64,000 nucleotides of DNA from assembly GCA_944376295.1 (NCBI GenBank), contig CALWCE010000001.1, positions 62,001-126,000 of the forward strand, in the 5' to 3' direction. A model generated the notes under the pieces. It did not search any database, was not told the DNA's origin, and saw nothing but the letters and a program-made list of their open reading frames with translations. A program made the position numbers and the translations under genes. This document shows positions 1-64,000 of this stretch, one piece after another (position 1 is the first letter of the stretch; the number at the start of each line of letters is the position of its first letter). The stretch comes from an uncultured Clostridia bacterium (lineage in GTDB: Bacteria > Bacillota > Clostridia > Christensenellales > Borkfalkiaceae).

Positions 1-2747
1 GTGAGCACGGCGGTCCCGTTCAGTCCGTCGCTGACCGTATATTCGATCTCCCACTTGCCGGGAACGAGAGCGCTCACGGTAACGCGGTCGCCTTCGAGCA
101 CGGTATATTCCTCCGTCCCCTGCTGCCTGTAGCGGACAGTCAGCACCGCTTTCTCGGGCTGCGCCGCATCGGAGGCGATGACATCCTCTTTGGAGATCGT
201 GAAGGAGCCGTCCTCCGCGAACACTTCCATATATGCCTTGATCCCGTCCGCAAAGACGATGGTGGCAGACGTCATGTCCTTCCACTTTGCATAGAGCGTC
301 ACATCGCCTGCCCAGCTGTCGAACGAGCCGTCCCACGTATCGCTGAGATCGGGCTTCGTCGACCAGCCTTCAAACGTCCAGGACGGGCGTTCGACCACGG
401 GAACGGCAAGAAGGAACTTGGTGTGCTCGGAATAGACGATGTCGTCCGCCGAGCCCTCCGCCGGCTGCCCCCTGTCGAGGTCAAAGGACAGTTTCCATGC
501 CGTCTCGATATGCAGGGTGAACCCGGCGTCCATGCCCGCCCACTCTTCGCCGCCTTCTGCGGGGATGACGACGGCATGATCGCCGATCTGCGTAAAGCTG
601 TGGAAGCTGTCGAGATCCGATTCGACGATCTCGTGCGAAAGCCCCCACGAACCCGCAAGCTCGCTCGCCGCACCCGTAAACGCGTAGGAATACACTCTGC
701 GCACGGTGCCCGCGTGCTGCCCCTGCGCGACGTAAACGTCGCGGCCGCTGACATATGCCCGATCGGGGCTGACGTTTGCAGAGAACACATAGTCCGTCGG
801 CAAATTCTGCATGTTCGCCAACGAAATGCCGTTGACGGAGAGGAAGGTGACGGGAAGTTCCGCACTGCTCGAAGAGAACCCGACGGAATAGCCGTGCGTG
901 AGGTCTGCGCCCTCGCCGTCCGAACCGTCCATCAGAGGAAGCCCGAAGCGGCGCTCTGCCGTCATATCCAGAACGACGGCGTTCTGCGTATCCAGTTCCT
1001 GCGCGCTGTACGGTTCGGAGCCGTCAAATTCGGCGAACGTGAACAAATTGCCGTTTCTGTCCGTTGCGCGCACGTTGAGGACATTGCCTTCCCACACGAG
1101 CTGCAGCGTGCCGAATTTCCCCGGCTCGTTATACATGATCCCCGCGCCGGGATAGATGAGGCAGCGGTCGCCCGTCGGAACGGTGTAGAACATCGTACCC
1201 TTGTCGCCCGACCAGCCGTCATAGGAGCCGTCCTCGATGAAGGAGCGGATGTTGTCCCCCATCTTCACATACACGGCGGTGTACCAGCCGCCCGAATTTT
1301 CATAGACGATATCGAAGGCGGCGTTCCCGTCCGGATCGTAGACGGTGAACGTGAATCTGGCGCCGTTGCCCGTGTTTGCATCGTTGAACTGCTGCGGGAA
1401 AGCAAAATCGATGGACATGTTTCCCGAGAAGCTGCCCGCGATCTTGCCCGAAAATCCGCCGTTCGTTCCCTTCAGCGTGATGCCCTGCAGATTTTTGACG
1501 TCGGGCTCATAGGAGATCTGCGCGCCCTTCACGTCCTGCGTGACGTCGCCGACGGAAAACGCTTCGTCAAATGCGTTGAACGAGATCGTGATCCGCGCCG
1601 TTCCCTGCTTGTAGTTGACGGTGTGCTTTCCGTAGTTGCGGACGGTGTATTTCCCGTTCGAAGCGTCCTGCGTCCCTTCGGAGTCGGTCACGGTGATCGT
1701 TCCCGTGAAGGCAGAAGGCTGTCCCGCCTGTACGACGGAAACTTCGGGAAGTTCGATCTCTTCGCCGACAGCGACAGAGTTGAGATATGCATAGTCGCCG
1801 ATGGAGAGGAAGGGCGTCGTCTGCCACTTCGTGTAGAAGGAAGGCGCCGTTTGGAGCGCTGCCGTATCCAGCGTATAGACCGTGCCGCCCGCATACGGAT
1901 CGCCCGTTTCGCTCGTCGCAATGGATCCGATGAGGAGATCGAAGCTCTTTGAACTATCGCTGTCGCTGTTCTCGATCGAGATCGTATAGCCCGCGCTCAG
2001 ATCGAGCTTGGGAAGGTTGGGCGCCGTGCCGCTCGCTTCCGCCGTCGGAGTGAACGCCGTCTTTTCTTCGCAGAACGACGCGATCGTCTTATGCACGCCT
2101 GCGCTGTGTCCGCTGACGAGCACAACGTTGAACGTTCCGTCCGCCTGCATCTCAAACCCGATATAAGGTTCTAACCTGCCGCCGTCGCTTTCCATCCATC
2201 CCTGGATGGGCAGATACTGCGCAGAACCGATATCCTTCACGTTATCTTCCCGATAATAATAGGTACCGTTATCCGCATAGGAATTGACCGTGCGGTACAG
2301 CGTCTCACCGTCCCAGTCGTATGTCACATAGGCGTAACGCTGCCACTCTCCGCCGATATGGACTTGGAACGTTTCCCCGGCGTCCGCAACGGAAGTGACC
2401 GTGATCGTCGTTTGGGCAGTTGTCCCCCAGAAGCCTTCTCCGGGGAAATATGCTTTGATGCCCGTGGAGCCCGTGAAAACGCCGTTGAGTTCCACGCCGT
2501 AGGAAAGCGACTTATCCGAAGGCGCGGCAATATACAGCCCCTTAGGCGTCGTATAGTCGCCCGCCGTGGTCGTATAGCTCTTTGCGGCAGTCACCGTCGC
2601 ACCGCCCGTCACCGTGACGAGATCGGCAGCATCCGCGCTTGCCGCGCTCGCTTCGATCAGCAGACCGCCCGCACAGGTGCTTGCGCACAGGGCGGCAGTC
2701 AGTACGCCGATCAACAGCTTCTTTTTGAGACCCATCGAGTTGGTCAT
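1..2747 (-). CDS. Large secreted multidomain surface protein (3' end beyond window)
   Basis: An open frame of 915 residues runs from an ATG at 2747, preceded by AAAGGAGG with good spacing, off the left edge of the window, so the C-terminus is missing. Residues 1 to about 36 form a signal peptide (Lys-rich start, hydrophobic core, ending near ASAASA). Two related beta-rich regions appear at about 57-270 and 415-626; the second closely resembles the lipoprotein encoded just upstream (RFTFT, YE-S, VYVK, GTL-L and AEFDGS blocks). A short Ig-like stretch lies between them (GKYTVRNYGKHTVNY). Residues about 782-826 match an InlB-type B-repeat (F-GW followed by DVTLYAKW). Composition is Ser/Thr/Gly/Asp-rich as in cell-surface adhesins or glycan-binding proteins. 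No catalytic motif was recognised, so function is only inferred as surface-exposed binding or adhesion. Confidence 0.75.
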   Translation of the reverse strand, partial: MTNSMGLKKKLLIGVLTAALCASTCAGGLLIEASAASADAADLVTVTGGATVTAAKSYTTTAGDYTTPKGLYIAAPSDKSLSYGVELNGVFTGSTGIKAYFPGEGFWGTTAQTTITVTSVADAGETFQVHIGGEWQRYAYVTYDWDGETLYRTVNSYADNGTYYYREDNVKDIGSAQYLPIQGWMESDGGRLEPYIGFEMQADGTFNVVLVSGHSAGVHKTIASFCEEKTAFTPTAEASGTAPNLPKLDLSAGYTISIENSDSDSSKSFDLLIGSIATSETGDPYAGGTVYTLDTAALQTAPSFYTKWQTTPFLSIGDYAYLNSVAVGEEIELPEVSVVQAGQPSAFTGTITVTDSEGTQDASNGKYTVRNYGKHTVNYKQGTARITISFNAFDEAFSVGDVTQDVKGAQISYEPDVKNLQGITLKGTNGGFSGKIAGSFSGNMSIDFAFPQQFNDANTGNGARFTFTVYDPDGNAAFDIVYENSGGWYTAVYVKMGDNIRSFIEDGSYDGWSGDKGTMFYTVPTGDRCLIYPGAGIMYNEPGKFGTLQLVWEGNVLNVRATDRNGNLFTFAEFDGSEPYSAQELDTQNAVVLDMTAERRFGLPLMDGSDGEGADLTHGYSVGFSSSSAELPVTFLSVNGISLANMQNLPTDYVFSANVSPDRAYVSGRDVYVAQGQHAGTVRRVYSYAFTGAASELAGSWGLSHEIVESDLDSFHSFTQIGDHAVVIPAEGGEEWAGMDAGFTLHIETAWKLSFDLDRGQPAEGSADDIVYSEHTKFLLAVPVVERPSWTFEGWSTKPDLSDTWDGSFDSWAGDVTLYAKWKDMTSATIVFADGIKAYMEVFAEDGSFTISKEDVIASDAAQPEKAVLTVRYRQQGTEEYTVLEGDRVTVSALVPGKWEIEYTVSDGLNGTAVL

Positions 2748-2808
2748 CCTTTTCCTCCTTTCTCATTCGGGCAAAACGCCCGTAATTTTTATTTTTCGGC
2801 TTATATCG

Positions 2809-3726
2809 TCAGCTTGCCGCATAAAAGGGCGGCTGCTGCATTGCTTCTTCCGACAGCGGATAGGTGAGCTCCTGCCCGCGTTTTCCCGTCACGATCTCGT
2901 TGAAACAGACATCGGGCGCGTTCGGCTCCGTCACGTTCCCGCCGAACACCTCGCTTTCAAAGGAGACGGTAAATCCCTCCGAAAACGCCATGCGGGGAAG
3001 CCCCCACAGCCCGAACGCGGGGTCGAAACCGAGCCCCGCGTCCGAGCCGTCGAACGCCGCGATGAGCCGGGGGGTATGCTCCAAAAAGCGTTCGGTGACG
3101 TAAACTTCCAACACGTTATCCGCCGTCCGGGAGAGCCGCAGCGTCCCGTACTGCACGCCGAATTCGCTCTCCTTCTCGCCCGCGCCGCCGAACATGGGAG
3201 AAGCGAGCGCGTCGTCTACTTGGAAATTATCGTTGTTCTGCCATGCCTCCGCCTCGTCCGACGCCCAATAGCGCGTCGTGCGGAGCTCTTCGCCGCACTT
3301 CACATACACGCCCGAGCGGCCGCGGCCGTTTTCTTCGCCCGTCCAATCGCCGACCGTCGATTCGTAAATGACGGAAAAGCTTTCCGCGGGGTCTTCCGCC
3401 GAGGCAAACGTGAACGTGAAGCGGCGGTACGCGGCGGGGTCTCCCGTGCAAAACCCGAAGGAAAATTCCAGATTCCCTTCAAAGACGGCGTTGAACGCGC
3501 CCGTATAGGACGCGCCGTCCCCTTCGACGAGCAGCCCGCCGAAAGGCATGCGCTCGTTCTCGGCAACGGACGCCTCCGCATTTTGCGCCGTAACGAGCAA
3601 AAGCGTCTGAAAATCAGACGCTCCGTCATTTGGATCTTCAGTTCCTGCCCTGCCTTCGCATCCCGCACAAAGCAGGATGCCTGCACATACAAGCGCCAGA
3701 GCAGCCGTTCTTTTCCCCATCATCAT
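2809..3726 (-). CDS. Lipoprotein sharing a domain with the adjacent secreted protein
   Basis: This 305-residue protein begins with a lipoprotein signal: short basic start, hydrophobic stretch, then LLCAGC with the modified Cys at 23. An ATG two codons in (3720) has better spacing from the GAGG motif. Residues about 62-262 align by eye with residues 415-626 of the large protein encoded 62 bases downstream on the same strand, sharing GN-F-F, RFTFT, VYVK, YGTL-L, FDGSD and a GLP-M-F block. The chain ends about 40 residues later (EEAMQQPPFYAAS), where the large protein continues into an Ig-like region, so this copy may be a shortened relative. Likely an extracytoplasmic, membrane-anchored glycan- or ligand-binding protein co-transcribed with its neighbour. 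The function is unknown. Confidence 0.7.
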   Translation of the reverse strand: MMMGKRTAALALVCAGILLCAGCEGRAGTEDPNDGASDFQTLLLVTAQNAEASVAENERMPFGGLLVEGDGASYTGAFNAVFEGNLEFSFGFCTGDPAAYRRFTFTFASAEDPAESFSVIYESTVGDWTGEENGRGRSGVYVKCGEELRTTRYWASDEAEAWQNNDNFQVDDALASPMFGGAGEKESEFGVQYGTLRLSRTADNVLEVYVTERFLEHTPRLIAAFDGSDAGLGFDPAFGLWGLPRMAFSEGFTVSFESEVFGGNVTEPNAPDVCFNEIVTGKRGQELTYPLSEEAMQQPPFYAAS

Positions 3727-3785
3727 ATCCTCTTCGTTCGCATACGGCCCTTAGGACCGGACTGCATCTTTCGGAATGCACAAAT

Positions 3786-3815
3786 ATTATAATTCCTTTC
3801 CTATTTGTAAGTAAA
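3786..3815 (-). promoter_or_regulatory. Possible sigma-A promoter for the lipoprotein operon
   Basis: On the minus strand TTTACT is followed after 18 bases by a perfect TATAAT, about 60 bases upstream of the lipoprotein start. The -35 is weak. Confidence 0.4.
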
Positions 3816-4148
3816 TGGAGCTGGTTAGCCATTTCATGGAATAATCTTGTATCCGAATTTTTATACTATACGCTTTGATTTTTCCATACAGTGTTCGGAT
3901 TTTACACATTGCTTTTGAAAATATCAAAATGACCCCTTCGAAAATAACATTTTGTTTTGTCGCGGAGCAACGCTATATGGAAAATTCTTATATATATTTC
4001 AAAAATGCGCACAACTATTTCCATATTTTTCCATATGAAAGAGGGGGATCTTATGAAAAAACCGACGTTTTCCCGAGGGCGGACGCCCGCGGAACACGCC
4101 TTGCTCCGACGAGGACGCGCTGCCAAAAATGCAGATTTTTCACCGCAT
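3816..4148. other. AT-rich intergenic stretch
   Basis: About 330 bases much richer in A/T than the surroundings, between two minus-strand units. Apart from one possible small plus-strand reading frame (4053-4151) no conserved motif, RNA fold or repeat was recognised. Confidence 0.5.
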
Positions 4149-4151
4149 TAA
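4053..4151 (+). CDS. Possible 32-residue basic peptide
   Basis: An ATG at 4053 follows a plausible ribosome binding site (GAGGGGG, six bases away) and opens a frame of 32 codons, starting MKKPTFSRGRTPAEH and ending in a stop at 4149-4151. The peptide is rich in Arg and Lys and has no hydrophobic segment. No good promoter was seen, and the frame ends in the inverted repeat that terminates the opposing regulator gene. It may be fortuitous; only the start signal argues for it. Confidence 0.18.
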   Translation: MKKPTFSRGRTPAEHALLRRGRAAKNADFSPH

Positions 4152-4182
4152 AAAAAGAATGCCGTATTTGGCACTCTTTTTT
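4149..4182 (-). terminator. Rho-independent terminator of the XRE regulator gene
   Basis: Inverted repeat AAAAAGAGTGCC / GGCATTCTTTTT around a six-base loop, with one G-U pair on the minus strand and a run of T. The A-rich left arm makes it potentially bidirectional. Confidence 0.75.
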
Positions 4183-4210
4183 GGGTAATATACGTTGGAA
4201 AGAACGCGTC

Positions 4211-5113
4211 TTATATCTCGTCGAGCGAGACAGAGCAAGCATTGCCGAATTTGTCCGTCCAGGAGACGGTGACCACCGCGCCGTCGCCGTCGTCTGTTCG
4301 CGAAAAGTCCGCGTCGGCGCTCCCGAGGAAATAGCTGCCGTCGGTATAGTATGCGCGGTACTGTATCTCCGTATCCATGAGCGACCAATCGACGAGCTGC
4401 ACCTCTTTGAGCTCCTTCTCCCCCGCGCCTGCCGCCGTGACAGAGGTATCGAGCCAGACCTGAGTGACCTTCCCTACAAAAAACGTCACATGGATACAGC
4501 AAAATGTCCGCGTGGAGTTCCGTTTGAAGCTTTCGAGCGCGGCGTAAGGGTCGCTTGCCCCCTCCACCCATTCTTCGAGCTCTTTCATGAGCTTGTCATA
4601 ACTTTTGTCGAAATAATTGTAAGAACCGTAGTTGTCGTCGGGCTGCCCCAAGAGCTGCTCCACGCGGGCAATATCGTCGCCGAGGGCGATCTGATCCACC
4701 TTTCCCGCGCGGAAGATGTTGTTCGCGCAGGAGACAACGGGAAGGAGCACGCACAGGAGCACTACGATGACCGCCGCGGCGGCGCATAAGATGAGCTGTG
4801 CTTTCTTGGAAAGCCGCCTCTTTGCCTTTGTCCCCTCCGCCGCGGGCGAAGCGGACGCCGGAACGGGGACTGCGGAATAAGCGCTCCCCTCCTCCGCGCT
4901 TTTTCCGGCGATACGTTCCCCGCGGAGAAGTTCGTCGACCGTGACGCCGAAGATATTAGCAAGAGGCACGAGCTGCGACGTTTCAGGGAAGGCTTCGCCC
5001 GTCTCCCACTTGCTCACCGCCTTGTTGGTGATGTTGAGCTTTTCTGCAAGCTCCTGCTGCGTCATGCCCTTCTCTTTGCGGAGCTCGTATAAAAAGTTTC
5101 CGAATGCCGTCAT
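4211..5113 (-). CDS. Membrane-anchored XRE-family regulator with extracytoplasmic domain
   Basis: 300 residues starting at an ATG after GGGAGGG. Residues 1-62 are a classic XRE helix-turn-helix (MTQQELAEKLNITNKAVSKWE). A linker rich in Ala/Ser/Pro leads to KAKRRLSKKAQ and one membrane segment at about 106-128, then a roughly 170-residue domain predicted outside the membrane, containing a stretch (ALGDDIARVEQLLGQPDD) like the SmpA/BLIP fold used in lipoproteins and inhibitors. This arrangement suggests a one-component sensor that binds DNA inside and a ligand outside; what it senses is unknown. It is a single-gene unit with its own promoter and terminator and is divergent from the putative RNA and transporter gene to its right, which it might control. 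Confidence 0.75.
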   Translation of the reverse strand: MTAFGNFLYELRKEKGMTQQELAEKLNITNKAVSKWETGEAFPETSQLVPLANIFGVTVDELLRGERIAGKSAEEGSAYSAVPVPASASPAAEGTKAKRRLSKKAQLILCAAAAVIVVLLCVLLPVVSCANNIFRAGKVDQIALGDDIARVEQLLGQPDDNYGSYNYFDKSYDKLMKELEEWVEGASDPYAALESFKRNSTRTFCCIHVTFFVGKVTQVWLDTSVTAAGAGEKELKEVQLVDWSLMDTEIQYRAYYTDGSYFLGSADADFSRTDDGDGAVVTVSWTDKFGNACSVSLDEI

Positions 5114-5136
5114 GGTTTCCCTCCCTTTTCGCTTTC

Positions 5137-5165
5137 AGTATAGAGAAGACAAGCGGAAAAGTCAA
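5137..5165 (-). promoter_or_regulatory. Sigma-A promoter of the XRE regulator
   Basis: Minus strand: TTGACT, 17 bases, TATACT, with the start codon about 25 bases downstream of the -10 box. Confidence 0.6.
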
Positions 5166-5277
5166 CCACCACGCTTAGAAGGTTGTCGAATATCAGTAGA
5201 ATTGGGGGCGAAAACAGGTCCGCTCCCCTCTTGCGGGCCCCTGTCTCCCGAATTTGTAAAAAATTTTCATAAAACTC

Positions 5278-5307
5278 TTGACAAGGGAGGGCGGGGTGTG
5301 TTATGAT
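5278..5307 (+). promoter_or_regulatory. Strong sigma-A promoter of the putative leader RNA
   Basis: TTGACA at 5278-5283 and TATGAT at 5302-5307, separated by 18 bases. Transcription would begin near 5313 and run into the structured region and then towards the CNNM gene. Confidence 0.65.
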
Positions 5308-5312
5308 AACTT

Positions 5313-5436
5313 CATAGGAGGATCGAAGCATAGTGGACGGCAGCGAAAGCAGCGTGCCGCGACGATCGCGGAACTTCACAGTGCCTTTTCGGAACATAAC
5401 TTGCCTTGCGTAAAGCGGGAGCGGGTTATGTTTTTT
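5313..5436 (+). ncRNA. Putative structured RNA: leader with terminator, or independent small RNA
   Basis: Between a good promoter and a T-rich terminator lie about 120 bases with no sizeable reading frame but clear pairing potential. GGCAGC-GAAAGC-GTGCC forms one hairpin (about 5339-5358), GCGA-cga-TCGC a second (about 5360-5370), and flanking AGTGGA / TTCACAGT sequences can close both into a multibranch junction. The RNA ends in the AACATAAC / GTTATGTT stem followed by six T. It sits directly ahead of a CNNM/CorC-type transporter gene, as metal-responsive leaders often do. I compared it from memory with the M-box, yybP-ykoY, ykkC, ZTP, GEMM and SRP consensus sequences and found no convincing match. 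Its class is therefore unassigned. Confidence 0.45.
5393..5436 (+). terminator. Terminator hairpin ending the putative RNA
   Basis: AACATAAC (5393-5400) pairs with GTTATGTT (5425-5432), followed by continuous T to 5436. It lies before the transporter start codon, so it is either the 3' end of a small RNA or an attenuator. Confidence 0.6.
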
Positions 5437-5518
5437 GTGTTGTAAAAAATCGGAAGAGCAATCCATTCCCACTTTTCCGCTTCCACCCACGGGCAAATGC
5501 CCTTATGCGAAACTCACC

Positions 5519-6982
5519 ATGAATCCCGGCGACATAGCCATATCTCTTATCCTGCAGGTCGTACTCATCGCCCTCAACGCCATCTTCGCCTGTGCGGAGA
5601 TCGCAGTCGTTTCCGCCAACAAGACCAAGATGGAAAAGCTTTCCGAAGACGGGAACCGCAGAGCAAGACGCATCGTCAGGCTCACGCAAAACCCCTCGCG
5701 CTTCCTTTCCACCATCCAGGTCGCCATCACGCTCGCATCGCTCCTCGGCAGTGCGTTCGCGGCGGACAACTTTGCGGAACCCCTCGCACAAGCCATCATC
5801 GACGCGGGGCTTGCGATGAGCTTTGAGGTGCTCGAGACCATCTGCCTGATCCTGATCACGCTGGTTCTTTCCTATTTTTCCATCGTGTTCGGCGAGCTCG
5901 TGCCCAAGCGCATCGCGATGCGCAACCCCGAAAAAGTCTCGTGCGGGCTTTCGGGCATCCTGCGCTTTGTCTCGGTGCTTTTTGCCCCCCTCGTGTGGCT
6001 TCTGACGGTATCTTCGAACGGCATTTTGCGCCTCTTCGGCATCAAGCCCGAAGATCAGGGCGAGGAAGTCACCGAAGAAGAGATCATGCTCATGGCGGAA
6101 GCGGGCAGCGAGAAGGGCTCCATCGACGAGAAGGAGAACGAGTTCATCCAGAACATCTTCGACTTCAAGGAAAACGACGTCGGCGAAGTGTGCACGCACC
6201 GCAAGGACGTTGACTTCCTCTTCGAGCGCGACGATCCCTCCGTCTGGGAAGAGACCATCAAGAAGAGCTATCATACCTTCTACCCCGTCTGCGGCAAGGG
6301 CATCGACGACGTGACGGGCGTGCTCAACACGAAAATTTACTTCCGCCTCGACGATAAGTCGCCCGAGAACGTCAAAAAGCAGGCGATCGTCGACCCCATG
6401 TTCATCTCCGAGACCATGCAGGCGGACGATTTGTTTTACCGCATGAAGACGACGCGCGAATATTTTGCGATCGTCCTCGACGAATACGGCGGCATCAACG
6501 GCATCATCACGCTGCACGATCTCATCGAGCTCCTTGTCGGCGACCTCAACGAAAAGGGCGAGGAATCGAAATACGAGATTGAGCAGGTGGGCGAGAACGA
6601 GTGGGAGATCAACGGCCTTGCGCCCTTCGACGAAGTCATCGAGGCGATGGGCTTGAAGCTCCCCGAAGACGAGGAAGAAGACTACGACTACGAGACCTTC
6701 GGCGGCTATGTGTGCGAGATGCTTGGCGAAGTCCCCGACGACGGCACGACCGCCGAGTGCGAAGATGAGTTCGTGAAGGTCGAAGTGCTCCGCGTCGCCG
6801 AGCACCGCATTGAAAAGATGCGCGTCTTCAAGAAGGATCGGCCCAAGGACGAGGATGACGACGAGGGCAAAAAGCCTAAGAAGAAACGCGACGAAGACGA
6901 CGAGGACGAGGGCAAAAAATCCATAAAGGCGGACGACAAGAAGCCCGCCAAGGCGGAAAAGCCCAACGACGAAGAAAAATAA
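5519..6982 (+). CDS. CNNM-domain transporter, CorC/HlyC type (CBS pair)
   Basis: Read from ATG 5519 the protein has 487 residues. An N-terminal CNNM (DUF21) membrane domain of about 190 residues contains the family features FACAEIAVVSANK and FGELVPKRIA. A CBS pair follows (about 205-330), with the conserved EYGGINGIITLHDLIE stretch, then a CorC/HlyC C-terminal domain. The last ~50 residues are an unusual Lys/Asp/Glu-only tail. The family is linked to magnesium or cobalt efflux and ion homeostasis; the substrate here is inferred. No ribosome binding site precedes 5519. An in-frame TTG at 5435 would add 28 residues not typical of the family. The gene follows the putative leader RNA and ends at a strong terminator, forming a single-gene unit. 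Confidence 0.85.
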   Translation: MNPGDIAISLILQVVLIALNAIFACAEIAVVSANKTKMEKLSEDGNRRARRIVRLTQNPSRFLSTIQVAITLASLLGSAFAADNFAEPLAQAIIDAGLAMSFEVLETICLILITLVLSYFSIVFGELVPKRIAMRNPEKVSCGLSGILRFVSVLFAPLVWLLTVSSNGILRLFGIKPEDQGEEVTEEEIMLMAEAGSEKGSIDEKENEFIQNIFDFKENDVGEVCTHRKDVDFLFERDDPSVWEETIKKSYHTFYPVCGKGIDDVTGVLNTKIYFRLDDKSPENVKKQAIVDPMFISETMQADDLFYRMKTTREYFAIVLDEYGGINGIITLHDLIELLVGDLNEKGEESKYEIEQVGENEWEINGLAPFDEVIEAMGLKLPEDEEEDYDYETFGGYVCEMLGEVPDDGTTAECEDEFVKVEVLRVAEHRIEKMRVFKKDRPKDEDDDEGKKPKKKRDEDDEDEGKKSIKADDKKPAKAEKPNDEEK

Positions 6983-7000
6983 GGTGTTAAATTTGCGAAA

Positions 7001-7042
7001 CGCCGCCGCGCGCCCGATGGGCGCGCGGCGGCGTATTTTTTT
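7001..7042 (+). terminator. Rho-independent terminator of the CNNM gene
   Basis: Perfect 15-base GC stem (CGCCGCCGCGCGCCC and its complement) with a GATG loop, followed by TATTTTTTT. Confidence 0.9.
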
Positions 7043-7064
7043 GGATGACGAAACCCCGGCAATG

Positions 7065-7138
7065 ACTCCCTCAGTCACGGTGTCGGCTTGCAGCCGAACG
7101 CCGTGACAGCTCCCTCAAGAAGGCGCCTGTAATAAGGA
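7065..7138 (+). repeat. Interspersed palindromic repeat family A, copy 1
   Basis: About 75 bases beginning ACTCCCTCAGTC, then an imperfect hairpin (TCACGGTGTCGGC / GCCGAACGCCGTGA), then GACAGCTCCCTCAAG and GGCGCCTGTAATAAGG. Copies 2 and 3 keep the flanks but have different stem sequences, so the stem is conserved in shape rather than sequence. Confidence 0.75.
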
Positions 7139-7171
7139 ATTTTCCAAATTTGGGAAACGCCTGTTCATCTC

Positions 7172-7657
7172 TCAACGAGGGAGGCAAGAGAGGGACTGTT
7201 TGCCCGAGATATGCTCGATCGTAAATTCTAAAACGCTGACGGAAGAGAACCAGCGGTCGATCTCGCGGAGGCGGGAAGCTTCGCTCTCCTTAGGCGCAAG
7301 ACGGGCGGCAAAAAGGGAAAGCGCGCGGCGCATCTCCCCTTCCTCTTCCAGAATGCGCATCCTGCCGAAGGCGATGACGCTCTGATAGTGCGTGGAATAT
7401 TCCTCGGGCAGCACCTTCGCGCAGTCGATGACGGTGAGGCTCGCCTTCGGGTCGCGGCGGACGGCGTCCATCTTGTGCCCTTCCTTCGCGCAGTGGATGA
7501 AGACCTTGCCCTGCGCATAACAGTAGTTGACGGGAACGGCATAGGGATAGCCGTCGTCTCCCGCAAGCGCGAGGACACACGTCTCCCCTCTTTGTAAGAT
7601 CGCCTCGCACTCCTCTTGCGGGAGCGCCTGCCCTTTTCTTCTGAGTTCGCGGAACAT
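7172..7657 (-). CDS. Pyridoxamine 5'-phosphate oxidase-like flavoprotein (NimA type)
   Basis: 161 residues. The N-terminal half has the pattern of small FMN-binding split-barrel proteins related to NimA: CEAILQRGETCVLALAGDDG, then YPYAVPVNYCYAQGKVFIHC and AKEGHKMDAV. Relatives bind FMN, and some reduce 5-nitroimidazoles; the physiological substrate is generally unknown. The start lies one base after the stop of the upstream flavodoxin-type gene (TGAGATG), so translation is coupled and the two flavoproteins probably act in the same redox or detoxification unit. Assignment to the family is good; the specific reaction is not claimed. Confidence 0.8.
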   Translation of the reverse strand: MFRELRRKGQALPQEECEAILQRGETCVLALAGDDGYPYAVPVNYCYAQGKVFIHCAKEGHKMDAVRRDPKASLTVIDCAKVLPEEYSTHYQSVIAFGRMRILEEEGEMRRALSLFAARLAPKESEASRLREIDRWFSSVSVLEFTIEHISGKQSLSCLPR

Positions 7658-7658
7658 C

Positions 7659-8276
7659 TCAGCGGATGAAGTTGGTGCGCGCGCCCTTCTCCTGCGAAGG
7701 GAAGCCTTCGTGCAGGTGTTTGAGCATCCACGCCATGTTATGCCCCAGATTGCGCATGGTCTGGATGCCCTCTTTGTCTTCGAGGACGTCTTCGGGCTTG
7801 CTGCCGTGCACCATGTTCCAATAGGACGAGCCCACGACGGGCATGGAGGCGATCGTGAAATACTTGTTGAGGACGTCTAAGGAAGCCGTCGTGCCGCCGC
7901 GGCGCGCCGAAACGACCGCCGCCCCGGGTTTCCCTGCAAAGGGACTGCCCGCGCTGCTGCGGCTGCCCGCATAGAAAACGCGGTCCAGAAAGGAGAGGAT
8001 GCGTCCGCTCGGGTGCGCATAGTAGACGGGCGAGCCGAAGACGAAGCCGTCCGCCTCGCGCGCCTTTTGAAGAAATTCGTTGACTGCATCGTCATCGAAG
8101 ATACAGCCTCGATCGGAACACTTCCCGCAGCCGATGCAGTCGCGCATCGCACCTGCGCCGAGCCCGAAAATTTCGTAGTCGACGCCCTCTTCTTTGAGCG
8201 CCTTGCCTACCTCGGTGAGCGCCGTATAAGTACAGCCCGCAGCTCTTGCGCTGCCGTTTACCATGAGAACTTTCAT
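7659..8276 (-). CDS. NAD(P)H-dependent FMN reductase / iron-sulfur flavoprotein family
   Basis: Read from ATG 8276, after GGGAGG, as 205 residues. The start MKVLMVNGSAR is the flavodoxin-like FMN phosphate loop (N-G-S). CIGCGKCSDRGCIFDDD gives four cysteines in the position of the iron-sulfur flavoprotein cluster motif, and FVFGSPVYYAHPSGRILSFL is the conserved second FMN-binding loop. It probably transfers electrons to small acceptors as a homodimer in the cytosol. It is followed at once by the NimA-like gene. A TATAAT-like -10 box lies on the minus strand about 20 bases upstream of the start. An earlier in-frame ATG at 8300 lacks a ribosome binding site. Confidence 0.82.
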   Translation of the reverse strand: MKVLMVNGSARAAGCTYTALTEVGKALKEEGVDYEIFGLGAGAMRDCIGCGKCSDRGCIFDDDAVNEFLQKAREADGFVFGSPVYYAHPSGRILSFLDRVFYAGSRSSAGSPFAGKPGAAVVSARRGGTTASLDVLNKYFTIASMPVVGSSYWNMVHGSKPEDVLEDKEGIQTMRNLGHNMAWMLKHLHEGFPSQEKGARTNFIR

Positions 8277-8357
8277 AAGTCGCCTCCCGGATGATATCAC
8301 TATTATATAAACAAAACGCCGCCCCGTTGAAACGGCGCGGACGAGGATCCCTGCATT

Positions 8358-8429
8358 TACTCCCTCAGTCCTGTCGCCGACGTTCGTCGGACAACAGGAC
8401 AGCTCCCCGAAGAGGAGCCTAAAATGAGG
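8358..8429 (+). repeat. Interspersed palindromic repeat family A, copy 2
   Basis: Begins TACTCCCTCAGTC, has a stem GTCCTGTCGCCGAC / GTCGGACAACAGGAC, and ends GACAGCTCCCCGAAGAGG with GCCTAAAATGAGG. It matches copies 1 and 3 outside the variable stem. It lies between tsaD and the flavoprotein operon. Confidence 0.75.
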
Positions 8430-8483
8430 AAGTTAGCCAAATCAGAAAGCGCTTGCTTCGACGAGCAGCAGATTTTTTTCAAA

Positions 8484-9518
8484 CTACCTTAAAGGGATGC
8501 TGGCGCAGGCGTTCAAGGACAGCGGGGAAAAGTTGCCCGCCTCGTATTGGATGAGCCCTTCGGCGGCGATCATGGCGGCATTGTCCGTGCAGTGCTTTTT
8601 GACGGGCAGAACAAGTCTGAGCCCGTGCACCTTACAAGCTTCCGTCAGCTTTTCGCGGAGGTACCCGTTGGCGATGACCCCGCCGCCCGCCGTCACCGTC
8701 GTGACCTTTCTTTCAAGCGCGCCCTCGACGGTCTTCTGCACGAGGATGTCGAGCGCGGCGCTCTGGAAGGAGGCGGCGACGTCGGCACGGCTCCATGCCT
8801 CCCCGCGCTGCTCCATCGTGTGGCAGTAGTTGATGACCGCAGTTTTTAAGCCGCTATATGAGAAGTTGTAGCCGCCCTCCCCTTTGAGCATCTTGGGCAT
8901 ATGCACAACGGGGCTTCCCTCGCGGGCGAGCGCTTCGATGTGCGGGCCGCCCGGATACGGGAGCCCGAGGACGCGCGCGACTTTATCGAACGCCTCCCCC
9001 GCCGCGTCGTCGAGCGTGCCGCCGAGCACTTCGAATTGGAGCGCGGACTTCGTATAGATGACCGCCGTATGCCCGCCGCTCGCGAGCAGCGTCACAAAGG
9101 GCGGACGAAGGGTCTCGTCTTCCAGATACGCCGCGGAGAGATGCCCGCGGATGTGATCGACTCCGATAAGCGGGATGTTGAGCCCGTAGGCAAGCCCCTT
9201 TGCAAAGGACAGCCCCACGAGGAGCGCGCCCAGAAGCCCCGCACCGTAGGTGACGGCAACGGCGTCGAGCTGCTCCTTTTGGACGCCCGCCGTTTTGAGG
9301 GCGCGTCCGACGACGAGATCGACGGCGTCCGTATGGGCGCGGGAGGCGATCTCCGGCACGACGCCACCGTAGAGCGCCTGGATGTTGGCGGAGGAAGCGA
9401 TCTCATCGGACAAAAGCCGCCTGCCCGAAATGACGGCGGCGGCGGTCTCGTCGCAGGAAGATTCGATCCCGAGGATGAGCGGCTGTTCTTTCAGCACGCG
9501 CGGTAACATGATGTTCAT
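8484..9518 (-). CDS. tsaD: tRNA N6-threonylcarbamoyladenosine synthase subunit TsaD
   Basis: TsaD transfers the threonylcarbamoyl group to A37 of ANN-decoding tRNAs together with TsaB and TsaE, in the cytosol. Read from ATG 9518 it has 344 residues, the usual size. It shows LILGIESSCDETAAAV near the start, the metal-binding HIRGH motif (H122 and H126), VTLLASGGHT and a C-terminal TAGGGVIANGYLR nucleotide-binding stretch. A second ATG (9509) is equally possible; neither has a clear ribosome binding site. The longer frame back to 9575 would be translated from the mobile-type repeat B and is rejected. tsaB and tsaE are not in the window. Confidence 0.93.
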   Translation of the reverse strand: MNIMLPRVLKEQPLILGIESSCDETAAAVISGRRLLSDEIASSANIQALYGGVVPEIASRAHTDAVDLVVGRALKTAGVQKEQLDAVAVTYGAGLLGALLVGLSFAKGLAYGLNIPLIGVDHIRGHLSAAYLEDETLRPPFVTLLASGGHTAVIYTKSALQFEVLGGTLDDAAGEAFDKVARVLGLPYPGGPHIEALAREGSPVVHMPKMLKGEGGYNFSYSGLKTAVINYCHTMEQRGEAWSRADVAASFQSAALDILVQKTVEGALERKVTTVTAGGGVIANGYLREKLTEACKVHGLRLVLPVKKHCTDNAAMIAAEGLIQYEAGNFSPLSLNACASIPLR

Positions 9519-9555
9519 GGTGATAAGGCAGTCCTCTGCACAAGCGGGGACACTT

Positions 9556-9705
9556 CGCTTTTCAGATGCGAGCAAGACGAGGAGAGCGAGGAAACGGAAA
9601 GACGGGCATCTACTCCCTCAGTCTCATCATCGGCACTTGCCGAATGATGAGACAGCTCCCTCAAGAGGGCGCCTAGAATAAGGTTCGACGCAGATGGAAA
9701 GCGGG
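9556..9705 (+). repeat. MITE-like repeat family B, copy 1, interrupted by a family A repeat
   Basis: The left end CGCTTTTCAGATGCGAGC (9556-9595) and right end CGCAGATGGAAAGCG (9686-9705) match the ends of copy 2 (9730-9849), but the middle is occupied by a complete family A repeat (9611-9683). The terminal sequences are imperfect inverted repeats of each other. Confidence 0.65.
9611..9683 (+). repeat. Interspersed palindromic repeat family A, copy 3
   Basis: TACTCCCTCAGTC, stem GTCTCATCATCGGC / GCCGAATGATGAGAC, then GACAGCTCCCTCAAGAGGG and GCCTAGAATAAGG. It lies within family B copy 1. Confidence 0.75.
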
Positions 9706-9729
9706 TTCCCTGCACGCTTTGGGATGCAT

Positions 9730-9849
9730 CGCTTTTCAGGTGCGAGCAAGACGAGGAGAGCGAGGAAAACCCGAAGGAGCTTACTTAAAGGTAAGTGACT
9801 GAGGATTGCCGCAGCTCGACAAAGTATTGCGACGCAGATGGAAAGCGGG
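9730..9849 (+). repeat. MITE-like repeat family B, copy 2 (complete)
   Basis: About 120 bases with imperfect terminal inverted repeats (CGCTTTTCAGGTGCG at the left, CGCAGATGGAAAGCG at the right) and an internal hairpin around CTTACTTAAAGGTAAG. It ends five bases before the prfB stop codon. It has no coding capacity. Confidence 0.65.
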
Positions 9850-9854
9850 TTCGG

Positions 9855-10952
9855 TTATGACTTCTTCAAATAGTCGATGATGAACCCCTGAATCTCCCCA
9901 TCCATCACCGCCTGCACGTCGCCCACTTCGTAGCCCGTGCGGTGGTCCTTGACGAGGGTGTAGGGGCAGAAGACGTAGGAGCGGATCTGCGAACCCCACT
10001 CGATCTTCTTGGTCTCGCCCTTGAGCGCCGCCTCCGCCGCCATGCGCTCCTCGATCTGCTTTTCGATGAGCTTGCTGCGAAGGTACTTGAACGCCATCTC
10101 CTTGTTCTGGAGCTGGCTGCGCTCGTTCTGACAGGTGACGACGATGCCCGTCGGGAAGTGCGTGATGCGGATGGCGGTCTCCGTCTTGTTGACTTTCTGC
10201 CCGCCCGCGCCCGAGGAGCGGTAGACGTCGATGCGGATGTCCTCGTCGCGGATCTCCACTTCGCCGTCGTCGTCCACTTCGGGCATGACTTCGACGGAAG
10301 CGAAGGAAGTCTGACGGCGCTTGTTGGCGTCGAAGGGAGAGATGCGCACGAGGCGGTGCACGCCGATCTCCGCCTTCAGATATCCGTAAGCGTTCTCCCC
10401 TTCCACCTTGAAGTCCACCGATTTGAGCCCCGCGCCGTCGCCCGCGAGGCGGTCGATCTCGGTCACTTTATAGCCGCTCTTTTCGGCATAGCGGCAGTAC
10501 ATGCGGTAGAGCATCTGGCACCAGTCGCACGCCTCCGTGCCGCCCGCGCCCGCGTGCAGCGACATGAGCGCGTTGTTGCCGTCGTACTTGCCGCGAAGGA
10601 GCGCGCGGATGCGCATCTCTTCGATGTCCTTCTCGGCGTCCGTCATCATGCGGTCGAGCTCAGGCACGAGATCTTCCTCCTCCGTCTCTTCGATGAGGTC
10701 GATGATCTCGTTTGCGTCGTCGAGCGCCTTCCTGCCCTTCATGTAAGAGGCGATCTTGCCCTCGATGGAGGAAATTTCCCGTCCGATCTTGGCGGAACGC
10801 TCCAGGTCCTGCCACACTTCGGGCTTTTCCTGCTCGGCTTTGAGTTCTTTGAGCTTTTCGGAGATCGCGTCGATGTCGAGGGCGTACTTCGCCTCGCCGA
10901 GCGTCTCTTCAAGTGCCTTTATTTTTAATCTGTAATCGTCTGCTTTGAACAT
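9855..10952 (-). CDS. prfB: Peptide chain release factor 2
   Basis: RF2 recognises UGA and UAA stop codons and triggers peptide release on the ribosome. The 365-residue protein has an N-terminal coiled-coil domain, the codon-recognition tripeptide SPF (205-207, the RF2 form) and the GGQ motif at 250-252 within YRSSGAGGQKVNKTE. The frame is continuous from the ATG, with no in-frame TGA in the first 50 codons, so the programmed +1 frameshift that regulates many prfB genes is absent here. It follows secA on the same strand after about 110 bases, a pairing common in Bacillota. The family B repeat lies just beyond its stop codon. Confidence 0.95.
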   Translation of the reverse strand: MFKADDYRLKIKALEETLGEAKYALDIDAISEKLKELKAEQEKPEVWQDLERSAKIGREISSIEGKIASYMKGRKALDDANEIIDLIEETEEEDLVPELDRMMTDAEKDIEEMRIRALLRGKYDGNNALMSLHAGAGGTEACDWCQMLYRMYCRYAEKSGYKVTEIDRLAGDGAGLKSVDFKVEGENAYGYLKAEIGVHRLVRISPFDANKRRQTSFASVEVMPEVDDDGEVEIRDEDIRIDVYRSSGAGGQKVNKTETAIRITHFPTGIVVTCQNERSQLQNKEMAFKYLRSKLIEKQIEERMAAEAALKGETKKIEWGSQIRSYVFCPYTLVKDHRTGYEVGDVQAVMDGEIQGFIIDYLKKS

Positions 10953-11008
10953 ATCTCTCCTTCCTGAGGCGCTGCGGTACCCTTCGCGCCGCCCTCAAAT
11001 ACCCCAAA

Positions 11009-11031
11009 ATCTCCGAGAAGGACTCGGAGAT
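11009..11031 (-). other. Stem-loop between secA and prfB
   Basis: ATCTCCGAG-AAGGA-CTCGGAGAT forms a perfect nine-base stem. On the minus strand it is followed by TTTGGGG rather than a full T run, so it may be a weak terminator or an mRNA processing/stability element. Confidence 0.4.
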
Positions 11032-11065
11032 CGGGATGCATGGTCATGATTTCCGCTCTCGGGCA

Positions 11066-14047
11066 TCAGAACGGTTTGCCGTGGCACTTCTTATATTTGA
11101 GCCCGCTGCCGCAGGGGCAGGGATCGTTGGGACCGACCTTCTTGCGCTTAGGCATGGAGGCGGGATTGAACTTGCTCTCCCCGCTCGTCTTCAGGCTGTC
11201 GACGTCGACGGCGGCAGGGATATCGGGGATCCCCGCAGGCGAAAGCCCGGGAAGCCCCGGAGCCGAGGGCTGCGCGGGTGCGCTTCCGGCGGGTTCGTTT
11301 TGCACGGGAGCCGCGTTTTCAACGGGAGCCTGCTCTGCGGGCTTCTCCTCCTGCGCGGGACGGCGGGGCGCAAAATTTGCCGCCGTGGGAAGGACGCGCG
11401 TCACGGGGCTCTGCCTGACTTCGATGCGCACTTTCAGGAGCATGGCGACGGTATTCGTCTGGATGCGTTCGATCATCTCGTTGAACATCGCCGAGCCTTC
11501 CTGCTTGTAGGCGATGACGGGGTCGGTCTGACCATAGGCGCGCAGCACGATGCCCTTGCGGAGCTGATCCATGGCGTCGATGTGGTCGATCCAATTGCGG
11601 TCGACGTTGCGGAGCAGGATCTGGCGCTCGACGTCGCCGAAGTTGATGCCCGTCTCCTGCTGAAGGGAGGCGATCTTCTCCTCGTACGCCTTTTCGGTGC
11701 GCTTGACGATGTGTTTGATGGCGACGTCGTAATCCCACTTATCGAGCTTTTCCTGCGTCACATAGTTGGTGCCTTCGGGGAGCAGCCGCTGTTCGAGCGC
11801 GCGGTTGAGATCTTCCACATTCCACTTGGAAGGCTCGACGTCGGTGTTGACTGCCCCGCGCACGGTGCTTTCCGCATAGTCGGGGATGTATTTTAAGACC
11901 TGCTCATGCACGTTCTCGCCGCGCAGCACCTTCATGCGCTGACCATACATGATGATGCGCTGTTGGTTCATGACGTCGTCGTATTGCAGGACGTTCTTGC
12001 GGGCGCCGAAGTTGCGGCCTTCGATCTGCTTCTGCGCATACTCGACGAGGCGGGAAAGAACGCCCGCTTCGAGGCATTCGTCCTCCTCCATCTTACTTCT
12101 TTCGTAGATCGCCTTCATCCGCTCGCCGCCGAAGCGTTTCATGAGATCGTCTTCGAGGGAGATGAAGAAGACGGAGACGCCGTCGTCGCCCTGACGGCCG
12201 GCACGGCCTCTGAGCTGGTTGTCGATACGGCGCGCTTCGTGGCGTTCGGTGCCGATGATGCAGAGCCCGCCCGCTTCGATGACCTTCTTCTTTTCTTCGT
12301 CCGTCTGCGCCTTGTAAGTCTTATAGAGGTGCTCGTATCTCTCTCTCACCGCCTGCGTCGCCTCGTCGAGTTCGGCATACGAAGTTGCAAGTTCGATGGT
12401 CTCGTGCTCGACGCCCTCTTCGCGGAGGCGCTTCTTTGCAAGATATTCGGGGTTGCCGCCGAGCAAAATATCGGTACCGCGGCCCGCCATGTTGGTGGAG
12501 ATGGTGACGGCATTGTATCGGCCCGCCTGGGCGACGATCTCCGCCTCGCGCTCGTGGTTCTTTGCGTTCAGGATGTTGTGCTGGATGCCGTTGCGGCGCA
12601 GAAGGCGGGAGATCTCTTCCGACTTTTCGACGGAGACGGTACCCACGAGGATGGGCTGGCCCTTCTCGTGACGGGCGACGATCTCGCGCACGATGGCGCG
12701 CTTCTTGCCCTCTTCGGTGGAGAAGATCTTGTCGTCCATGTCGATGCGGCGCACGGGACGGTTGGTGGGGATCTCCACGACGTCGAGAGAGTAGATGGTG
12801 CGGAATTCGCCCTCTTCCGTCTTGGCGGTACCCGTCATGCCCGAAAGTTTGCGGTAAAGACGGAAATAATTCTGGAAGGTGATGGTCGCGAACGTCTTGT
12901 TCTCTTCGCGCACCTTGACGCCTTCCTTCGCTTCGATCGCCTGATGCAGACCGTCCGAATAGCGGCGTCCGATCATGAGACGGCCCGTGAATTCGTCGAC
13001 GATGATGATCTCGTTGTCTTTGACGATGTATTCTTCGTTGAGGTGGAAGAGCTCGTGCGCTTTGAGCGCCTGCTGGATGTGGTGGTTCAAGGTGACGTTG
13101 GCGATATCGGCGATGTTCTCCACATTGAAGAATTTTTCCGCCTTCTCCGCGCCGAATTCGGTGAGCTGCACCTGCTTTTCCTTGCGCTGGATGACATAGT
13201 CCCAGTTGAGCTCTTCTGCCTTGGCGAGCTTGCGCTCCCCTGCCGCTTCGCGGTCCTTGCGGCTCCTGCCCGTGCGCTCTTCGGCGTCTTTGAGATCGTC
13301 GTCGAAGCCGCCCTTCAGGGTGCGGACGAACTTATCGACCTGTTCGTAAAGGGCGGAGGACTGTTCGCCCTTGCCCGAGATGATAAGGGGCGTCCTCGCT
13401 TCATCGATGAGGATGGAGTCCACCTCGTCGACGATGGCGAAGTTGAGTTCGCGCTGCACCATGAGTTTTAAGTCGGACTTCAAGTTATCGCGCAGATAAT
13501 CGAAGCCGAACTCGTTGTTGGTACCGTAAGTGATGTCGCACTGGTAGGCGGCGCGCTTTGCGTCATCGTCCATGCCGGGCACGACGACGCCCACCGTAAG
13601 CCCCATGAAGCGGTGCACTTTACCCATCCACTCTGCGTCGCGGCGAGCAAGATAATCGTTGACGGTGACGATATGCACGCCCTTCCCCGAAAGCGCTTCG
13701 AGGTAGGCGGGAAGGGTCGCGACGAGCGTCTTGCCTTCGCCCGTCTTCATCTCGGCGATGCGCCCCTGGAAGAGGCAGATGCCGCCGATGATCTGCACAT
13801 GGAAATGACGCATGCCGAGGACGCGGCTCGAAGCTTCCCTGAGCGCCGCAAAGGCGTCGTAGAGGATGTCGTCGAGCGTTTCGCCGTTCTTCAGGCGGCC
13901 CTTCAAGACCTCGGTCTGGCTCTGGAGCTCGCTGTCCGTCATCGCCTTGTACTTGGGTTCGAGGCGTTCGACCTCGTTCGCCATTTTATCGAGCTTTTTG
14001 AGGCTCCTGCGGCTGTCGCCGTTCTTCATGAAACTAAGTAATCCCAT
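11066..14047 (-). CDS. secA: Preprotein translocase ATPase SecA
   Basis: SecA drives unfolded preproteins through SecYEG with ATP at the inner face of the membrane. ATG 14047 (MGLLSFMKNGD) follows GGAG at eight bases and gives 993 residues, rather long for the family. Walker A MKTGEGKT is at 100-107; the DEAD-box-like VDEVDSILIDEARTPL, the helicase stretch NMAGRGTDI and QLRGRAGRQGD are all present. A Pro/Ala-rich linker of about 80 residues leads to a C-terminal zinc-binding SEC-C motif (CPCGSGLKYKKCHG) used for SecB or ribosome contact. There is an insertion of charged residues near 250-280 (DLKDAEERTGRSRKDREAAG). Followed by prfB. Confidence 0.96.
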   Translation of the reverse strand: MGLLSFMKNGDSRRSLKKLDKMANEVERLEPKYKAMTDSELQSQTEVLKGRLKNGETLDDILYDAFAALREASSRVLGMRHFHVQIIGGICLFQGRIAEMKTGEGKTLVATLPAYLEALSGKGVHIVTVNDYLARRDAEWMGKVHRFMGLTVGVVVPGMDDDAKRAAYQCDITYGTNNEFGFDYLRDNLKSDLKLMVQRELNFAIVDEVDSILIDEARTPLIISGKGEQSSALYEQVDKFVRTLKGGFDDDLKDAEERTGRSRKDREAAGERKLAKAEELNWDYVIQRKEKQVQLTEFGAEKAEKFFNVENIADIANVTLNHHIQQALKAHELFHLNEEYIVKDNEIIIVDEFTGRLMIGRRYSDGLHQAIEAKEGVKVREENKTFATITFQNYFRLYRKLSGMTGTAKTEEGEFRTIYSLDVVEIPTNRPVRRIDMDDKIFSTEEGKKRAIVREIVARHEKGQPILVGTVSVEKSEEISRLLRRNGIQHNILNAKNHEREAEIVAQAGRYNAVTISTNMAGRGTDILLGGNPEYLAKKRLREEGVEHETIELATSYAELDEATQAVRERYEHLYKTYKAQTDEEKKKVIEAGGLCIIGTERHEARRIDNQLRGRAGRQGDDGVSVFFISLEDDLMKRFGGERMKAIYERSKMEEDECLEAGVLSRLVEYAQKQIEGRNFGARKNVLQYDDVMNQQRIIMYGQRMKVLRGENVHEQVLKYIPDYAESTVRGAVNTDVEPSKWNVEDLNRALEQRLLPEGTNYVTQEKLDKWDYDVAIKHIVKRTEKAYEEKIASLQQETGINFGDVERQILLRNVDRNWIDHIDAMDQLRKGIVLRAYGQTDPVIAYKQEGSAMFNEMIERIQTNTVAMLLKVRIEVRQSPVTRVLPTAANFAPRRPAQEEKPAEQAPVENAAPVQNEPAGSAPAQPSAPGLPGLSPAGIPDIPAAVDVDSLKTSGESKFNPASMPKRKKVGPNDPCPCGSGLKYKKCHGKPF

Positions 14048-14251
14048 TTCTGTTACTCCGCATCGCCCGCAAAAGGGGCATAAAATCACCCGATTATTTT
14101 ACTATATTTTTCCGAAAACGCAAAGCGATTTTGCCCCGTTCGCGCATTTTTGCCCACCAATGGTCCGTGAAAATTGTTTCACACAAATTTTTTCGCCCGA
14201 AACCGCCCGCATTCGGAAAAATTTGCGGAAAACGAAAAGGCGGGCGGCGCG

Positions 14252-14980
14252 TTACTGCCCGTCCGGGGAAGGCGCTTCCTCGGCTTTCTTTTGCGCCCGC
14301 CTGTTGAGCGCTCCGATGAGCGCGATATAGCCGAGCGAGAGCAGGGAGATGAAGGCGATCATGACGACGATCCAATAAAAGCAGCCCATGAAATAGGGCA
14401 TCTCGGAACTGAACCCGAAGGCACCTGCGGGAGAATCCCAATTGAGGAAGAAGTAGGGATAGTTGTTGCCGCCGCCGAAATCCCAGTTGAGCGCATAGCC
14501 GACTCCCGCAAAGCAAAGATAATAGATGGGCGGGATGAGCGCAAAGGCGAACTCCTGATAGGCGATCTTCTGCGGACGGCAGAAAAAGAGGTCGATGACC
14601 GCCGCGATCGGCACGACGACGTGCGTTAAGACATTGGCAGCCGACTTGAAGCTCCCCGGAAGCGTCGGGGCGAGCACGCCGCAAAAGACGATGCCCGTCA
14701 GCGTGATGGAGACGGTAAAGACAAATTTGATAACATGCAGAACGCGCGGGATGAAAAAGGACGGCTTTGCGAGCGAGAGGGCGTTCAGCACGAAAAAGAG
14801 GGCGCAAGTCGCGCCGATCCAAAGGTTGGACTGTACGGTAAAATACAAAAACGCCGTACCGCCGCCCATGAATCCCCCGCCCATTTGCGCCGTGAGGGTG
14901 ATGCCCGTCACCATACAGACGGCAGTTGCAAGCTCTAAGAGCATGGATACAAGTTTGGATGCGTCGATCTTTGTTTTCAT
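14252..14980 (-). CDS. Pr6Pr / FAR-17a-like integral membrane protein
   Basis: 242 residues with about six hydrophobic helices. The stretch FLYFTVQSNLWIGATC near residue 45 and HVVVPIAAVIDLFF near 120 resemble the Pr6Pr (FAR-17a/AIG1-like) membrane family, whose bacterial members have no established reaction. The C-terminus is a short charged cytosolic tail. It is transcribed alone on the minus strand, about 200 bases upstream of secA, with the 14048-14251 gap holding only an A/T-rich stretch that includes a possible secA promoter. The family call rests on the TVQSN motif and topology; the function is unknown. Confidence 0.55.
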   Translation of the reverse strand: MKTKIDASKLVSMLLELATAVCMVTGITLTAQMGGGFMGGGTAFLYFTVQSNLWIGATCALFFVLNALSLAKPSFFIPRVLHVIKFVFTVSITLTGIVFCGVLAPTLPGSFKSAANVLTHVVVPIAAVIDLFFCRPQKIAYQEFAFALIPPIYYLCFAGVGYALNWDFGGGNNYPYFFLNWDSPAGAFGFSSEMPYFMGCFYWIVVMIAFISLLSLGYIALIGALNRRAQKKAEEAPSPDGQ

Positions 14981-15010
14981 ATCACTCTACTCCTTTGTCC
15001 CCTATTTTAA

Positions 15011-15054
15011 CAAAAAAACGCGCCGAGGACAAGGAACTTTCCCCGTCTTCGGCG
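15011..15054 (-). terminator. Rho-independent terminator of the DeoC-like gene
   Basis: Minus strand: CGCCGAAGAC pairs with GTCCTCGGCG (one G-U pair) and is followed by CGTTTTTTT. Confidence 0.75.
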
Positions 15055-15076
15055 ACCAAGTTGTATTTTTTTAGAA

Positions 15077-15113
15077 GCGCCCCGCGCCTTCTGCCCAAGA
15101 AGGCGCGGGGCGC
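15077..15113. other. Perfect GC-rich palindrome without T run
   Basis: A 16-base stem (GCGCCCCGCGCCTTCT and complement) with a short loop, between the DeoC-like gene and its terminator. Neither strand carries T after the stem, so it is not a canonical terminator; it may protect the mRNA 3' end. Confidence 0.5.
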
Positions 15114-15149
15114 CGGACCTTCCCCATCCCGAAACAGGATGCCGCCCGC

Positions 15150-16049
15150 TCATCCGCCAAGAGACTCCCCCGCCTGCCGAGCGAGCTCTTTTGCGATGCG
15201 CCCCGTCTGCGCCGTGAACACATGCCCCGCACCCGCCTTCAGGAGCAGATCGAGCTGCCCGCCGTTCTCCGCCCCGTCCGCACAGACCGCAAGCCGCCCC
15301 GCCGCCTTCGCAACGGCAGCGGCAGTCTCCGGCTCCCCGCGGACGACCACGCCGAACGCCCGCGCTTTCTCTGCGGCGCGCGCGCCCGAAAGGACCTCCT
15401 CCCGCTTGAGCCTCGGATCGGTCAGCGCCACAAAGACTTCCTTCCTGCCCGCCGCGCGCAGGACGGGCCGCCACTCCCGCCTCACCGCCTGCACCGTGCC
15501 GCCGCGGAACAGCAGGACGGAGGGCACGAATACGAGCGCGTCCGCCCCCAGCCGCACCGCCTTCTTAACTTCGTACTTTTTGACGGCGGGGAGCGTTTCC
15601 CCCGTGCCGCCGACGAGCGCGAAGAGGCGCGGCGCATCCGCGGTGTTTTGGGTGCCGTGCTGCGCGCCCTTCCCGCCTTCTTTGAGCAGCTTGCGCACGG
15701 GCGGGAGCTTATCCGGCGTGACGAGCACCCCGGACACCCCCAAACGCACCGCGTCCTCCACGCCCGCGCAAAGGCATGCGCCGTCCGATACGGACGTCAG
15801 ATCGGCAATGAGGCGGCGCAGCATGAACGAAAGCTCCTCCTTGCGCTTCCAACGAAGGAATTCGCGGTATTGCGCTGCCTCCTCCGCCGAAAGCACGCGC
15901 TCTCCCTCTCCCGCGAACGCCTCGGCGGGCGCAGCGACCGCCGAGGGCGAACACGCGGTTGCAAAAGATGTTGCTTCGGGGGCAAGTTCCTCCGACAAGA
16001 CGGGCGCAGCGGGCTGCGGCTCCCGCTTTTTGAAGGAAAGAAGTTTCAT
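15150..16049 (-). CDS. DeoC-like TIM-barrel protein, probable pseudoenzyme
   Basis: Read from ATG 16049 as 299 residues. After a ~75-residue Ala/Pro/Glu-rich N-terminal arm comes a region arranged like deoxyribose-phosphate aldolase: GVSGVLVTPDKLPPVRKLL (Cys/Asn-Pro strand of DeoC), FALVGGTGETLPAVKKYEVK (matching VIGFPLG-x-EVK), AVRLGADALVFVP (matching GADEIDMVI) and a GG-LDLLLKAGAGHVFTA end. The VKTSTG strand with the Schiff-base lysine is replaced by VVVRGEPE and the VKASGG strand by VCADGAE, so both catalytic lysines are missing. It may therefore bind a phosphate or act structurally. Its neighbours (a small membrane protein divergently, a Pr6Pr protein downstream) give no pathway. Confidence 0.5.
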   Translation of the reverse strand: MKLLSFKKREPQPAAPVLSEELAPEATSFATACSPSAVAAPAEAFAGEGERVLSAEEAAQYREFLRWKRKEELSFMLRRLIADLTSVSDGACLCAGVEDAVRLGVSGVLVTPDKLPPVRKLLKEGGKGAQHGTQNTADAPRLFALVGGTGETLPAVKKYEVKKAVRLGADALVFVPSVLLFRGGTVQAVRREWRPVLRAAGRKEVFVALTDPRLKREEVLSGARAAEKARAFGVVVRGEPETAAAVAKAAGRLAVCADGAENGGQLDLLLKAGAGHVFTAQTGRIAKELARQAGESLGG

Positions 16050-16131
16050 AAAGAAAAGCTTCCCCCAAATCTCCGAAAATATGCGCACATCTTCAAAGAA
16101 ATGACAGCACAGGCAGAGGTATGCTCATATC

Positions 16132-16434
16132 ATGACAGAACTTGTGTTGGCAGCAGCCGCTGCTAAAGAAGGGATCTTATGGGTGCTCGTGCTCTTTCTC
16201 GTCTGTTTTGGCGCGGTGCATGCGGCAAGGCTCGCTCTTCTCGGCTGGCGGGCAGTGAAGGGCGCGCCACAGGAAAAACCGAAGGCTCCCGAACAGAAGG
16301 AGGCAGAGCCCGAGACAAGACCCGAAGAAGCCCCCCGGGAAAAACCTGCGCCCGTCTATCTTCTGGTGGAGAAAAAGCGCGTCAGAAAAAAACCCAAATA
16401 CGAAGAGCCCAAGCGCATCGACCTCAAAGAGTGA
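16132..16434 (+). CDS. Small single-span membrane protein, charged cytosolic tail
   Basis: 100 residues. A hydrophobic segment at about 14-37 (EGILWVLVLFLVCFGAVHAA) is followed by a Lys/Glu/Pro-rich stretch and a conserved-looking basic end (VYLLVEKKRVRKKPKYEEP). The ribosome binding site is weak (AGAGG about 14 bases upstream). It diverges from the DeoC-like gene with about 80 bases between the start codons. I do not recognise a named family; a membrane-tethered protein whose tail contacts nucleic acid or a partner would fit the composition, but that is speculation. Confidence 0.5.
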   Translation: MTELVLAAAAAKEGILWVLVLFLVCFGAVHAARLALLGWRAVKGAPQEKPKAPEQKEAEPETRPEEAPREKPAPVYLLVEKKRVRKKPKYEEPKRIDLKE

Positions 16435-16503
16435 GGGCGCGGAAACGAGGGTGCAACGGAACAAACGCAAAAGTCTCAAAATCGAGCGTCAACCGAAACG
16501 GAG

Positions 16504-16533
16504 GCGCGGCGGCGCAGAAATGCGCCGCCGCGC
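16504..16533. other. GC-rich stem-loop between converging genes
   Basis: GCGCGGCGGCGC and its complement around a six-base loop, followed on the plus strand by TTCACGGTTTGTTT. It could terminate the small membrane-protein gene, though its T run is poor. Confidence 0.45.
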
Positions 16534-16545
16534 TTCACGGTTTGT

Positions 16546-17223
16546 TTATAAATTAAAATCCGGTTTTGGAATGAAATAGAGAAGCTCAACAGCATACGAC
16601 GACGATTCCATACCGGGTGTATAATCAATGAGCGCGCCGTCCACCAGATCGAGATACTGTTCCCCGCGTTTGACGGCAGGGATCAAAGCATCGGTTCCGC
16701 TGCTGTTCGTTATAGTCGATCGGATCTCCAACAGATAACGACGCTCATTCTCGATCCCCGCCACCTTAAAATGACTTTGACGGTAAGCGATCACATCTCC
16801 ATTTTCATTGCGATAAAATTCCCGATTTTTATATGCGATCCGATCCCCGTTCTCATCGGTGATCACGTCAGTTGCCCCCTCCTTCACCCGATAGGGCATC
16901 CGGCTTTCCGGCTGCATATTACTGAGAGTATACATCTTCCACGGGAATTGCTCTCTGTCGATAAGCACATACAAAAATCCTTGCGGCTGAAATTCAATGA
17001 GCATGTAGTTAAGTTCGTCATACTCGTTATAAACGGGAAAAACTTCAAGCCCCGTATATTCGCTGCCTTCGCCCAAAAATCGCTCCTTTGCGCACTCCGT
17101 GACGCGCGCAACGTGCTCTTCTTCCGTATAGGAGCTTGCACGGCACGAACTCAAACTCAACAGCATGCCAAGAAGCAAAACAAACGAAAGCAATGCCGCA
17201 GCCATTTTGCAGCTCTTTCTCAC
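16546..17223 (-). CDS. Putative lipoprotein of unknown function
   Basis: 225 residues with a lipoprotein signal: basic start, hydrophobic stretch, LSLSSC with Cys at 27. The mature part has a repeated turn motif (DENGDRIAYKNREFYRNENG) like small surface beta-structures. Base composition is clearly lower in GC than the neighbours, which may point to transfer. The start is problematic. The best ribosome binding site (GGGAGG) is eight bases before an ATG in another frame, while the in-frame GTG at 17223 lies 16 bases away; an ATG at 17205 is the alternative. It has a consensus promoter of its own. Confidence 0.65.
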   Translation of the reverse strand: MRKSCKMAAALLSFVLLLGMLLSLSSCRASSYTEEEHVARVTECAKERFLGEGSEYTGLEVFPVYNEYDELNYMLIEFQPQGFLYVLIDREQFPWKMYTLSNMQPESRMPYRVKEGATDVITDENGDRIAYKNREFYRNENGDVIAYRQSHFKVAGIENERRYLLEIRSTITNSSGTDALIPAVKRGEQYLDLVDGALIDYTPGMESSSYAVELLYFIPKPDFNL

Positions 17224-17267
17224 GGACTGACATTTCGCACCTCCCGATATGTATTTTCTGTATGAAT

Positions 17268-17296
17268 ATTATAGCACAGGAGCTTTGCCCTGTCAA
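17268..17296 (-). promoter_or_regulatory. Consensus sigma-A promoter of the lipoprotein gene
   Basis: TTGACA, 17 bases, TATAAT on the minus strand, about 45 bases upstream of the start: a perfect match to both hexamers. Confidence 0.85.
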
Positions 17297-17347
17297 GAGG
17301 AAAAAAGAAATTATTTTCTCTTTGCAATCAAGGGAAGACGAAACGCA

Positions 17348-17380
17348 GCGCCCGCCGCAGCTTTTCGCTGCGGCGGGCGC
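17348..17380 (-). terminator. GC-rich stem-loop after the kinase-like remnant
   Basis: GCGCCCGCCGCAGC and its complement around TTTTC. On the minus strand it is followed by TGCGTTTCGTC, a poor T run; it lies about 25 bases past the last stop codon of the rsfS-side transcript. Confidence 0.45.
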
Positions 17381-17404
17381 TTCAAAACATAATAAACACC
17401 TCGA

Positions 17405-17814
17405 TCAGAACAAAAGCTCACCCCGCTCTAAGGTGCGCGCCATCTTCATCGCCGCGCGGAAATAACGGGAAAAGTAGGGGCGATCTTCCCTCCCGTACTT
17501 GTTTCCGACGAACACCCACTCGCACGTTTCGGCAAAGACAAAGTAGGAGAGCGCATACAAATACTCCCGCCGCGAAATGCCGCGGCGCGAAACGAACTGC
17601 ACAAAGTACTGCTCCACGGCGTATGCGCGCTGCTCTTTTGTCATGCGGAAAAGCTCGTAATGCTCCCTCCCGTGCGCGATGAGGCGAGAAAAACCGACGG
17701 GGTAGGGCAAAATGCCGCCCGCCTCCCAATCGAGAAGGACGGCAAAAAGCGGGGTTCGCCCTTAAAAAGATCGGCAGCCCCGCATTTGTACCAAAGAGAA
17801 AGAAGCGGCTCCAT
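17405..17814 (-). pseudogene. Frame-broken remnant resembling a choline/aminoglycoside kinase
   Basis: An ATG at 17814, two bases after the rsfS stop, opens MEPLLSLWYKCGAADLFKGE and soon leaves the meaningful frame. The neighbouring frame then reads VLLDWEAGGILPYPVGFSRL and continues to 17405 as an aromatic-rich helical domain (SYFVFAETCEWVFVGNKYGR). LLDWEAGG resembles the metal-binding DWE segment of phosphotransferases of the choline kinase/APH fold, here missing the N-lobe and the catalytic HGD loop. A stop codon sits just before this frame. I read it as a truncated, frameshifted gene. A real small protein using a TTG start at 17710 is the alternative. The family assignment is tentative. 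Confidence 0.4.
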
Positions 17815-17816
17815 CC

Positions 17817-18167
17817 TCAATCTTCGTAGCGTTCGACGTTAGAGCCCGAATCCCAAAGCCGCTCCAGATAATAGAAGAGGCGGGATTCTTCGTTGAAGAC
17901 GTGCACGATGACGTCGCCGTAATCGAGGACGCCCCACCTGCCTTCGCGGAAGCCCTCCTGACGGATGGGATCGAGCCCGTAGAGCTTCTTGATCTGCTCA
18001 TCGACGTTATCGCCCAAAGAGTGGACCTGCGTCGTCGATTTGCCCGTCGCGATGACGAAATAGCTGCACACCACCGTCTGATCGCCCACGTTGAGGATGA
18101 CGATGTCGGACGCCTTTTTATCCGACAGCACCTTGGCACACGCCTTTGCAAGTTCGTAACTTTCCAT
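17817..18167 (-). CDS. rsfS: Ribosomal silencing factor RsfS
   Basis: RsfS binds uL14 on the large subunit and blocks subunit joining when nutrients are low. The 116-residue protein shows the family signatures DIVILNVGDQTVVCSYFVIA, GKSTTQVHSLGDNV and WGVLDYGDVIVHVF ending near YYLERLW. TAGGAGG precedes the ATG by six bases. It lies downstream of the NadD-YqeK fusion, the usual nadD-yqeK-rsfS order of Bacillota, with a short palindromic repeat in the gap. Confidence 0.93.
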   Translation of the reverse strand: MESYELAKACAKVLSDKKASDIVILNVGDQTVVCSYFVIATGKSTTQVHSLGDNVDEQIKKLYGLDPIRQEGFREGRWGVLDYGDVIVHVFNEESRLFYYLERLWDSGSNVERYED

Positions 18168-18199
18168 TCAATTTCCTCCTAATTCTTGATGATTTATCG

Positions 18200-18231
18200 A
18201 TATTATGTCTGACATAATACTATTCTAATAT
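18200..18231. repeat. Short palindromic repeat family C, copy 1
   Basis: TATTATGTCTGACATAATA (a near-perfect palindrome) followed by CTATTCTAATATG. It differs from copy 3 at one position over the 26-base core. It lies in the rsfS / nadD gap. Confidence 0.8.
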
Positions 18232-18233
18232 GA

Positions 18234-19367
18234 TTATTTCGCGTTTTCGACCCGCGATTTGACGAAATCGTACGCCTCTTGAGTGAGAGGATACACTTCT
18301 TTCCCCGTGCCGTTCAGATACTCCACTTCGTGGCGGAGACTTTCGAAAAGACACTCGTCGAGATCTTTCCAAAACAGCGTTCGCAGCGTTTCGACCCCGG
18401 GGAAATCACGCCCTGCCTCCAAAAGATCGGAAAGATAGACGAGCTTTTCAAGCTCCCCCATCCCCGCGCGGCCGCTCGTGTGATAGCGGATGGCGTCGAG
18501 CACCTCCCGATCGCGGATGCCGAAATGCTGTTCGGCAAGGTAGGCGCCCGTATATTGATGCAGCACGGGAGGCGGCACGTTTTCGGGGCAGGAAAACCCT
18601 TCAAGCAAGGGAGAGGAGAGCGGGACATACTTGGCGCAGTCGTGCAGCGCGGCGGCGAGCAGCGCCTTCTCTTCGGGGATGCGAAGGGAGCGGGCGCGGG
18701 CGCACGCCATTTGCGCGACGCGGAAGCTGTGTTCGCGGCGCTCGGGTTTTTCGAGCGCCAACGCGGGAGCGATCGCGGGATGGGTGTAGAGCCCCCTCTC
18801 GCGGATGAAGGCAAGCACCCGCTCATCAAGCGCTTCGGGATCCTTGCCGAATGCGAGGGAGACGCGGATGTCCGTCGACGAGACCGCCTCTCCCGAAAAA
18901 CCGAGGGAAAGAAAATCTTTGCCGAACGCCGAATGAAAGCGCGCGCGCAGGGCTTCCGTCTCCTCGGCTCCCCTTCCGCAGGCGACGAGCGTCACATGCT
19001 TCAGAATGTCGTCGGGCTGTCTCCAGGTGAAAAAATCTTCGAGCATGTCCGCCCCGACGAGGAAATAGCGTTCGGCATCGGGGTATTGTTTTGCAAAGGC
19101 GCGGCAGGTGAGACAGGAATAGCTCACGCCCTCCTGAGAGAGCTCAAAGTCGCTCACGCGGACGCGCGGCTCATGCTCAAAGGCGAGGCGGCACATCTGA
19201 AGGCGCGCCTCCCCGTCTGCCTGCGCGCCGAGGCGCTTGTGCGGGGCAAGCCGCGAGGGCATCACAATGACGAGATCGAGCGACAGCTCGCGGATGGCGG
19301 CGCGGACAAAATTGACGTGTTCGCGATGAACGGGGTCGAACGACCCCCCAAAAAGTGCGATCTTCAT
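18234..19367 (-). CDS. Fused nicotinate-nucleotide adenylyltransferase (NadD) and HD-domain YqeK
   Basis: 377 residues from ATG 19367. Residues 1-200 are NadD, which makes nicotinate adenine dinucleotide from nicotinate mononucleotide and ATP: KIALFGGSFDPVHREHVNF holds the GSFDPVH nucleotidyltransferase motif, and SSTDIRVSLAFGKD the ISSTxIR motif. Residues about 205-377 are a YqeK-type HD phosphohydrolase (LLAAALHDCAKYVP with HD, EHSFRVAQMA, HTSGRAGM), a family that hydrolyses diadenosine tetraphosphate. The two are usually adjacent separate genes; here they are one frame. The fusion links NAD synthesis with removal of ApppppA-type alarmones in one polypeptide. Followed by rsfS. Confidence 0.92.
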   Translation of the reverse strand: MKIALFGGSFDPVHREHVNFVRAAIRELSLDLVIVMPSRLAPHKRLGAQADGEARLQMCRLAFEHEPRVRVSDFELSQEGVSYSCLTCRAFAKQYPDAERYFLVGADMLEDFFTWRQPDDILKHVTLVACGRGAEETEALRARFHSAFGKDFLSLGFSGEAVSSTDIRVSLAFGKDPEALDERVLAFIRERGLYTHPAIAPALALEKPERREHSFRVAQMACARARSLRIPEEKALLAAALHDCAKYVPLSSPLLEGFSCPENVPPPVLHQYTGAYLAEQHFGIRDREVLDAIRYHTSGRAGMGELEKLVYLSDLLEAGRDFPGVETLRTLFWKDLDECLFESLRHEVEYLNGTGKEVYPLTQEAYDFVKSRVENAK

Positions 19368-19450
19368 AATTTTACCTGCATGACCGGCGTTTTCAAGCAA
19401 AACGCCCTTCGTTTTGTTTAACTTTTTCCCAATGGGTCAACAATGAAAGC

Positions 19451-20197
19451 ATGAAACTATTTCCCATCGCGGCAGATGCACTGTTTTATGCCTCCTGCTG
19501 CTTTTTGCTCGTACTCGGCGTTCTGCGGTATTTCGGGACCCCACTCCCGCTTGCCCTGCTCGCAGCCGCAGCCGCCGCTCTCGCCATCGGCGCCGCAGTC
19601 TTTCTCATCAAACAAAAAAGACAAAACAAAAAATATCTCGGAGGCGCCGAAGAGAGAAAACGCGCAGCGCTCATGACGCACCTTGCCCTCGCACCGCCCG
19701 AAGAAATAAAAGCACTGCTCCTTCATGCCCTTGAAACGAACGGACAGCAAGCGGAGCTCAAGGAAGGCGAACTCGTTCTCAACGGCAGTCCCGTAGCACT
19801 CCTCTTTCGGATGGCGCCCGCATTGCAGGACGACGTCGCCGCGCTCGTCAGAACATACGGCAGCAAATTTACGCTCATTTGCAGCGACCTCTCGCCCGAA
19901 GCAGAGGAACTCATACAAAGCCTGAACGTCCGGACGATCGAGGCAGCCGAACTGTACTCCGTTTTGAAAGAAACGGACAGCATCCCCGAAAAGCTTCTCC
20001 CGCCCGTGCCTTCCCGAAAAAGCAGGAGAGAACGCTTCCGCGCCGTTTTCAAAAAGTCCAACGCGCGCCCTTTTTTTGTGAGCGGCGCACTGCTGCTCCT
20101 CATGAGCTTATTCGCACTCTTCCCCGTCTATTATTTGGCGGCAGGGAGCGCGCTTTTGCTGCTCTCGGCAGGGCTTCGCCTGCTTGCGCCAGCCTGA
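19451..20197 (+). CDS. Four-span membrane protein with cytosolic domain, unknown function
   Basis: 248 residues. Two membrane segments near the N-terminus (about 10-29 and 32-54), a cytosolic domain of about 145 residues, and two more near the C-terminus (about 203-222 and 224-244). The cytosolic part (LLHALETNGQQAELKEGELV and FTLICSDLSPEAEELIQSLN) has an alternating strand/helix pattern reminiscent of nuclease-fold (Mrr-like) domains but no visible D-ExK catalytic set. No ribosome binding site is obvious, so the start could differ. It diverges from nadD-yqeK. I do not recognise the family. Confidence 0.6.
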   Translation: MKLFPIAADALFYASCCFLLVLGVLRYFGTPLPLALLAAAAAALAIGAAVFLIKQKRQNKKYLGGAEERKRAALMTHLALAPPEEIKALLLHALETNGQQAELKEGELVLNGSPVALLFRMAPALQDDVAALVRTYGSKFTLICSDLSPEAEELIQSLNVRTIEAAELYSVLKETDSIPEKLLPPVPSRKSRRERFRAVFKKSNARPFFVSGALLLLMSLFALFPVYYLAAGSALLLLSAGLRLLAPA

Positions 20198-20204
20198 TCG
20201 ATTG

Positions 20205-20234
20205 TATTATGTCTGACACAATACTATGCTAATC
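20205..20234. repeat. Short palindromic repeat family C, copy 2
   Basis: TATTATGTCTGACACAATAC followed by TATGCTAATC, just after the stop of the four-span membrane protein. One core mismatch to copy 3. Confidence 0.8.
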
Positions 20235-20286
20235 TATGATTTCTGTACGATATCTGCACGATTCGTTATAATTTAATTGCAGATCC

Positions 20287-21735
20287 TTAATTTTGTCGCA
20301 AACCGAGGATCGCCTCCCCGAAGCAGGCGATGACATCCTCCGCCGTGACGGAATATTCGCCAAGCTTCTCCGCCGCAAGCTCGCCCGCCTTCCCGAATAG
20401 ATAGGAAGCGACGCAAGCCGCCTCGAAGGGCGGTATGCCGCGGGCGCAGGTGCCCGCAAGAAGTCCGGAAAGCACATCGCCGCTCCCCCCTTTCGCAAGC
20501 GCGGGAGTGCCCGTCAGATTGAGGGCAAGGCGCTCCCCGTCGGTGATGAGCGTGCGGTTATTTTTGAGCGCCACGACAACGCCGTACTCCTTCGCAAACG
20601 CTTGGGCGGACTCTGCGGCGGAGGAAAGCACCTCCCCCACGCTCCGCCCCGTAAGGCGGGAAAATTCTTTGGGGTGCGGCGTCAGGATGACGCGGCAGGA
20701 CTTGTGCTTCAAGACCTCCACGCCGTATTTTGCAAGGGTGTTGAGCCCGTCCGCGTCGATGACGAGGGTGCCCGTGTAGGCTTCCATGAGCTCCGCGATG
20801 TGTGCATACAGGCGCTCGCTGACGCCCGCCCCCATGCCGAGGGTGATGCAGTCCGCAGAGAGGATGTCTCCGTCGAGCGCTTCGAAGCGGCGCAGGACGC
20901 AAGAAGAGAGCTTCCCGATGGCAGCAGAATAGAGCGCATCTTCCGCAATGAGTTCGGTATAACCCGCCCCCGAACGAAGGCACGCCCCCGCCGCCAGAAA
21001 GACGGCGCCCGGGTACTTCACCTCCGCCGCAAACAGGCAGGCTCTTCCGAACGCGCCCTTGTGCGTGTTGCTCTTCCGCTTGGGGAAACAGGCGGAAACG
21101 TCCTTCTCCTCCCAAATTTCCGTGCCCGCGAAAACGGGCGGGATGCCGATGTCGGCAAGCGTCACTTGCCCGCACACGTCGGGGCCGTCCGCCATCAGAA
21201 GGCAGCGCTTTACAAGCCCCATCGTCACTGTCTCATCGGCGCGCACGCAGGGGGTGAGGGCGATCCCGTTTTCGGAAAGCCCGCTCGGAAGATCGGCGGA
21301 AATGACATAAGAAGCGCCCCCGCAGAACTCGATGAGCTGCTTTGCCGCCCCTTCCGGCGCGCGCGAAAGCCCCGTTCCGAGAATGCAGTCGACGACGAGG
21401 GCGTATCTGCGGCGGGGGATGACGCCTATGATCTCGCCCGGAAAGCGTGCTTTTTCCGCCGCGCAGTCGGGGGAGAACTTTTCCGCAAGACACAAAACAG
21501 CCGCCTCTTTGCCGCGTTCCAAAAGGATACGCGCCGCGACGAAACCGTCGCCGCCGTTGTTGCCGCCGCCGCACACAAAGAGCGCGTCCGGAACACCGAG
21601 GCGCGCCATCGCCGCCTCAACCGCGTCCGCAAGGGCAGTCCCCGCGCGCTCCATGAGCTCCAAAGAGGGCGTACCGCCCTCGATCGCCGCGCGGTCCGCA
21701 CTCCTCATTTCTTCTACCGAAAAGCAGAATTTCAT
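20287..21735 (-). CDS. nnr: Bifunctional NAD(P)H-hydrate epimerase / ADP-dependent dehydratase
   Basis: This enzyme repairs hydrated NADH and NADPH: an N-terminal epimerase domain interconverts R and S hydrates and a C-terminal ribokinase-like domain dehydrates the S form with ADP. ATG 21735 follows GGGGAGG and gives 482 residues. The epimerase part shows LFVCGGGNNGGDGFVAARIL and VDCILGTGLSR. The dehydratase part shows KGAFGRACLFA, VIDADGLNTLAKYG, RVILTPHPKEFSRL and GTPALAKGGSGDVLSGLLAG with the conserved GSGDVL loop. Its ATG overlaps the recX stop (ATGA), so the two are translated together. Lipid or NAD neighbours nearby include nadD. Confidence 0.95.
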   Translation of the reverse strand: MKFCFSVEEMRSADRAAIEGGTPSLELMERAGTALADAVEAAMARLGVPDALFVCGGGNNGGDGFVAARILLERGKEAAVLCLAEKFSPDCAAEKARFPGEIIGVIPRRRYALVVDCILGTGLSRAPEGAAKQLIEFCGGASYVISADLPSGLSENGIALTPCVRADETVTMGLVKRCLLMADGPDVCGQVTLADIGIPPVFAGTEIWEEKDVSACFPKRKSNTHKGAFGRACLFAAEVKYPGAVFLAAGACLRSGAGYTELIAEDALYSAAIGKLSSCVLRRFEALDGDILSADCITLGMGAGVSERLYAHIAELMEAYTGTLVIDADGLNTLAKYGVEVLKHKSCRVILTPHPKEFSRLTGRSVGEVLSSAAESAQAFAKEYGVVVALKNNRTLITDGERLALNLTGTPALAKGGSGDVLSGLLAGTCARGIPPFEAACVASYLFGKAGELAAEKLGEYSVTAEDVIACFGEAILGLRQN

Positions 21736-22418
21736 GTTTCCTCCCCGTCCGCACCGCACGCGCCATCCTCCGCGCCGCCTGCGCCCGAATCGTCTTCACC
21801 GTCGAAGTCTTCTTCGCCGCGCAAGCGTTCGAGCGCCGCACGCGCCGTATCGTAGTCAAATCCCTTGGAAAGAAGATGGCGGTACGCCTTGGAGAGCGTC
21901 GCTTTGTCCGTTATTTTGCCGCGCAGGTACTTTGTAAGGACCGAGAATGCCGCGTCCGCCTCACCCGAAACATTAGAAAGCGCCTCTTCGATCGCCTCGT
22001 CCGAAACGCCCTTCTGCCTTAATTCCATGGCGATGAGGCGGTTCCCCTTTTTCTTTCCCGCGTGCTCGGCATATGCCCGCGCGTACGCCGCGTCGTCGAG
22101 ATAGCCGTAGGAGCGCATCTTTTCGACGACGTAGTCGGAGATATCTTCGAGATACCCCTTCTTTCTGAGATAGGCGCGGATGTCCTTTTCCGTCTTCATG
22201 GAGGCGGTGATGTAGATGAGCGCCTTGTCGAGCGCGGTCAATTTCTCGCTCTCGAGCTGCATGCGGGAGAGTTCTTCCTCCGAGACGGCGACGCCCACTT
22301 TGAGGCGGTGCTTTATAACGGTCTCCAGCTTCATGCCGCAGAAAAACCTGCCGTCCACTTCGATGTTGCACCGCTCTTTATCCTTGATCTGCGGCGTGAT
22401 GCCCGTGATCTCCGCCAT
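21732..22418 (-). CDS. recX: Regulatory protein RecX
   Basis: RecX modulates RecA filaments during recombination and SOS. Starting at ATG 22418, seven bases after GGGAGG, it has 228 residues. It has the three-helix repeats of the family: ALIYITASMKTEKDIRAYLR with KKGYLEDISDYVVEKMRSYG, then the YLDDAAYARAYAE helix and RLIAMELRQKGV. A final acidic Glu/Asp/Gly-rich tail of about 30 residues is unusual. Further upstream ATG codons (22445, 22499) lie before the ribosome binding site and are not favoured. A TATAAT -10 box sits immediately upstream. It overlaps nnr by four bases. Confidence 0.88.
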   Translation of the reverse strand: MAEITGITPQIKDKERCNIEVDGRFFCGMKLETVIKHRLKVGVAVSEEELSRMQLESEKLTALDKALIYITASMKTEKDIRAYLRKKGYLEDISDYVVEKMRSYGYLDDAAYARAYAEHAGKKKGNRLIAMELRQKGVSDEAIEEALSNVSGEADAAFSVLTKYLRGKITDKATLSKAYRHLLSKGFDYDTARAALERLRGEEDFDGEDDSGAGGAEDGACGADGEET

Positions 22419-22509
22419 CGCTGCCTCCCGTTCTCTTTCCCCCATTATAGCCGATTTGCACGCAAAAGTCAATAGGGCGGCGCGCCGTATCGAGAGCAAA
22501 ACGGCGCAC

Positions 22510-22553
22510 CGAAAAGAAAGCCGCCCCGCGCTTCTTAGGAAGCGCGGGGCGGC
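22510..22553 (-). terminator. Rho-independent terminator of clpB
   Basis: Minus strand: GCCGCCCCGCGCTTC and its complement around a four-base loop, followed by TTTCTTTTC. Confidence 0.8.
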
Positions 22554-22583
22554 TTACAATATCAAGAGGTTCCTGTGTGTGTG

Positions 22584-25187
<2,604 letters not shown>

Positions 25188-25228
25188 ATTGCTTCCCTCC
25201 TTGTAAGAGTGGGATGATCTCCACCCGT

Positions 25229-25255
25229 ATTATACCGCAATTTCTGCGCGCTCAA
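25229..25255 (-). promoter_or_regulatory. Possible clpB promoter
   Basis: Minus strand TATAAT with TTGAGC 15 bases upstream (or TTTGAG at 16). The spacing is short for sigma-A. Confidence 0.4.
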
Positions 25256-25312
25256 ACACCGCGAAGAAAAAATACGAACATATTTTTGGATATGTTTTTT
25301 GTCCTCTCCCCC

Positions 25313-25341
25313 TTGCGGCGAAAAGAAAAATGTGCTATAAT
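25313..25341 (+). promoter_or_regulatory. Sigma-A promoter of the DUF1266 gene
   Basis: TTGCGG, 17 bases, TATAAT, followed 22 bases later by the ATG with GGAGG between. Confidence 0.55.
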
Positions 25342-25363
25342 GCAGAAAAAACGGAGGAGACCC

Positions 25364-26503
25364 ATGGTCGATATCAACGAGATCCGCGCGCGCAACGCAA
25401 AGCTGATGGCGGATATGCAAAAGCGCACGGAAGAGGCGGTGAGCAAACTGGAAATGCCCGCTCAGGACGAAAATGCGGACAGCGCCGAGGAGGAACGCGC
25501 CCGCCGTGCCGCCGAACTTGCCGCCGCGAACGAACAACGGCAGCGCGAGGTGCTCTCTCAGATGATGGGCGAAGAATTTGCAAGGCAGACTGCCGCCATG
25601 CAGGAAATGGTCTCGCAGGAAGTCCAAAGGCAGGCGGCTTCTGCGGCGGCGCAATTGCAGCAGGACGCCCTCAGCGCGCTGTTCGGCGACGACGCCGCCC
25701 TGTTTTCCGCCGCGCTGGATACCCTCGCGCAGACGGAAAACGACGAGGACGAGGAGGACGAGGAGCAGGAGCTCTCGCCCGAAGAGCTGTATGACTATCT
25801 CGAACGCAAGCTCGGGGAGATCGAAGCCCTCGAGGAGCCGCAGCCCAAAACCTACAACATCCCCGCGCTTTGGGAGCGCTTCTGCATCGCACTTTCCGGC
25901 ATCATCTCCACCGTGAACGACCACAAACTCGATGAACTCGACGTCGAGGAACGCGTTCCCCTCTTCGTGCAGCAGATCACGAGCCTCATCAGAAACAGCT
26001 GGGGCATCTCAGGAAGAGAAGATCTCATCGAAACGCTCCTCTATCTCTCCCGCGCGGGCTACCGCGCCCGCTTTTCGGCATACGGCGAAGCCGCATCCCC
26101 CGAAGAACTCTTCGGCGACGACACGGCGGAAGAGGACAGAGAGGGCATCGTCCGCGGTCATGCGTTCGTGCAGCACTTCAAAGACAAATTCGGCGCCGAT
26201 TTTCTGTTGGGCTGGGACATCGGCCGTGCGGCAATGATCACACGCTGGGGCTATTTCGTGGGCTGGCTGACGCAGGCGGAGGCGGAGCAGCTTCTCTCCG
26301 ACATGGGACAGGTCGCCGCGAACGGGCTCTCGGGCTGGAAGGAATTTGCGCGCTCCTACCTGTTTGGCGGCGCGTTCTGGAAAGAAGTCTGCGCGGCATA
26401 TGACGGGAAAAGCTACCTCGACACGCTGACGGACGCCGTTCAAAAACTGCTTTCGGACGGTCCCGAAGGCGCCTGGACGCATACCCCCTGGGCAAAGCCA
26501 TAA
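25364..26503 (+). CDS. DUF1266-containing protein with coiled-coil N-terminus
   Basis: ATG 25364 follows CGGAGGAG and gives 379 residues. Residues 1-115 are Glu/Ala/Gln-rich and predicted to be a long charged helix or coiled coil (LAAANEQRQREVLSQMMGEE). An acidic run (ENDEDEEDEEQELS) leads to a globular half. Near the end, LLGWDIGRAAMITRWGYFVG, WLTQAEAEQLLSDMGQ and WKEFARSYLFGGAFW match the DUF1266 pattern (W-D-R followed by GY-x-G, then a SW-EF-SY-G-FW block). DUF1266 proteins have no known biochemical activity. The gene is divergent from clpB and has its own promoter and terminator, so co-regulation with the heat-shock gene is possible but not shown. Confidence 0.75.
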   Translation: MVDINEIRARNAKLMADMQKRTEEAVSKLEMPAQDENADSAEEERARRAAELAAANEQRQREVLSQMMGEEFARQTAAMQEMVSQEVQRQAASAAAQLQQDALSALFGDDAALFSAALDTLAQTENDEDEEDEEQELSPEELYDYLERKLGEIEALEEPQPKTYNIPALWERFCIALSGIISTVNDHKLDELDVEERVPLFVQQITSLIRNSWGISGREDLIETLLYLSRAGYRARFSAYGEAASPEELFGDDTAEEDREGIVRGHAFVQHFKDKFGADFLLGWDIGRAAMITRWGYFVGWLTQAEAEQLLSDMGQVAANGLSGWKEFARSYLFGGAFWKEVCAAYDGKSYLDTLTDAVQKLLSDGPEGAWTHTPWAKP

Positions 26504-26518
26504 AACGCAAAAAGATAC

Positions 26519-26564
26519 GGCGGCGCGCCCTTTCTCAACGCAAAGGGCGCGCCGCCTCTTTTTT
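26519..26564 (+). terminator. Rho-independent terminator of the DUF1266 gene
   Basis: GGCGGCGCGCCCTTT and its complement around an eight-base loop, followed by TCTTTTTT. Confidence 0.9.
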
Positions 26565-26569
26565 GCATG

Positions 26570-26598
26570 AAAAAACCGCCCATGAAAGAGCGGTTTTT
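26570..26598 (-). terminator. Terminator of the ftsA-ftsZ transcript
   Basis: AAAAACCGC and GCGGTTTTT around a ten-base loop, immediately downstream of the ftsZ stop. On the minus strand it ends in T. Confidence 0.75.
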
Positions 26599-26607
26599 GA
26601 GAAGAAT

Positions 26608-28128
26608 TTACTTTTTCTTACCCATCAGCCTCTGGACAAACATCGGCAGCTTCTGATCCTGCGGGCTTTCCGGCGTGTAACTGTCCTCCGGAGCCTCGGG
26701 CTGAGGCGCGGGGCGCTGCGCCGCGCGGGGATCCGCATACGCCGCCCCGTTCTGAGGATAGGGCTGCGTGCCCGCCGGTGCGTCATACAGCCCCTGCTGA
26801 GGCTGAGGCTGCGTGCCGTAGTAGGCGTTCTGGGGCTGGCGGGGCTCATTCCCGTAGAAAGCGCCGCGGGGCGTCGTGGGCGCCTGAGGCGGGTTGCCGT
26901 AGTAGGTGCCGGGCTGCGCAGGGCGGGGCACATACCCCTGAGGGGGCTGCTGCGCCTGCTGCGCGGAGAACGCGGAGAGCGGACGGGAAGGCGCCTGCTG
27001 AGGCTGACGGGGAGCCGCCTGCCCCTGCTGAGGCATGGGAGGACGGGGCGCCGCAGGACGCTGCTGCTGATAGGCGGGCGCACGCGAGGAGAGCTGATTG
27101 CTGCCCTCTCTTCCCGCTGCGGGGAAGCCCGTCGCGATGACCGTGACTTCCACTTCGTCGCTGATATTTTCGTCGATGCACGCACCGAAGATGATGTTCG
27201 CGGAGTAGTCCACGACGCCGTGGATGAGGTTGGCGGCCGTCTTGACTTCGTCGAAGGTGAGATCGTTGCCGCCGACGACGTTGAGGATGACGCCCGTTGC
27301 GCCCTCGATGGTCGTTTCGAGCAGCGGGCAGTTGACGGCAAGGCGCACCGCTTCCATGATGCGGTTCTCGCCCTTGGCAACGCCCACGCCCATGTGCGCG
27401 AGGCCGCGGTCTTTCAGGATGGTCTTGACGTCCGCAAAGTCGAGGTTGATGAGAGCGGGCGTGACGATGAGGTCGGCAATGCCGCGGATACCCTGCTTCA
27501 ACACCTCGTCCGCAACGCGGAGCGCTTCCGCCATGGGAGCGTTGCGGGGAACGACGTCCCCGATCTTTTCGTTGGGGATGATGATGAGCGTATCGACGTA
27601 CTTACGAAGGTTATCGATGCCCTTCATCGTATTGTCCATACGGCGCTTCCCTTCGAAGGAGAAGGGCTCGGTGACGACCGCCACGGTGAGGATCTTCATA
27701 TCCTTGGCGATCTTGGCGATGACGGGCGCGGCGCCCGTACCCGTACCGCCGCCCATCCCTGCCGTGATGAAGAGAAGGTCGGTCTTTTCCACCGCCTTGA
27801 CGAGCTCTTCCTTGCTCTCTTCGGCGGCTGCGCGCCCGATCTCGGGATCGGCTCCCGCGCCGAGGCCCTTCGTAAGATGCGCGCCGATCTGGATCTTGGT
27901 CTTCGCCTTGCTGCACGAAAGGATCTGCGCATCCGTATTGACGGCAATATATTCCGCACTCGAGATGCCCGCGTCGATCATGCGGTTGACGGCATTGTTG
28001 CCCGCGCCGCCCACACCGATGACTTTGATGCGCGCACGGCCGCTCAGTTCGGGTTCCACAGGCATGGGCTGAGGCTGACGTTCCCCGACATCATCTCTCC
28101 CCAAAAAGGGCATATTGTCGTTATACAT
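26608..28128 (-). CDS. ftsZ: Cell division protein FtsZ
   Basis: FtsZ is the tubulin-like GTPase that forms the division ring. The 506 residues include the signature GGGTGTG at 126-132, VNTDAQIL, the catalytic T7-loop stretch NLDFADVKTIL and a short N-terminal arm with Pro/Gln. The GTPase core ends near residue 345. A Pro/Gln/Tyr-rich linker of about 145 residues, much longer than usual, follows and contains YYGN, FYGN and YYGT repeats. The last residues (DQKLPMFVQRLMGKKK) are a variant C-terminal peptide for FtsA or membrane anchors. It lies seven bases after the ftsA-like stop, in one operon with it. Confidence 0.96.
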   Translation of the reverse strand: MYNDNMPFLGRDDVGERQPQPMPVEPELSGRARIKVIGVGGAGNNAVNRMIDAGISSAEYIAVNTDAQILSCSKAKTKIQIGAHLTKGLGAGADPEIGRAAAEESKEELVKAVEKTDLLFITAGMGGGTGTGAAPVIAKIAKDMKILTVAVVTEPFSFEGKRRMDNTMKGIDNLRKYVDTLIIIPNEKIGDVVPRNAPMAEALRVADEVLKQGIRGIADLIVTPALINLDFADVKTILKDRGLAHMGVGVAKGENRIMEAVRLAVNCPLLETTIEGATGVILNVVGGNDLTFDEVKTAANLIHGVVDYSANIIFGACIDENISDEVEVTVIATGFPAAGREGSNQLSSRAPAYQQQRPAAPRPPMPQQGQAAPRQPQQAPSRPLSAFSAQQAQQPPQGYVPRPAQPGTYYGNPPQAPTTPRGAFYGNEPRQPQNAYYGTQPQPQQGLYDAPAGTQPYPQNGAAYADPRAAQRPAPQPEAPEDSYTPESPQDQKLPMFVQRLMGKKK

Positions 28129-28135
28129 AAGTTGG

Positions 28136-29287
28136 TTAACCTCCGAAAATATTCAAAAATCGATTTAAAGATCCGCTCCCGCGGGAATCTTCCGCCGCCA
28201 TGTCGATGAGCGCGATCCGCGAACTCATCGAGGGCTTGTTGTAGTAGGGAAGATCGGGCGCGACCTGTTCGCAGACGTAGTTGAGCCGCTTGCTCATATG
28301 CTCGATCGCCCCGCGGATACCGCAGAACCCTTCCCCGGAAATATAAATAGGTTTGCTTTCCAATTCCTTGGCGGAACAGTCTTCCAAAAACAGGCTCACG
28401 CGCTCGCAAAGATCGTCGAGCCCCGCCTTGACTTCTTCAATGAACTCCTTCGTGGGGATCTCGTAGCTCTTTCCGCCGTAGACGACCTCTCTGTTCTTCG
28501 CGTCGCGCTTCAGATAAAGATTTGCCTTCGACAAAAGCGCCGTTGCGACTTCGTAAGGCAGGGAAAACCGCTTCATGAGGCGGACGGCGATCTGCCCCTC
28601 CCCCGCCCAAAAGGTGCGCTGGGCGAGCACGCCGTTGCCGAGGAGCACCAGGAAGGATGAGGAAAGATAGCCGATATCGAGAAAGAGCGCATACTCGTCG
28701 CGCGTCTCGGGCGGGATGAGGTATGCCGCCATCGCGAACTGCGTGGGCAGAAAATAAAGTTCGATGCGGCGGCGGGAAAAGATCTGCTCGACGGTACCCG
28801 CAAAGTAATCGCTGCAGTAGAAATAGGAGAGGACACCCGAGAGCCCCGTCGAATACAGCCCGACGGGATCGGCGACGCGGCGGTTGTCCGCCGTGACATA
28901 GATCATGCTCGTGACGCGCATGAACCGCCAGCCCCTGAGCTGCTTTTTGCCCATCGAGAAGAGCTGGTCGATCTCTTTGCCGCCGATCTTGAGCTTCTTG
29001 GGAAAGCTCATGTCCTGATCGAGGGGCTCCACCTTGGTAAACTCTCCGGGGACCCCCACATAGAGAGAACGGATCTTCTCCCCGCAGACTTGCTGGACGG
29101 CGTCGAGCGCACGGAGCACGGCTGCCGAGAGATCGGAGACGTCGTAGAACTCCCCGTCCTGATAGCCGCCGTACGATTCGGTTTTGCTCGCCTTAAAGAC
29201 GAAGGTGTGGTTCACGCCCCGCTCGCCGACGAATACGGCGACTTCCGAGGAACGGATATCCAACACAGCAATGCTCTTGCCCGCCAT
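28136..29287 (-). CDS. Divergent FtsA-like actin-fold division protein
   Basis: 383 residues upstream of ftsZ, in the ftsA position. AVLDIRSSEVAVFVGERG at the start is an actin-fold phosphate-1 loop in which usual Gly/Thr positions are changed. LFLDIGYLSSSFLVLLGNGV is the phosphate-2 strand, and PIYISGEGFCGIRGAIEHMS matches the adenosine loop region. FtsA usually has about 420 residues. The last residues (SLNRFLNIFGG) could form the amphipathic membrane-targeting helix. It would tether FtsZ to the membrane and recruit later proteins. The sequence is far from typical FtsA, so a related actin homologue cannot be excluded. Own promoter, not shared with murA-ftsQ. Confidence 0.75.
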   Translation of the reverse strand: MAGKSIAVLDIRSSEVAVFVGERGVNHTFVFKASKTESYGGYQDGEFYDVSDLSAAVLRALDAVQQVCGEKIRSLYVGVPGEFTKVEPLDQDMSFPKKLKIGGKEIDQLFSMGKKQLRGWRFMRVTSMIYVTADNRRVADPVGLYSTGLSGVLSYFYCSDYFAGTVEQIFSRRRIELYFLPTQFAMAAYLIPPETRDEYALFLDIGYLSSSFLVLLGNGVLAQRTFWAGEGQIAVRLMKRFSLPYEVATALLSKANLYLKRDAKNREVVYGGKSYEIPTKEFIEEVKAGLDDLCERVSLFLEDCSAKELESKPIYISGEGFCGIRGAIEHMSKRLNYVCEQVAPDLPYYNKPSMSSRIALIDMAAEDSRGSGSLNRFLNIFGG

Positions 29288-29335
29288 CGCGCCTTCCTTT
29301 GTACTTTCCTGTAATACAGCAGTATTCTGTCATAA

Positions 29336-29364
29336 ATTATAGCAAAGGCGGGCTGCATTGTCAA
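29336..29364 (-). promoter_or_regulatory. Consensus sigma-A promoter of ftsA-ftsZ
   Basis: TTGACA, 17 bases, TATAAT on the minus strand, about 49 bases upstream of the ftsA-like ATG. Confidence 0.85.
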
Positions 29365-29393
29365 GAGATTGTGGTGAGATTTCCTTTCGACCA

Positions 29394-29426
29394 CTAAAAA
29401 AAGCGCCTTTCGGAAAAGCGCTTTTT
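29394..29426 (-). terminator. Terminator between ftsQ and the ftsA-ftsZ unit
   Basis: AAAAAGCGC and GCGCTTTTT around an 11-base loop; ends the mraZ-to-ftsQ transcript just before the ftsA-ftsZ promoter. Confidence 0.75.
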
Positions 29427-29453
29427 GGCAGTATTTGGAAATTCGGCGCGCCT

Positions 29454-30242
29454 TTACAGGGAAGCGCGGTGTTCGCTCACGGTAAATCCCCCGCCGATGC
29501 GGTCTATGATGTCGAAAAATCCGTACGTCTTTTCCGTCTCGCTCAGCGAAAGATATTTCTCAAGCGCCGCGCGGGCCTTGTCTTCGGGCTCGTTCTCGGG
29601 CGTAAAGATCTGCACCGTCACGCCCTCCCGCATCTCGAGGAGGAAGTACGCCCCCATCTCGTATTCCGAAGAAAGCGTCACGGAAACAACGTTGGCGCGG
29701 GCGTCCCCGAACGTCTCCGTCAGCACCCGTCCCATGGCAAAGAGCTCTTCCGCGTAGCTGCCCTCGGCAATTTTGCCCGATCCCGGAACACTGAGCGCAA
29801 ACCCTTCGAGCAGGATATTTTCGCCGCCGCGGCGGTTTATGTTCTGCTCGCTGTCATAGAGATACACGCCCTCCTCGTCGAGGATCGCGAACAAGCCGTT
29901 CTCGCGCCGGAACGCATACGTCTCCCTCCGCTCCTCCACGGTAAGGGATACCGTGCGGGGAAGGTGCTTCTCCGCCGACACGACGCGGAAGGCGGGATAG
30001 CTCGCCTCCACGGCGGCGCGCACGTCTTCCACTTTCAGGAAGGTCGAGCTCTTGCCGACAAAATACTCGCCGAGCTCGCTCTGCATCAAAACCGCCTCCG
30101 ACTCGCCCCGTTCCGAACAGGTGGAAAAACGCACTTCGACGCGAGCGACCGTAAAGACGGCGTTGAGCGCCGCCGCGATAACGGCGATGAGCAGCGCAGC
30201 GGCGATGCCCGTCAGGATGAGTACCTTCTTCTTCATTCGCAT
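29454..30242 (-). CDS. ftsQ: Cell division protein FtsQ/DivIB
   Basis: FtsQ (DivIB) is a bitopic divisome protein that holds FtsL and FtsB/DivIC outside the membrane. The 262 residues have a short basic cytosolic end, one membrane segment at about 8-29, a POTRA domain (VARVEVRFSTCSERGESEAV through ASYPAFRVVSAEKHLPRTVS) and an FtsQ-type beta domain (VEERRETYAFRRENGLFAIL). The position after murA in the dcw cluster supports the call. The start codon is followed by two Met/Lys alternates, all close to a good ribosome binding site. It is the last gene before the terminator. Confidence 0.88.
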   Translation of the reverse strand: MRMKKKVLILTGIAAALLIAVIAAALNAVFTVARVEVRFSTCSERGESEAVLMQSELGEYFVGKSSTFLKVEDVRAAVEASYPAFRVVSAEKHLPRTVSLTVEERRETYAFRRENGLFAILDEEGVYLYDSEQNINRRGGENILLEGFALSVPGSGKIAEGSYAEELFAMGRVLTETFGDARANVVSVTLSSEYEMGAYFLLEMREGVTVQIFTPENEPEDKARAALEKYLSLSETEKTYGFFDIIDRIGGGFTVSEHRASL

Positions 30243-30256
30243 CTCCTTGCCGGAAG

Positions 30257-31513
30257 CTAAACGCGCACGCGCGCGATCTTTGCCCCGAGCTTTTTGAGTT
30301 TGTGCGGCAGGTCTTCATAGCCGCGGTCGAGGTGGGAAAGGTCCAAAACTTCGCTCTCCCCTTCCGCGCCGAGCGCGGCGACGACGAGCGCGGCGGCGCC
30401 CCTGAGATCCCCCGCCAAAAGGCTCGCCCCATGCAGGCGGGGAACGCCGCGGATGAGCGCCGTCCTCCCCTTCACCTGGATGTCCGCCCCCATCTTTCTG
30501 AGTTCCGGCACATATTTGAAGCGCGTCTCGAAGAGGTTTTCTTCGATGAGCGCGCAGCCCTCCGCCCCGCAGTTGAGGGCGGCGGCCTGTGCCTGCAGGT
30601 CGGTGGGAAACCCCGGGAACGGCATCGTTTCGATGCAGCGGTTACATCTGAGTTTCCCTGTGCTTTCTATTCTTATTTTATCATTTTTCGCCCCGATCTT
30701 GCAACCGTTTTCGCGCAATTTATGTAAAAGGAGGCCGAGATTCTCGGGTGAGACGCCCTGTGTTTCCACTTCTCCCCCGCACACCGCCGCCATGATGAGA
30801 TAGGTGCCCGCCTCGATGCGGTCTTTCATGGGGGCGTAAGTGACGCCTTTGAGCTTTCCGACGCCCTCGATCTCGATGACGTCGCTGCCCGCGCCGCGTA
30901 TCTTCGCCCCCATCGCGTTAAGGAAGTTTTCAAGATCGACGATCTCGGGCTCCCGCGCCGCGCCGCGCAAAACCGTTCTCCCTTCCGCCATGACGGCGGC
31001 GAGCATCACGTTCTCCGTCGCCCCGACGCTGGGAAAATCGAGCACGATCTCCGCCCCTTTCAGCATATCGCATTTGCAGAAGATATAGCCATCGTGCTCG
31101 TCGATGCCGACGCCTAAACGGCGGAGCGCGGAAAGGTGCATATCGATGGGCCGAAGACCGATGTCGCAGCCGCCCGGGTACGCGATGAGCGCGCGGCGGA
31201 AGCGCGTCAGGAGCGACCCGAGCATAAAGACGGACGAACGCAGTTCCCGCGTGAGGGAGGGCGGGATCTCGTGCGAGCAGGAAGAAGCGCTGTCGATCGT
31301 GACGTCCCCGCCCGTGAAAGTCACCTCGGCGCCCAGCTCGCGCAGGATCTGCGCCATGCAGAGCGCGTCGGAGATCGCAGGAACGCCGCGGATGACGACG
31401 GGTTCTTCCGTCAGCACGGAGGCGGCGAAGAGCGGCAGGACGGCATTTTTGGCAGCCGAGACCCGGACCGCACCCGAAAGCCGTCTGCCCCCCGTAATGA
31501 GCAATTTGTCCAT
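30257..31513 (-). CDS. murA: UDP-N-acetylglucosamine 1-carboxyvinyltransferase MurA
   Basis: MurA transfers enolpyruvate from PEP to UDP-GlcNAc, the first committed step of peptidoglycan synthesis and the fosfomycin target. ATG 31513 follows GGGAGAG and gives 418 residues, normal length. It shows MDKLLITGGRRLSGAVRVSA, AAKNAVLPLFAA with the conserved Lys/Asn, and PGGCDIGLRPIDMHL with the catalytic Cys. It lies between ftsW and ftsQ, where many Bacillota have murG, murC or murB. A second MurA elsewhere in the genome is likely but cannot be seen. Confidence 0.95.
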   Translation of the reverse strand: MDKLLITGGRRLSGAVRVSAAKNAVLPLFAASVLTEEPVVIRGVPAISDALCMAQILRELGAEVTFTGGDVTIDSASSCSHEIPPSLTRELRSSVFMLGSLLTRFRRALIAYPGGCDIGLRPIDMHLSALRRLGVGIDEHDGYIFCKCDMLKGAEIVLDFPSVGATENVMLAAVMAEGRTVLRGAAREPEIVDLENFLNAMGAKIRGAGSDVIEIEGVGKLKGVTYAPMKDRIEAGTYLIMAAVCGGEVETQGVSPENLGLLLHKLRENGCKIGAKNDKIRIESTGKLRCNRCIETMPFPGFPTDLQAQAAALNCGAEGCALIEENLFETRFKYVPELRKMGADIQVKGRTALIRGVPRLHGASLLAGDLRGAAALVVAALGAEGESEVLDLSHLDRGYEDLPHKLKKLGAKIARVRV

Positions 31514-31595
31514 AATTCTCTCCCCGTGACAAGTAGGGAAAACGCGAAGCGCCGCCCCCCGAAAGAAGGGGCGCCCCGCGTTCCGTACTATCATG

Positions 31596-32741
31596 TTATG
31601 CCGTGCGCCGCCGCCGTGACACGCCGAAGACCATCCCCATGCCCGCCATCGTGACGATGAGCGAGGTATTGCCCGCGCTCACGAGGGGGAGCGGCAGCCC
31701 CGTGGGCGGCACGCAGCCGCTGACGACGAGCGCGTTGAGCGCCGTCTGCACCGCAAAGGCGAACATGATGCCCGAAACGAGCAGATATTCGTAAAACGTG
31801 CGCGCGTTCGCCGCGATGCAAAAGCCGCGCCATACGACGATCCCGATGAGGAGAAACAGGCACAAAACGCCGAAAAAGCCCGTCTCCTCGGCGATGACGG
31901 AGAGGATGAAATCGCTCTCCGCAAAGGGCAGAAAGCGGTACTTCTGCCGCGACGAGAACAGCCCGACGCCGAAGAGACCGCCGTCCGCGAGCGCATAGAG
32001 CGACTGGATGAGCTGATAGCCCTCATCCTGCGGCGACGACCACGGATCGAGGAACGCCGCGAGCCTGCGCAGGCGGTAGGGCTCCGCCAAGATGAGCACG
32101 GGCACTGCAAGGAGGATGGGAAGGAGAATGAAAAGGAGCGTCTTTTTGGGCGTGCCCGCAAGGAAGAGCATCCCCAGCATGAGCGCACCCATGACCATCG
32201 TGACGGAGAGGTTGGGCTCCGACAGGATGAGGACGCAGAGAGAAGCGCCTGCCCCGAGCACGGGAAGAACGCCCGAAAAACGGCGCGGACGGGAGGGATC
32301 GGAAGCAAAATGCCCCGCAGAAAAGAGCACGAAGGCAAATTTGGCAAGCTCGGAAGGCTGCAGCGTGACGGGACCCAGCCCCAGCCAGCGGGTGGCGCCG
32401 TAGCTCGTCTTCCCGAGCCCCGGGATGAACACCGCCGCGAGCAGGAGGACAGCCGCGACGAGCGCGGGGACGCCCGCCTTTTTCCAACGCGCGGCGTCCG
32501 AGCGGGCGAGAAGGAGCATGGCGGCGACCCCCGTCCCGAACCCCCAAAGCTGCTTTTTGAGGAAATAGAACTCATCGCCGTACTGCACCTTCGCCGTGTA
32601 GCAGCTCGCCGAATACACAAAGAGCACGCCGAGCGCCGCAATGGCAACGACGCCCCCGAAAAAGAGCACGTCCCCCCTTCCCCGCCGTTCGGACGCTGCA
32701 CGGGGAAATTTGAAGAAAACCGCGCGGCTCTTATCAGTCAA
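31596..32741 (-). CDS. ftsW: Peptidoglycan glycosyltransferase FtsW
   Basis: SEDS-family polymerase that makes septal glycan strands with its partner class B PBP. Read from TTG 32741 (overlapping the murD stop, preceded by GAGAGG) as 381 residues with about ten membrane segments. Signatures include GATRWLGLGPVTLQPSELAK with the catalytic-loop region, FAESDFILSVIAEETGFFG and PPTGLPLPLVSAGNTSLI. Longer frames back to 32840 lie inside murD and are rejected. It lies between murD and murA. The paired transpeptidase is the PBP encoded upstream in the same cluster. Confidence 0.92.
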   Translation of the reverse strand: MTDKSRAVFFKFPRAASERRGRGDVLFFGGVVAIAALGVLFVYSASCYTAKVQYGDEFYFLKKQLWGFGTGVAAMLLLARSDAARWKKAGVPALVAAVLLLAAVFIPGLGKTSYGATRWLGLGPVTLQPSELAKFAFVLFSAGHFASDPSRPRRFSGVLPVLGAGASLCVLILSEPNLSVTMVMGALMLGMLFLAGTPKKTLLFILLPILLAVPVLILAEPYRLRRLAAFLDPWSSPQDEGYQLIQSLYALADGGLFGVGLFSSRQKYRFLPFAESDFILSVIAEETGFFGVLCLFLLIGIVVWRGFCIAANARTFYEYLLVSGIMFAFAVQTALNALVVSGCVPPTGLPLPLVSAGNTSLIVTMAGMGMVFGVSRRRRTA

Positions 32742-34155
32742 GCGTTTTGTCCTCTCCGTCCTTCTCTCCCCCCTCTTTGTCCTCATCCCCCGCCGCTTGC
32801 GCAACGAAAGAGCCCGCATACGCTTTGACGAGGGAAGCAAACTTTTCGCCCCGCTCCTCGAAACTGCGGAATTCGTCGAAGCTCGCCGCGGCGGGAGAGA
32901 GGAGCACGTTCTGCCCCTGCCGCGCCGTGAGGCAGGCGACGTTTACTGCGACCTCGAAGGGGCGGCAGAGGGTGACGGCGGTGAAGTTTTCCTCCATCGC
33001 GGCGTTCATGAGGCGGAAGGCGCACTCGCCGAAGAGCACCGCGTGCACGACGCGCGAGCGTTTGAGCGCACCAAACAACGGACCGAAATGTTCCCCTTTG
33101 TCCTTCCCGCCGACAAGAAGCACCGTCTCCCTGTCCAGCCCCGCGACCGCTTTCAGGCAGGAATCGACGTTGGTCGCCTTGGAATCGTCGATGTAGACAA
33201 CGCCATTCTTTTCGAGCACCTTCTCGAGGCGGTGCGAGACCCCCTTGAAGGAAGAGAGCGCAGCCGCGATCGCCTCGTCCCCCGCACCCATGAGTTTCGC
33301 CGCGGCAATCGCGGCGAGGGCGTTTGCAAGGTTGTGCTCCCCGCGCACCGAAAGATCGTCCAAAGAGAGCACCTTCTCCCCCTTGAAACAGAGGTGATCG
33401 TCCTCCAAATACGCGCCTTCGACGCGCTCTTTTGAGGAAAACCACACGACCTGCGCCTTGGTGTGTTCGGCGAACGAACGCACGACAAGATCGTCGCGGT
33501 CAAGGACGGCGTACTCGCTCTCCGTGCAGTTTTTGAGCAGTTTGCGCTTCAAATAGATGTAGTTTTCCATGTTGTAGTGGCGGTCGAGGTGGTCTTCCGC
33601 AATGTTGAGGACGACGGCGATGTGCGGGCGCAGGGAGGAAAGCGTCTCCAGCTGAAAGGAGGAGACTTCGATGGCGGCAACGCCGCCGCTATTGAGTTTT
33701 TCCGCCGCCGAGGTGAGCGGAAGCCCGCTGTTCCCGCAGGCGAAACACTCCTTGCCCGCCGCGCGGAAGATGCGCTCGAGCATGGTAACGGTGGTCGTCT
33801 TGCCGTTGGTGCCCGTGACGGCGACGGCGGGGCAAGAAAGCGCCAAAGCGCCCAGCTCCATCTCCCCCGTCACCCGCTTCCCGTGGGTGCGGAAAAAGCG
33901 CGCGAGCGGATGATCGATGGGGATGCCGGGGCTCAGGACGAGGATATCGCACTCTTTGGCGCGCTCGGAAAGTTCTTCCCTATGTACGATGCGGCAGCCT
34001 TTTTCGGAGAGCGAGGCGATCGCTTTTTGCACGCTTTCCCCCTCCGCGTCGTCATATGCATACACTTTGGCGCCGCGGGAGAGGAGAAATTCCGCCGCCG
34101 AAACGCCCGAGCGGGAGAGCCCCGCCACCAGAAAGACCTGTTGAGAGAACAGCAT
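32734..34155 (-). CDS. murD: UDP-N-acetylmuramoyl-L-alanine--D-glutamate ligase MurD
   Basis: MurD adds D-glutamate to UDP-MurNAc-L-Ala in the cytosol. The 473 residues start after AAGGAGG. The Rossmann-like N-domain (VAGLSRSGVSAAEFLLSRGA), ATP loop VTGTNGKTTTVTMLERIF, EVSSFQLETL and the ligase-type H-R site (SHRLEKVLEKNGVVYIDDSK) are present, with DDSKATN typical of MurD. C-terminus is an acidic tail rich in Glu/Asp/Lys. D-glutamate would be supplied by the MurI encoded about 7 kb away. Gap to mraY is nine bases; overlap with ftsW is eight bases. Confidence 0.95.
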   Translation of the reverse strand: MLFSQQVFLVAGLSRSGVSAAEFLLSRGAKVYAYDDAEGESVQKAIASLSEKGCRIVHREELSERAKECDILVLSPGIPIDHPLARFFRTHGKRVTGEMELGALALSCPAVAVTGTNGKTTTVTMLERIFRAAGKECFACGNSGLPLTSAAEKLNSGGVAAIEVSSFQLETLSSLRPHIAVVLNIAEDHLDRHYNMENYIYLKRKLLKNCTESEYAVLDRDDLVVRSFAEHTKAQVVWFSSKERVEGAYLEDDHLCFKGEKVLSLDDLSVRGEHNLANALAAIAAAKLMGAGDEAIAAALSSFKGVSHRLEKVLEKNGVVYIDDSKATNVDSCLKAVAGLDRETVLLVGGKDKGEHFGPLFGALKRSRVVHAVLFGECAFRLMNAAMEENFTAVTLCRPFEVAVNVACLTARQGQNVLLSPAAASFDEFRSFEERGEKFASLVKAYAGSFVAQAAGDEDKEGGEKDGEDKTLD

Positions 34156-34164
34156 GATGCCTCC

Positions 34165-35115
34165 TTAAAGATAGGGAAGGAGCAATAAAAGCCCGAAAAA
34201 CGCCGTGACTGCCGCATAACAGTAGCCGATCTTGCCTTCCGAAAAGCCCTTCTCCTGAAAATGATGATGGATGGGCGCCATTAAAAAGATGCGCTTTCCC
34301 CTCGTTTGATAGGATATGACCTGAAGGATGACGGATATGCCGGATACAACAAACATCGCCCCCAAAAAGGGCAGCAGGAGGACGTTCCCCGAAAAGAGGG
34401 AGAGGGCCGCCGCAAAGCCGCCGAGGGCGAGCGAGCCCGTATCCCCCATGAAGACGCTCGCCCGCCCCACATTGAAGACAAGGTACGCGGCAAGCGCCCC
34501 CGCAAGGCAGAAGGAGAGCACTTCGAGCCCGCCGCCCTGCCCTTCGAGCGATAAAAGTACCCCCAGAAAGAGGAAAAATACCGCCGAAACAGAGCCCGCG
34601 AGCCCGTCCAGCCCGTCCGTTAAGTTGACGCAGTTGACCGTCGCGAGAAAGACGAAGACGCCGAGCGGCACGATGCCCCGGGAAAGGTCTATCGTCTGCT
34701 TCGTAAAGGGGAGATACACTTTGGTCGCCCCCGCATACAGGCAGTAGAACGCCGCGATGAGCGCGACGGCGAGCTGAAAGCAGATCTTCTGATAGGGGCG
34801 GAGACCGAGGTTGTCCTTCCGCCGCTTCTTCAAAAGGTCGTCCAAAAGCCCGACGAGAAGGTACCCTCCCCCCACCGCGAGGGCGGGGAAGAGACGGCTG
34901 TCTCCTTGAAAAAGGAGAAGGGAAGCGCCCGCCGCGGCGAACGTAAAGCCCAGCCCGCCCATGGTGGGCGTGCCTCCCTTATCCCGATGCTCCTTGACAT
35001 AGCATAATATGTTCTGCCCCGCGCCCGCCCGCTTCAAGAGCGGGATCTCCACTGCGCACAGCGGAAGCGAGAGCGCAAAGCCCGTTAAAAGACAGAGAAC
35101 GAGTTCATGCATCAC
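34165..35115 (-). CDS. mraY: Phospho-N-acetylmuramoyl-pentapeptide transferase MraY
   Basis: MraY attaches phospho-MurNAc-pentapeptide to undecaprenyl phosphate, forming lipid I at the inner membrane face. The 316 residues hold about ten membrane segments and the family motifs KEHRDKGGTPTMGGLGF, NCVNLTDGLDGLAG (with catalytic Asp residues) and APIHHHFQEKG. The start overlaps the murE stop by four bases (ATGA), typical of tight coupling. No murF lies next to it, although MurF makes its substrate. Confidence 0.95.
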   Translation of the reverse strand: MMHELVLCLLTGFALSLPLCAVEIPLLKRAGAGQNILCYVKEHRDKGGTPTMGGLGFTFAAAGASLLLFQGDSRLFPALAVGGGYLLVGLLDDLLKKRRKDNLGLRPYQKICFQLAVALIAAFYCLYAGATKVYLPFTKQTIDLSRGIVPLGVFVFLATVNCVNLTDGLDGLAGSVSAVFFLFLGVLLSLEGQGGGLEVLSFCLAGALAAYLVFNVGRASVFMGDTGSLALGGFAAALSLFSGNVLLLPFLGAMFVVSGISVILQVISYQTRGKRIFLMAPIHHHFQEKGFSEGKIGYCYAAVTAFFGLLLLLPYL

Positions 35116-36548
35116 AATCTTTCCAAAGCCGCCTTGATGACAGCTTTGTCGTTGTATCGGTATTTTATTCCCATGATCTCCTGCGTCGTCTCCCCGCCCT
35201 TGCCCGCAACGAGCAAAATATCCCCCGCTTTGAGGTGCGTGAGGGCGTATTCGATCGCCTTTTCGCGCTCCTCGACGGCAACATAACGGTCGGAGACTTC
35301 GCGGTAGCCCTTCTCGATCTCGGCGATGATGGCGACGGGGTCTTCATAGCGCGGATTATCGGACGTGAGGACGGAAAAATCTGCAAGGCTCGCCGCGACC
35401 TCCCCCATGACGGCGCGTTTGCCCTCGTCACGGTTGCCCCCGCAGCCGAAGAGCAGGATGAGCCTACCCTTGCACTCCTCTTTGAGGGCGGCGACCGACT
35501 TTTCGAGCCCGTCGGGCGTGTGTGCGAAGTCGACGAAGATATCCGCCCCGTTGTAGGACGCCACCCATTCGAGCCGCCCGTCCACTTCCCGCGTTGCCGA
35601 GATGCCGCGGGAGATATCGTCGCCGCTCAGCCCGAGCGCCTTGGCTGCCGCCGCGGCGGCGAGCGCGTTATACACGTTGTGCCTCCCCACGAGGCGCAGC
35701 CGCGCTTCGGCGAGCTCATCCGAAAGATTGAACACGACGCGCGAAGAGCGCAGCTTTTTTTCCTCCACGACGGCAAAGCAGTCGGCAGGGCTGTCGAGCC
35801 CGTAAGTGATACAGGGCATGCCGCCCCTTTCGAGCGTCCCCGAAAACGCGTCGTCCGCATTGAGGACGGCAAGGCGGCAGCGGTCCTTTTGAAAGAGCTT
35901 CGCCTTTGCCGCGCCGTATCGCTCCATCGAGCCGAAGAAATCGAGATGATCGCGCGTGAGGTTGGTGAAGACGGCGGCGTCATAGAGGATCGGGCACTCC
36001 TTCCTGAGGGCAAGCGCGTGCGCCGAAACCTCCATGACGACGTACTCCGCGCCCGCCTCCGCCATGTCTTTGAGGAGCGGGAAGAGGTGGAAGGGATCGG
36101 GCGTCGTGAGCTCGGGCGCAATGACGGTGCTCTGAAAACGCGCGCCCAGCGTGCCGATGAGCCCCGCTCTTTTTTTCGCCGCTTCCAGGATATGAAAGAG
36201 GAAATGCGCCGTCGTCGTCTTGCCGTTGGTCCCCGTGACGGCGACGAGTCTGAGCTTCCGCTCGGGATGCCCGCAGAACGCCGCCGCGATGCGCGCCATC
36301 GCCTCGCGCGAGTCGGGTACGATGAGCTGCGGCGCGGGAAGGGGCAGTTCGTGTTCAGTGACAAAGGCGGCGGCGCCCCGTTTTAACGCCTCTTTCGCAA
36401 AGAGATGCCCGTCCGCATGTGTGCCCGCGATGCAGAAGAAAAGATCGCCCTCCCCCACGGCGCGGCTGTCGGCGCACAGGGAAAGGATGTCCGCATCCCC
36501 CACCAGCCTCTTTTGTAAAAGTCCTTCCGAAAGCGAGGAAAGCTTCAA
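35112..36548 (-). CDS. murE: UDP-MurNAc-tripeptide synthetase MurE, meso-DAP type
   Basis: MurE adds the third amino acid of the stem peptide. TTG 36548, at the PBP stop (GGTTGA overlap) and after GGAGG, gives 478 residues. It shows DSRAVGEGDLFFCIAGTHAD, ATP loop VTGTNGKTTTAHFLFHILEA, FVDFAHTPDGLEKSV and LTSDNPRYEDPVAII. The DNPR motif indicates meso-diaminopimelate as substrate, so the peptidoglycan is probably DAP-type. The longer ATG-started frame back to 36992 lies inside the PBP gene and is not used. It overlaps mraY by four bases. Confidence 0.95.
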   Translation of the reverse strand: MKLSSLSEGLLQKRLVGDADILSLCADSRAVGEGDLFFCIAGTHADGHLFAKEALKRGAAAFVTEHELPLPAPQLIVPDSREAMARIAAAFCGHPERKLRLVAVTGTNGKTTTAHFLFHILEAAKKRAGLIGTLGARFQSTVIAPELTTPDPFHLFPLLKDMAEAGAEYVVMEVSAHALALRKECPILYDAAVFTNLTRDHLDFFGSMERYGAAKAKLFQKDRCRLAVLNADDAFSGTLERGGMPCITYGLDSPADCFAVVEEKKLRSSRVVFNLSDELAEARLRLVGRHNVYNALAAAAAAKALGLSGDDISRGISATREVDGRLEWVASYNGADIFVDFAHTPDGLEKSVAALKEECKGRLILLFGCGGNRDEGKRAVMGEVAASLADFSVLTSDNPRYEDPVAIIAEIEKGYREVSDRYVAVEEREKAIEYALTHLKAGDILLVAGKGGETTQEIMGIKYRYNDKAVIKAALERL

Positions 36549-38287
36549 CCCTCCACCCCCTTGAAATGTATCGTCTCCGCGATGCCGCGGAAAATTTCTC
36601 CCGCACAGGGCGCGGCGACGGTGCTGCCGTAATAGGAGCCCTGCGGCTCGTCGACGATGACGAGCGCCAGATAACGCGGATCGTCCGCAGGGAAGTACCC
36701 CACAAAAGAGGAGACGTACTTGCCCGCGGCGATGTGCCCGTTCTCGTACTTTTGCGCGGTGCCCGTCTTGCCCGCGACGCGCAGCCCTTCGACATACGCC
36801 TGCTTGCCGCTGCCCTCTCTGACGACGCCTTCGAGCATAGAGGAAAGGATCTCCGAAGTCTCCTCGCTCACCGTGCGGCAGAGAAGGCGCTTCCCGAATT
36901 CGAGATACACGGCGCCGTCTTCCGAAGAGATGCTTTTCACGAGGCGGGGCGCGTAATAATATCCCCCGTTGACTGCCGCCGCGGCGGCGCACGCGAGCTG
37001 CAAAGGCGTCACCGCGATGCTCTGGCCGAACCCGATGCGCGCTAGATCGCTGTTTTTCAAGGTGCTTTCGGGGAGCAGCATGCCGATCGCCTCGCCCGAA
37101 AAGTCGATGCCCGTGGCGCTGCCGAAGCGGAATTTTTCGAGATAGTCGTAAAAGGTCTCCTTCCCGAGCGCGAGGACGATATCTACAAAACAGGGGTTGC
37201 AGCTGTTGTTGAGCGCCCCCGCGAGCGTAAGGTTTGCGTGCTTGCCGTTCTTGTGATCGCTCCAGCAGCGGATCGTAGAGCCCTCTACATTGCGGGTGCG
37301 GCTGCTCGAAAAGACGGTCTGCGGAGAATAGGCGCTCTTGTTCCCGCGGAGGTATTCTTCGATATCCGCAGCCGCCGTGACGATCTTGAAGGTGGAGCCG
37401 GGCTCATAGGCGTCGCTCACGAGCGCGTTGCGGGAGAGCGTATTGAGCTGAGCGGCATCCCCGCGCGGGATGTCGTTGAGGTCGTACGATGGAAGGTTGA
37501 CCATCGCAAGCACGGAAAAGTCGGAAGGGTCGAGCACGATGCACCGCGCCGCCTTTGCCCCGTGCTCCTCGAGGGCGCGCGCCATCACCTCTTCCGCCAG
37601 CGATTGGATGCGCACGTCGAGGGTGAGCGTCACGTCGAGCCCGTCCTCTGCGGGGATGTAGGAAGCGCCCGTACCTTCGATCTCCACGCCGACAAGGTCG
37701 GTCTCGTATAAGATCTCCCCCTTCTTGCCCGCAAGATAGCCGTCGTACTGCTTTTCGATGCCCGTGAGCCCCGCGCCGTCCGAGGAGGAAAAGCCGAGCA
37801 CCTGCGAGGAGAGCGCGCCGTACGGATAGACGCGGCGGTTATCCCGCGCGTAATAGACGCCCTGAAGGCCTGACCCCTCCACGGCGGCGACCGTCGCCTT
37901 TTCCGCGCGGCGCAGAAGGACGATCTCTGAACTCGAACGGTCGGAAAGCTTTGTAAGGAGGGACTCATAGGAGAGCGGCAGAAGGGAGGAGAGCGCCTTT
38001 GCCGTCTTTTCCGCATCGCGGACGGCGTTGGCACGGGCATAGAGCGTATAAGCCGTCGCATTGCCCGCAAGCAGTTCGCCGTTCGCGTCGAAGATATTTC
38101 CACGCTCGGGAACGACGGGCAGCTCCCGCGTCCACTGGTCGACGGCGCGCGCAAGAAGTTCGCGCCTCCGGACGAGTTGGACATAGAAGGATCTGCCCAA
38201 AAAAAGGCAAAAAAGAAAGGCTATCGCCGCAAGCACGGCAAATAACCTCTTTCGTAAGACGGTGAGCGAGACGTTCGCTTTCCGCAA
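36545..38287 (-). CDS. Class B penicillin-binding protein (FtsI/PBP2B type)
   Basis: Septal transpeptidase partner of FtsW, anchored in the membrane with its domain outside. 580 residues from a TTG start: short cytosolic end, membrane segment at about 12-32, PBP dimerisation domain with ERGNIFDANGELLAGN, then the transpeptidase with STFK at 298-301, SCN at 362-364 and KTGTA at 507-511. No PASTA domain follows, unlike SpoVD or many PBP2x proteins. Start lies 21 bases after the ftsL-like stop; the TTG is supported by GAAGGGG. It overlaps murE by four bases. Called FtsI/PBP2B type rather than SpoVD; the distinction is by domain content only. Confidence 0.93.
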   Translation of the reverse strand: MRKANVSLTVLRKRLFAVLAAIAFLFCLFLGRSFYVQLVRRRELLARAVDQWTRELPVVPERGNIFDANGELLAGNATAYTLYARANAVRDAEKTAKALSSLLPLSYESLLTKLSDRSSSEIVLLRRAEKATVAAVEGSGLQGVYYARDNRRVYPYGALSSQVLGFSSSDGAGLTGIEKQYDGYLAGKKGEILYETDLVGVEIEGTGASYIPAEDGLDVTLTLDVRIQSLAEEVMARALEEHGAKAARCIVLDPSDFSVLAMVNLPSYDLNDIPRGDAAQLNTLSRNALVSDAYEPGSTFKIVTAAADIEEYLRGNKSAYSPQTVFSSSRTRNVEGSTIRCWSDHKNGKHANLTLAGALNNSCNPCFVDIVLALGKETFYDYLEKFRFGSATGIDFSGEAIGMLLPESTLKNSDLARIGFGQSIAVTPLQLACAAAAAVNGGYYYAPRLVKSISSEDGAVYLEFGKRLLCRTVSEETSEILSSMLEGVVREGSGKQAYVEGLRVAGKTGTAQKYENGHIAAGKYVSSFVGYFPADDPRYLALVIVDEPQGSYYGSTVAAPCAGEIFRGIAETIHFKGVEG

Positions 38288-38308
38288 TATGCAGTTCCCC
38301 TTCGGGCT

Positions 38309-39334
38309 TTACTCGCCGCGGGTCATCCCGTGCTCCTGAGCCCATTGATCGATATATTCTTGGCTGTTGTAACGGTCGATCTGCGCCTGAAGTTCTTCGG
38401 CGCGCTCCGTGAGCATCTGGATCTGCTCCTGACGGGAGAGGACGGCGGCTTCCGCGGAATTGAGGAGCGCCGTATTGACGCAGATGAGCGAGATCATGGC
38501 AACGACGACGACCGCAACGCACGCGAGCGCCACCTTCGCCTTCGTCGAAAGGGCGCGGAAGAACCCGACGACGGCGTTTTCCTGCCGTTCCACCGTTTCG
38601 ATGCGCTGAGGGGCATGGGTCGCCGCGTCCAGCGTCAGGCGGGTGGGCAGGGCGTCGTCTTCGTCCTCTTCTTCGAAGGCTGTCCCCGCATACGCGCCTG
38701 CCTCTGCGGGGGCATAAGCAGGCGCAGCGGGTACATAGGAGGAGTCGTAGGTGGGAGCCACCGTACCGGTATTATCGATGAGTTCGCCGTTCTGATAAGT
38801 GAGCCCTTCAAAGAGCTGCTTCTTTTCCGCGGCGGGCGCGGCGGGAGAGGCATAGCTCGCCTGAGCGGGATAGGACGGCATATCCCCCATACGCGTGAGG
38901 GGCATCCCCGCACGGATGGGAACATAGTCGTTGAGGCGCTGAGCCGCGCTGGGCGCGTCGGGCGCCGAAGACACGACGGGGGCATGATATTCGGGCTCGT
39001 GGTAATCCGAGCGATAGACGGGCTGATAGTACCGAGAGGGTGCAGGCTGACGGCGCACTTCGGGCGCGGGAGCATAATTCTGCGAAGGGTAAACAGGCGC
39101 GGAGACGCCGTACGTCTTGAGCGCGGGATCCGCCTGCGCAGGGTTATACGCCTGCGTGTTGTATGCATAAGGTTCCGCCCAGGGTTCGTTCTGCTGCGGT
39201 TCGATGAGCTTTCTGTAATTTTCGGAGATCGACCTTCCGTGCAGCTGCGCCGCATCGTTTTCCTGTTTGCGGTACTCTCTCTGCTCCTCGCTCAATCTCT
39301 CGATCTCTCTGTCCAATCCGGGGATGCCTGCCAC
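38309..39334 (-). CDS. FtsL-like divisome protein with giant disordered cytosolic arm
   Basis: 341 residues from GTG, after AAGGAGC, in the ftsL position between rsmH and the PBP. A membrane segment (about 268-290) is followed by a short coiled coil (293-322, QEQIQMLTERAEELQAQIDR), the usual FtsL layout. FtsL proteins are about 90-120 residues. Here about 265 residues precede the membrane segment. They are rich in Tyr, Pro, Ala and Gln (YAYNTQAYNPAQADP, SRYYQPVYRSDYHEPEYHAP) and probably disordered. They lie in the cytosol, where FtsZ is. A basic stretch (FFRALSTKAK) precedes the membrane segment. Identification is by position and topology, since FtsL sequences are poorly conserved. Confidence 0.75.
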   Translation of the reverse strand: MAGIPGLDREIERLSEEQREYRKQENDAAQLHGRSISENYRKLIEPQQNEPWAEPYAYNTQAYNPAQADPALKTYGVSAPVYPSQNYAPAPEVRRQPAPSRYYQPVYRSDYHEPEYHAPVVSSAPDAPSAAQRLNDYVPIRAGMPLTRMGDMPSYPAQASYASPAAPAAEKKQLFEGLTYQNGELIDNTGTVAPTYDSSYVPAAPAYAPAEAGAYAGTAFEEEDEDDALPTRLTLDAATHAPQRIETVERQENAVVGFFRALSTKAKVALACVAVVVVAMISLICVNTALLNSAEAAVLSRQEQIQMLTERAEELQAQIDRYNSQEYIDQWAQEHGMTRGE

Positions 39335-39374
39335 CTTTCGTTGCTCCTTATAGCTTATTCTTTGGTACGACGTA

Positions 39375-40313
39375 TCATGCCTCTATCCTGCATGCGATAC
39401 GGAGCTTGGCACACTTGCTCCGCGAGTTAAGTTCTGTTTCTTCCGCCCCTGCCGTGATGGGCTTCTTGTTGACGAGCTCCACCTCTTTTTTCTTCCCGCA
39501 CACGCACACGGGGAACTGCGGAGGGCAGGTACAGGGCGTCTGCAATTCGCGGAAGGTCTCCTTCACGATCCTATCTTCAAGAGAATGGAAGGTGAGGATG
39601 CAGATCCTGCCGCCCGGATCCAGATGCCTCACGAGACCCTTGATGCACTCTCTCAGCCCCGTCAGTTCTCCGTTCACTTCGATACGGATCGCCTGGAAGG
39701 TCTGCCGCGCGCACGCGGGGGAGCGGAACTTCAAGGGGATGCTCTCCTCCACGATCGAGGCGAGCTCGCCGCACGTCGTGATGCGGGAAGTTTCCCGCCT
39801 CTTCACGATGTTGGAAGCGATGGCGCCCGCAAAGCGTTCTTCGCCGTAGTCGCGGAGGATGCGGAAAAGCTTTTCCTCCGCATATTCGTTCACGACGTCC
39901 TCCGCCGTAAAGTCCGACTGCCTGTCCATTCTCATATCGAGCGGTGCGGATGCCTTCCGGTACGAAAACCCTCTCTCTTCGTCGTCGATCTGATGAGAGG
40001 AAATTCCGAGGTCCAATAGCACACCGTCGAGCCTGTCCGCACCCGCTCGCTTGAGAATTTCCGAATATTTCCGGTAATCTGATTTGTAAAGCTGAAATCT
40101 TCCCTCAAACGGCTTGAGCCGTTCGCTTGCCGCTTCGATCGCCTCCCCGTCGCGGTCGGTCCCGATGAGGCGCACCGTGGGATCGCTTTCGAGGATGGCG
40201 AAGGAATGTCCTCCGCCGCCCACCGTGCCGTCGAAGTACACGCCGTGGGGCTTGATGGCAAGCCCCGAAATGACTTCGTCGAGCATCACGGGCCTGTGAT
40301 AAAAGGGAAGCAT
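39375..40313 (-). CDS. rsmH: 16S rRNA (cytosine-1402-N4)-methyltransferase RsmH
   Basis: Methylates N4 of C1402 in 16S rRNA using S-adenosylmethionine, fine-tuning decoding at the P site. The 312 residues show YHRPVMLDEVISGLAIKPHG, VYFDGTVGGGGHSFAILES (the SAM loop), DGVLLDLGISSHQIDD, and RGFSYRKASAPLDMRMD, all typical of the family. The ATG lies three bases after the mraZ stop. Second gene of the dcw cluster. Confidence 0.95.
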   Translation of the reverse strand: MLPFYHRPVMLDEVISGLAIKPHGVYFDGTVGGGGHSFAILESDPTVRLIGTDRDGEAIEAASERLKPFEGRFQLYKSDYRKYSEILKRAGADRLDGVLLDLGISSHQIDDEERGFSYRKASAPLDMRMDRQSDFTAEDVVNEYAEEKLFRILRDYGEERFAGAIASNIVKRRETSRITTCGELASIVEESIPLKFRSPACARQTFQAIRIEVNGELTGLRECIKGLVRHLDPGGRICILTFHSLEDRIVKETFRELQTPCTCPPQFPVCVCGKKKEVELVNKKPITAGAEETELNSRSKCAKLRIACRIEA

Positions 40314-40316
40314 CGT

Positions 40317-40739
40317 TTAGAAATCTACAAGGGCAAGAGCCTCGTCCATCGAGAGCTCCTCGTTCGCCTTGTCGTACACTTCTTTCGCCCAGATCTCGAT
40401 ATAGTTGCCCATACCGATCGTGACGACTTCCTTCTTGATCCCCGCAGCCTGGCGGAACGCAGCGGGAAGAAGCGTTCTGCCCTGCTCGTCCTCCTGGAGC
40501 TGTTCGATGGAAGCAAGGATCTTGCGCTTGGCGGCAAGCAGCTTGGGATCGCCCGAATGGATCTCGTTGAGCTTTGCGACGCGCTCGTCCATCACCTCCT
40601 GCGGGTACACCGCGATGCACCCCTGCGAGCCGATGATGAAGCTGTATTCCTTGCCGAGGCCGGTGCGGAATTTCGCCGGAATGCGTATTCTGTTTTTCGC
40701 GTCCATCGCGTGATAGACCGTTCCGGTGAGTACAGCCAT
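40317..40739 (-). CDS. mraZ: Transcriptional regulator MraZ
   Basis: MraZ is a double AbrB-like ring-forming DNA-binding protein that usually autoregulates the dcw cluster by binding direct repeats before its own gene. 140 residues with both half-domains: VYHAMDAKNRIRIPAKFRTG (first DAKGR-like motif) and DEQGRTLLPAAFRQAAGI (second). ATG follows AAAAGGAGAGG. It is the first gene of the cluster, behind a consensus promoter. I did not find the expected TGGGN direct repeats clearly in the 60 bases upstream. Confidence 0.95.
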   Translation of the reverse strand: MAVLTGTVYHAMDAKNRIRIPAKFRTGLGKEYSFIIGSQGCIAVYPQEVMDERVAKLNEIHSGDPKLLAAKRKILASIEQLQEDEQGRTLLPAAFRQAAGIKKEVVTIGMGNYIEIWAKEVYDKANEELSMDEALALVDF

Positions 40740-40768
40740 CCGTCCTCTCCTTTTAGAAGGTTGACCCC

Positions 40769-40797
40769 ATTATAACACAGGTCCTCTTTCCTGTCAA
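40769..40797 (-). promoter_or_regulatory. Consensus sigma-A promoter of the dcw cluster (mraZ)
   Basis: TTGACA, 17 bases, TATAAT on the minus strand, about 30 bases upstream of mraZ. It probably drives transcription of mraZ through ftsQ. Confidence 0.88.
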
Positions 40798-40826
40798 CCA
40801 CTCGTAACCACTTTTTTAGGAAAACG

Positions 40827-41675
40827 TCAAAAAAAGTTTCCCCCATCTTGTGAAATTTTGACGTTTCTCGACAGGAAGCGCCCCAAAAACATATGTTCGT
40901 TACATAATCTATTGTATATTTTTGACGAATTTAGAAAAATAACCTCATTTTCTGTTTGAAAGTCACACGGACTTTGCAAACGTTTGTTTGTGGAATTTGC
41001 GCCCTCAAGGTGGTTATCTTTCCCTATCGGTGGACAGCCGTCCCTGCCCGCAAGCGCGAGAGCGCGGCGCGCCGTCCCGCGGTTCCCATCGAAGACGGGA
41101 ACGCCGTAAAAGCGCGCGATCTTCTCTTTCACGAGCGTGTAGTGCGTGCAGCCTAAAACGACGCCGCCGAACGCGCCCCGCGGGAGGTGGTCGGAAAGGG
41201 AAAACCGCTCCCCTTCCGTGACGAAACGCTCCACGGCGGAGGCGAGGCGGGGCGGGGAAAAGACGGTGAAGCGTTCTCTTTCGCGGGCGAGGAGGGCGCG
41301 GAAGCGGGCGCACTCCGCCGTGCGGGGCGTGACGAGGACGAGCGCATGTTTGCAGCCCGCGCGCCCGGCGAGGCGGACGGCGGGTTCCGTTCCGACGACG
41401 GGAAAGGGAAAGGCACGGCGCATCTCTTCCACGCACGCCGCAGTCGCCGTGTTGCACGCAAGGACGGCGGCGTCAACGCCCAGCGCCGCGAAAATCTGCA
41501 GCCCTTCCCGCACATAAGAGGCGATCTCTTGTTCCGTCCTGCTCCCATAGGGAGCATGCGCTTCGTCCGAAAGATAGTAATACCGCACGCCGCGGCTCAT
41601 CTCCAGGCACTCAAAGAGCACCCCGAGCCCGCCCGCGCCGCTGTCGAATATGCCGATGCTCGCCCTGTGCGCCAT
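40827..41675 (-). CDS. murI: Glutamate racemase MurI
   Basis: Supplies D-glutamate for MurD. 282 residues from ATG after GGGAGGGAGGG. IGIFDSGAGGLGVLFECL with the first catalytic Asp, YYYLSDEAHAPYG, AAVLACNTATAACVEEMR with the first catalytic Cys, and GGVVLGCTHYTLVKEKIA with the second Cys are all conserved. From about residue 215 on, base composition shifts to A/T-rich, and the sequence (FLNSSKIYNRLCNEHMF) fits the racemase end only loosely. The tail is longer and less recognisable than in most MurI. It sits just upstream of the mraZ promoter, so murI is transcriptionally separate from mraZ. Confidence 0.88.
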   Translation of the reverse strand: MAHRASIGIFDSGAGGLGVLFECLEMSRGVRYYYLSDEAHAPYGSRTEQEIASYVREGLQIFAALGVDAAVLACNTATAACVEEMRRAFPFPVVGTEPAVRLAGRAGCKHALVLVTPRTAECARFRALLARERERFTVFSPPRLASAVERFVTEGERFSLSDHLPRGAFGGVVLGCTHYTLVKEKIARFYGVPVFDGNRGTARRALALAGRDGCPPIGKDNHLEGANSTNKRLQSPCDFQTENEVIFLNSSKIYNRLCNEHMFLGRFLSRNVKISQDGGNFF

Positions 41676-41730
41676 GCCCTCCCTCCCCGCAAAAATCCGC
41701 GAAAAAATGCGCGAACCCTCGCAAAAACAG

Positions 41731-41759
41731 TTTACAACTATTGCATTTTATGCTAAAAT
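41731..41759 (+). promoter_or_regulatory. Sigma-A promoter of rpsT
   Basis: TTTACA, 17 bases, TAAAAT; rpsT starts 36 bases downstream. Confidence 0.65.
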
Positions 41760-41794
41760 AGCGGGGATTGAAAACGAACGAAAGGAGATTTACC

Positions 41795-42058
41795 GTGCCC
41801 AATATCAAATCCGCAAAGAAGCGCGTGCTCGTGACCGAGAAGAAGGCGGCGCAGAACAAGATGATCAAGTCCGCTCTCAAGACGCAGATCAAGAAGTTCA
41901 TGGCGGCAGTGGAAGCCGGCGACAAGGAGACGGCAAACAAGCTCTATCCCGAGACGGTCTCTGCCATCGATTCCGCTTGCTCCAAGGGCCTTCTGCACAA
42001 GAACAACGCGGCGAATAAGAAGGCAAAGCTCGCAAAGAGACTCGCAGCCATCGCGTAA
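41795..42058 (+). CDS. rpsT: 30S ribosomal protein bS20
   Basis: bS20 binds 16S rRNA early in assembly of the small subunit. GTG 41795 follows AAAGGAG and gives 87 residues, exactly the family size. The protein is Lys/Ala-rich and helical: [20 protein letters not shown] at the start, then the [15 protein letters not shown] helix and a [19 protein letters not shown] end. The ATG-started frame from 41768 adds nine residues with no ribosome binding site. It is monocistronic and ends in a simple terminator. Confidence 0.96.
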
Positions 42059-42078
42059 CGCAAAGAAAAGGAAAGCGA

Positions 42079-42102
42079 AGCGCCCGACAAGGGCGCTTTT
42101 TG
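42079..42102 (+). terminator. Rho-independent terminator of rpsT
   Basis: AGCGCCC-GACAA-GGGCGCT followed by a T run. Confidence 0.85.
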
Positions 42103-42195
42103 TGCTGCTTCAACCCCCTCTCCCCCCACCGCGGGAGAGGGGTTTTTGCTTCCGGCAGACATCCAGACGCCTCGCCGAAGCGTATTTCCCGAAAC

Positions 42196-42297
42196 AAAAA
42201 AGGGCGCAAAAGCGCCCGAAGAACGCACCCTCACAAAACAAAAAGGGGCGCAAAAGCGCCCCGAAAACAAAAAGAAAAGGGACGCCAAAGCGTCCCC
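42196..42297 (-). terminator. Three tandem terminators downstream of hsp20
   Basis: Three consecutive hairpins on the minus strand: GGGGGACGC/GCGTCCC (42276-42297), GGGGCGC/GCGCCCC (42239-42262) and GGGCGC/GCGCCC (42196-42217), each followed by T. The two outer ones are very similar (loop AAAA), suggesting duplication. Confidence 0.75.
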
Positions 42298-42303
42298 CTC
42301 CCG

Positions 42304-42729
42304 TTATTCGATCGTGATGTGGCTCTCTTCCGCCTTCTTCTTATCCTCCTTGGGGATGAAGACGTTGAGCATGCCGTTTTCATATTTTGCCTTGATCTCG
42401 TCCTTGCTGATGTCGCCGACGTAGTAGCTGCGGCTGCACGAGAAGCTTCTCTCGCGGTGGATGTAGTTTTCCTTCTTGCCGCTCTCCTGCTTCTCGCTCT
42501 TGTTGACGGAGATCGTCAGGTACCCTTCCTTGAGGTCGAGGCGGATGTCGCTCTTATCGACGCCGGGGACCTCCACTTCCATCGTGTAGCCCTCGTCGCT
42601 CTCCTTGATATCCGTCCTCATGTACCGCTGCACGTTCCTAGCGTTGAAGCCGTAGAAGCCGGGGAAGAGGTCGTTCATGGCTGCATCGAAGAAGTCGTAG
42701 TTATCGCGTTTGGTAAGTTCGTTTTTCAT
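42304..42729 (-). CDS. Small heat-shock protein, Hsp20 family
   Basis: ATP-independent holdase that keeps unfolding proteins soluble as large oligomers. ATG 42729 follows AAGGAG and gives 141 residues. An N-terminal Phe/Asp-rich arm (NYDFFDAAMNDLFPGFYGFN) precedes the alpha-crystallin domain (YTMEVEVPGVDKSDIRLDLK through YENGMLNVFIPK), with the GMLNVFIPK strand typical of the family. A C-terminal HITIE motif replaces the usual I-x-I patch. No CIRCE (TTAGCACTC) element or other heat-shock operator was recognised upstream. Confidence 0.93.
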   Translation of the reverse strand: MKNELTKRDNYDFFDAAMNDLFPGFYGFNARNVQRYMRTDIKESDEGYTMEVEVPGVDKSDIRLDLKEGYLTISVNKSEKQESGKKENYIHRERSFSCSRSYYVGDISKDEIKAKYENGMLNVFIPKEDKKKAEESHITIE

Positions 42730-42856
42730 AAAAATCATCTCCTTATATCGGGGTATCGGCATCCTTGTCGGTGCCCTTGTCTTTTCGCTTATAATATACC
42801 GCTTTCGGGAAAGGCTTAAACAGGTTTTTTGCCCTCTCCCGAAAATTTTTTTTGCA

Positions 42857-42932
42857 CGAAAAGCCCCCGCCGGATGCGGAAGCTTGGGAGCGGGAGGCAG
42901 AAAAAAGCCCCCGTCGGATACGGGAGCATTTT
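42857..42932 (-). terminator. Two tandem terminators downstream of the YitT gene
   Basis: Minus strand: GCTCCCG/CGGGGGC with TTTTTT (42901-42932), then GCTTCCG/CGGGGGC with TTTTC (42857-42882). The two share most of their stem and loop. Confidence 0.7.
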
Positions 42933-42940
42933 TGCGGGAG

Positions 42941-43945
42941 TTATTGCTTGGGCGGCTGCGGCGGTTTTTCTTCGCCCTTGATGCCGATGACTTTTTCCGC
43001 CTTTTCGAGCGTCTTTTTCACCCAATTCTCGTCCTTTTTGACGTTGACGAAGTTGCCGTAGATCTCGTTGACCGTCTCGACGACGGAGAACGTGTTGTCG
43101 TACTGCGCTAAAATATCGCGGAATTCGATGAGCTGACGCTTGTTGACCACGCACAAAAGGACGTCGCGCGAGGTGTGGCTGTACGCCCCCTCCGCGTGGA
43201 TGCGGGTGGCGCTGTGTTTGAGCTTGACAAGGATGTCGCGCTCGATCTCTTCCGTATGCGAGGTGATGATGAGGAACTTATACGCCGACTTCGAGCCCCT
43301 GATGATGCTGTTGCCCACCATGCTCGAGAGCAGGCAGTAGAGCATGCACAAGCACACGGGCTTATACTCGTAGAGCATGCCGCCGCTGCCGTCGGGTTCG
43401 CCGTACACGAAGTAAGAGGCAAGCGCGATGACCGCGTTGATGCCGAAGTTGATCCAGAAGAAATTGAGGAGCGGGTTCTTTTTGCTGACGAACTTGGCAA
43501 CGACGTCCGCGCCGCCCGTCGAGGCGTTGCGGCGGAAGCTCAGGCCGTAGACGAATCCCCCCACCGCACCCGCGGTGAGAGCGGGGAAGATGGTATCGAC
43601 GCCCTGCGCGTCGTACTGGAACTGAGCAAGGGCGGAAGAGACGGTCTCCGTCTGCAGAACGAGGAGCGCCACCGAATAGACGACTGAGAAGATGAAAGTC
43701 TTGGCGGCAAAGCCTCTGTCGATGAAAAAGAACGCGAAAAGGCACAAGGGCACGTTGATGATGAGCGAGAAGTACCCGACGGAAAAGCCCGTCTTATACT
43801 CGATCATCGTCGCGATGCCGTTGAAGCCCGCGGGCGCGAACTGGTTCTTGACGATAAAGAGCATGTAGTTGAAGGCAAACAGGACGGCAAGGACGATCAT
43901 GACGGCGCTGTCGAACACGGCGCGCCGCACCAACTCTTTTTTCAT
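42941..43945 (-). CDS. YitT-family membrane protein (DUF161 + DUF2179)
   Basis: Read from ATG 43945, after GGGGGAAC, as 334 residues. About six membrane segments include FAFNYMLFIVKNQFAPAGFN and AGAVGGFVYGLSFRRNASTG, where the GGxxD (STGGADVV) pair is the YitT hallmark. A cytosolic DUF2179 domain of about 80 residues with ITSHTEEIERDILVKLKHSA and LLCVVNKRQLIEFRDIL follows. The family is widespread in Bacillota; transport of small molecules has been suggested but no substrate is established. Extra Pro/Glu/Lys-rich end (GEEKPPQPPKQ). It is transcribed alone, opposite to the pot operon. Confidence 0.88.
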   Translation of the reverse strand: MKKELVRRAVFDSAVMIVLAVLFAFNYMLFIVKNQFAPAGFNGIATMIEYKTGFSVGYFSLIINVPLCLFAFFFIDRGFAAKTFIFSVVYSVALLVLQTETVSSALAQFQYDAQGVDTIFPALTAGAVGGFVYGLSFRRNASTGGADVVAKFVSKKNPLLNFFWINFGINAVIALASYFVYGEPDGSGGMLYEYKPVCLCMLYCLLSSMVGNSIIRGSKSAYKFLIITSHTEEIERDILVKLKHSATRIHAEGAYSHTSRDVLLCVVNKRQLIEFRDILAQYDNTFSVVETVNEIYGNFVNVKKDENWVKKTLEKAEKVIGIKGEEKPPQPPKQ

Positions 43946-44101
43946 ATGTTCCCCCATGCTTTCTTCCGATTATACCACATTTCCCGCCGCAAATCAAGGG
44001 GCATTTTTCAAATTTTCCGCCCTTCCCTGCCTTACATCGCACGGGCGCCCGAAAAAAGCGGAAAAACCGCGAAAAATGTTGCAGAACATGCCTTCAAACA
44101 G

Positions 44102-44130
44102 TTGACATTTCGGTGCAAATCTACTATACT
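44102..44130 (+). promoter_or_regulatory. Sigma-A promoter of the XRE-cupin/pot region
   Basis: TTGACA, 17 bases, TATACT. The leader is unusually long: about 110 bases to the start codon. Confidence 0.7.
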
Positions 44131-44143
44131 TCCCACGTTCTTT

Positions 44144-44220
44144 GTTTAGAAATCATAAACTTAAGGTTTATTTTTACCGTGGTTTTGCAAAACGCGGGCA
44201 AAAGTTTATTTTTACTAAAC
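44144..44220 (+). promoter_or_regulatory. Candidate operators: two GTTTA-N7-TAAAC sites
   Basis: Inverted repeats GTTTA-N7-TAAAC at 44144-44160 and 44204-44220, with a half-site GTTTATTTTTAC at 44166-44177. They lie just downstream of the promoter, a position suited to repression by the HTH protein encoded next. Their centres are 60 bases apart, close to a whole number of helical turns. Confidence 0.5.
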
Positions 44221-44246
44221 AATAGGGCAAAAAGGAGCATAAAAGC

Positions 44247-44783
44247 GTGATAGAACTCGGAAGCAAACTCAAAGAGATGCGCCTTAGAAAAAACCTGACG
44301 CAGGAAGAACTTGCAAACCGCTGCGAGCTGACGAAGGGATACATCTCGCAGCTCGAAAACGATCTCACGAGCCCTTCCATCGCGACGCTTTCCGACCTTT
44401 TGACGGCGCTCGGGAGCGATCTTGCGGACTTCTTCCATGAAGAGGCGGAAGAAAAGATCGTCTTCACGAAAGAGGAGTACATCGAAAAGCAGTCGGAAGG
44501 CATGCTGTGGACGTGGGTCATCCCCAACGCACAGAAGAACATGATGGAGCCCGTGCTCGTCGAACTCGAAGCGGGCGCCGAAACGCCCGAAGACGTCCCC
44601 CACGAGGGCGAAGAATTCGGGTATGTGCTCGAAGGGCGCATTGCCGTCGTCATCGCGGGCAGGAGCAGGACGGTGAAAAAGGGCGAAAGCTTTTACTACT
44701 CTGCGGGCAAGGCGCACTGCATCGTCAACAAGGGGAAGGGAAAGGCCAGGTTTTTGTGGGTCTCCACCCCGCCCAATTTTTAA
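44247..44783 (+). CDS. XRE-cupin transcriptional regulator (PuuR-like)
   Basis: 178 residues from GTG after AAGGAG. Residues 1-60 are an XRE helix-turn-helix (LRKNLTQEELANRCELTKGY). Residues 100-175 are a cupin domain with VPHEGEEFGYVLEGRIAVVI and FYYSAGKAHCIVNKGK, which places metal- or ligand-binding His/Glu in the usual positions. This family contains PuuR, the putrescine-responsive repressor. Being directly upstream of potABCD on the same strand, the protein very probably controls polyamine uptake and binds a polyamine or derivative. Operator-like inverted repeats in its leader suggest autoregulation. Confidence 0.9.
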   Translation: MIELGSKLKEMRLRKNLTQEELANRCELTKGYISQLENDLTSPSIATLSDLLTALGSDLADFFHEEAEEKIVFTKEEYIEKQSEGMLWTWVIPNAQKNMMEPVLVELEAGAETPEDVPHEGEEFGYVLEGRIAVVIAGRSRTVKKGESFYYSAGKAHCIVNKGKGKARFLWVSTPPNF

Positions 44784-44874
44784 GGAAAGACCGCCCCGCG
44801 CGCGCCCACTCTATACCATAATATATAGGGCAGCCGCAAAGGGCGTTCATGATGAGAGATAACAAGGAGAAAAA

Positions 44875-46377
44875 ATGGCAGAACACATCATCGAACTCAA
44901 GAACGTCGTCAAGTATTACGACGACACCCTCGTCATCGACAATGTCAACTTTTACGTCAACAAGGGTGAGTTCATCACCTTCCTCGGTCCCTCGGGCTGC
45001 GGAAAGACGACGACGCTACGCATGATCGCGGGCTTCGACCTCCCCACGAGCGGGCAAATCTTGCTCAACGGCAAGGATATTTCCCTGCTCCCCCCCAATA
45101 AGCGCCCCGTCAATACGGTGTTCCAGCGCTATGCGCTCTTCCCCCACCTCAACGTGTTCGAAAACATCGCCTTCGGACTGCGCTGCAAGAAGGTCGTGAA
45201 CACTTACGAAAACGACAAGGGCGATCGGTATTCGAGGAAGGAAAAGCTCTCCAAAAAGGAGATCGCGGAGAAGGTGAAAAAGGCGCTCGCGCTCGTCGAT
45301 CTCGAAGGCTTTGAAAAGCGCGCCGTCTCCACCCTCTCGGGCGGGCAGCAGCAGCGCGTCGCCATCGCCCGCGCCATCGTCAACGAGCCCGAAATTCTGC
45401 TCCTCGACGAGCCCCTCGGCGCCCTCGACCTCAAGATGCGGAAGGAGATGCAGATCGAGCTCAAAGAGATGCACAAGCGCCTCGGCATCACCTTCATCTA
45501 TGTCACGCACGACCAGGAGGAGGCGCTCACGATGTCGGATACCATCGTCGTCATGGCGGACGGCGTGGTGCAGCAGATCGGCACGCCCAAGGGCATCTAC
45601 GACGAGCCCGCGAACGCCTTCGTCGCCGACTTCATCGGCGAGAGCAACATCATCATCGGCACGGTGGTCGCCCCCCGCAAGGTGCGCTTCTGCGGCAAGG
45701 ACTTTGCCTGCGTCGACGATTTCGAGGTCAACGAGAAGGTGGACGTCGTCGTCCGCCCCGAAGATATCGAGATGTGCGCACCCGAGAGCGGCATGCTCAA
45801 AGGCAAGGTCATCTCCGTCGTCTTCAAGGGCATTCACTATGAGATCACGGTACAAGTGGGCAAGTTCGAGTTCGTCATCCAGAGCACGCAGAGCCGCTGC
45901 GTCGGGGATCTCATCGGCATGAACATCGCGCCCGACGCCATCCACCTGATGGCGCAGCGCCACACGACGAACATCTTCGACGGCGTGATCACCAAGCGCA
46001 ACACGGTGGAATTTGCAGAAGGCGAATTCGAGTGCGACGTCACCCAGCTTTACCCCGGCAGCCACCTCGACGAGGAGGAATACCTCATCACGAAGGAGGG
46101 CGAGAAGATCGACCTCACGGGCACCGAAGTGCGCGTCGAAGTCTCCCCTGCCGACATCACCATCTCCGACGACGAGAACGCGGGCGGCACGATGGGCCAC
46201 ATCATTTCGATGATCTACAAGGGCGACCATTACCGCCTCATCGTCAGGACACCCGAAGAGGAGGAAGACTTCGTCCTCGCGACCCCCGACCTTTGGAACG
46301 AGAACGACTACGTTTCCGTCGTCATCCCCAAAGATAAAATAAAGCTCACCTTGAAGCCTGCGGAGGAAAAGAGATGA
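44875..46377 (+). CDS. potA: Spermidine/putrescine ABC transporter ATP-binding protein PotA
   Basis: ATPase that powers polyamine import. 500 residues after AAGGAG. ABC motifs: Walker A GPSGCGKTT at 38-46, signature LSGGQQQR, Walker B ILLLDEPLGALD and the H-loop YVTHDQ. The family is usually about 370 residues. Here a short insert (NDKGDRYSRKEKLSKKE) lies between the Q-loop and signature, and the C-terminus carries a first TOBE domain (about 285-360) plus an additional TOBE-like region of about 130 residues (about 370-500, with IISMIYKGDHYRLIVRTPE). It overlaps potB by four bases. Confidence 0.95.
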   Translation: MAEHIIELKNVVKYYDDTLVIDNVNFYVNKGEFITFLGPSGCGKTTTLRMIAGFDLPTSGQILLNGKDISLLPPNKRPVNTVFQRYALFPHLNVFENIAFGLRCKKVVNTYENDKGDRYSRKEKLSKKEIAEKVKKALALVDLEGFEKRAVSTLSGGQQQRVAIARAIVNEPEILLLDEPLGALDLKMRKEMQIELKEMHKRLGITFIYVTHDQEEALTMSDTIVVMADGVVQQIGTPKGIYDEPANAFVADFIGESNIIIGTVVAPRKVRFCGKDFACVDDFEVNEKVDVVVRPEDIEMCAPESGMLKGKVISVVFKGIHYEITVQVGKFEFVIQSTQSRCVGDLIGMNIAPDAIHLMAQRHTTNIFDGVITKRNTVEFAEGEFECDVTQLYPGSHLDEEEYLITKEGEKIDLTGTEVRVEVSPADITISDDENAGGTMGHIISMIYKGDHYRLIVRTPEEEEDFVLATPDLWNENDYVSVVIPKDKIKLTLKPAEEKR

Positions 46378-47162
46378 AACTTCGTTTCAGCCGCAAGACG
46401 CTCGGCATCCCCTATGCCGTGTTCCTCGTGTGCTTCGTCATCATCCCCATGCTCGTGATCGTGTTTTACGCTTTCACGGACGACGAGATGCACTTCTCCT
46501 TCGTCAACTTCGGGAAGTTCTTTTCCGACCCCACCAAGCTTTCGACCATCGTCTATTCGCTCGTCATCGCGCTTTTGACGACGGCCGTCACGCTCGTCAT
46601 CGCCTATCCCGTCGCCTACATTTTAGCGCGCAGCAAGATGCAGAAGAAGTATATCCTGCTCCTTCTCTTCGTGACGCCCATGTGGATCAACTTCGTCCTG
46701 CGCGTCAACGCATTGCGCGAAATTCTGGCGTGGGCGGGGATGCTCGGCGAAGCCAACTACTTCAACACCATCCTCGGTATGGTTTACGACTTTCTGCCCT
46801 TCATGATCCTGCCCCTTTATACGACGCTCTCCAAGATCGACGGGAGCCTCTATGAAGCGAGCGCAGACCTCGGCGGCAATTCCTTCACGACCTTCACGCG
46901 CGTGACGGTGCCCCTCTCCATGCCGGGCGTTTTGAGCGGCATGACGATGGTGTTCCTCCCCTCCATGACCAACTACGTCGTTTCGGACATGCTGGGCAAC
47001 TCCAAAGTCACCATCATCGGCAAATTCATCGAGACGTACTTCGGCACGGACTGGCACATGGGTTCGATGATCGCGCTCATCCTGCTCGTCATCGTCCTTG
47101 CCTCGACGCTGCTGACGGGCGGCTTCCAATCGGAACATAACGTAAGGGGGACGACGGTATGA
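46374..47162 (+). CDS. potB: Spermidine/putrescine ABC transporter permease PotB
   Basis: Membrane subunit forming the translocation path with PotC. 262 residues, six membrane segments. The binding-protein-dependent permease loop that couples to the ATPase is EASADLGGNSFTTFTRVTVP. ATG overlaps potA by four bases and the stop overlaps potC by four, which fits strict stoichiometric translation. Confidence 0.94.
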   Translation: MKLRFSRKTLGIPYAVFLVCFVIIPMLVIVFYAFTDDEMHFSFVNFGKFFSDPTKLSTIVYSLVIALLTTAVTLVIAYPVAYILARSKMQKKYILLLLFVTPMWINFVLRVNALREILAWAGMLGEANYFNTILGMVYDFLPFMILPLYTTLSKIDGSLYEASADLGGNSFTTFTRVTVPLSMPGVLSGMTMVFLPSMTNYVVSDMLGNSKVTIIGKFIETYFGTDWHMGSMIALILLVIVLASTLLTGGFQSEHNVRGTTV

Positions 47163-47968
47163 TCAAAAAGTGCCTGAAAGCCTTCTATGTGGGGCTCATC
47201 CTGCTCCTTCTCTACGCCCCCATCCTGCTCCTTGCCGTATACAGCTTCAACGAGGTGGATACCCTCGGTCCCATGGGCGAGTTCTCCCTCAAACACTACG
47301 CAAAGCTCTTCGGCGACCCCGCCATCCTCGAAATGATCGGCAACACCGTCGTTCTGGCGCTCGTTGCGGCGGCGCTCTCCACCGTGTTGGGAACGGCGGG
47401 CGCCATCGGGATGTTCTACTCCAAACGCCGCACGCGCACCCTCATGAACGGCGTCAATCAGATCCCCGTCATCAATGCGGAGATCGTGACGGCTTTGGCG
47501 CTTGCCATCACCTTCGTCGCCATCGGCGTCGGAAAGAGCTATTTCACCCTCGTCGTCGGGCATATGGTGCTCTGCACCCCCTTCGTCGTGCTCTCCGTGC
47601 TGCCCAAACTCAAGCAGATGGACCACAGCCTGTATGAAGCTGCCCTCGACCTCGGCGCAAGCCCCATGAAGGCGCTCTTCAAGGTGGTGCTGCCCGAGAT
47701 CGTCCCGGGCATCATTTCGGGCTTCATGCTGGCGGTCACGCTTTCGCTCGACGACTACATCATCACGAGCTACTGCAAGCCCTCCACGTTCAGCACCATC
47801 TCGACGTACGTCTACAACGCGACGATGAAGGGTAACGTCCACACGGCGGAGACGCTCTCCTCCTTCTGGGCGCTCACGACCGTCATCTTCGTCATCATCC
47901 TCATCGTCGTGCTCGCCGCCAACCTGACGGGCAGGAAAAAACAGGAAAACAAGGGGGTCAACGCATGA
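47159..47968 (+). CDS. potC: Spermidine/putrescine ABC transporter permease PotC
   Basis: Second permease subunit. 269 residues, six membrane segments, coupling loop EAALDLGASPMKALFKVVLP and a periplasm-facing SLDDYIITSY segment. Overlaps potB and potD by four bases each. Confidence 0.94.
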   Translation: MIKKCLKAFYVGLILLLLYAPILLLAVYSFNEVDTLGPMGEFSLKHYAKLFGDPAILEMIGNTVVLALVAAALSTVLGTAGAIGMFYSKRRTRTLMNGVNQIPVINAEIVTALALAITFVAIGVGKSYFTLVVGHMVLCTPFVVLSVLPKLKQMDHSLYEAALDLGASPMKALFKVVLPEIVPGIISGFMLAVTLSLDDYIITSYCKPSTFSTISTYVYNATMKGNVHTAETLSSFWALTTVIFVIILIVVLAANLTGRKKQENKGVNA

Positions 47969-49524
47969 AAAAGCGCATCTTTGCCCTGCTTTCCGCAGCG
48001 GCGCTCCTTGTCCCCTGCCTTGCCTCCCTTTCGGCGTGCGGGGAAAACGACAGCATCCTCCTTCGCGTCTACAATTGGGAGGAATACATCGACGAAGGCG
48101 GCGAAGGCTCCTATGAGTACGACTACGAAGTCAACGAGGACGGCTCCGCGCCCTCCCTCGTCGAGGACTTCGAAGTGTGGTATGAAGAGACGTACGGCAC
48201 CCCCGTCACGGTGGAATACTCCACTTTCGGCACCAACGAGGACATGTATAACCAGCTCAAGCTGGGCTATACTTACGACCTTTTGTGCCCTTCCGAATAC
48301 ATGATCATGAAGCTCGCCGCCGAAGACATGCTCGAACCCTATTCCGAGGGATTCTTCGACGAGAGCAACGAGCTCAACTACTATGTGAACAACGTCTCCC
48401 CCTTCATCAAGGAGAAATTCGACTCCAACACGATGGCGGTGGGCAGCGGCGAAGCCAAGTGGAGCGAGTATGCGGCGGGATACATGTGGGGCACGACGGG
48501 GCTCGTTTATAACCCCGAATATATCACCGAAGAACAGCTCGATCTCGGCTGGGCGCTCATGCTCGACGAGTCCGTCAAGGGCAAAGTCACGACCAAAGAC
48601 AACGTGCGCGATTCCTACTTCGTGGGGCTCGCCATCCTCTTTGAAGAGGAACTGCTCGATCTCAAAGCCCGCCGCGAAGCGGGAGAGCTCTCGGATCAAG
48701 ACTACACCGCGCAGGTGACCGACTACATGAACCGCACGGACGAAGAGACGGTCGTCAAAGTGCAGCAGATCCTGCTCGACATGAAGGAAAACCTGTTCGG
48801 CTTCGAAACGGATACGGGCAAGCACGACATGGTGACGGGCACCATCTGGCTCAACTTCGCCTGGAGCGGCGACGCCGTGTATGCGATGGACGTCGCGGAA
48901 GACGCCGAGGACGGCGAAGGCGCGGTGACGCTCAACTACTACATGCCCGAGGAGAGCGCCAATCTGTGGTTCGACGGCTGGGTCATCCCCAAAGACGAAA
49001 AGCGCACCGAGGAGACGAAGCATGCCGCAGAGGCGTTCGTCAACTTCCTCTCCGCGCCCGAAAACGCCGTCCGCAACAGCTATTATATCGGCTACACCTC
49101 CGTCATCGCGGGGGATGAGATGTTCGACTATATGGCGGACACCTATTCCGCGGAAGACGGCGACGAAACGGCGACGGACTACGATCTTTCTTACTTCTTC
49201 GGCGAAGGAGACTATGTGATCTCCGCCCCTGCCGAACAGCTTGAAAGGCAGCTCTATGCGCAGTACCCGCCCGAGGAAGAGATGCTCCGTTGCGCCGTGA
49301 TGGACTACTACGGCGAGAACGACGAGCGCATCAACGAGCTGTGGACGCAGATCAAGGGCGAAACGCTGGACGCCTGGGCGATCGGCGTCATCTGCGCGGC
49401 GGTCGTGCTCATCGCGGTCGGCGTCCTCTATATGAAGCTCGGACCCAAGACCGACTTCTTCCGCCACCGCCCCAAGAAGGGGTACAGGCTGGTGCGCTCC
49501 GAGCCCGTCTCCTTCCAAAAGTAA
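47965..49524 (+). CDS. potD: Polyamine-binding lipoprotein PotD with extra C-terminal membrane segment
   Basis: Extracellular binding protein of the polyamine transporter. 519 residues, versus about 350 in usual PotD. Signal peptide ends at LSAC with the lipid-modified Cys at about 25. The ligand-binding module shows LLRVYNWEEYID, VTVEYSTFGTNEDMYNQLKL, YDLLCPSEYMIMKLA and NLWFDGWVIPKD, as in PotD/PotF. Inserts rich in Asp/Glu lengthen the lobes. After the binding domain comes a hydrophobic segment of about 22 residues (DAWAIGVICAAVVLIAVGVL, about 470-493) and a basic cytosolic tail (FFRHRPKKGYRL). The protein therefore seems anchored twice, by lipid and by a helix. Confidence 0.92.
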   Translation: MKKRIFALLSAAALLVPCLASLSACGENDSILLRVYNWEEYIDEGGEGSYEYDYEVNEDGSAPSLVEDFEVWYEETYGTPVTVEYSTFGTNEDMYNQLKLGYTYDLLCPSEYMIMKLAAEDMLEPYSEGFFDESNELNYYVNNVSPFIKEKFDSNTMAVGSGEAKWSEYAAGYMWGTTGLVYNPEYITEEQLDLGWALMLDESVKGKVTTKDNVRDSYFVGLAILFEEELLDLKARREAGELSDQDYTAQVTDYMNRTDEETVVKVQQILLDMKENLFGFETDTGKHDMVTGTIWLNFAWSGDAVYAMDVAEDAEDGEGAVTLNYYMPEESANLWFDGWVIPKDEKRTEETKHAAEAFVNFLSAPENAVRNSYYIGYTSVIAGDEMFDYMADTYSAEDGDETATDYDLSYFFGEGDYVISAPAEQLERQLYAQYPPEEEMLRCAVMDYYGENDERINELWTQIKGETLDAWAIGVICAAVVLIAVGVLYMKLGPKTDFFRHRPKKGYRLVRSEPVSFQK

Positions 49525-49545
49525 AATTGTTCGGCATATGGAAAT

Positions 49546-49584
49546 CCGCCCCGCGCGAACAGCGCGGGGCGGCATTTTATTTTG
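49546..49584 (+). terminator. Rho-independent terminator of the pot operon
   Basis: CCGCCCCGCGC-GAACA-GCGCGGGGCGG followed by CATTTTATTTT. Confidence 0.85.
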
Positions 49585-49593
49585 AAGGGCGGA

Positions 49594-49657
49594 CGCCGCG
49601 GCCTTTGGCCGCGGCGCCCCCTCTTTTTCAACAAAAACGGCGCTGAAAAAAGCGCCG
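49594..49657. other. Two further stem-loops between pot terminator and tRNA
   Basis: CGCCGCGGCC-TTT-GGCCGCGGCG (49594-49616) and CGGCGC-N8-GCGCCG (49638-49657). The first has a T-poor flank; on the minus strand they may end the tRNA-Val transcript. No coding sequence is present here. Confidence 0.45.
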
Positions 49658-49715
49658 CAAAAAACAAAACCCCATATATCGGCCCTCACAAAACGGCACA
49701 ATATACAGAGTTTCG

Positions 49716-49792
<77 letters not shown>

Positions 49793-49943
49793 GTAACAAG
49801 AACGTGACTATCATACGAAATATTCCCGTTTTTGTCAAGCAGAATTTGAGGATTTCGCGAAAAAAATCACGAAAAAGAAAGATTTTTCTCACGCAGCCCA
49901 CAAATTCGGGCGGTTTTTGCCGCCCGCTCCGCGAAAAGTGCGC

Positions 49944-50921
49944 TCAATCGTAGAGTTCGGGCTTGGTACTGCGCGCAAACAGGCGGGAGATCGCCTCGCG
50001 GCAGCGCGCGCCGTCGTCGCCGGGCTCGCCGTAACAGACCGTGTGCACCGCCTCGGTGATGGGCAGTTCCACATGGTACTTTTCCCCCAAAAAGCACATG
50101 GCGGCAGACGTCGTCACGCCCTCCGCAAGCTTTTCGAAGCGCTGCCCCTTTGCGAGCATCTCGCCGTACTTGCGGTTGTGGGAATAGGGGGAAAAGAGCG
50201 TCGTTTCATAGTCGCCGAGGTGCGCAAGCCCGTAGGCGGAGCGCTCATCCCCTCCCATCGCCTTGATGAGACGGGCGACCTCCCGCGCGCCGCGCGACAT
50301 GAGCGGGCCTTTCAAGGGTACGCAGACGACGTCCAAAACGCCTGCGGCGATTCCCATCACGTTCTTGGCAGCCGCGCCGATCTCGGTGCCGAGAAGGTCG
50401 CTCCCGTAATAGAAGCGGATGAGGTCGCTGCGGAAGGCGTCGACGAGCGACACTTTGAGCTTTTCGTTCTCCGAGTCGATGACCATGCAGTTGGGGATGC
50501 CCTGCACGAAGCTCTGGATATGCCCCGGGCCCACCCAGACGGCGATCTTTTGGGGCGAGACGCCGCTTTCCACCAAGATCTCCGAAAGCCGTTTGCCCGT
50601 CTCCACCTCGATGCCCTTCATGCACAGCACGAAGACCTTCTCGGAAACGGGGTATTTCATGATGCGCTGCATGAACCCGCGCAGCCCCTGCGAGCTGATG
50701 GAGATGACGACGATCTCAGCGCGCCTGACTGCGAATTCGAGGTCGCACGAGAGCGTGATGCGCTCGTCGAGCGTGACATATTCATTTCTGCCCGTTTCTT
50801 TGAGCACGCGGTAGGAATGATCCTCCTCCGGACCCCAGGAACAGACATCGTTGCCCTGCTGGGCGAGATACCAGGCGATGAAGGAACCCCAGCGCCCGCA
50901 CCCTAAGACGGATATCTTCAT
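49944..50921 (-). CDS. gpsA: NAD(P)-dependent glycerol-3-phosphate dehydrogenase
   Basis: Makes sn-glycerol 3-phosphate from dihydroxyacetone phosphate for phospholipid synthesis. 325 residues. MKISVLGCGRWGSFIAWYLA has the GxGxWG dinucleotide loop; the substrate region has AAKNVMGIAAGVLDVV with the catalytic Lys and RSAYGLAHLGDYETTLFS (usual G-GDL-T motif altered to GDYETT). It is last in an operon after recR. Many Bacillota place gpsA with der or spo genes; here it follows recombination/replication genes instead. A weak terminator (CGGGCGG/CCGCCCG, 49907-49925) follows. Confidence 0.92.
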   Translation of the reverse strand: MKISVLGCGRWGSFIAWYLAQQGNDVCSWGPEEDHSYRVLKETGRNEYVTLDERITLSCDLEFAVRRAEIVVISISSQGLRGFMQRIMKYPVSEKVFVLCMKGIEVETGKRLSEILVESGVSPQKIAVWVGPGHIQSFVQGIPNCMVIDSENEKLKVSLVDAFRSDLIRFYYGSDLLGTEIGAAAKNVMGIAAGVLDVVCVPLKGPLMSRGAREVARLIKAMGGDERSAYGLAHLGDYETTLFSPYSHNRKYGEMLAKGQRFEKLAEGVTTSAAMCFLGEKYHVELPITEAVHTVCYGEPGDDGARCREAISRLFARSTKPELYD

Positions 50922-50926
50922 AGTCG

Positions 50927-51520
50927 TTAAATTTCCTTTCGTTCGATGAGGGCGCGCGACAGCGTCACCTCATCCGCATATTCGAGCTCCGAGCCGATGG
51001 GGATGCCGCGCGAGAGGCGCGTCACCGTGACGCCGAGCGGCTTTAGAAGCTTTGCGATATACATTGCCGTCGCCTCGCCCTCGACGTCGGGGTTGGTCGC
51101 CATGATGACTTCGGAAACGTTCCCCTCCTGCACGCGGGATAAAAGCTCGCGGATGCGGATGTCGTTGGGGCCCACGCCGTTCATGGGGTCGATGACCCCG
51201 TGCAGGACGTGATACACCCCCTTGAATTCGTGCAGCTTTTCAAGGGCGATGACGTCCTTGGGCTCTTTGACGACGCAGATGACGGAAGGATCGCGCGAGA
51301 TACAGATGTCGCACACCTCCCCTTCCGTGAAGTTGCCGCAGATCTTGCAGAAGTGCACGCGCTGTTTGACGCCGAGGATGGCTTCCGCAAAGGCGCGCGC
51401 CTCCCCTTCGGGCATCGAGATGATGCGGTAGGCGTACCGCTGCGCCGTCTTCTGCCCGACGCCGGGGAGCTTGGTAAATTCGTTGATGAGCCTGCCGATG
51501 GGCTCGATGAAGACTTCCAC
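50927..51520 (-). CDS. recR: Recombination mediator RecR
   Basis: RecR, with RecO, helps load RecA at gaps. 197 residues: N-terminal helix-hairpin-helix ([20 protein letters not shown]), C4 zinc finger ([16 protein letters not shown]), Toprim domain ([32 protein letters not shown]) and a Walker B-like end. It sits immediately after ybaB in the classic dnaX-ybaB-recR order. Confidence 0.95.
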
Positions 51521-51862
51521 TTAAAGAAGCCCCCCCATGCCGCCGAGGCCGCCGAATTTGCTCATCTTCTCCTCAAAGACGGCGTCCGCCTTCTTGTAGC
51601 CGTCGTTGATGGCGGCGAGGATGAGGTCTTCGAGCATCTCCTCGTCCTCGGGGTCGATGACCGACTTGTCGATCTCGATGCCGTCGATCTTCTTCTTGGC
51701 GTTCATATACACGACGACGGCCTCGCCGCCCGCCGTGCCCACGATCTCCCAATCGTCGAGGAGCGCTTCCGTTTCGCGCATCTCCTCCTGCATCTTCTGC
51801 GCCTGCTTCATGAGGTTCTGCATCCCCTGAGCGCCGCCCATGCCGCCTCTATATCCTGCCAT
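51521..51862 (-). CDS. Nucleoid-associated protein YbaB/EbfC
   Basis: Small DNA-binding dimer that coats and bends DNA. 113 residues: Gly/Met-rich start, the helix LMKQAQKMQEEMRETEALLD, then VGTAGGEAVVVYMNAKKKID and the NDGYKKADAVFEEKMSKF end. Its stop is adjacent to the recR start. Confidence 0.93.
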   Translation of the reverse strand: MAGYRGGMGGAQGMQNLMKQAQKMQEEMRETEALLDDWEIVGTAGGEAVVVYMNAKKKIDGIEIDKSVIDPEDEEMLEDLILAAINDGYKKADAVFEEKMSKFGGLGGMGGLL

Positions 51863-51877
51863 ATCTATTTTCTCCTT

Positions 51878-53776
51878 TTATTTGATCTCGATGGGGTAAT
51901 CGGGAAAATCCCGTTTCAGTTCTTCGGCGATGTTCGCCTTCTTGGGTGCGTCTGCGCCCTTTAAGCGCACGTCGAAGTCGGTGACGCCGACCTGCGCAAA
52001 TACCTCCGCCATCACGGCGCGGTGTTCCGCGCGGGCGAGCGAGCGGGCGACGGTGCCGCTCTCCGTATAGAGCACGAGCGTGCCGCCCTCGAAGACGGGC
52101 ATGAGGTCGGAACACATCGTGAACAGGACGCCGTTGCGGCTCGTCTTTCTCAGCGTGCGCACGAACTTGCCGAACGTGACCTCCGCTCCTGCCGCAGGGG
52201 CTCCTGCCGGAGGGGCGGCTGTTGGTTTAGTCGCTTGAACGGGCGCTCCTGCCGGAGGGGCGGCTGTTGGTTTAGTCGCTTGAACGGGCGCTCCTGCCGC
52301 AGGGGCAGCCACGGGCTTAGGCGGTTGTACGGGCGCTGTTGCTTTTTTGGGCGCGGGCTCGTCTGAAAAGTACGCCTCTTCGAAGACGGGCTCTTCGTCG
52401 GGGAAGGGGGGCTCATCCTCAAATTCCGCGCCTGCCGCTGCTGCCGGCGAGGCAGCTGGAAACTTTGACGTTTGAACGGGCGCTCCTGCCGCAGGGGCTG
52501 CTGCCGCAGAGGCAGTTGTGGGCTTGGGCGCTTGGATAGGCGCTCCTGCCGAAGGGGCGGCTGCGGGCTTTGCCGCTTCCCCAGCCGCCTTCTGCGCCCC
52601 CGAAGCCGTCTGCGCGGAAGGGACGGCAAAAGCGCCCTCCTGCAGCTTGCGCTCCAACGCGTTGAGGCGCACCAGAAGCGCGTCCGTGCTCATGTCCTCT
52701 TCGGGGAGGGCGATGCGCATGACCGCCGTCTCAAGGCACACGCGCGGCGAGGAGACGAAACGCATGTCCGTCTCCGCCTTGGCAAGCACCTCTGTGGCGC
52801 GGAGAACCGCTCTCCCGTCCGCCTTCTCGGCGACCGCCTTTAACTTTGTAAACTGTTCCTTGGGAAGGGTCAAGAGCTTTTCCGCCGTGCGGCAGGTCTT
52901 TGCGACGGCGATGCGGTTGAGCTGCGCCATCAAGTCTTTCAAGAGCACTCCCACCGACTTGCCCGCCGAGAGGATGCGTTCCACCCCTTCGAGCGCCGTC
53001 GGCATATCGGAGATGAGCAGCGCCTCGGCAAGGGCGAGCGTTTCGGAAAAGTCTGCCGCCCCCAGCACTTCGGAAACGCCCCGATAGGTGAGCTTGTCCT
53101 CATAGGCGATGCACATCTCGGCGATGGAGAGCATATCGCGATCGCTCCCCGCGCCCGCACGGGCGATGGCGGAGACCGCCTCTTCCTCGTACTCCTTCCC
53201 CATGCCGTCGAGGATGCGCTTTAAGTGCGCCTCAAGGTCCTCTTCTGGGATGAGCTTGAAGTCGAGCCGCATGCAGCGGGAGAGGATGGTCGCGGGGATC
53301 TTGTGCGGCTCGGTGGTCGCCAAAATGAAGATGGCGTGGGCGGGCGGCTCTTCGAGCGTCTTTAGAAGTGCGTTGAAAGCGCTGTCCGTGAGCATATGCA
53401 CCTCGTCCACGATATACACTTTATATTTTCCAGAAACGGGCGGATACTGCACCTTTTCGCGCAGGTCGCGCATCTCGTTGACGCCGTTGTTGGAGGCGGC
53501 GTCGATCTCCAAAATGTCGAGACTGCCCTCCGAAAGCGCGCGGCAGACGGCGCACTCGCCGCAGGGCGAGCCGTTTACGGGGCGTTCGCAGTTGACGGCG
53601 CGCGCAAAGATGCGGGCGACCGTCGTCTTGCCCGTACCGCGGGGACCCGTAAAGAGATAGGCGTGCCCCACCGTGTTTTGTTCGATCTGATTTTGAAGCA
53701 CCTTGACGACGTGCTCCTGCCGCACCATTTCCCCGAAGGTCTGCGGGCGGTACCGCCGATAGAGAGACGTATGCAT
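51878..53776 (-). CDS. dnaX: DNA polymerase III subunits gamma and tau
   Basis: Clamp-loader ATPase and polymerase tether. ATG 53776 follows GGGAGGGGAG and gives 632 residues. Walker A FTGPRGTGKTTVARIFARAV, a C4 zinc site (CERPVNGSPCGECAVC), Walker B YIVDEVHMLTDSAFNALLKT and the SRC arginine finger region are in order. Residues about 390-530 are a Pro/Ala/Gly/Gln/Thr/Lys-rich linker of imperfect 15-residue repeats containing two identical copies (52201-52290). The C-terminal tau domain (VTFGKFVRTLRKTSRNGVLF) follows. An A6 run in the linker could permit slippage to a short gamma-like product. First gene of the dnaX-ybaB-recR-gpsA string. Confidence 0.95.
   Translation of the reverse strand: MHTSLYRRYRPQTFGEMVRQEHVVKVLQNQIEQNTVGHAYLFTGPRGTGKTTVARIFARAVNCERPVNGSPCGECAVCRALSEGSLDILEIDAASNNGVNEMRDLREKVQYPPVSGKYKVYIVDEVHMLTDSAFNALLKTLEEPPAHAIFILATTEPHKIPATILSRCMRLDFKLIPEEDLEAHLKRILDGMGKEYEEEAVSAIARAGAGSDRDMLSIAEMCIAYEDKLTYRGVSEVLGAADFSETLALAEALLISDMPTALEGVERILSAGKSVGVLLKDLMAQLNRIAVAKTCRTAEKLLTLPKEQFTKLKAVAEKADGRAVLRATEVLAKAETDMRFVSSPRVCLETAVMRIALPEEDMSTDALLVRLNALERKLQEGAFAVPSAQTASGAQKAAGEAAKPAAAPSAGAPIQAPKPTTASAAAAPAAGAPVQTSKFPAASPAAAAGAEFEDEPPFPDEEPVFEEAYFSDEPAPKKATAPVQPPKPVAAPAAGAPVQATKPTAAPPAGAPVQATKPTAAPPAGAPAAGAEVTFGKFVRTLRKTSRNGVLFTMCSDLMPVFEGGTLVLYTESGTVARSLARAEHRAVMAEVFAQVGVTDFDVRLKGADAPKKANIAEELKRDFPDYPIEIK
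52201..52290 (-). repeat. Two perfect tandem 45-base repeats in the dnaX linker
   Basis: 52201-52245 and 52246-52290 are identical and encode 15 residues each (GAPVQATKPTAAPPA). A longer region up to about 52560 contains degenerate copies, so the linker length is likely to vary between strains. Confidence 0.9.
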
Positions 53777-53833
53777 GCTCCCCTCCCGTTGAGCTGAACT
53801 GCGGCGAACCTTGCCGCGGCTGCGGGGCACGCG

Positions 53834-54412
53834 TCAGCGCGCGTCCCCCCGATAGACTGTCTGTAATTTTCGCTTGGCGCGCGAGAGCGCGTTATCGATG
53901 CTCTTGACGCCCTTCCCCGTCGCCTCGCAGATCTCCGCATAGCTCATGCCTTCGAGATACATGATGACCACGCGGAATTCGAAGTCGGAAAGCTCCTTCA
54001 TGAGGCGGCGGCGGAATTCGCGCTGCGCCTCGCTCTCCAAGATCATATCCTCGGGCGAGCCTTCCTCCGCCCTGTCCCCCAGCGTGGGATCGAAGAGGGA
54101 GACCGATTCGTTGAGCGGCACGTTCTTGCGGCGGGCGGAGCGCTTCACCGCGTCTAAAATATGCCGCCGCACCAGAAGATAGGCGAAATTTTTGAAGCTC
54201 TTGCCCTCTTCGGGGCGGTATTCACGGACGGCGGCATACAGCCCGATCATGCCTTCCTGCACGAGGTCGTCCGTCTCCCCGCCCGCAAGGAAGAAGCGGC
54301 GCGCATGGGCACGCACCGTGCCCGCATAGCGGCGCAGGAGCTGTTCCGTCGCCTCCGCATCCCCCCGCTGCGCCCGTTCGACAAGCGCTTCGTCACGTTC
54401 CGAGTCTTGCAC
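53834..54412 (-). CDS. RNA polymerase sigma-70 family factor, SigH-like
   Basis: GTG 54412 after GAGGTGG, overlapping the end of rlmB, gives 192 residues. Region 2 (FFLAGGETDDLVQEGMIGLY and FAYLLVRRHILDAVKRSARR) and region 4 (VVIMYLEGMSYAEICEATGK, KSIDNALSRAKRKLQ) are clear. Sequence and the mrnC-rlmB-sigH context match sigma-H (Spo0H), which in Bacillus controls early stationary-phase and competence genes; the role here is inferred. No anti-sigma factor is adjacent. Confidence 0.88.
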   Translation of the reverse strand: MQDSERDEALVERAQRGDAEATEQLLRRYAGTVRAHARRFFLAGGETDDLVQEGMIGLYAAVREYRPEEGKSFKNFAYLLVRRHILDAVKRSARRKNVPLNESVSLFDPTLGDRAEEGSPEDMILESEAQREFRRRLMKELSDFEFRVVIMYLEGMSYAEICEATGKGVKSIDNALSRAKRKLQTVYRGDAR

Positions 54413-55106
54413 GCACCACCTCGTAAGCCGCGATCCCCAGCGCCACCGAGGCGTTGAGGGAATTGACTTTGCCAAAGAGGGGCAGAGAGAGGACTTTATC
54501 GCACGTTTCGCGCGTGAGGCGCTTGACGCCGCTGTCCTCCCCGCCCACGACGAGGGCGACTTTGCCCTTTAAGTCGCAGTCGTAGATGCTCTCGCCGCCC
54601 GCCTCGAGGGCGTACACCCAATAGCCGCGGCTTTTCAGCGTTTCGATGGCGGCGTTCAGAGAGGCGACTTTTGCGACCTTCATGTGCTCGGCGGCGCCCG
54701 CCGAGATGCGCACGACCGCTTCGGTGACGCTCGCCCCGCGCGCTTTGGGGATGACGACGCCGTCTGCCCCCGCGCACTCCGCCACGCGGAGGATGCTGCC
54801 CAGGTTGTGCACATCCTCGATGCCGTCGCAGAGGATGATAAGGCTGCTCTCCTTCTCGGAGAGGATGTCGTAAAGATCGGCGTATTCGTAGTCCGTCGTG
54901 AAGGCGATGACGCCCTGATGGCGCTTTTCGCGGCTCTCTCTGTCGAGCGCCTCTTTCGTGACGAACTGCACGCGGACGCCCTTCTCGCGCGCCATCGCAA
55001 AGATGCGCCCCAAAGAGCCCTGCGCGCCGCGCTCCAACAAGATCTTTTCGATCGTCTTATCCGTCTTCAAAAGTTCTAAAACGGCGTTCCTGCCTTCCGT
55101 CTTCAT
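54393..55106 (-). CDS. rlmB: 23S rRNA 2'-O-methyltransferase, RlmB/TrmH family
   Basis: SpoU-type enzyme that methylates the ribose of a 23S guanosine using S-adenosylmethionine. 237 residues: an N-terminal substrate-binding domain (AVLELLKTDKTIEKILLERG) and a knotted SpoU domain with LIILCDGIEDVHNLGSILRV (motif 1), KVALVVGGEDSGVKRLTRET (motif 2) and LPLFGKVNSLNASVALGIAA (motif 3). It overlaps mrnC by four bases and sigH by 20. The exact nucleotide target is inferred from family. Confidence 0.93.
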   Translation of the reverse strand: MKTEGRNAVLELLKTDKTIEKILLERGAQGSLGRIFAMAREKGVRVQFVTKEALDRESREKRHQGVIAFTTDYEYADLYDILSEKESSLIILCDGIEDVHNLGSILRVAECAGADGVVIPKARGASVTEAVVRISAGAAEHMKVAKVASLNAAIETLKSRGYWVYALEAGGESIYDCDLKGKVALVVGGEDSGVKRLTRETCDKVLSLPLFGKVNSLNASVALGIAAYEVVRARLGT

Positions 55107-55504
55107 TTTTCCTCCTTGTCGGGCAGGAAGAGCTCCCGGATGCGCTCCGTCTGCCCCGTGAGATAGAGATAGCCCAAAAGCGCCTCGAAGCCCGTCGAGC
55201 GCACATAGTCGGAGACCGTTGCGTTCTTGCTCTTCGTCGCCTTTTTGGCGTTCCTGCCGCGGCGGTAGACCGCCTCCTCCTCTTCGGTGAGAAGGGGCAG
55301 CATCCGCTCGAGCGCGCCGCTCTGCCCGTGCGCCGAGACGATCTCCGCCGCCCTTTTGTTGAGCTCGTTCGCCTTGGCGGCACTGCTTTCCGCAAGCTCG
55401 GTGCGGACGAGCAGCGTGTAGGCGGCGTCGCCCACAAAGGCGAGCACGACGGGATTCATAAGGGCTGCCCTCTCCCTGGAGAGGGGCTCGGAAATTTCAA
55501 ACAT
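55103..55504 (-). CDS. mrnC: Mini-ribonuclease 3 (Mini-III)
   Basis: RNase III-like nuclease without a double-stranded RNA-binding domain, which matures the 23S rRNA 5' and 3' ends in Bacillota. 133 residues. VVLAFVGDAAYTLLVRTEL carries the catalytic Asp, ELNKRAAEIVSAHGQSGALE and GRNAKKATKSKNATVSDYVR are family signatures, and GFEALLGYLYLTGQ carries the catalytic Glu. The ATG at 55504 is only nine bases from a -10 box; an internal ATG at 55459 has a better ribosome binding site. First gene of the operon leading to sigH and dnaX. Confidence 0.92.
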   Translation of the reverse strand: MFEISEPLSRERAALMNPVVLAFVGDAAYTLLVRTELAESSAAKANELNKRAAEIVSAHGQSGALERMLPLLTEEEEAVYRRGRNAKKATKSKNATVSDYVRSTGFEALLGYLYLTGQTERIRELFLPDKEEK

Positions 55505-55512
55505 ACCTTTGT

Positions 55513-55541
55513 ATTATACCATATTTATGCGCGTTTGACAA
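55513..55541 (-). promoter_or_regulatory. Sigma-A promoter of the mrnC operon
   Basis: TTGTCA, 17 bases, TATAAT, immediately upstream of mrnC, so a transcript would have at most a few bases before ATG 55504. Confidence 0.75.
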
Positions 55542-55654
55542 GCGTTCCCCGCGCCATTTTCAAACAGCCTTTCCGCACTTCCCGCCGCCCGCCGCGAACG
55601 GGGAAAAGCCGCGCAAAATAACAAAAAAGCGCTTGCCCTCCCCGCCCCAAATGC

Positions 55655-55682
55655 TTGCCTTTTGCGCAAATTTGGCTATAAT
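55655..55682 (+). promoter_or_regulatory. Sigma-A promoter of the antiporter gene
   Basis: TTGCCT, 16 bases, TATAAT; the ATG is 70 bases downstream. The stretch 55542-55654 between the two divergent promoters holds nothing recognisable. Confidence 0.6.
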
Positions 55683-55751
55683 AAGTTGCGGAAAAAACGC
55701 CGCCTTTTCGGCAGACGGCCGCCCCGCACGGCGGCAAAGAGAGAATACACT

Positions 55752-57008
55752 ATGCAGGCATTTGAAATCTTGCTTCCCCTTGCGCTCATCCTGTGCCTGA
55801 GCAAGCTCATGGGCCTCGGCGCACACCGCATCGGCATGCCCGCCGTCATCGGCATGCTGCTTGCGGGCATCCTCATCGGGCTCCTCGAATACATCCCCTG
55901 GGAGCCCCTTCAAAACCTTCTTTTTGCAGACGAGATGGTGTTCATCCTCTCCGTGATGAGCAAGATCGGCGTCGTGCTCATCATGTTCTCGGCAGGACTG
56001 ACGACCGATCTCAAACAGCTCAAGCAGACGGGCGCCGCCTCCGTCGTCATCACGACGCTGGGCGTGCTTGTGCCCATGTTCTTCGGCTGGCTGGTCTCCT
56101 CCCTCTTCTTCGGGTTTGAGAACGTCCTTTCCAACCTCTTCTACGGGGCGATCCTGACGGCGACTTCCGTCTCCGTCACCGTCGCCGTCTTAAAAGAGCT
56201 GGGAAAGCTCGACGGGAAGGTGGGGACCTCCATCATCGCGGCGGCAGTCATCGACGACGTCCTCGGCATCGTCATCCTCTCCGTCCTCACGGGCTTTGCT
56301 TCGGGCGGCGAAGAGGCGGGCTGGGATTGGTTCCACCCCAACGCGGGCATGACGACCATCAAGATCGTCGCCTTCTTCGTGGTCGCCATCGCCGTCGGCG
56401 TGGGTTTGCGGAAGCTCTTCAACATCATGGAACGCCGCGCGCCCCACAACCGCCGCGTGCCCATCCTCTCGCTTGCCGCCTGCTTCGTGTATGCCTATAC
56501 GGCGGAAAAGCTCTTCGGCGTTGCCGACATCACAGGCGCATACATCGCGGGCATCCTGTTAGGCGGCACCCTTGCGGAGACGCCCTACGTCGAATCCAAA
56601 GTGGACACGATGGGATACCTCTTCTTCTCCCCCATCTTCTTTGCCAACATCGGCATCGCGAACATCGAATATTTCAGCCGCATCACGCCCGCCTTTCTCG
56701 CGTTCGGGCTCGTGTATGTGGCGGCGGCGCTCCTCGGCAAGCTCATCGGCTGCGGGCTGGGCGCAAAAATCTGCCGTTTCTCCTTCCGCGATTCCCTGCG
56801 CGTGGGGCTCGGCATGATGGTACGGGCGGAAGTCGTCCTCATCTGCACGGAGCGGGGCGTCGCGAGCGGGCTCGTCGCACCCGAAGTCTTCCCCTTCGTC
56901 ATCCTCATCATCCTGCTCTCCTCCATCCTCACCCCCATCGGGCTCAAACTTTCCTATAAAAGCGAAGAAAAGAACATGCTGCATCCCCCTCTGCAACCGC
57001 AGCAGTAA
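55752..57008 (+). CDS. Monovalent cation:proton antiporter, CPA2/Kef type
   Basis: 418 residues from ATG 55752. Twelve or so membrane segments of the NhaA/Kef fold; MPAVIGMLLAGILIGLLEYI and YGAILTATSVSVTVAVLKEL (the crossed unwound helices) and DDVLGIVILSVLTG with the paired Asp used for proton/cation exchange are present. It has no RCK/TrkA-N domain at the C-terminus. Probably exports Na+ or K+ in exchange for protons; ion choice cannot be read. An ATG-less extended frame back to 55662 overlaps the promoter and is rejected. Confidence 0.9.
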   Translation: MQAFEILLPLALILCLSKLMGLGAHRIGMPAVIGMLLAGILIGLLEYIPWEPLQNLLFADEMVFILSVMSKIGVVLIMFSAGLTTDLKQLKQTGAASVVITTLGVLVPMFFGWLVSSLFFGFENVLSNLFYGAILTATSVSVTVAVLKELGKLDGKVGTSIIAAAVIDDVLGIVILSVLTGFASGGEEAGWDWFHPNAGMTTIKIVAFFVVAIAVGVGLRKLFNIMERRAPHNRRVPILSLAACFVYAYTAEKLFGVADITGAYIAGILLGGTLAETPYVESKVDTMGYLFFSPIFFANIGIANIEYFSRITPAFLAFGLVYVAAALLGKLIGCGLGAKICRFSFRDSLRVGLGMMVRAEVVLICTERGVASGLVAPEVFPFVILIILLSSILTPIGLKLSYKSEEKNMLHPPLQPQQ

Positions 57009-57104
57009 GCGGCGGGCGGCGCTTCGAGGCGTGCCCGAAAGAGGGGCGCCGCCCGGAACGCCAAAAGAGGGCGCGGTGCGCCATACAAACCTTCAGAACA
57101 AGAT

Positions 57105-57141
57105 AAAGCAAACGGGACTTTTCTTCTCCGTTTGCTTTTTT
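57105..57141 (+). terminator. Rho-independent terminator of the antiporter gene
   Basis: AAGCAAACGG and CCGTTTGCTT around a 13-base loop followed by seven T. The T run also contributes to the promoter region of the next gene. Confidence 0.85.
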
Positions 57142-57183
57142 TGGCTGCTTGTGCTACAATCAAAGAAAAAAGCGAGGGACAAC

Positions 57184-58158
57184 ATGAAATACCGCAATTT
57201 AGGGAAATGGGGACTCAAAGTGAGCGAAGTCGCGCTCGGCAGCTGGGTGACGCAGCTTGCAGGCAGCGACGCGCAGGAGAAAGCCAAAGAGACGGTGAAT
57301 GCGGCGTTTGACCTCGGCGTCAACTTTTTCGACTGCGCCGACGCCTACTCGGGCGGCGAAGCGGAGCGCTTTTTGGGCAGATGCCTCCGCGAACACGCGC
57401 GGAATGAGTACATCGTCTCGACCAAAGTGTTCTTCCCGATGGGCCCCGGTGCGAACGATTGGGGGCTTTCGCGCAAGCATATCGTCGAACAGCTCGACAG
57501 ATCCTTGAAAAATCTGGGGCTCGACTATGTGGACCTCTACTTCTGCCACCGCTTCGACCCTACGACGCCCGTCGAGGAGACCATGCAGGTGCTCTCCGAT
57601 ATGGTCGCCGCGGGCAAAGTACTGTATTACGGCGTTTCCGAATGGTCGCCCGTGCAGATCAACGAAGCGCTCCACGTCGTCAAAGAGAACGGTCTTCGCC
57701 CGCTCTCCGTCATCCAGCCGCAGTACAACATGGCAGACAGATACATTGAAGACGAGATCATGGGCATCTGCGAGAAGAACGGCGTTGGCATCACCACCTT
57801 TTCCCCGCTTGCGCAGGGGCTTCTGACGGGCAAATACCGCAAGGGCAAGCCCATCCCCGAAGGCTCGCGCGCGACGTGGCAGGCGGATAAGCAGATCAAC
57901 AACCTGCTGACGGAGGAAAATCTTGACAAAGTGGAACGCCTTCTGCCCCTTGCCGAGGAGCTCCACGTTCCCCTCTCCGTCCTAGCGCTCGCCTGGATCC
58001 TGCGCCGAAAGGAAGTGACTTCCGTCATCACAGGCGCGAGCAGGGCGGAACAGCTCAAAGCAAATGCAGCGGCGAGCGGGCTCACCCTGCCGCAGGATAT
58101 CCTCGACGAGATCGAACGCATCCTCGACTATCATCCCTTCGTCAGGCGCGTGGGCTGA
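57184..58158 (+). CDS. Aldo/keto reductase, Kv-beta/YghZ-like
   Basis: NADPH-dependent (beta/alpha)8 oxidoreductase. 324 residues from ATG 57184 after GAGGG. The catalytic set is visible: Asp/Tyr in FFDCADAYSGGEAERFLG, Lys in YIVSTKVFFPMG, His in YFCHRFDPTTPVEETM. SVIQPQYNMADR and GVGITTFSPLAQGLLTGKYR are typical of the voltage-gated potassium-channel beta / YghZ group, and SVITGASRAEQLKANA forms the cofactor phosphate site. Substrate is unknown. A TACAAT -10 lies just upstream; TTGCTT at 17 bases. Confidence 0.93.
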   Translation: MKYRNLGKWGLKVSEVALGSWVTQLAGSDAQEKAKETVNAAFDLGVNFFDCADAYSGGEAERFLGRCLREHARNEYIVSTKVFFPMGPGANDWGLSRKHIVEQLDRSLKNLGLDYVDLYFCHRFDPTTPVEETMQVLSDMVAAGKVLYYGVSEWSPVQINEALHVVKENGLRPLSVIQPQYNMADRYIEDEIMGICEKNGVGITTFSPLAQGLLTGKYRKGKPIPEGSRATWQADKQINNLLTEENLDKVERLLPLAEELHVPLSVLALAWILRRKEVTSVITGASRAEQLKANAAASGLTLPQDILDEIERILDYHPFVRRVG

Positions 58159-58235
58159 AAACGCCGCCCACGCAAAGGGCAGCCTGCGAGAAGGACCGCT
58201 CGTGAAGAATGCCCCTCAAAGGCACAATTCCATAG

Positions 58236-58267
58236 AAAAAACGGATACGCGCGTATCCGTTTTTTTG
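58236..58267. terminator. Bidirectional terminator between AKR gene and glmS
   Basis: AAAAAACGGATACGC and GCGTATCCGTTTTTT form a perfect long palindrome with T on both strands, between two converging genes. Confidence 0.9.
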
Positions 58268-58330
58268 TTGTAAAAGGCGAAAAGGAGAAAACGAGGGAAG
58301 CGCCGCCGAACAAGGCGCGGCGAAAACCCC

Positions 58331-60097
58331 TCACTCCACCGTGACGCTCTTGGCAAGATTGCGCGGCTTATCGGGATCATGCCCCAGCAGCACCGCCGTC
58401 TCATAGGCAAGAAGCTGTAGCGGAACAGCGGTACAAAGGGGCGAAAAGACCGCCTCACACGAAGGCAATAGCAAGACGTCCTCGTCGGGCAGCACCCCCT
58501 CGGTACAAGAGGGAAGCGTCGTTATGAGGAACACCCGCGCCCTGCGCGAGCGCACTTCGTGAACGGCGTTCATCGTCTTTTCCGCAAGGCGCGCATCCGA
58601 GAGAAGGGCGACGACGGGCGCATCCTCCCCCACAAGAGCGAGCGTGCCGTGTTTGAGCTCGCCCGCGGGATAACCTTCGCTCGCAAGATAGCTCACCTCT
58701 TTGAGTTTGAGGCTGCCTTCGATCGCGGCGGCGTAGTCCGCGCCCCGCCCGATGAAATAGACGCTCTTCTGTTGGCACAAAGCGCGCGCCCACTCTTTGA
58801 CTTTTTCGGAGCGGGAGAGCGCATCTTCGCAAAGGGCGGGAAAGGGCGCAAGAGAGGGAGCGCTCCTGCCCTTCAGAGCGGCGAGCGCGGCGGCAAGGGA
58901 ATAGAGCGAGGCAAGCTGCGCGCAAAAACTCTTGGTCGCGGCGACGGCGGTTTCTCTGCCCGCGTGCGTCAAAAGCACGAGATCGGCAAGGGCGGTCAGC
59001 GAGGAATAGGGAACATTGGTGAGCGCGAGCACCTTAGCGCCCCGCTCCTTTGCAAGCGCCGCCGCTGAGAGGGTATCCGCCGTCTCCCCGCTCTGGCTGA
59101 CGGCAATGACGAGCGTCCCCTTCGGCACGATGGGATCGCGGTAGCGGTACTCGCTCGCGATATCCACTTCGACGGGCACGCGGGAGAGCGCCTCGATGGC
59201 ATACTTTGCTGCGACGCCGCTGTGATAAGCCGTCCCACAGGCGACGATTTGGATATAGTATGTCTGACATAATACTATGCTAATGTCGGAAAATTGATGG
59301 TCTGCTGTCAAATCAACGATGGAATTTGCGATCGCGGCGGGATCTTCGGCAATTTCTTTGCGCATATAGTGCGGATAGCCGCCCTTTCCCCCATCCCCCT
59401 CGACTTTGCCGAATTCGATGGGTTTCCCCTTCCATTCGTGCAGCTCTTCGTCAAAGAGGCGCACGTTATCCTCGGTGAGAAGAGCAAACCCGCCCTCTTT
59501 AAGCGAATACACCTCGTTTGCAAGAGGCGCAATCGCAGGAAGATCGCTCGTAAGAACGCTCCCCTCTCCCCGCCCCACGAGGAGCGGGCTTCCTCGCCGC
59601 GCCGCAACGATGACACGCACCCCTTCCGCAAGCACGGCGATCGAATAGGAGCCTTTGAGCTGCCGCACCGCCTCTTGCACCGCGCGCAACAGATCGCCCC
59701 GATACGCCGCCGCGACGAGATGGGCAATGACTTCGCTGTCCGTTTCGGAAGAAAAGACTTCCCCGCGCGCTTCACATTCGGCGCGTAGGAGAGCAGCATT
59801 CTCGATGATGCCGTTATGCACGACCGCCACGCCGCCGTATCGGTGCGGGTGGGCGTTGCGTTCGCTCGGTTCCCCGTGCGTCGCCCAGCGGGTGTGCGCG
59901 ATGCCGAGACAGCCCGAAAGTTTTTCCGCTTCGGAGGCAAGCGCCTCCACCCGCCCCTTGCGTTTGACGACGGCGAGCTTTTGTCCCAAAACGGCGATGC
60001 CCGCCGAATCGTACCCGCGGTACTCGAGCCGTTTGAGCCCCTCGAGCAAAACAGGCGCCGCCCGCCCCTTGCCCGCATACCCTACGATCCCGCACAT
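58331..60097 (-). CDS. glmS: Glutamine--fructose-6-phosphate aminotransferase GlmS, with repeat-encoded insert
   Basis: Makes glucosamine 6-phosphate for cell-wall precursors. ATG 60097 after GGAGGG gives MCGIVGYAGKG with catalytic Cys2; 588 residues. The glutaminase domain (RLEYRGYDSAGIAV, THGEPSERNAHPH) is followed by two SIS sugar-isomerase domains (IVACGTAYHSGVAAKYAIEA, SQSGETADTL, and VYFIGRGADYAAAIEGSLKL), ending DKPRNLAKSVTVE. Between the domains, residues about 271-281 (ISIVLCQTYYI) are encoded by a copy of palindromic repeat C. Net length there is only a few residues above that of other GlmS. The start overlaps glmM by 16 bases. No glmS ribozyme precedes it. Confidence 0.95.
   Translation of the reverse strand: MCGIVGYAGKGRAAPVLLEGLKRLEYRGYDSAGIAVLGQKLAVVKRKGRVEALASEAEKLSGCLGIAHTRWATHGEPSERNAHPHRYGGVAVVHNGIIENAALLRAECEARGEVFSSETDSEVIAHLVAAAYRGDLLRAVQEAVRQLKGSYSIAVLAEGVRVIVAARRGSPLLVGRGEGSVLTSDLPAIAPLANEVYSLKEGGFALLTEDNVRLFDEELHEWKGKPIEFGKVEGDGGKGGYPHYMRKEIAEDPAAIANSIVDLTADHQFSDISIVLCQTYYIQIVACGTAYHSGVAAKYAIEALSRVPVEVDIASEYRYRDPIVPKGTLVIAVSQSGETADTLSAAALAKERGAKVLALTNVPYSSLTALADLVLLTHAGRETAVAATKSFCAQLASLYSLAAALAALKGRSAPSLAPFPALCEDALSRSEKVKEWARALCQQKSVYFIGRGADYAAAIEGSLKLKEVSYLASEGYPAGELKHGTLALVGEDAPVVALLSDARLAEKTMNAVHEVRSRRARVFLITTLPSCTEGVLPDEDVLLLPSCEAVFSPLCTAVPLQLLAYETAVLLGHDPDKPRNLAKSVTVE
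59256..59284. repeat. Short palindromic repeat family C, copy 3, inside glmS
   Basis: AGTATGTCTGACATAATACT followed by ATGCTAAT. The 26-base core differs from copies 1 and 2 at one base each. It is translated in frame on the minus strand. Confidence 0.85.
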
Positions 60098-61419
60098 ACG
60101 CCGCCCTCCGCCTCGACCGCCCGCACGATGAGCGCAGCCGCCTCTTCGCACGCCGTTTGATCCTCCCCTTCCGCCAGAATGCGGATGAGCGGCTCGGTGC
60201 CCGAAGGACGCACAAAGACCCTGCCGCCCGCAAGCCGCTCTTCCGCCTGCTTGACGGCGAGCCGCACGTCTTCACTCTCCAAAACGGCGCGCTTTTGTTT
60301 GACGCGCACGCTGCGCTCCACGCGGGGGAAGCGTTCGAGCCCTTCCACAAGGCAGGAGAGCGGGCATTTGCTCTTCCGCACCGCCTCCATGACCATGAGC
60401 GCCGTGAGGATGCCGTCTCCCGTCGAAGCAAACTTGCGGAAGATGATGTGCCCCGAAGGCTCGCCGCCCAAAAGGCAGCCCCGCCGCGCCATCTCTTCGG
60501 CGACAAAGCGGTCGCCGACGTCCGCCCGGAAACAGGGGATATGCTCCCGTTCCAGCGAACGGACGAGCCCCAGCCCGCTCATCGGCGTGAGGACGACGCC
60601 AGTTTCTGCCTCGCCCCGGCGTTTGAGGGCACGCGCCGCAAGATAGAGGATGCCGTCGCCGTCCACCACGTTTCCCTCTCCGTCCGCCGCAATGCAGCGG
60701 TCGGCGTCGCCGTCGAACGCAAAGCCGAGGTCGAGCCGATCTTTGCGGACGAGCGCACACAACGCCTCGGGACGAGTGGAGCCGCACCCCTCGTTGATGT
60801 TGCAGCCGTCGGGCGAGACGCCGATCGCATGCACTTCCGCCCCGAGCGCATCGAACACGGCGCGTGCGAGCGAAGAGGCGCTGCCGTTGGCGCAGTCCAG
60901 CCCCACGCGGAAGCCGCGGAAAGAGCCGCCCGCAAGAGAGAGAAGATAGCTCACATAGCGGCTGCGCCCCGCAACATAGTCGACCGTTCTTCCGATCGCC
61001 CCGCCCACGGCAAGCGGGAGCTCCCCCTCTCCGTCGAGGTACGCCTCCACCCGCAGCAGGAAATCGTCCGTGCATTTTTCGCCGCGCTCCGAGAACAGCT
61101 TGATGCCGTTGTCTTCGAACGGATTGTGGCTCGCCGAGATCATGACGCCGAAGCCGAAGCCTTCCGCCCGCACGAGATAGGAGACGGACGCCGTCGTCGT
61201 CACATGTAAAAGATAGGCGTCTGCGCCCGACGACGCGACGCCCGCAGCGAGCGCGTATTCGAGCATGTAGGAAGAGCGGCGCGTATCTTTGCCGATGAGC
61301 ACCCGCCCCTTCCCGCCCGATGCGGCGCAGCCCAAAAATCTGCCGATGCGGAAAGCGTGCTCCGCCGTCAGCTCCTCATTTGCACGCCCGCGGAATCCGT
61401 CCGTGCCGAAATACTTCAT
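60082..61419 (-). CDS. glmM: Phosphoglucosamine mutase GlmM
   Basis: Converts glucosamine 6-phosphate to glucosamine 1-phosphate on the way to UDP-GlcNAc. 445 residues with MKYFGTDGFRGRANEELT, active-site serine loop GVMISASHNPFEDNG, metal loop FAFDGDADRC, sugar loop LLGGEPSGHIIF and phosphate loop VFVRPSGTEPLIRI. Overlaps glmS, its pathway neighbour, by 16 bases; GlmS makes its substrate. Start ATG follows GAGGAGG. Confidence 0.95.
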   Translation of the reverse strand: MKYFGTDGFRGRANEELTAEHAFRIGRFLGCAASGGKGRVLIGKDTRRSSYMLEYALAAGVASSGADAYLLHVTTTASVSYLVRAEGFGFGVMISASHNPFEDNGIKLFSERGEKCTDDFLLRVEAYLDGEGELPLAVGGAIGRTVDYVAGRSRYVSYLLSLAGGSFRGFRVGLDCANGSASSLARAVFDALGAEVHAIGVSPDGCNINEGCGSTRPEALCALVRKDRLDLGFAFDGDADRCIAADGEGNVVDGDGILYLAARALKRRGEAETGVVLTPMSGLGLVRSLEREHIPCFRADVGDRFVAEEMARRGCLLGGEPSGHIIFRKFASTGDGILTALMVMEAVRKSKCPLSCLVEGLERFPRVERSVRVKQKRAVLESEDVRLAVKQAEERLAGGRVFVRPSGTEPLIRILAEGEDQTACEEAAALIVRAVEAEGGVCAGS

Positions 61420-61491
61420 CCCGCCTCCTCAAACATGACGTTTCACCGCCATCCTATGCAGAAACGCGCCCCGCGCGTGCAAAAACAAAAA

Positions 61492-61516
61492 CTCCTCCGC
61501 TTTGGGCACGAAGGAG
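61492..61516 (-). terminator. Terminator of glpK, or attenuator ahead of glmM
   Basis: CTCCTTCG pairs with CGGAGGAG (one G-U) on the minus strand, followed by TTTTTGTTTTTG. It lies about 70 bases before glmM and downstream of a possible promoter. Confidence 0.65.
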
Positions 61517-61532
61517 CATTTTATTTTATATA

Positions 61533-61561
61533 ATTATAGTGTTATAATCATATTATGTCAC
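61533..61561 (-). promoter_or_regulatory. Possible glmM-glmS promoter, -35 inside repeat C copy 4
   Basis: GTGACA, 17 bases, TATAAT on the minus strand. The -35 hexamer is part of the palindromic repeat. Confidence 0.45.
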
Positions 61562-61578
61562 GCATAGTACTATGCAAA
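61551..61578. repeat. Short palindromic repeat family C, copy 4 (diverged)
   Basis: TATTATGTCACGCATAGTAC followed by TATGCAAA. It keeps the TATTATGTC and CTATGC parts, but the core right arm is changed. Confidence 0.6.
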
Positions 61579-61588
61579 CGGGCAAAAT

Positions 61589-63055
61589 TCAAAGAAGCGA
61601 CCGCCTAACCGCCTGCAAATAGCCCAAATAGAGCTCGTTGAAACGGGCTTCTTCGGAGGAAGGCAAAAAGAGCCGTTCCCGGACGCGCAGCTCGGACGCC
61701 GTCTTTTCATCGGCGAGCCCCAGCGCACAGGCACACAGCAGCGCCGCGCCCAAAGCCGTACTTTCCCGTTCCACGGGGCGGTCGACGGGAGTATGCAGGA
61801 CGTCCGCCTGGAACTGCATCAGAAGATCGTTCGCGGACGCTCCCCCATCGCATCTGAGGCAGGAAAGGCGGATGCCGCTGTCCTTTTCCATGCAGACGGA
61901 GAGCTCCTTGGCTTCATAGGCGATGCTTTCGAGGACCGCCCGCACGAGGTGCGCCCGCGTGGTGCCGCGCGTGATGCCCGAAAAGAGCCCCCTGCAGTCG
62001 CTCCGCCAATAGGGCGCGCCCAGCCCCGTGAAGGCGGGCACAAAGTAGACGCCGCCCGCATCGGGCACGGAGGAGGCGACGAGTTCGCTCTCGGCGCTCG
62101 AAGAGATGAGCCCGAGCCCGTCGCGCAGCCATTGGATGCCGCTGCCCGCGTTGAAGGCGCTGCCCTCCAACGCATAGCAGGTTTTCCCGCCGATGGTATA
62201 GCCGATGGTCGAAATGAGCCCGCTTTGGGAGCGCACGCACGTCTCCCCCGTATGAAAGAGCATGAAAAGTCCCGTGCCGTAAGTCACCTTACAGCCGCCG
62301 CGCGCGACGCACCCCTGCCCGAAGAGCGCCGCCTGCTGATCGCCCGCACATCCCGCGATCGGCACCCTTGTATTCCCGAGCAACGTCTCCCCCATGCGCG
62401 CGTCGGAAGGAAGCGCCTCGGGCAAAATGTCGCGCGGGATAGAAAAATAATCCAAAAGCTCCTCATCCCACGAAAGGGTGTGGATGTTGAAGAGCATGGT
62501 GCGGGAAGCGTTGGTATGGTCGGTGACGAAGCTCTTCCCCTCGGTGAGGCGGAAGATGAGGAAACTGTCGACGGTACCCGCGCAAAGCCGCCCTGAGGCA
62601 AGCAGGTCGCGTGCCGCAGGGACGTTGTCCAAGATCCAGCGGATCTTGCTCGCCGAAAAGTAGGCGTCCATCGGAAGCCCCGTCTTTTCGCGGATGCTCT
62701 CGCGCATGTCCTGAGGCACGGCGGCGCAGAAATCGCTCGTGCGGCGGCACTGCCAGACGATGGCGGGCGCGACGGGCTCGCCCGTCTCCCTGTCCCACAA
62801 AACGACGGTCTCGCGCTGATCGGCAATGCCGATGCCCGCGATGGTCTCCTCCCTCACGGCGCTCTTGCAGCGGTTGAGCACATACGCCGCTTTGAAGAAG
62901 ATCTCGTTCGCGTCCTGCTCCACCCAGCCGCTTTGAGGGAAGCTCTGCCCCACCTCCTGCTGCGCGGTGAAGATGAATTTCTTGGCAGAAAGGTCATAGA
63001 CCATCGCCCTGACGCTCGTCGTGCCCGCATCGAGCGCAATGATATACTTTTTCAT
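61589..63055 (-). CDS. glpK: Glycerol kinase
   Basis: Phosphorylates glycerol to glycerol 3-phosphate, which then enters lipid synthesis or glycolysis. 488 residues, FGGY family. IIALDAGTTSVRAMVYDLSA is the phosphate loop, GIGIADQRETVVLWDRETGE the glycerol kinase signature (DQRET), CKVTYGTGLFMLFHTGE the second ATP loop region, and FTGLGAPYWRSDCRGLFSGI with GGASANDLLMQFQADVL the FGGY C-domain. No glpF permease or GlpF-type gene is adjacent. The upstream neighbour is the macrodomain gene, after a terminator. Confidence 0.94.
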   Translation of the reverse strand: MKKYIIALDAGTTSVRAMVYDLSAKKFIFTAQQEVGQSFPQSGWVEQDANEIFFKAAYVLNRCKSAVREETIAGIGIADQRETVVLWDRETGEPVAPAIVWQCRRTSDFCAAVPQDMRESIREKTGLPMDAYFSASKIRWILDNVPAARDLLASGRLCAGTVDSFLIFRLTEGKSFVTDHTNASRTMLFNIHTLSWDEELLDYFSIPRDILPEALPSDARMGETLLGNTRVPIAGCAGDQQAALFGQGCVARGGCKVTYGTGLFMLFHTGETCVRSQSGLISTIGYTIGGKTCYALEGSAFNAGSGIQWLRDGLGLISSSAESELVASSVPDAGGVYFVPAFTGLGAPYWRSDCRGLFSGITRGTTRAHLVRAVLESIAYEAKELSVCMEKDSGIRLSCLRCDGGASANDLLMQFQADVLHTPVDRPVERESTALGAALLCACALGLADEKTASELRVRERLFLPSSEEARFNELYLGYLQAVRRSLL

Positions 63056-63066
63056 GCGTTCCTCCT

Positions 63067-63104
63067 GAAAAAATACCCGCCGCCCGTTGTTTTGGGCCGC
63101 GGGC
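63067..63104 (-). terminator. Rho-independent terminator of the macrodomain gene
   Basis: CCCGCGGCCC and GGGCGGCGGG around an eight-base loop, then TATTTTTT on the minus strand. A second hairpin GCCGCG-TAAAA-CGCGGC (63105-63121) lies between it and the stop codon. Confidence 0.8.
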
Positions 63105-63121
63105 GCCGCGTTTTACGCGGC

Positions 63122-63976
63122 TCAGATCATGTTGAGAATATTTTCGTACACCTTCGCATCGGCGTCGAGGAAGGTATCAAAGACGATCTTCATCTTGTTT
63201 TCGGGATGGCGCAGCTTCCAGTTGACCGCCGCGCCCGCCGCGATCTCCGCCGCCTCCTCGCGCGGGAAGTTGAAGACGCCCGTCGAAACGCAGCACACGG
63301 CGACGTTTTTGCAGCCCGCCTCCGCCGCAAGATCGAGGATGGAGTGATAACAGGAGCGCAGCTGCGAACGCTGCTCGTCGGTGAGCTCCCGCCCCACGCG
63401 CGGCCCCACGGTGTGGATGACATACTTCGCGGGAAGGTTATAAGCGCGCGTGAGCTTGGCGTCCCCGATCTCTTCCTCGTGCCCCTGCAGGGAAATGAGC
63501 TTTGCGCAGTCCGCCCTCAGCTGCATGCCCGCCGCCGAGTGGATGACGTTATCGATGCAGTTGTGCCCGGGGAGAAAGCAGCCGAGAAGCGACGTATTCC
63601 CCGCATTGACGACGGCGTCCGCATCGAGACGGGTGATGTCCCCCTGCCAGTGGGCGATGTTGTATTTGATCTCGGGAATGTCGTCCGTTCTGACGATGCC
63701 GCGCTCCACGCTCTCCGTCCAGAAGAGCGCGTCCTGATCCGCCAAAATATCGGGCGGAACAGGCAGCGGGTTGCGGGTGTTCATATACTCGCGGATGACC
63801 CTGCGCTTACGGTCGTAAGTCGAGCTGAACGCCGCGATCATGCCGCGCTCGCGCAGAAGGAATTTGAGGATGCGGTCGCACCGCTCCATCTTTTCTTCCT
63901 CGCTTGTAACGAGAGCGGGGCGGGGATAGGGCGTTAAGTCGAATGCGCGGCGGTATTCTTCAAACGCAAGTCCCAT
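63122..63976 (-). CDS. Protein-ADP-ribose hydrolase, zinc-dependent macrodomain type
   Basis: 284 residues from ATG after GAGAGG. After a helical N-terminal region of about 100 residues comes a macrodomain: NIAHWQGDITRLDADAVVNA, AGNTSLLGCFLPGHNCIDNV with His and Cys in the zinc-binding pattern, IHSAAGMQLRADC, and VAVCCVSTGVFNFPREEAAE with the ADP-ribose phosphate loop. This matches the Zn-macro group, which removes ADP-ribose from proteins and in some bacteria is co-transcribed with a SirTM ADP-ribosyltransferase and a lipoyl carrier. The neighbour on that side lies beyond the window edge, so the partner cannot be checked. Confidence 0.88.
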   Translation of the reverse strand: MGLAFEEYRRAFDLTPYPRPALVTSEEEKMERCDRILKFLLRERGMIAAFSSTYDRKRRVIREYMNTRNPLPVPPDILADQDALFWTESVERGIVRTDDIPEIKYNIAHWQGDITRLDADAVVNAGNTSLLGCFLPGHNCIDNVIHSAAGMQLRADCAKLISLQGHEEEIGDAKLTRAYNLPAKYVIHTVGPRVGRELTDEQRSQLRSCYHSILDLAAEAGCKNVAVCCVSTGVFNFPREEAAEIAAGAAVNWKLRHPENKMKIVFDTFLDADAKVYENILNMI

Positions 63977-63978
63977 CG

Positions 63979-64000
63979 TTACTTCCTCTCGCGGTTGTAG
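63979..64000 (-). CDS. Last six codons of an upstream gene (partial)
   Basis: On the minus strand TAC AAC CGC GAG AGG AAG TAA gives a C-terminus YNRERK directly before the macrodomain ATG (two bases away), so an upstream gene of the same operon very likely ends here. Its identity cannot be seen. Confidence 0.4.

What the first reader, a model, noticed from the sequence alone, without database searches (positions are those of the whole stretch)
59256..59284. Palindromic repeat translated in frame inside glmS
The 26-base core of repeat C (one base different from intergenic copies at 18.2 and 20.2 kb) occurs inside glmS and is read as ISIVLCQTYY between the glutaminase and first isomerase domains. 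The frame stays open and the overall length is only a few residues above other GlmS proteins, so the element may have replaced native linker residues rather than simply adding to them. It resembles the palindromic elements of Rickettsia that invade coding genes.
Basis: partly seen in the sequence, partly recalled or inferred. Interest (0 to 1): 0.7.

Follow-up and report, generated by a model that had tools for sequence, protein, structure and literature searches.

The report
Terminus-pointing DNA site inside glmS
The palindrome inside glmS does not look like a stray insertion: it is one of many matching DNA sites that sit at fixed places in genes of this bacterial group, mostly point toward the spot where chromosome copying ends, and are probably bound by a membrane-anchored protein.

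Summary
The repeat is real: a 28-bp site, TTWGCATAGTAYTATGYSWGACATARTA, at 59256-59283 (-) in glmS, with three more copies in the window. The reading as a recent strain-specific insertion fails. The site is at the same codons in 17 of 23 same-genus glmS copies examined; the 16 others that carry it are 57-65% identical to this GlmS. It shows codon-level constraint and adds no residues. miaA, dxs, spoIIIAE and other genes also carry it at fixed places.

60 of 61 genus genomes have matches. No site was found on the dnaA contig in 6 of 6 genomes. In the one genome mapped, sites concentrate near the terminus. They are polar: 56 of 59 scored sites point toward the XerS-like recombinase gene, beside which a dif-like site was seen in 3 of 3 genomes inspected.

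Likely binder: a PadR winged-helix protein with a long charged middle and four predicted transmembrane segments, in 34 of 37 genus genomes. The 13-bp core, though not the full 28-mer, lies upstream of its gene in 33 of 34; control 6 of 347.

I infer a new membrane-tethered terminus-organising system. Binding and function are untested.

The parts
59256..59283 (-). 28-bp polar site inside glmS (TTAGCATAGTATTATGTCAGACATACTA), read as ISIVLCQTYY between glutaminase and isomerase domains
   Evidence: 1 mismatch to consensus; same position in 17 of 23 same-genus glmS copies
58331..60097 (-). glmS, glutamine--fructose-6-phosphate transaminase, 588 aa, host gene of the site
   Evidence: NCBIfam TIGR01135 682.8 bits over cut-off 418; PDB homologues
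61551..61578 (-). perfect (0 mismatch) intergenic copy, 10 bp after the stop of a glycerol-kinase-like gene and upstream of a glmM-like gene (names by eye)
18201..18228 (-). intergenic copy (1 mismatch) between a nadD-like and a rsfS-like gene (names by eye); the same gene pair carries a copy in G007, G017 and G024
20205..20232 (-). intergenic copy (1 mismatch) between convergent genes; the same gene pair carries a copy in G017

Best explanation
The element is a DNA address, not an insertion. It is one of roughly 15-30 asymmetric 28-bp sites per genome that lie at conserved places, mostly point toward dif on both replichores, and are kept by selection even where they run through coding sequence such as glmS. 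Shown: the sequence, positional conservation, codon-level constraint in glmS, polarity, concentration near the terminus in G007, and the 13-bp core of the site upstream of one particular gene in nearly every genus genome. Inferred: the product of that gene, a PadR winged-helix protein with a long charged, probably coiled-coil middle and four C-terminal transmembrane segments, binds the sites and represses its own gene. Further inferred: by binding many sites it tethers or organises the terminus region at the membrane, in coordination with chromosome-dimer resolution or division, as RocS or MatP do in other bacteria.
For: Genus-wide: 60 of 61 genomes have matches, reversed control 0. Fixed orthologous places: glmS, miaA, dxs 6 of 6 genomes; spoIIIAE and a PBP-like gene 5 of 6. 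Codon constraint in 17 glmS copies: Val GTA 17/17 (elsewhere in the gene 24/299), Leu CTA/TTA 17/17 (13/503), Cys TGT 15/17 (6/67) (Fisher p 3e-17, 4e-24, 4e-10, not corrected for relatedness; the more conservative permutation over four columns gives p 0.02). Polarity: 56 of 59 scored sites in 10 genomes of 3 genera point to the XerS-like gene, p 1e-13; following transcription alone would predict about 78% (221 of 283 genes co-oriented on G007:C1), p 4e-4. Terminus: cumulative GC skew maximum at 119.2 kb and dif-like site at 109.2 kb of G007:C1; 17 of 24 G007 loci (counted by hand) on that contig, 19% of the genome, p 7e-8; no site on the dnaA contig in 6 of 6 genomes, contig lengths not all known. 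Binder: PF03551 PadR E 2e-19; a C-terminal model hits 34 of 37 genus genomes and, among 24 genomes of other families, only one weakly at 8e-4; core <=1 mismatch within 200 bp upstream in 33 of 34 against 6 of 347 control genes; four TM segments in 31 of 31 and PadR-region conservation 0.92 against 0.33 for the middle; PadR-domain scores are mostly higher in motif-bearing genera of the family.
Against: No binding experiment. The upstream copies at the PadR gene match the full 28-mer poorly (best 4-7 mismatches in 31 of 31); only the 13-bp core is strong, so they need not be the same kind of site. G002 (95% complete) has 20 motif matches but no PadR hit; G094 has motif matches without a hit. G111 (another genus, 63 matches) breaks polarity at 2 of 8 scored sites, and its PadR gene has only a 3-mismatch core upstream. 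Motif-free genomes of the family also have a diverged PadR domain in 9 of 14. G007:C13 holds two sites 6 kb apart pointing opposite ways. Four glmS orthologues of the genus lack the site (G003, G019, G021, G022). In G000 the sites lie on 9 of 30 contigs that make up about half of the assembly, a weaker concentration than in G007. The glmS codon permutation is only p 0.02. The genomes used are drafts in many contigs, and one 388-kb contig was mapped in full.
Confidence: 0.6

Rival explanations
1. Replication fork trap: the sites are Ter-type polar fork barriers and the PadR protein is a terminator protein (Tus and RTP genes are also autoregulated by a ter site).
For: Polar, asymmetric, mostly pointing to dif; core of the site upstream of the candidate's own gene, as for Tus and RTP (PMC10331603 passages); ter sites are non-palindromic and point toward dif (PMC6549158 passages).
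Against: 17 loci on one 388-kb contig of G007 is denser than known fork traps (recalled); the protein is a predicted integral membrane protein, which neither Tus nor RTP is (recalled); no RTP homologue in 6 of 6 genomes.
Confidence: 0.2
2. Ordinary PadR regulon: the sites are operators that regulate the genes next to them.
For: A PadR-type protein with the core upstream of its own gene; 7 of 139 sites overlap a start codon in sense and others lie in 5' regions.
Against: 32 of 139 sites lie mid-gene in sense, and many intergenic copies follow stop codons or lie between convergent genes; host genes are unrelated housekeeping genes; polarity toward the recombinase/dif.
Confidence: 0.1
3. The sites serve another terminus protein, for example an SMC unloader comparable to XerD in B. 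subtilis, and the PadR gene only happens to be regulated through a similar core.
For: Concentration near dif and a XerS-like recombinase; XerD unloads SMC at the terminus in B. subtilis (PMC12322038 passages); upstream copies at the PadR gene match the full site poorly.
Against: The motif is unlike the dif-like site beside the recombinase; PadR-domain similarity mostly tracks motif presence.
Confidence: 0.1
4. Mobile palindromic element (RPE-, REP- or MITE-like) that inserted into genes and was tolerated.
For: Dispersed, palindromic core, in-frame copies in coding genes; one tandem copy in miaA adds 7 residues.
Against: Orthologous fixed positions over deep divergence, little or no added length, codon constraint, polarity, no exact match in viral contigs.
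Confidence: 0.03
5. RNA-level hairpin element acting in mRNAs.
For: Palindromic, and 45 of 49 in-gene sites are sense to the gene.
Against: C at position 17 (43 of 139) breaks the stem in the sense strand; the upstream copy at the PadR gene reads antisense to it in most genomes (25 of 31 best matches, weakly defined).
Confidence: 0.03

Closest known systems
MatP/matS (Ter macrodomain of E. coli)
   Same: Multi-copy site-specific DNA motif of the terminus region bound by one dedicated protein (MatP role: PMC6549158 passages)
   Different: matS is a short symmetric site (recalled); here the site is 28 bp, asymmetric and polar, and the candidate protein is PadR-type and predicted membrane-integral
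Tus/Ter and RTP/Ter fork traps
   Same: Asymmetric sites pointing toward dif; protein gene with a site in its promoter area
   Different: No RTP homologue in 6 of 6 genomes (Tus not searched); unrelated PadR protein with membrane segments; many more sites; fork arrest untested
RocS of Streptococcus and RacA of Bacillus
   Same: N-terminal winged helix and central coiled coil, and for RocS a C-terminal membrane anchor (PMC11500499 passages)
   Different: PadR-type domain; four predicted TM segments instead of an amphipathic helix; sequence-specific sites around the terminus
PadR-family transcriptional regulators
   Same: PF03551 domain E 2e-19 and PDB homologues of about 100 aligned residues
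   Different: Large extra middle and membrane region; many sites lie inside genes or after stop codons
Rickettsia palindromic elements (RPE)
   Same: Dispersed palindromic repeat read in frame inside genes
   Different: Little or no length gain, old fixed positions, polar with respect to the terminus

Membership tests
Rickettsia palindromic element / inserted palindrome | Adds residues relative to homologues lacking it | tested here: not met
   glmS, dxs and BaiN-like copies give no or about one extra residue against PDB homologues; the four genus glmS orthologues without the site have no gap across the seven site codons and are 0, 1, 2 and 4 residues shorter just before it; G000 miaA has +7 aa from a tandem copy
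Rickettsia palindromic element / inserted palindrome | Variable presence at orthologous positions among close relatives | tested here: not met
   glmS, miaA, dxs sites in 6 of 6 genomes; glmS 17 of 23 copies in the genus
Ter site (Tus or RTP fork trap) | Asymmetric sites oriented toward dif | tested here: met
   56 of 59 scored sites point to the recombinase gene; dif-like site seen beside it in G000, G007, G010
Ter site (Tus or RTP fork trap) | RTP protein present | tested here: not met
   PF02334: 0 of 6 genomes at E <= 1
Ter site (Tus or RTP fork trap) | Tus protein present | not tested
   not searched
Ter site (Tus or RTP fork trap) | Polar arrest of replication forks | not testable with these tools
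   needs an experiment
MatP/matS | Motif concentrated in the terminus region and absent near the origin | tested here: inconclusive
   G007: 17 of 24 loci on 19% of the genome; no site on dnaA contigs in 6 of 6; in G000 sites are on contigs making up about half of the assembly
MatP/matS | MatP protein binds the motif | not tested
   MatP was not searched; the site does not resemble matS (recalled)
PadR family (candidate binder) | PadR winged-helix domain above curated cut-off | tested here: met
   69.6 bits against cut-off 27
PadR family (candidate binder) | Operator in its own upstream region | tested here: inconclusive
   core <=1 mismatch upstream in 33 of 34, full 28-mer 4-7 mismatches; binding untested
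RocS-like membrane tether | wHTH, coiled coil and membrane anchor | tested here: inconclusive
   wHTH shown; four hydrophobic segments in 31 of 31 by a hydropathy window; coiled coil inferred from charged proline-free runs of 182-316 residues in five proteins

The most novel reading that the evidence does not exclude
Bacteria of this family (Borkfalkiaceae, a name I recall from the organism names in the record titles) have a previously undescribed terminus-organising system: a membrane-embedded PadR/coiled-coil protein that reads tens of polar 28-bp addresses pointing to dif and ties the terminus half of the chromosome to the membrane. The addresses are written through the codons of housekeeping genes, so that the amino-acid sequences of GlmS, DXS, MiaA and others are bent to preserve them.
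Probability: 0.5. Interest if true: 0.88.

Novelty: new variant of a known kind. Interest (0 to 1): 0.8.

Why it matters
[quoted passage not shown] A further, unrelated design with a membrane-anchored protein and polar sites would show that terminus organisation evolved repeatedly, and would offer a system where polarity, membrane tethering and dimer resolution can be tested together. It would also be a case of a chromosome-organisation signal shaping the protein sequences of core enzymes, easily mistaken for an inserted repeat.

Tried and rejected
Strain-specific insertion: rejected by the glmS comparison. RNA hairpin: C at position 17 breaks the sense stem. Motif as dif: rejected, a different palindromic dif-like site lies beside the recombinase. 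Motif from phages: the viral-contig scan for the exact pattern found 0. RTP: 0 of 6. A 71-aa ribbon-helix-helix-like protein (name by eye) next to a site in G010 and G018 was considered as binder; Pfam gave no family and only these two of six genomes showed it beside a site. My first dif search with remembered dif sequences found nothing convincing. A paper search combining PadR family, operator, ATGT, ACAT and palindrom returned 0, so the resemblance of the half-site to PadR operators (TATG...CATA) is recalled only. Four diverged PadR loci (L422-L425) were not parsed by my script. In one search the PBP copy was scored antisense; its direction is ambiguous. My first glmS script read the wrong strand and was replaced.

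Full report
Observation. glmS (58331-60097, minus strand) contains TTAGCATAGTATTATGTCAGACATACTA at 59256-59283, read in frame as part of SDISIVLCQTYYIQIVACG. Three further copies lie in the window at 18201, 20205 and 61551, all on the minus strand; the last is a perfect match. In the own genome a 19-mer core pattern gives 31 matches per strand at <=3 mismatches against 3 for the reversed control.

The repeat is not a recent insertion. I compared 23 glmS copies from 23 genomes of the genus (G001 and G011 gave no hit spanning the gene that was fetched) and seven from other families of the order. The element is at the same codons, as GTACTATGTCAGACAGAGTAC (VLCQTEY), GTACTATGTCACGCAGAGTAC (VLCHAEY) or close variants, in 17 of 23; the 16 besides our own are 57-65% identical to our GlmS. 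Six lack it: G003, G019, G021 and G022 (56-58% identical) and the G020 and G023 hits, which are 46%-identical copies. None of the seven from other families carries it. The four site-less orthologues have no gap across the seven site codons and are 0, 1, 2 and 4 residues shorter just before it; against the E. coli enzyme (organism recalled) the region is 6 residues shorter, not longer. A perfect palindrome GTACTATGTCAGACATAGTAC would read an in-frame TAG in this frame; the glmS copies have GAG, GAA, AAG, TAC or TAT there. The Val, Leu and Cys codons of the site end in A or T with two exceptions, although conserved columns elsewhere have 76% GC at third positions: GTA 17/17 against 24/299, CTA/TTA 17/17 against 13/503, TGT 15/17 against 6/67; a permutation over the four conserved columns, which include a Tyr column without bias, gives p 0.02, and Fisher tests that ignore relatedness give far smaller values.

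The family of sites. In six genomes (G000, G007, G010, G017, G018, G024) 139 sites at <=6 mismatches were read from 106 stretches fetched around matches; the reversed control gave 0. Counts per genome are 15 to 30. By my simple gene caller 90 are intergenic, 45 in genes in sense (32 mid-gene, 7 at a start codon, 6 at an end) and 4 antisense. Mid-gene copies use mainly two frames (20 and 11 of 32), giving LHSTMSDII and VLCQTEY peptides. Orthologous genes carry the site: glmS, miaA and dxs in 6 of 6 genomes, spoIIIAE and a PBP-like gene in 5 of 6; intergenic copies likewise, such as at the 3' end of a typA-like gene and at the start of a thrS-like gene in 5 of 6 (typA, thrS and PBP are names by eye; in G018 the thrS-like case has the other orientation). 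Names for miaA, dxs, the BaiN/HI0933-like flavoprotein and spoIIIAE rest. Within the genus 60 of 61 genomes have pattern matches, 2 to 34 over both strands, some sites counted in both directions, reversed control 0; the one without is 63% complete. In a draw from the family, 30 of 81 genomes and 8 of 18 genera have matches; in other families of the order 0 of 16 genomes.

Polarity and location. The site is asymmetric: an outer arm TTWGCATAG on one side of the palindrome TAYTATGYSWGACATARTA. 99 of 139 sites have an unambiguous direction by the arm rule. On the 388-kb contig C1 of G007 the cumulative GC skew peaks at 119.2 kb, and a palindromic dif-like site beside a 358-aa tyrosine recombinase, best NCBIfam match XerS (202 bits, below its cut-off 267), lies at 109.2 kb. 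Unambiguous sites left of it point right (5) and those right of it point left (9); one further + site lies about 70 bp beyond dif and was not scored. In G000 contig C5 two sites left and one right of the dif-like site at 55.0 kb also point to it. On the contigs that carry the recombinase in ten genomes of three genera, 56 of 59 scored sites point to it. For G007 and G000 only unambiguous sites were used; for the other eight I took the direction with fewer mismatches in the listings, leaving out two tied pairs and three sites within 2 kb of the gene; for G111 only 49 of 63 matches were listed. The three exceptions are a PBP-gene copy in G018 and two sites in G111. In G007:C1 221 of 283 genes (78%) are co-oriented with replication, so 56 of 59 exceeds a bias that merely follows genes (p 4e-4). 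The upstream copies at the PadR gene in G000, G007, G010 and G018 have the direction of the other sites on their contigs although that gene runs the other way, but their directions are weak (4-6 mismatches) and of the genomes printed only the G018 copy passes the arm rule. One conflict exists off the scored contigs: G007:C13 has two sites 6 kb apart pointing opposite ways. 17 of 24 G007 loci, counted by me, fall on C1, 19% of the genome (p 7e-8). In G000 the sites lie on 9 of 30 contigs summing to about half of the assembly. No site at <=3 mismatches is on the dnaA contig in 6 of 6 genomes; the lengths of those contigs were not all seen.

Candidate binding protein. One gene has a site upstream in antisense in G000, G010 and G018. 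Its product has an N-terminal PadR domain (PF03551, E 2e-19), a long charged middle with proline-free runs of 182-316 residues in five proteins checked, and four hydrophobic segments in 31 of 31 proteins. A C-terminal profile finds it once in 34 of 37 genus genomes, with one weak hit (8e-4) among 24 genomes of other families; G011 has an N-terminal piece, G002 has neither, and G045 was not retested. The core TATGTCWGACATA is present within 200 bp upstream with <=1 mismatch in 31 of 31 and in 2 of 3 genomes added later, the third having 2 mismatches; G011 also has it. The best match mostly lies 52-71 bp before the start, in G001, G043 and G051 about 140-170 bp. 6 of 347 genes on G007:C1 meet the same test. 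The full 28-mer at these places has 4-7 mismatches. The PadR region is the most conserved part (0.92 against 0.18, 0.33 and 0.66 for tail, middle and C-terminus). Outside the genus, 13 of 14 motif-bearing genomes tested have the PadR domain (12 at E 4.4e-63 or better, G112 at 7e-52; G094 none), and 9 of 14 motif-free genomes have a more diverged one (2e-27 to 6e-58). Within 220 bp upstream, cores with <=2 mismatches occur in 9 of 12 motif-bearing genomes with upstream sequence (G111, G132 and G137 fail) and in 2 of 5 motif-free ones that my script could parse; I measured no chance level for that looser test.

Interpretation. These facts fit a site-specific chromosome-organisation system better than a mobile repeat. 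Known terminus systems share single features: Tus and RTP genes are autoregulated by a ter site in the promoter area (PMC10331603, passages); [quoted passage not shown] RocS joins a DNA-binding domain, a coiled coil and a membrane-binding helix in chromosome segregation (PMC11500499, passages). No RTP was found. XerD unloads SMC at the terminus of B. subtilis (PMC12322038, passages), so an SMC role is possible. Searches (listings only) showed no paper that by title or abstract start links PadR proteins to the terminus or to a membrane-anchored nucleoid protein; most subscription papers are not held. Tethering of the terminus to the membrane is my inference, not shown.

Noticed in passing
L396 (G000:C6:90400-94000): 836-aa PadR-domain protein with charged middle and four TM segments, candidate binder of the sites; not in the window
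   Followed up: yes
G000:C5:55039-55074 (L091); G007:C1:109182-109217 (L199): dif-like palindrome (TAACTATTCGCAAAA...TTTT type) just upstream of a XerS-like recombinase gene; a similar one in G010:C5 near 47455
   Followed up: partly
L088 (G000:C3:118989-119037): miaA of this genome carries two tandem copies 21 bp apart, adding 7 residues relative to homologues
   Followed up: partly
L084 (G000:C1:2419), L094 (G000:C6:122973), L146 (G007:C13:1887): Some sites supply or overlap the start codon of a gene (ATGTCAGAC = MSD), including a purB-like and a tsaD-like gene (names by eye)
   Followed up: no
G111 (genus g34): 63 pattern matches, the most of any genome, mostly on one strand of several contigs in the part that was listed
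   Followed up: no
G002: 95% complete genome with 20 motif matches but no PadR hit in two searches; missing from the assembly or a real loss
   Followed up: partly
G145:C1:592442-593503 (L437): XerS-like recombinase reading with one in-frame TAA
   Followed up: no
G003, G005, G006, G007, G014, G019, G024: A second, about 44-49% identical glmS-like gene besides the better-matching glmS
   Followed up: no
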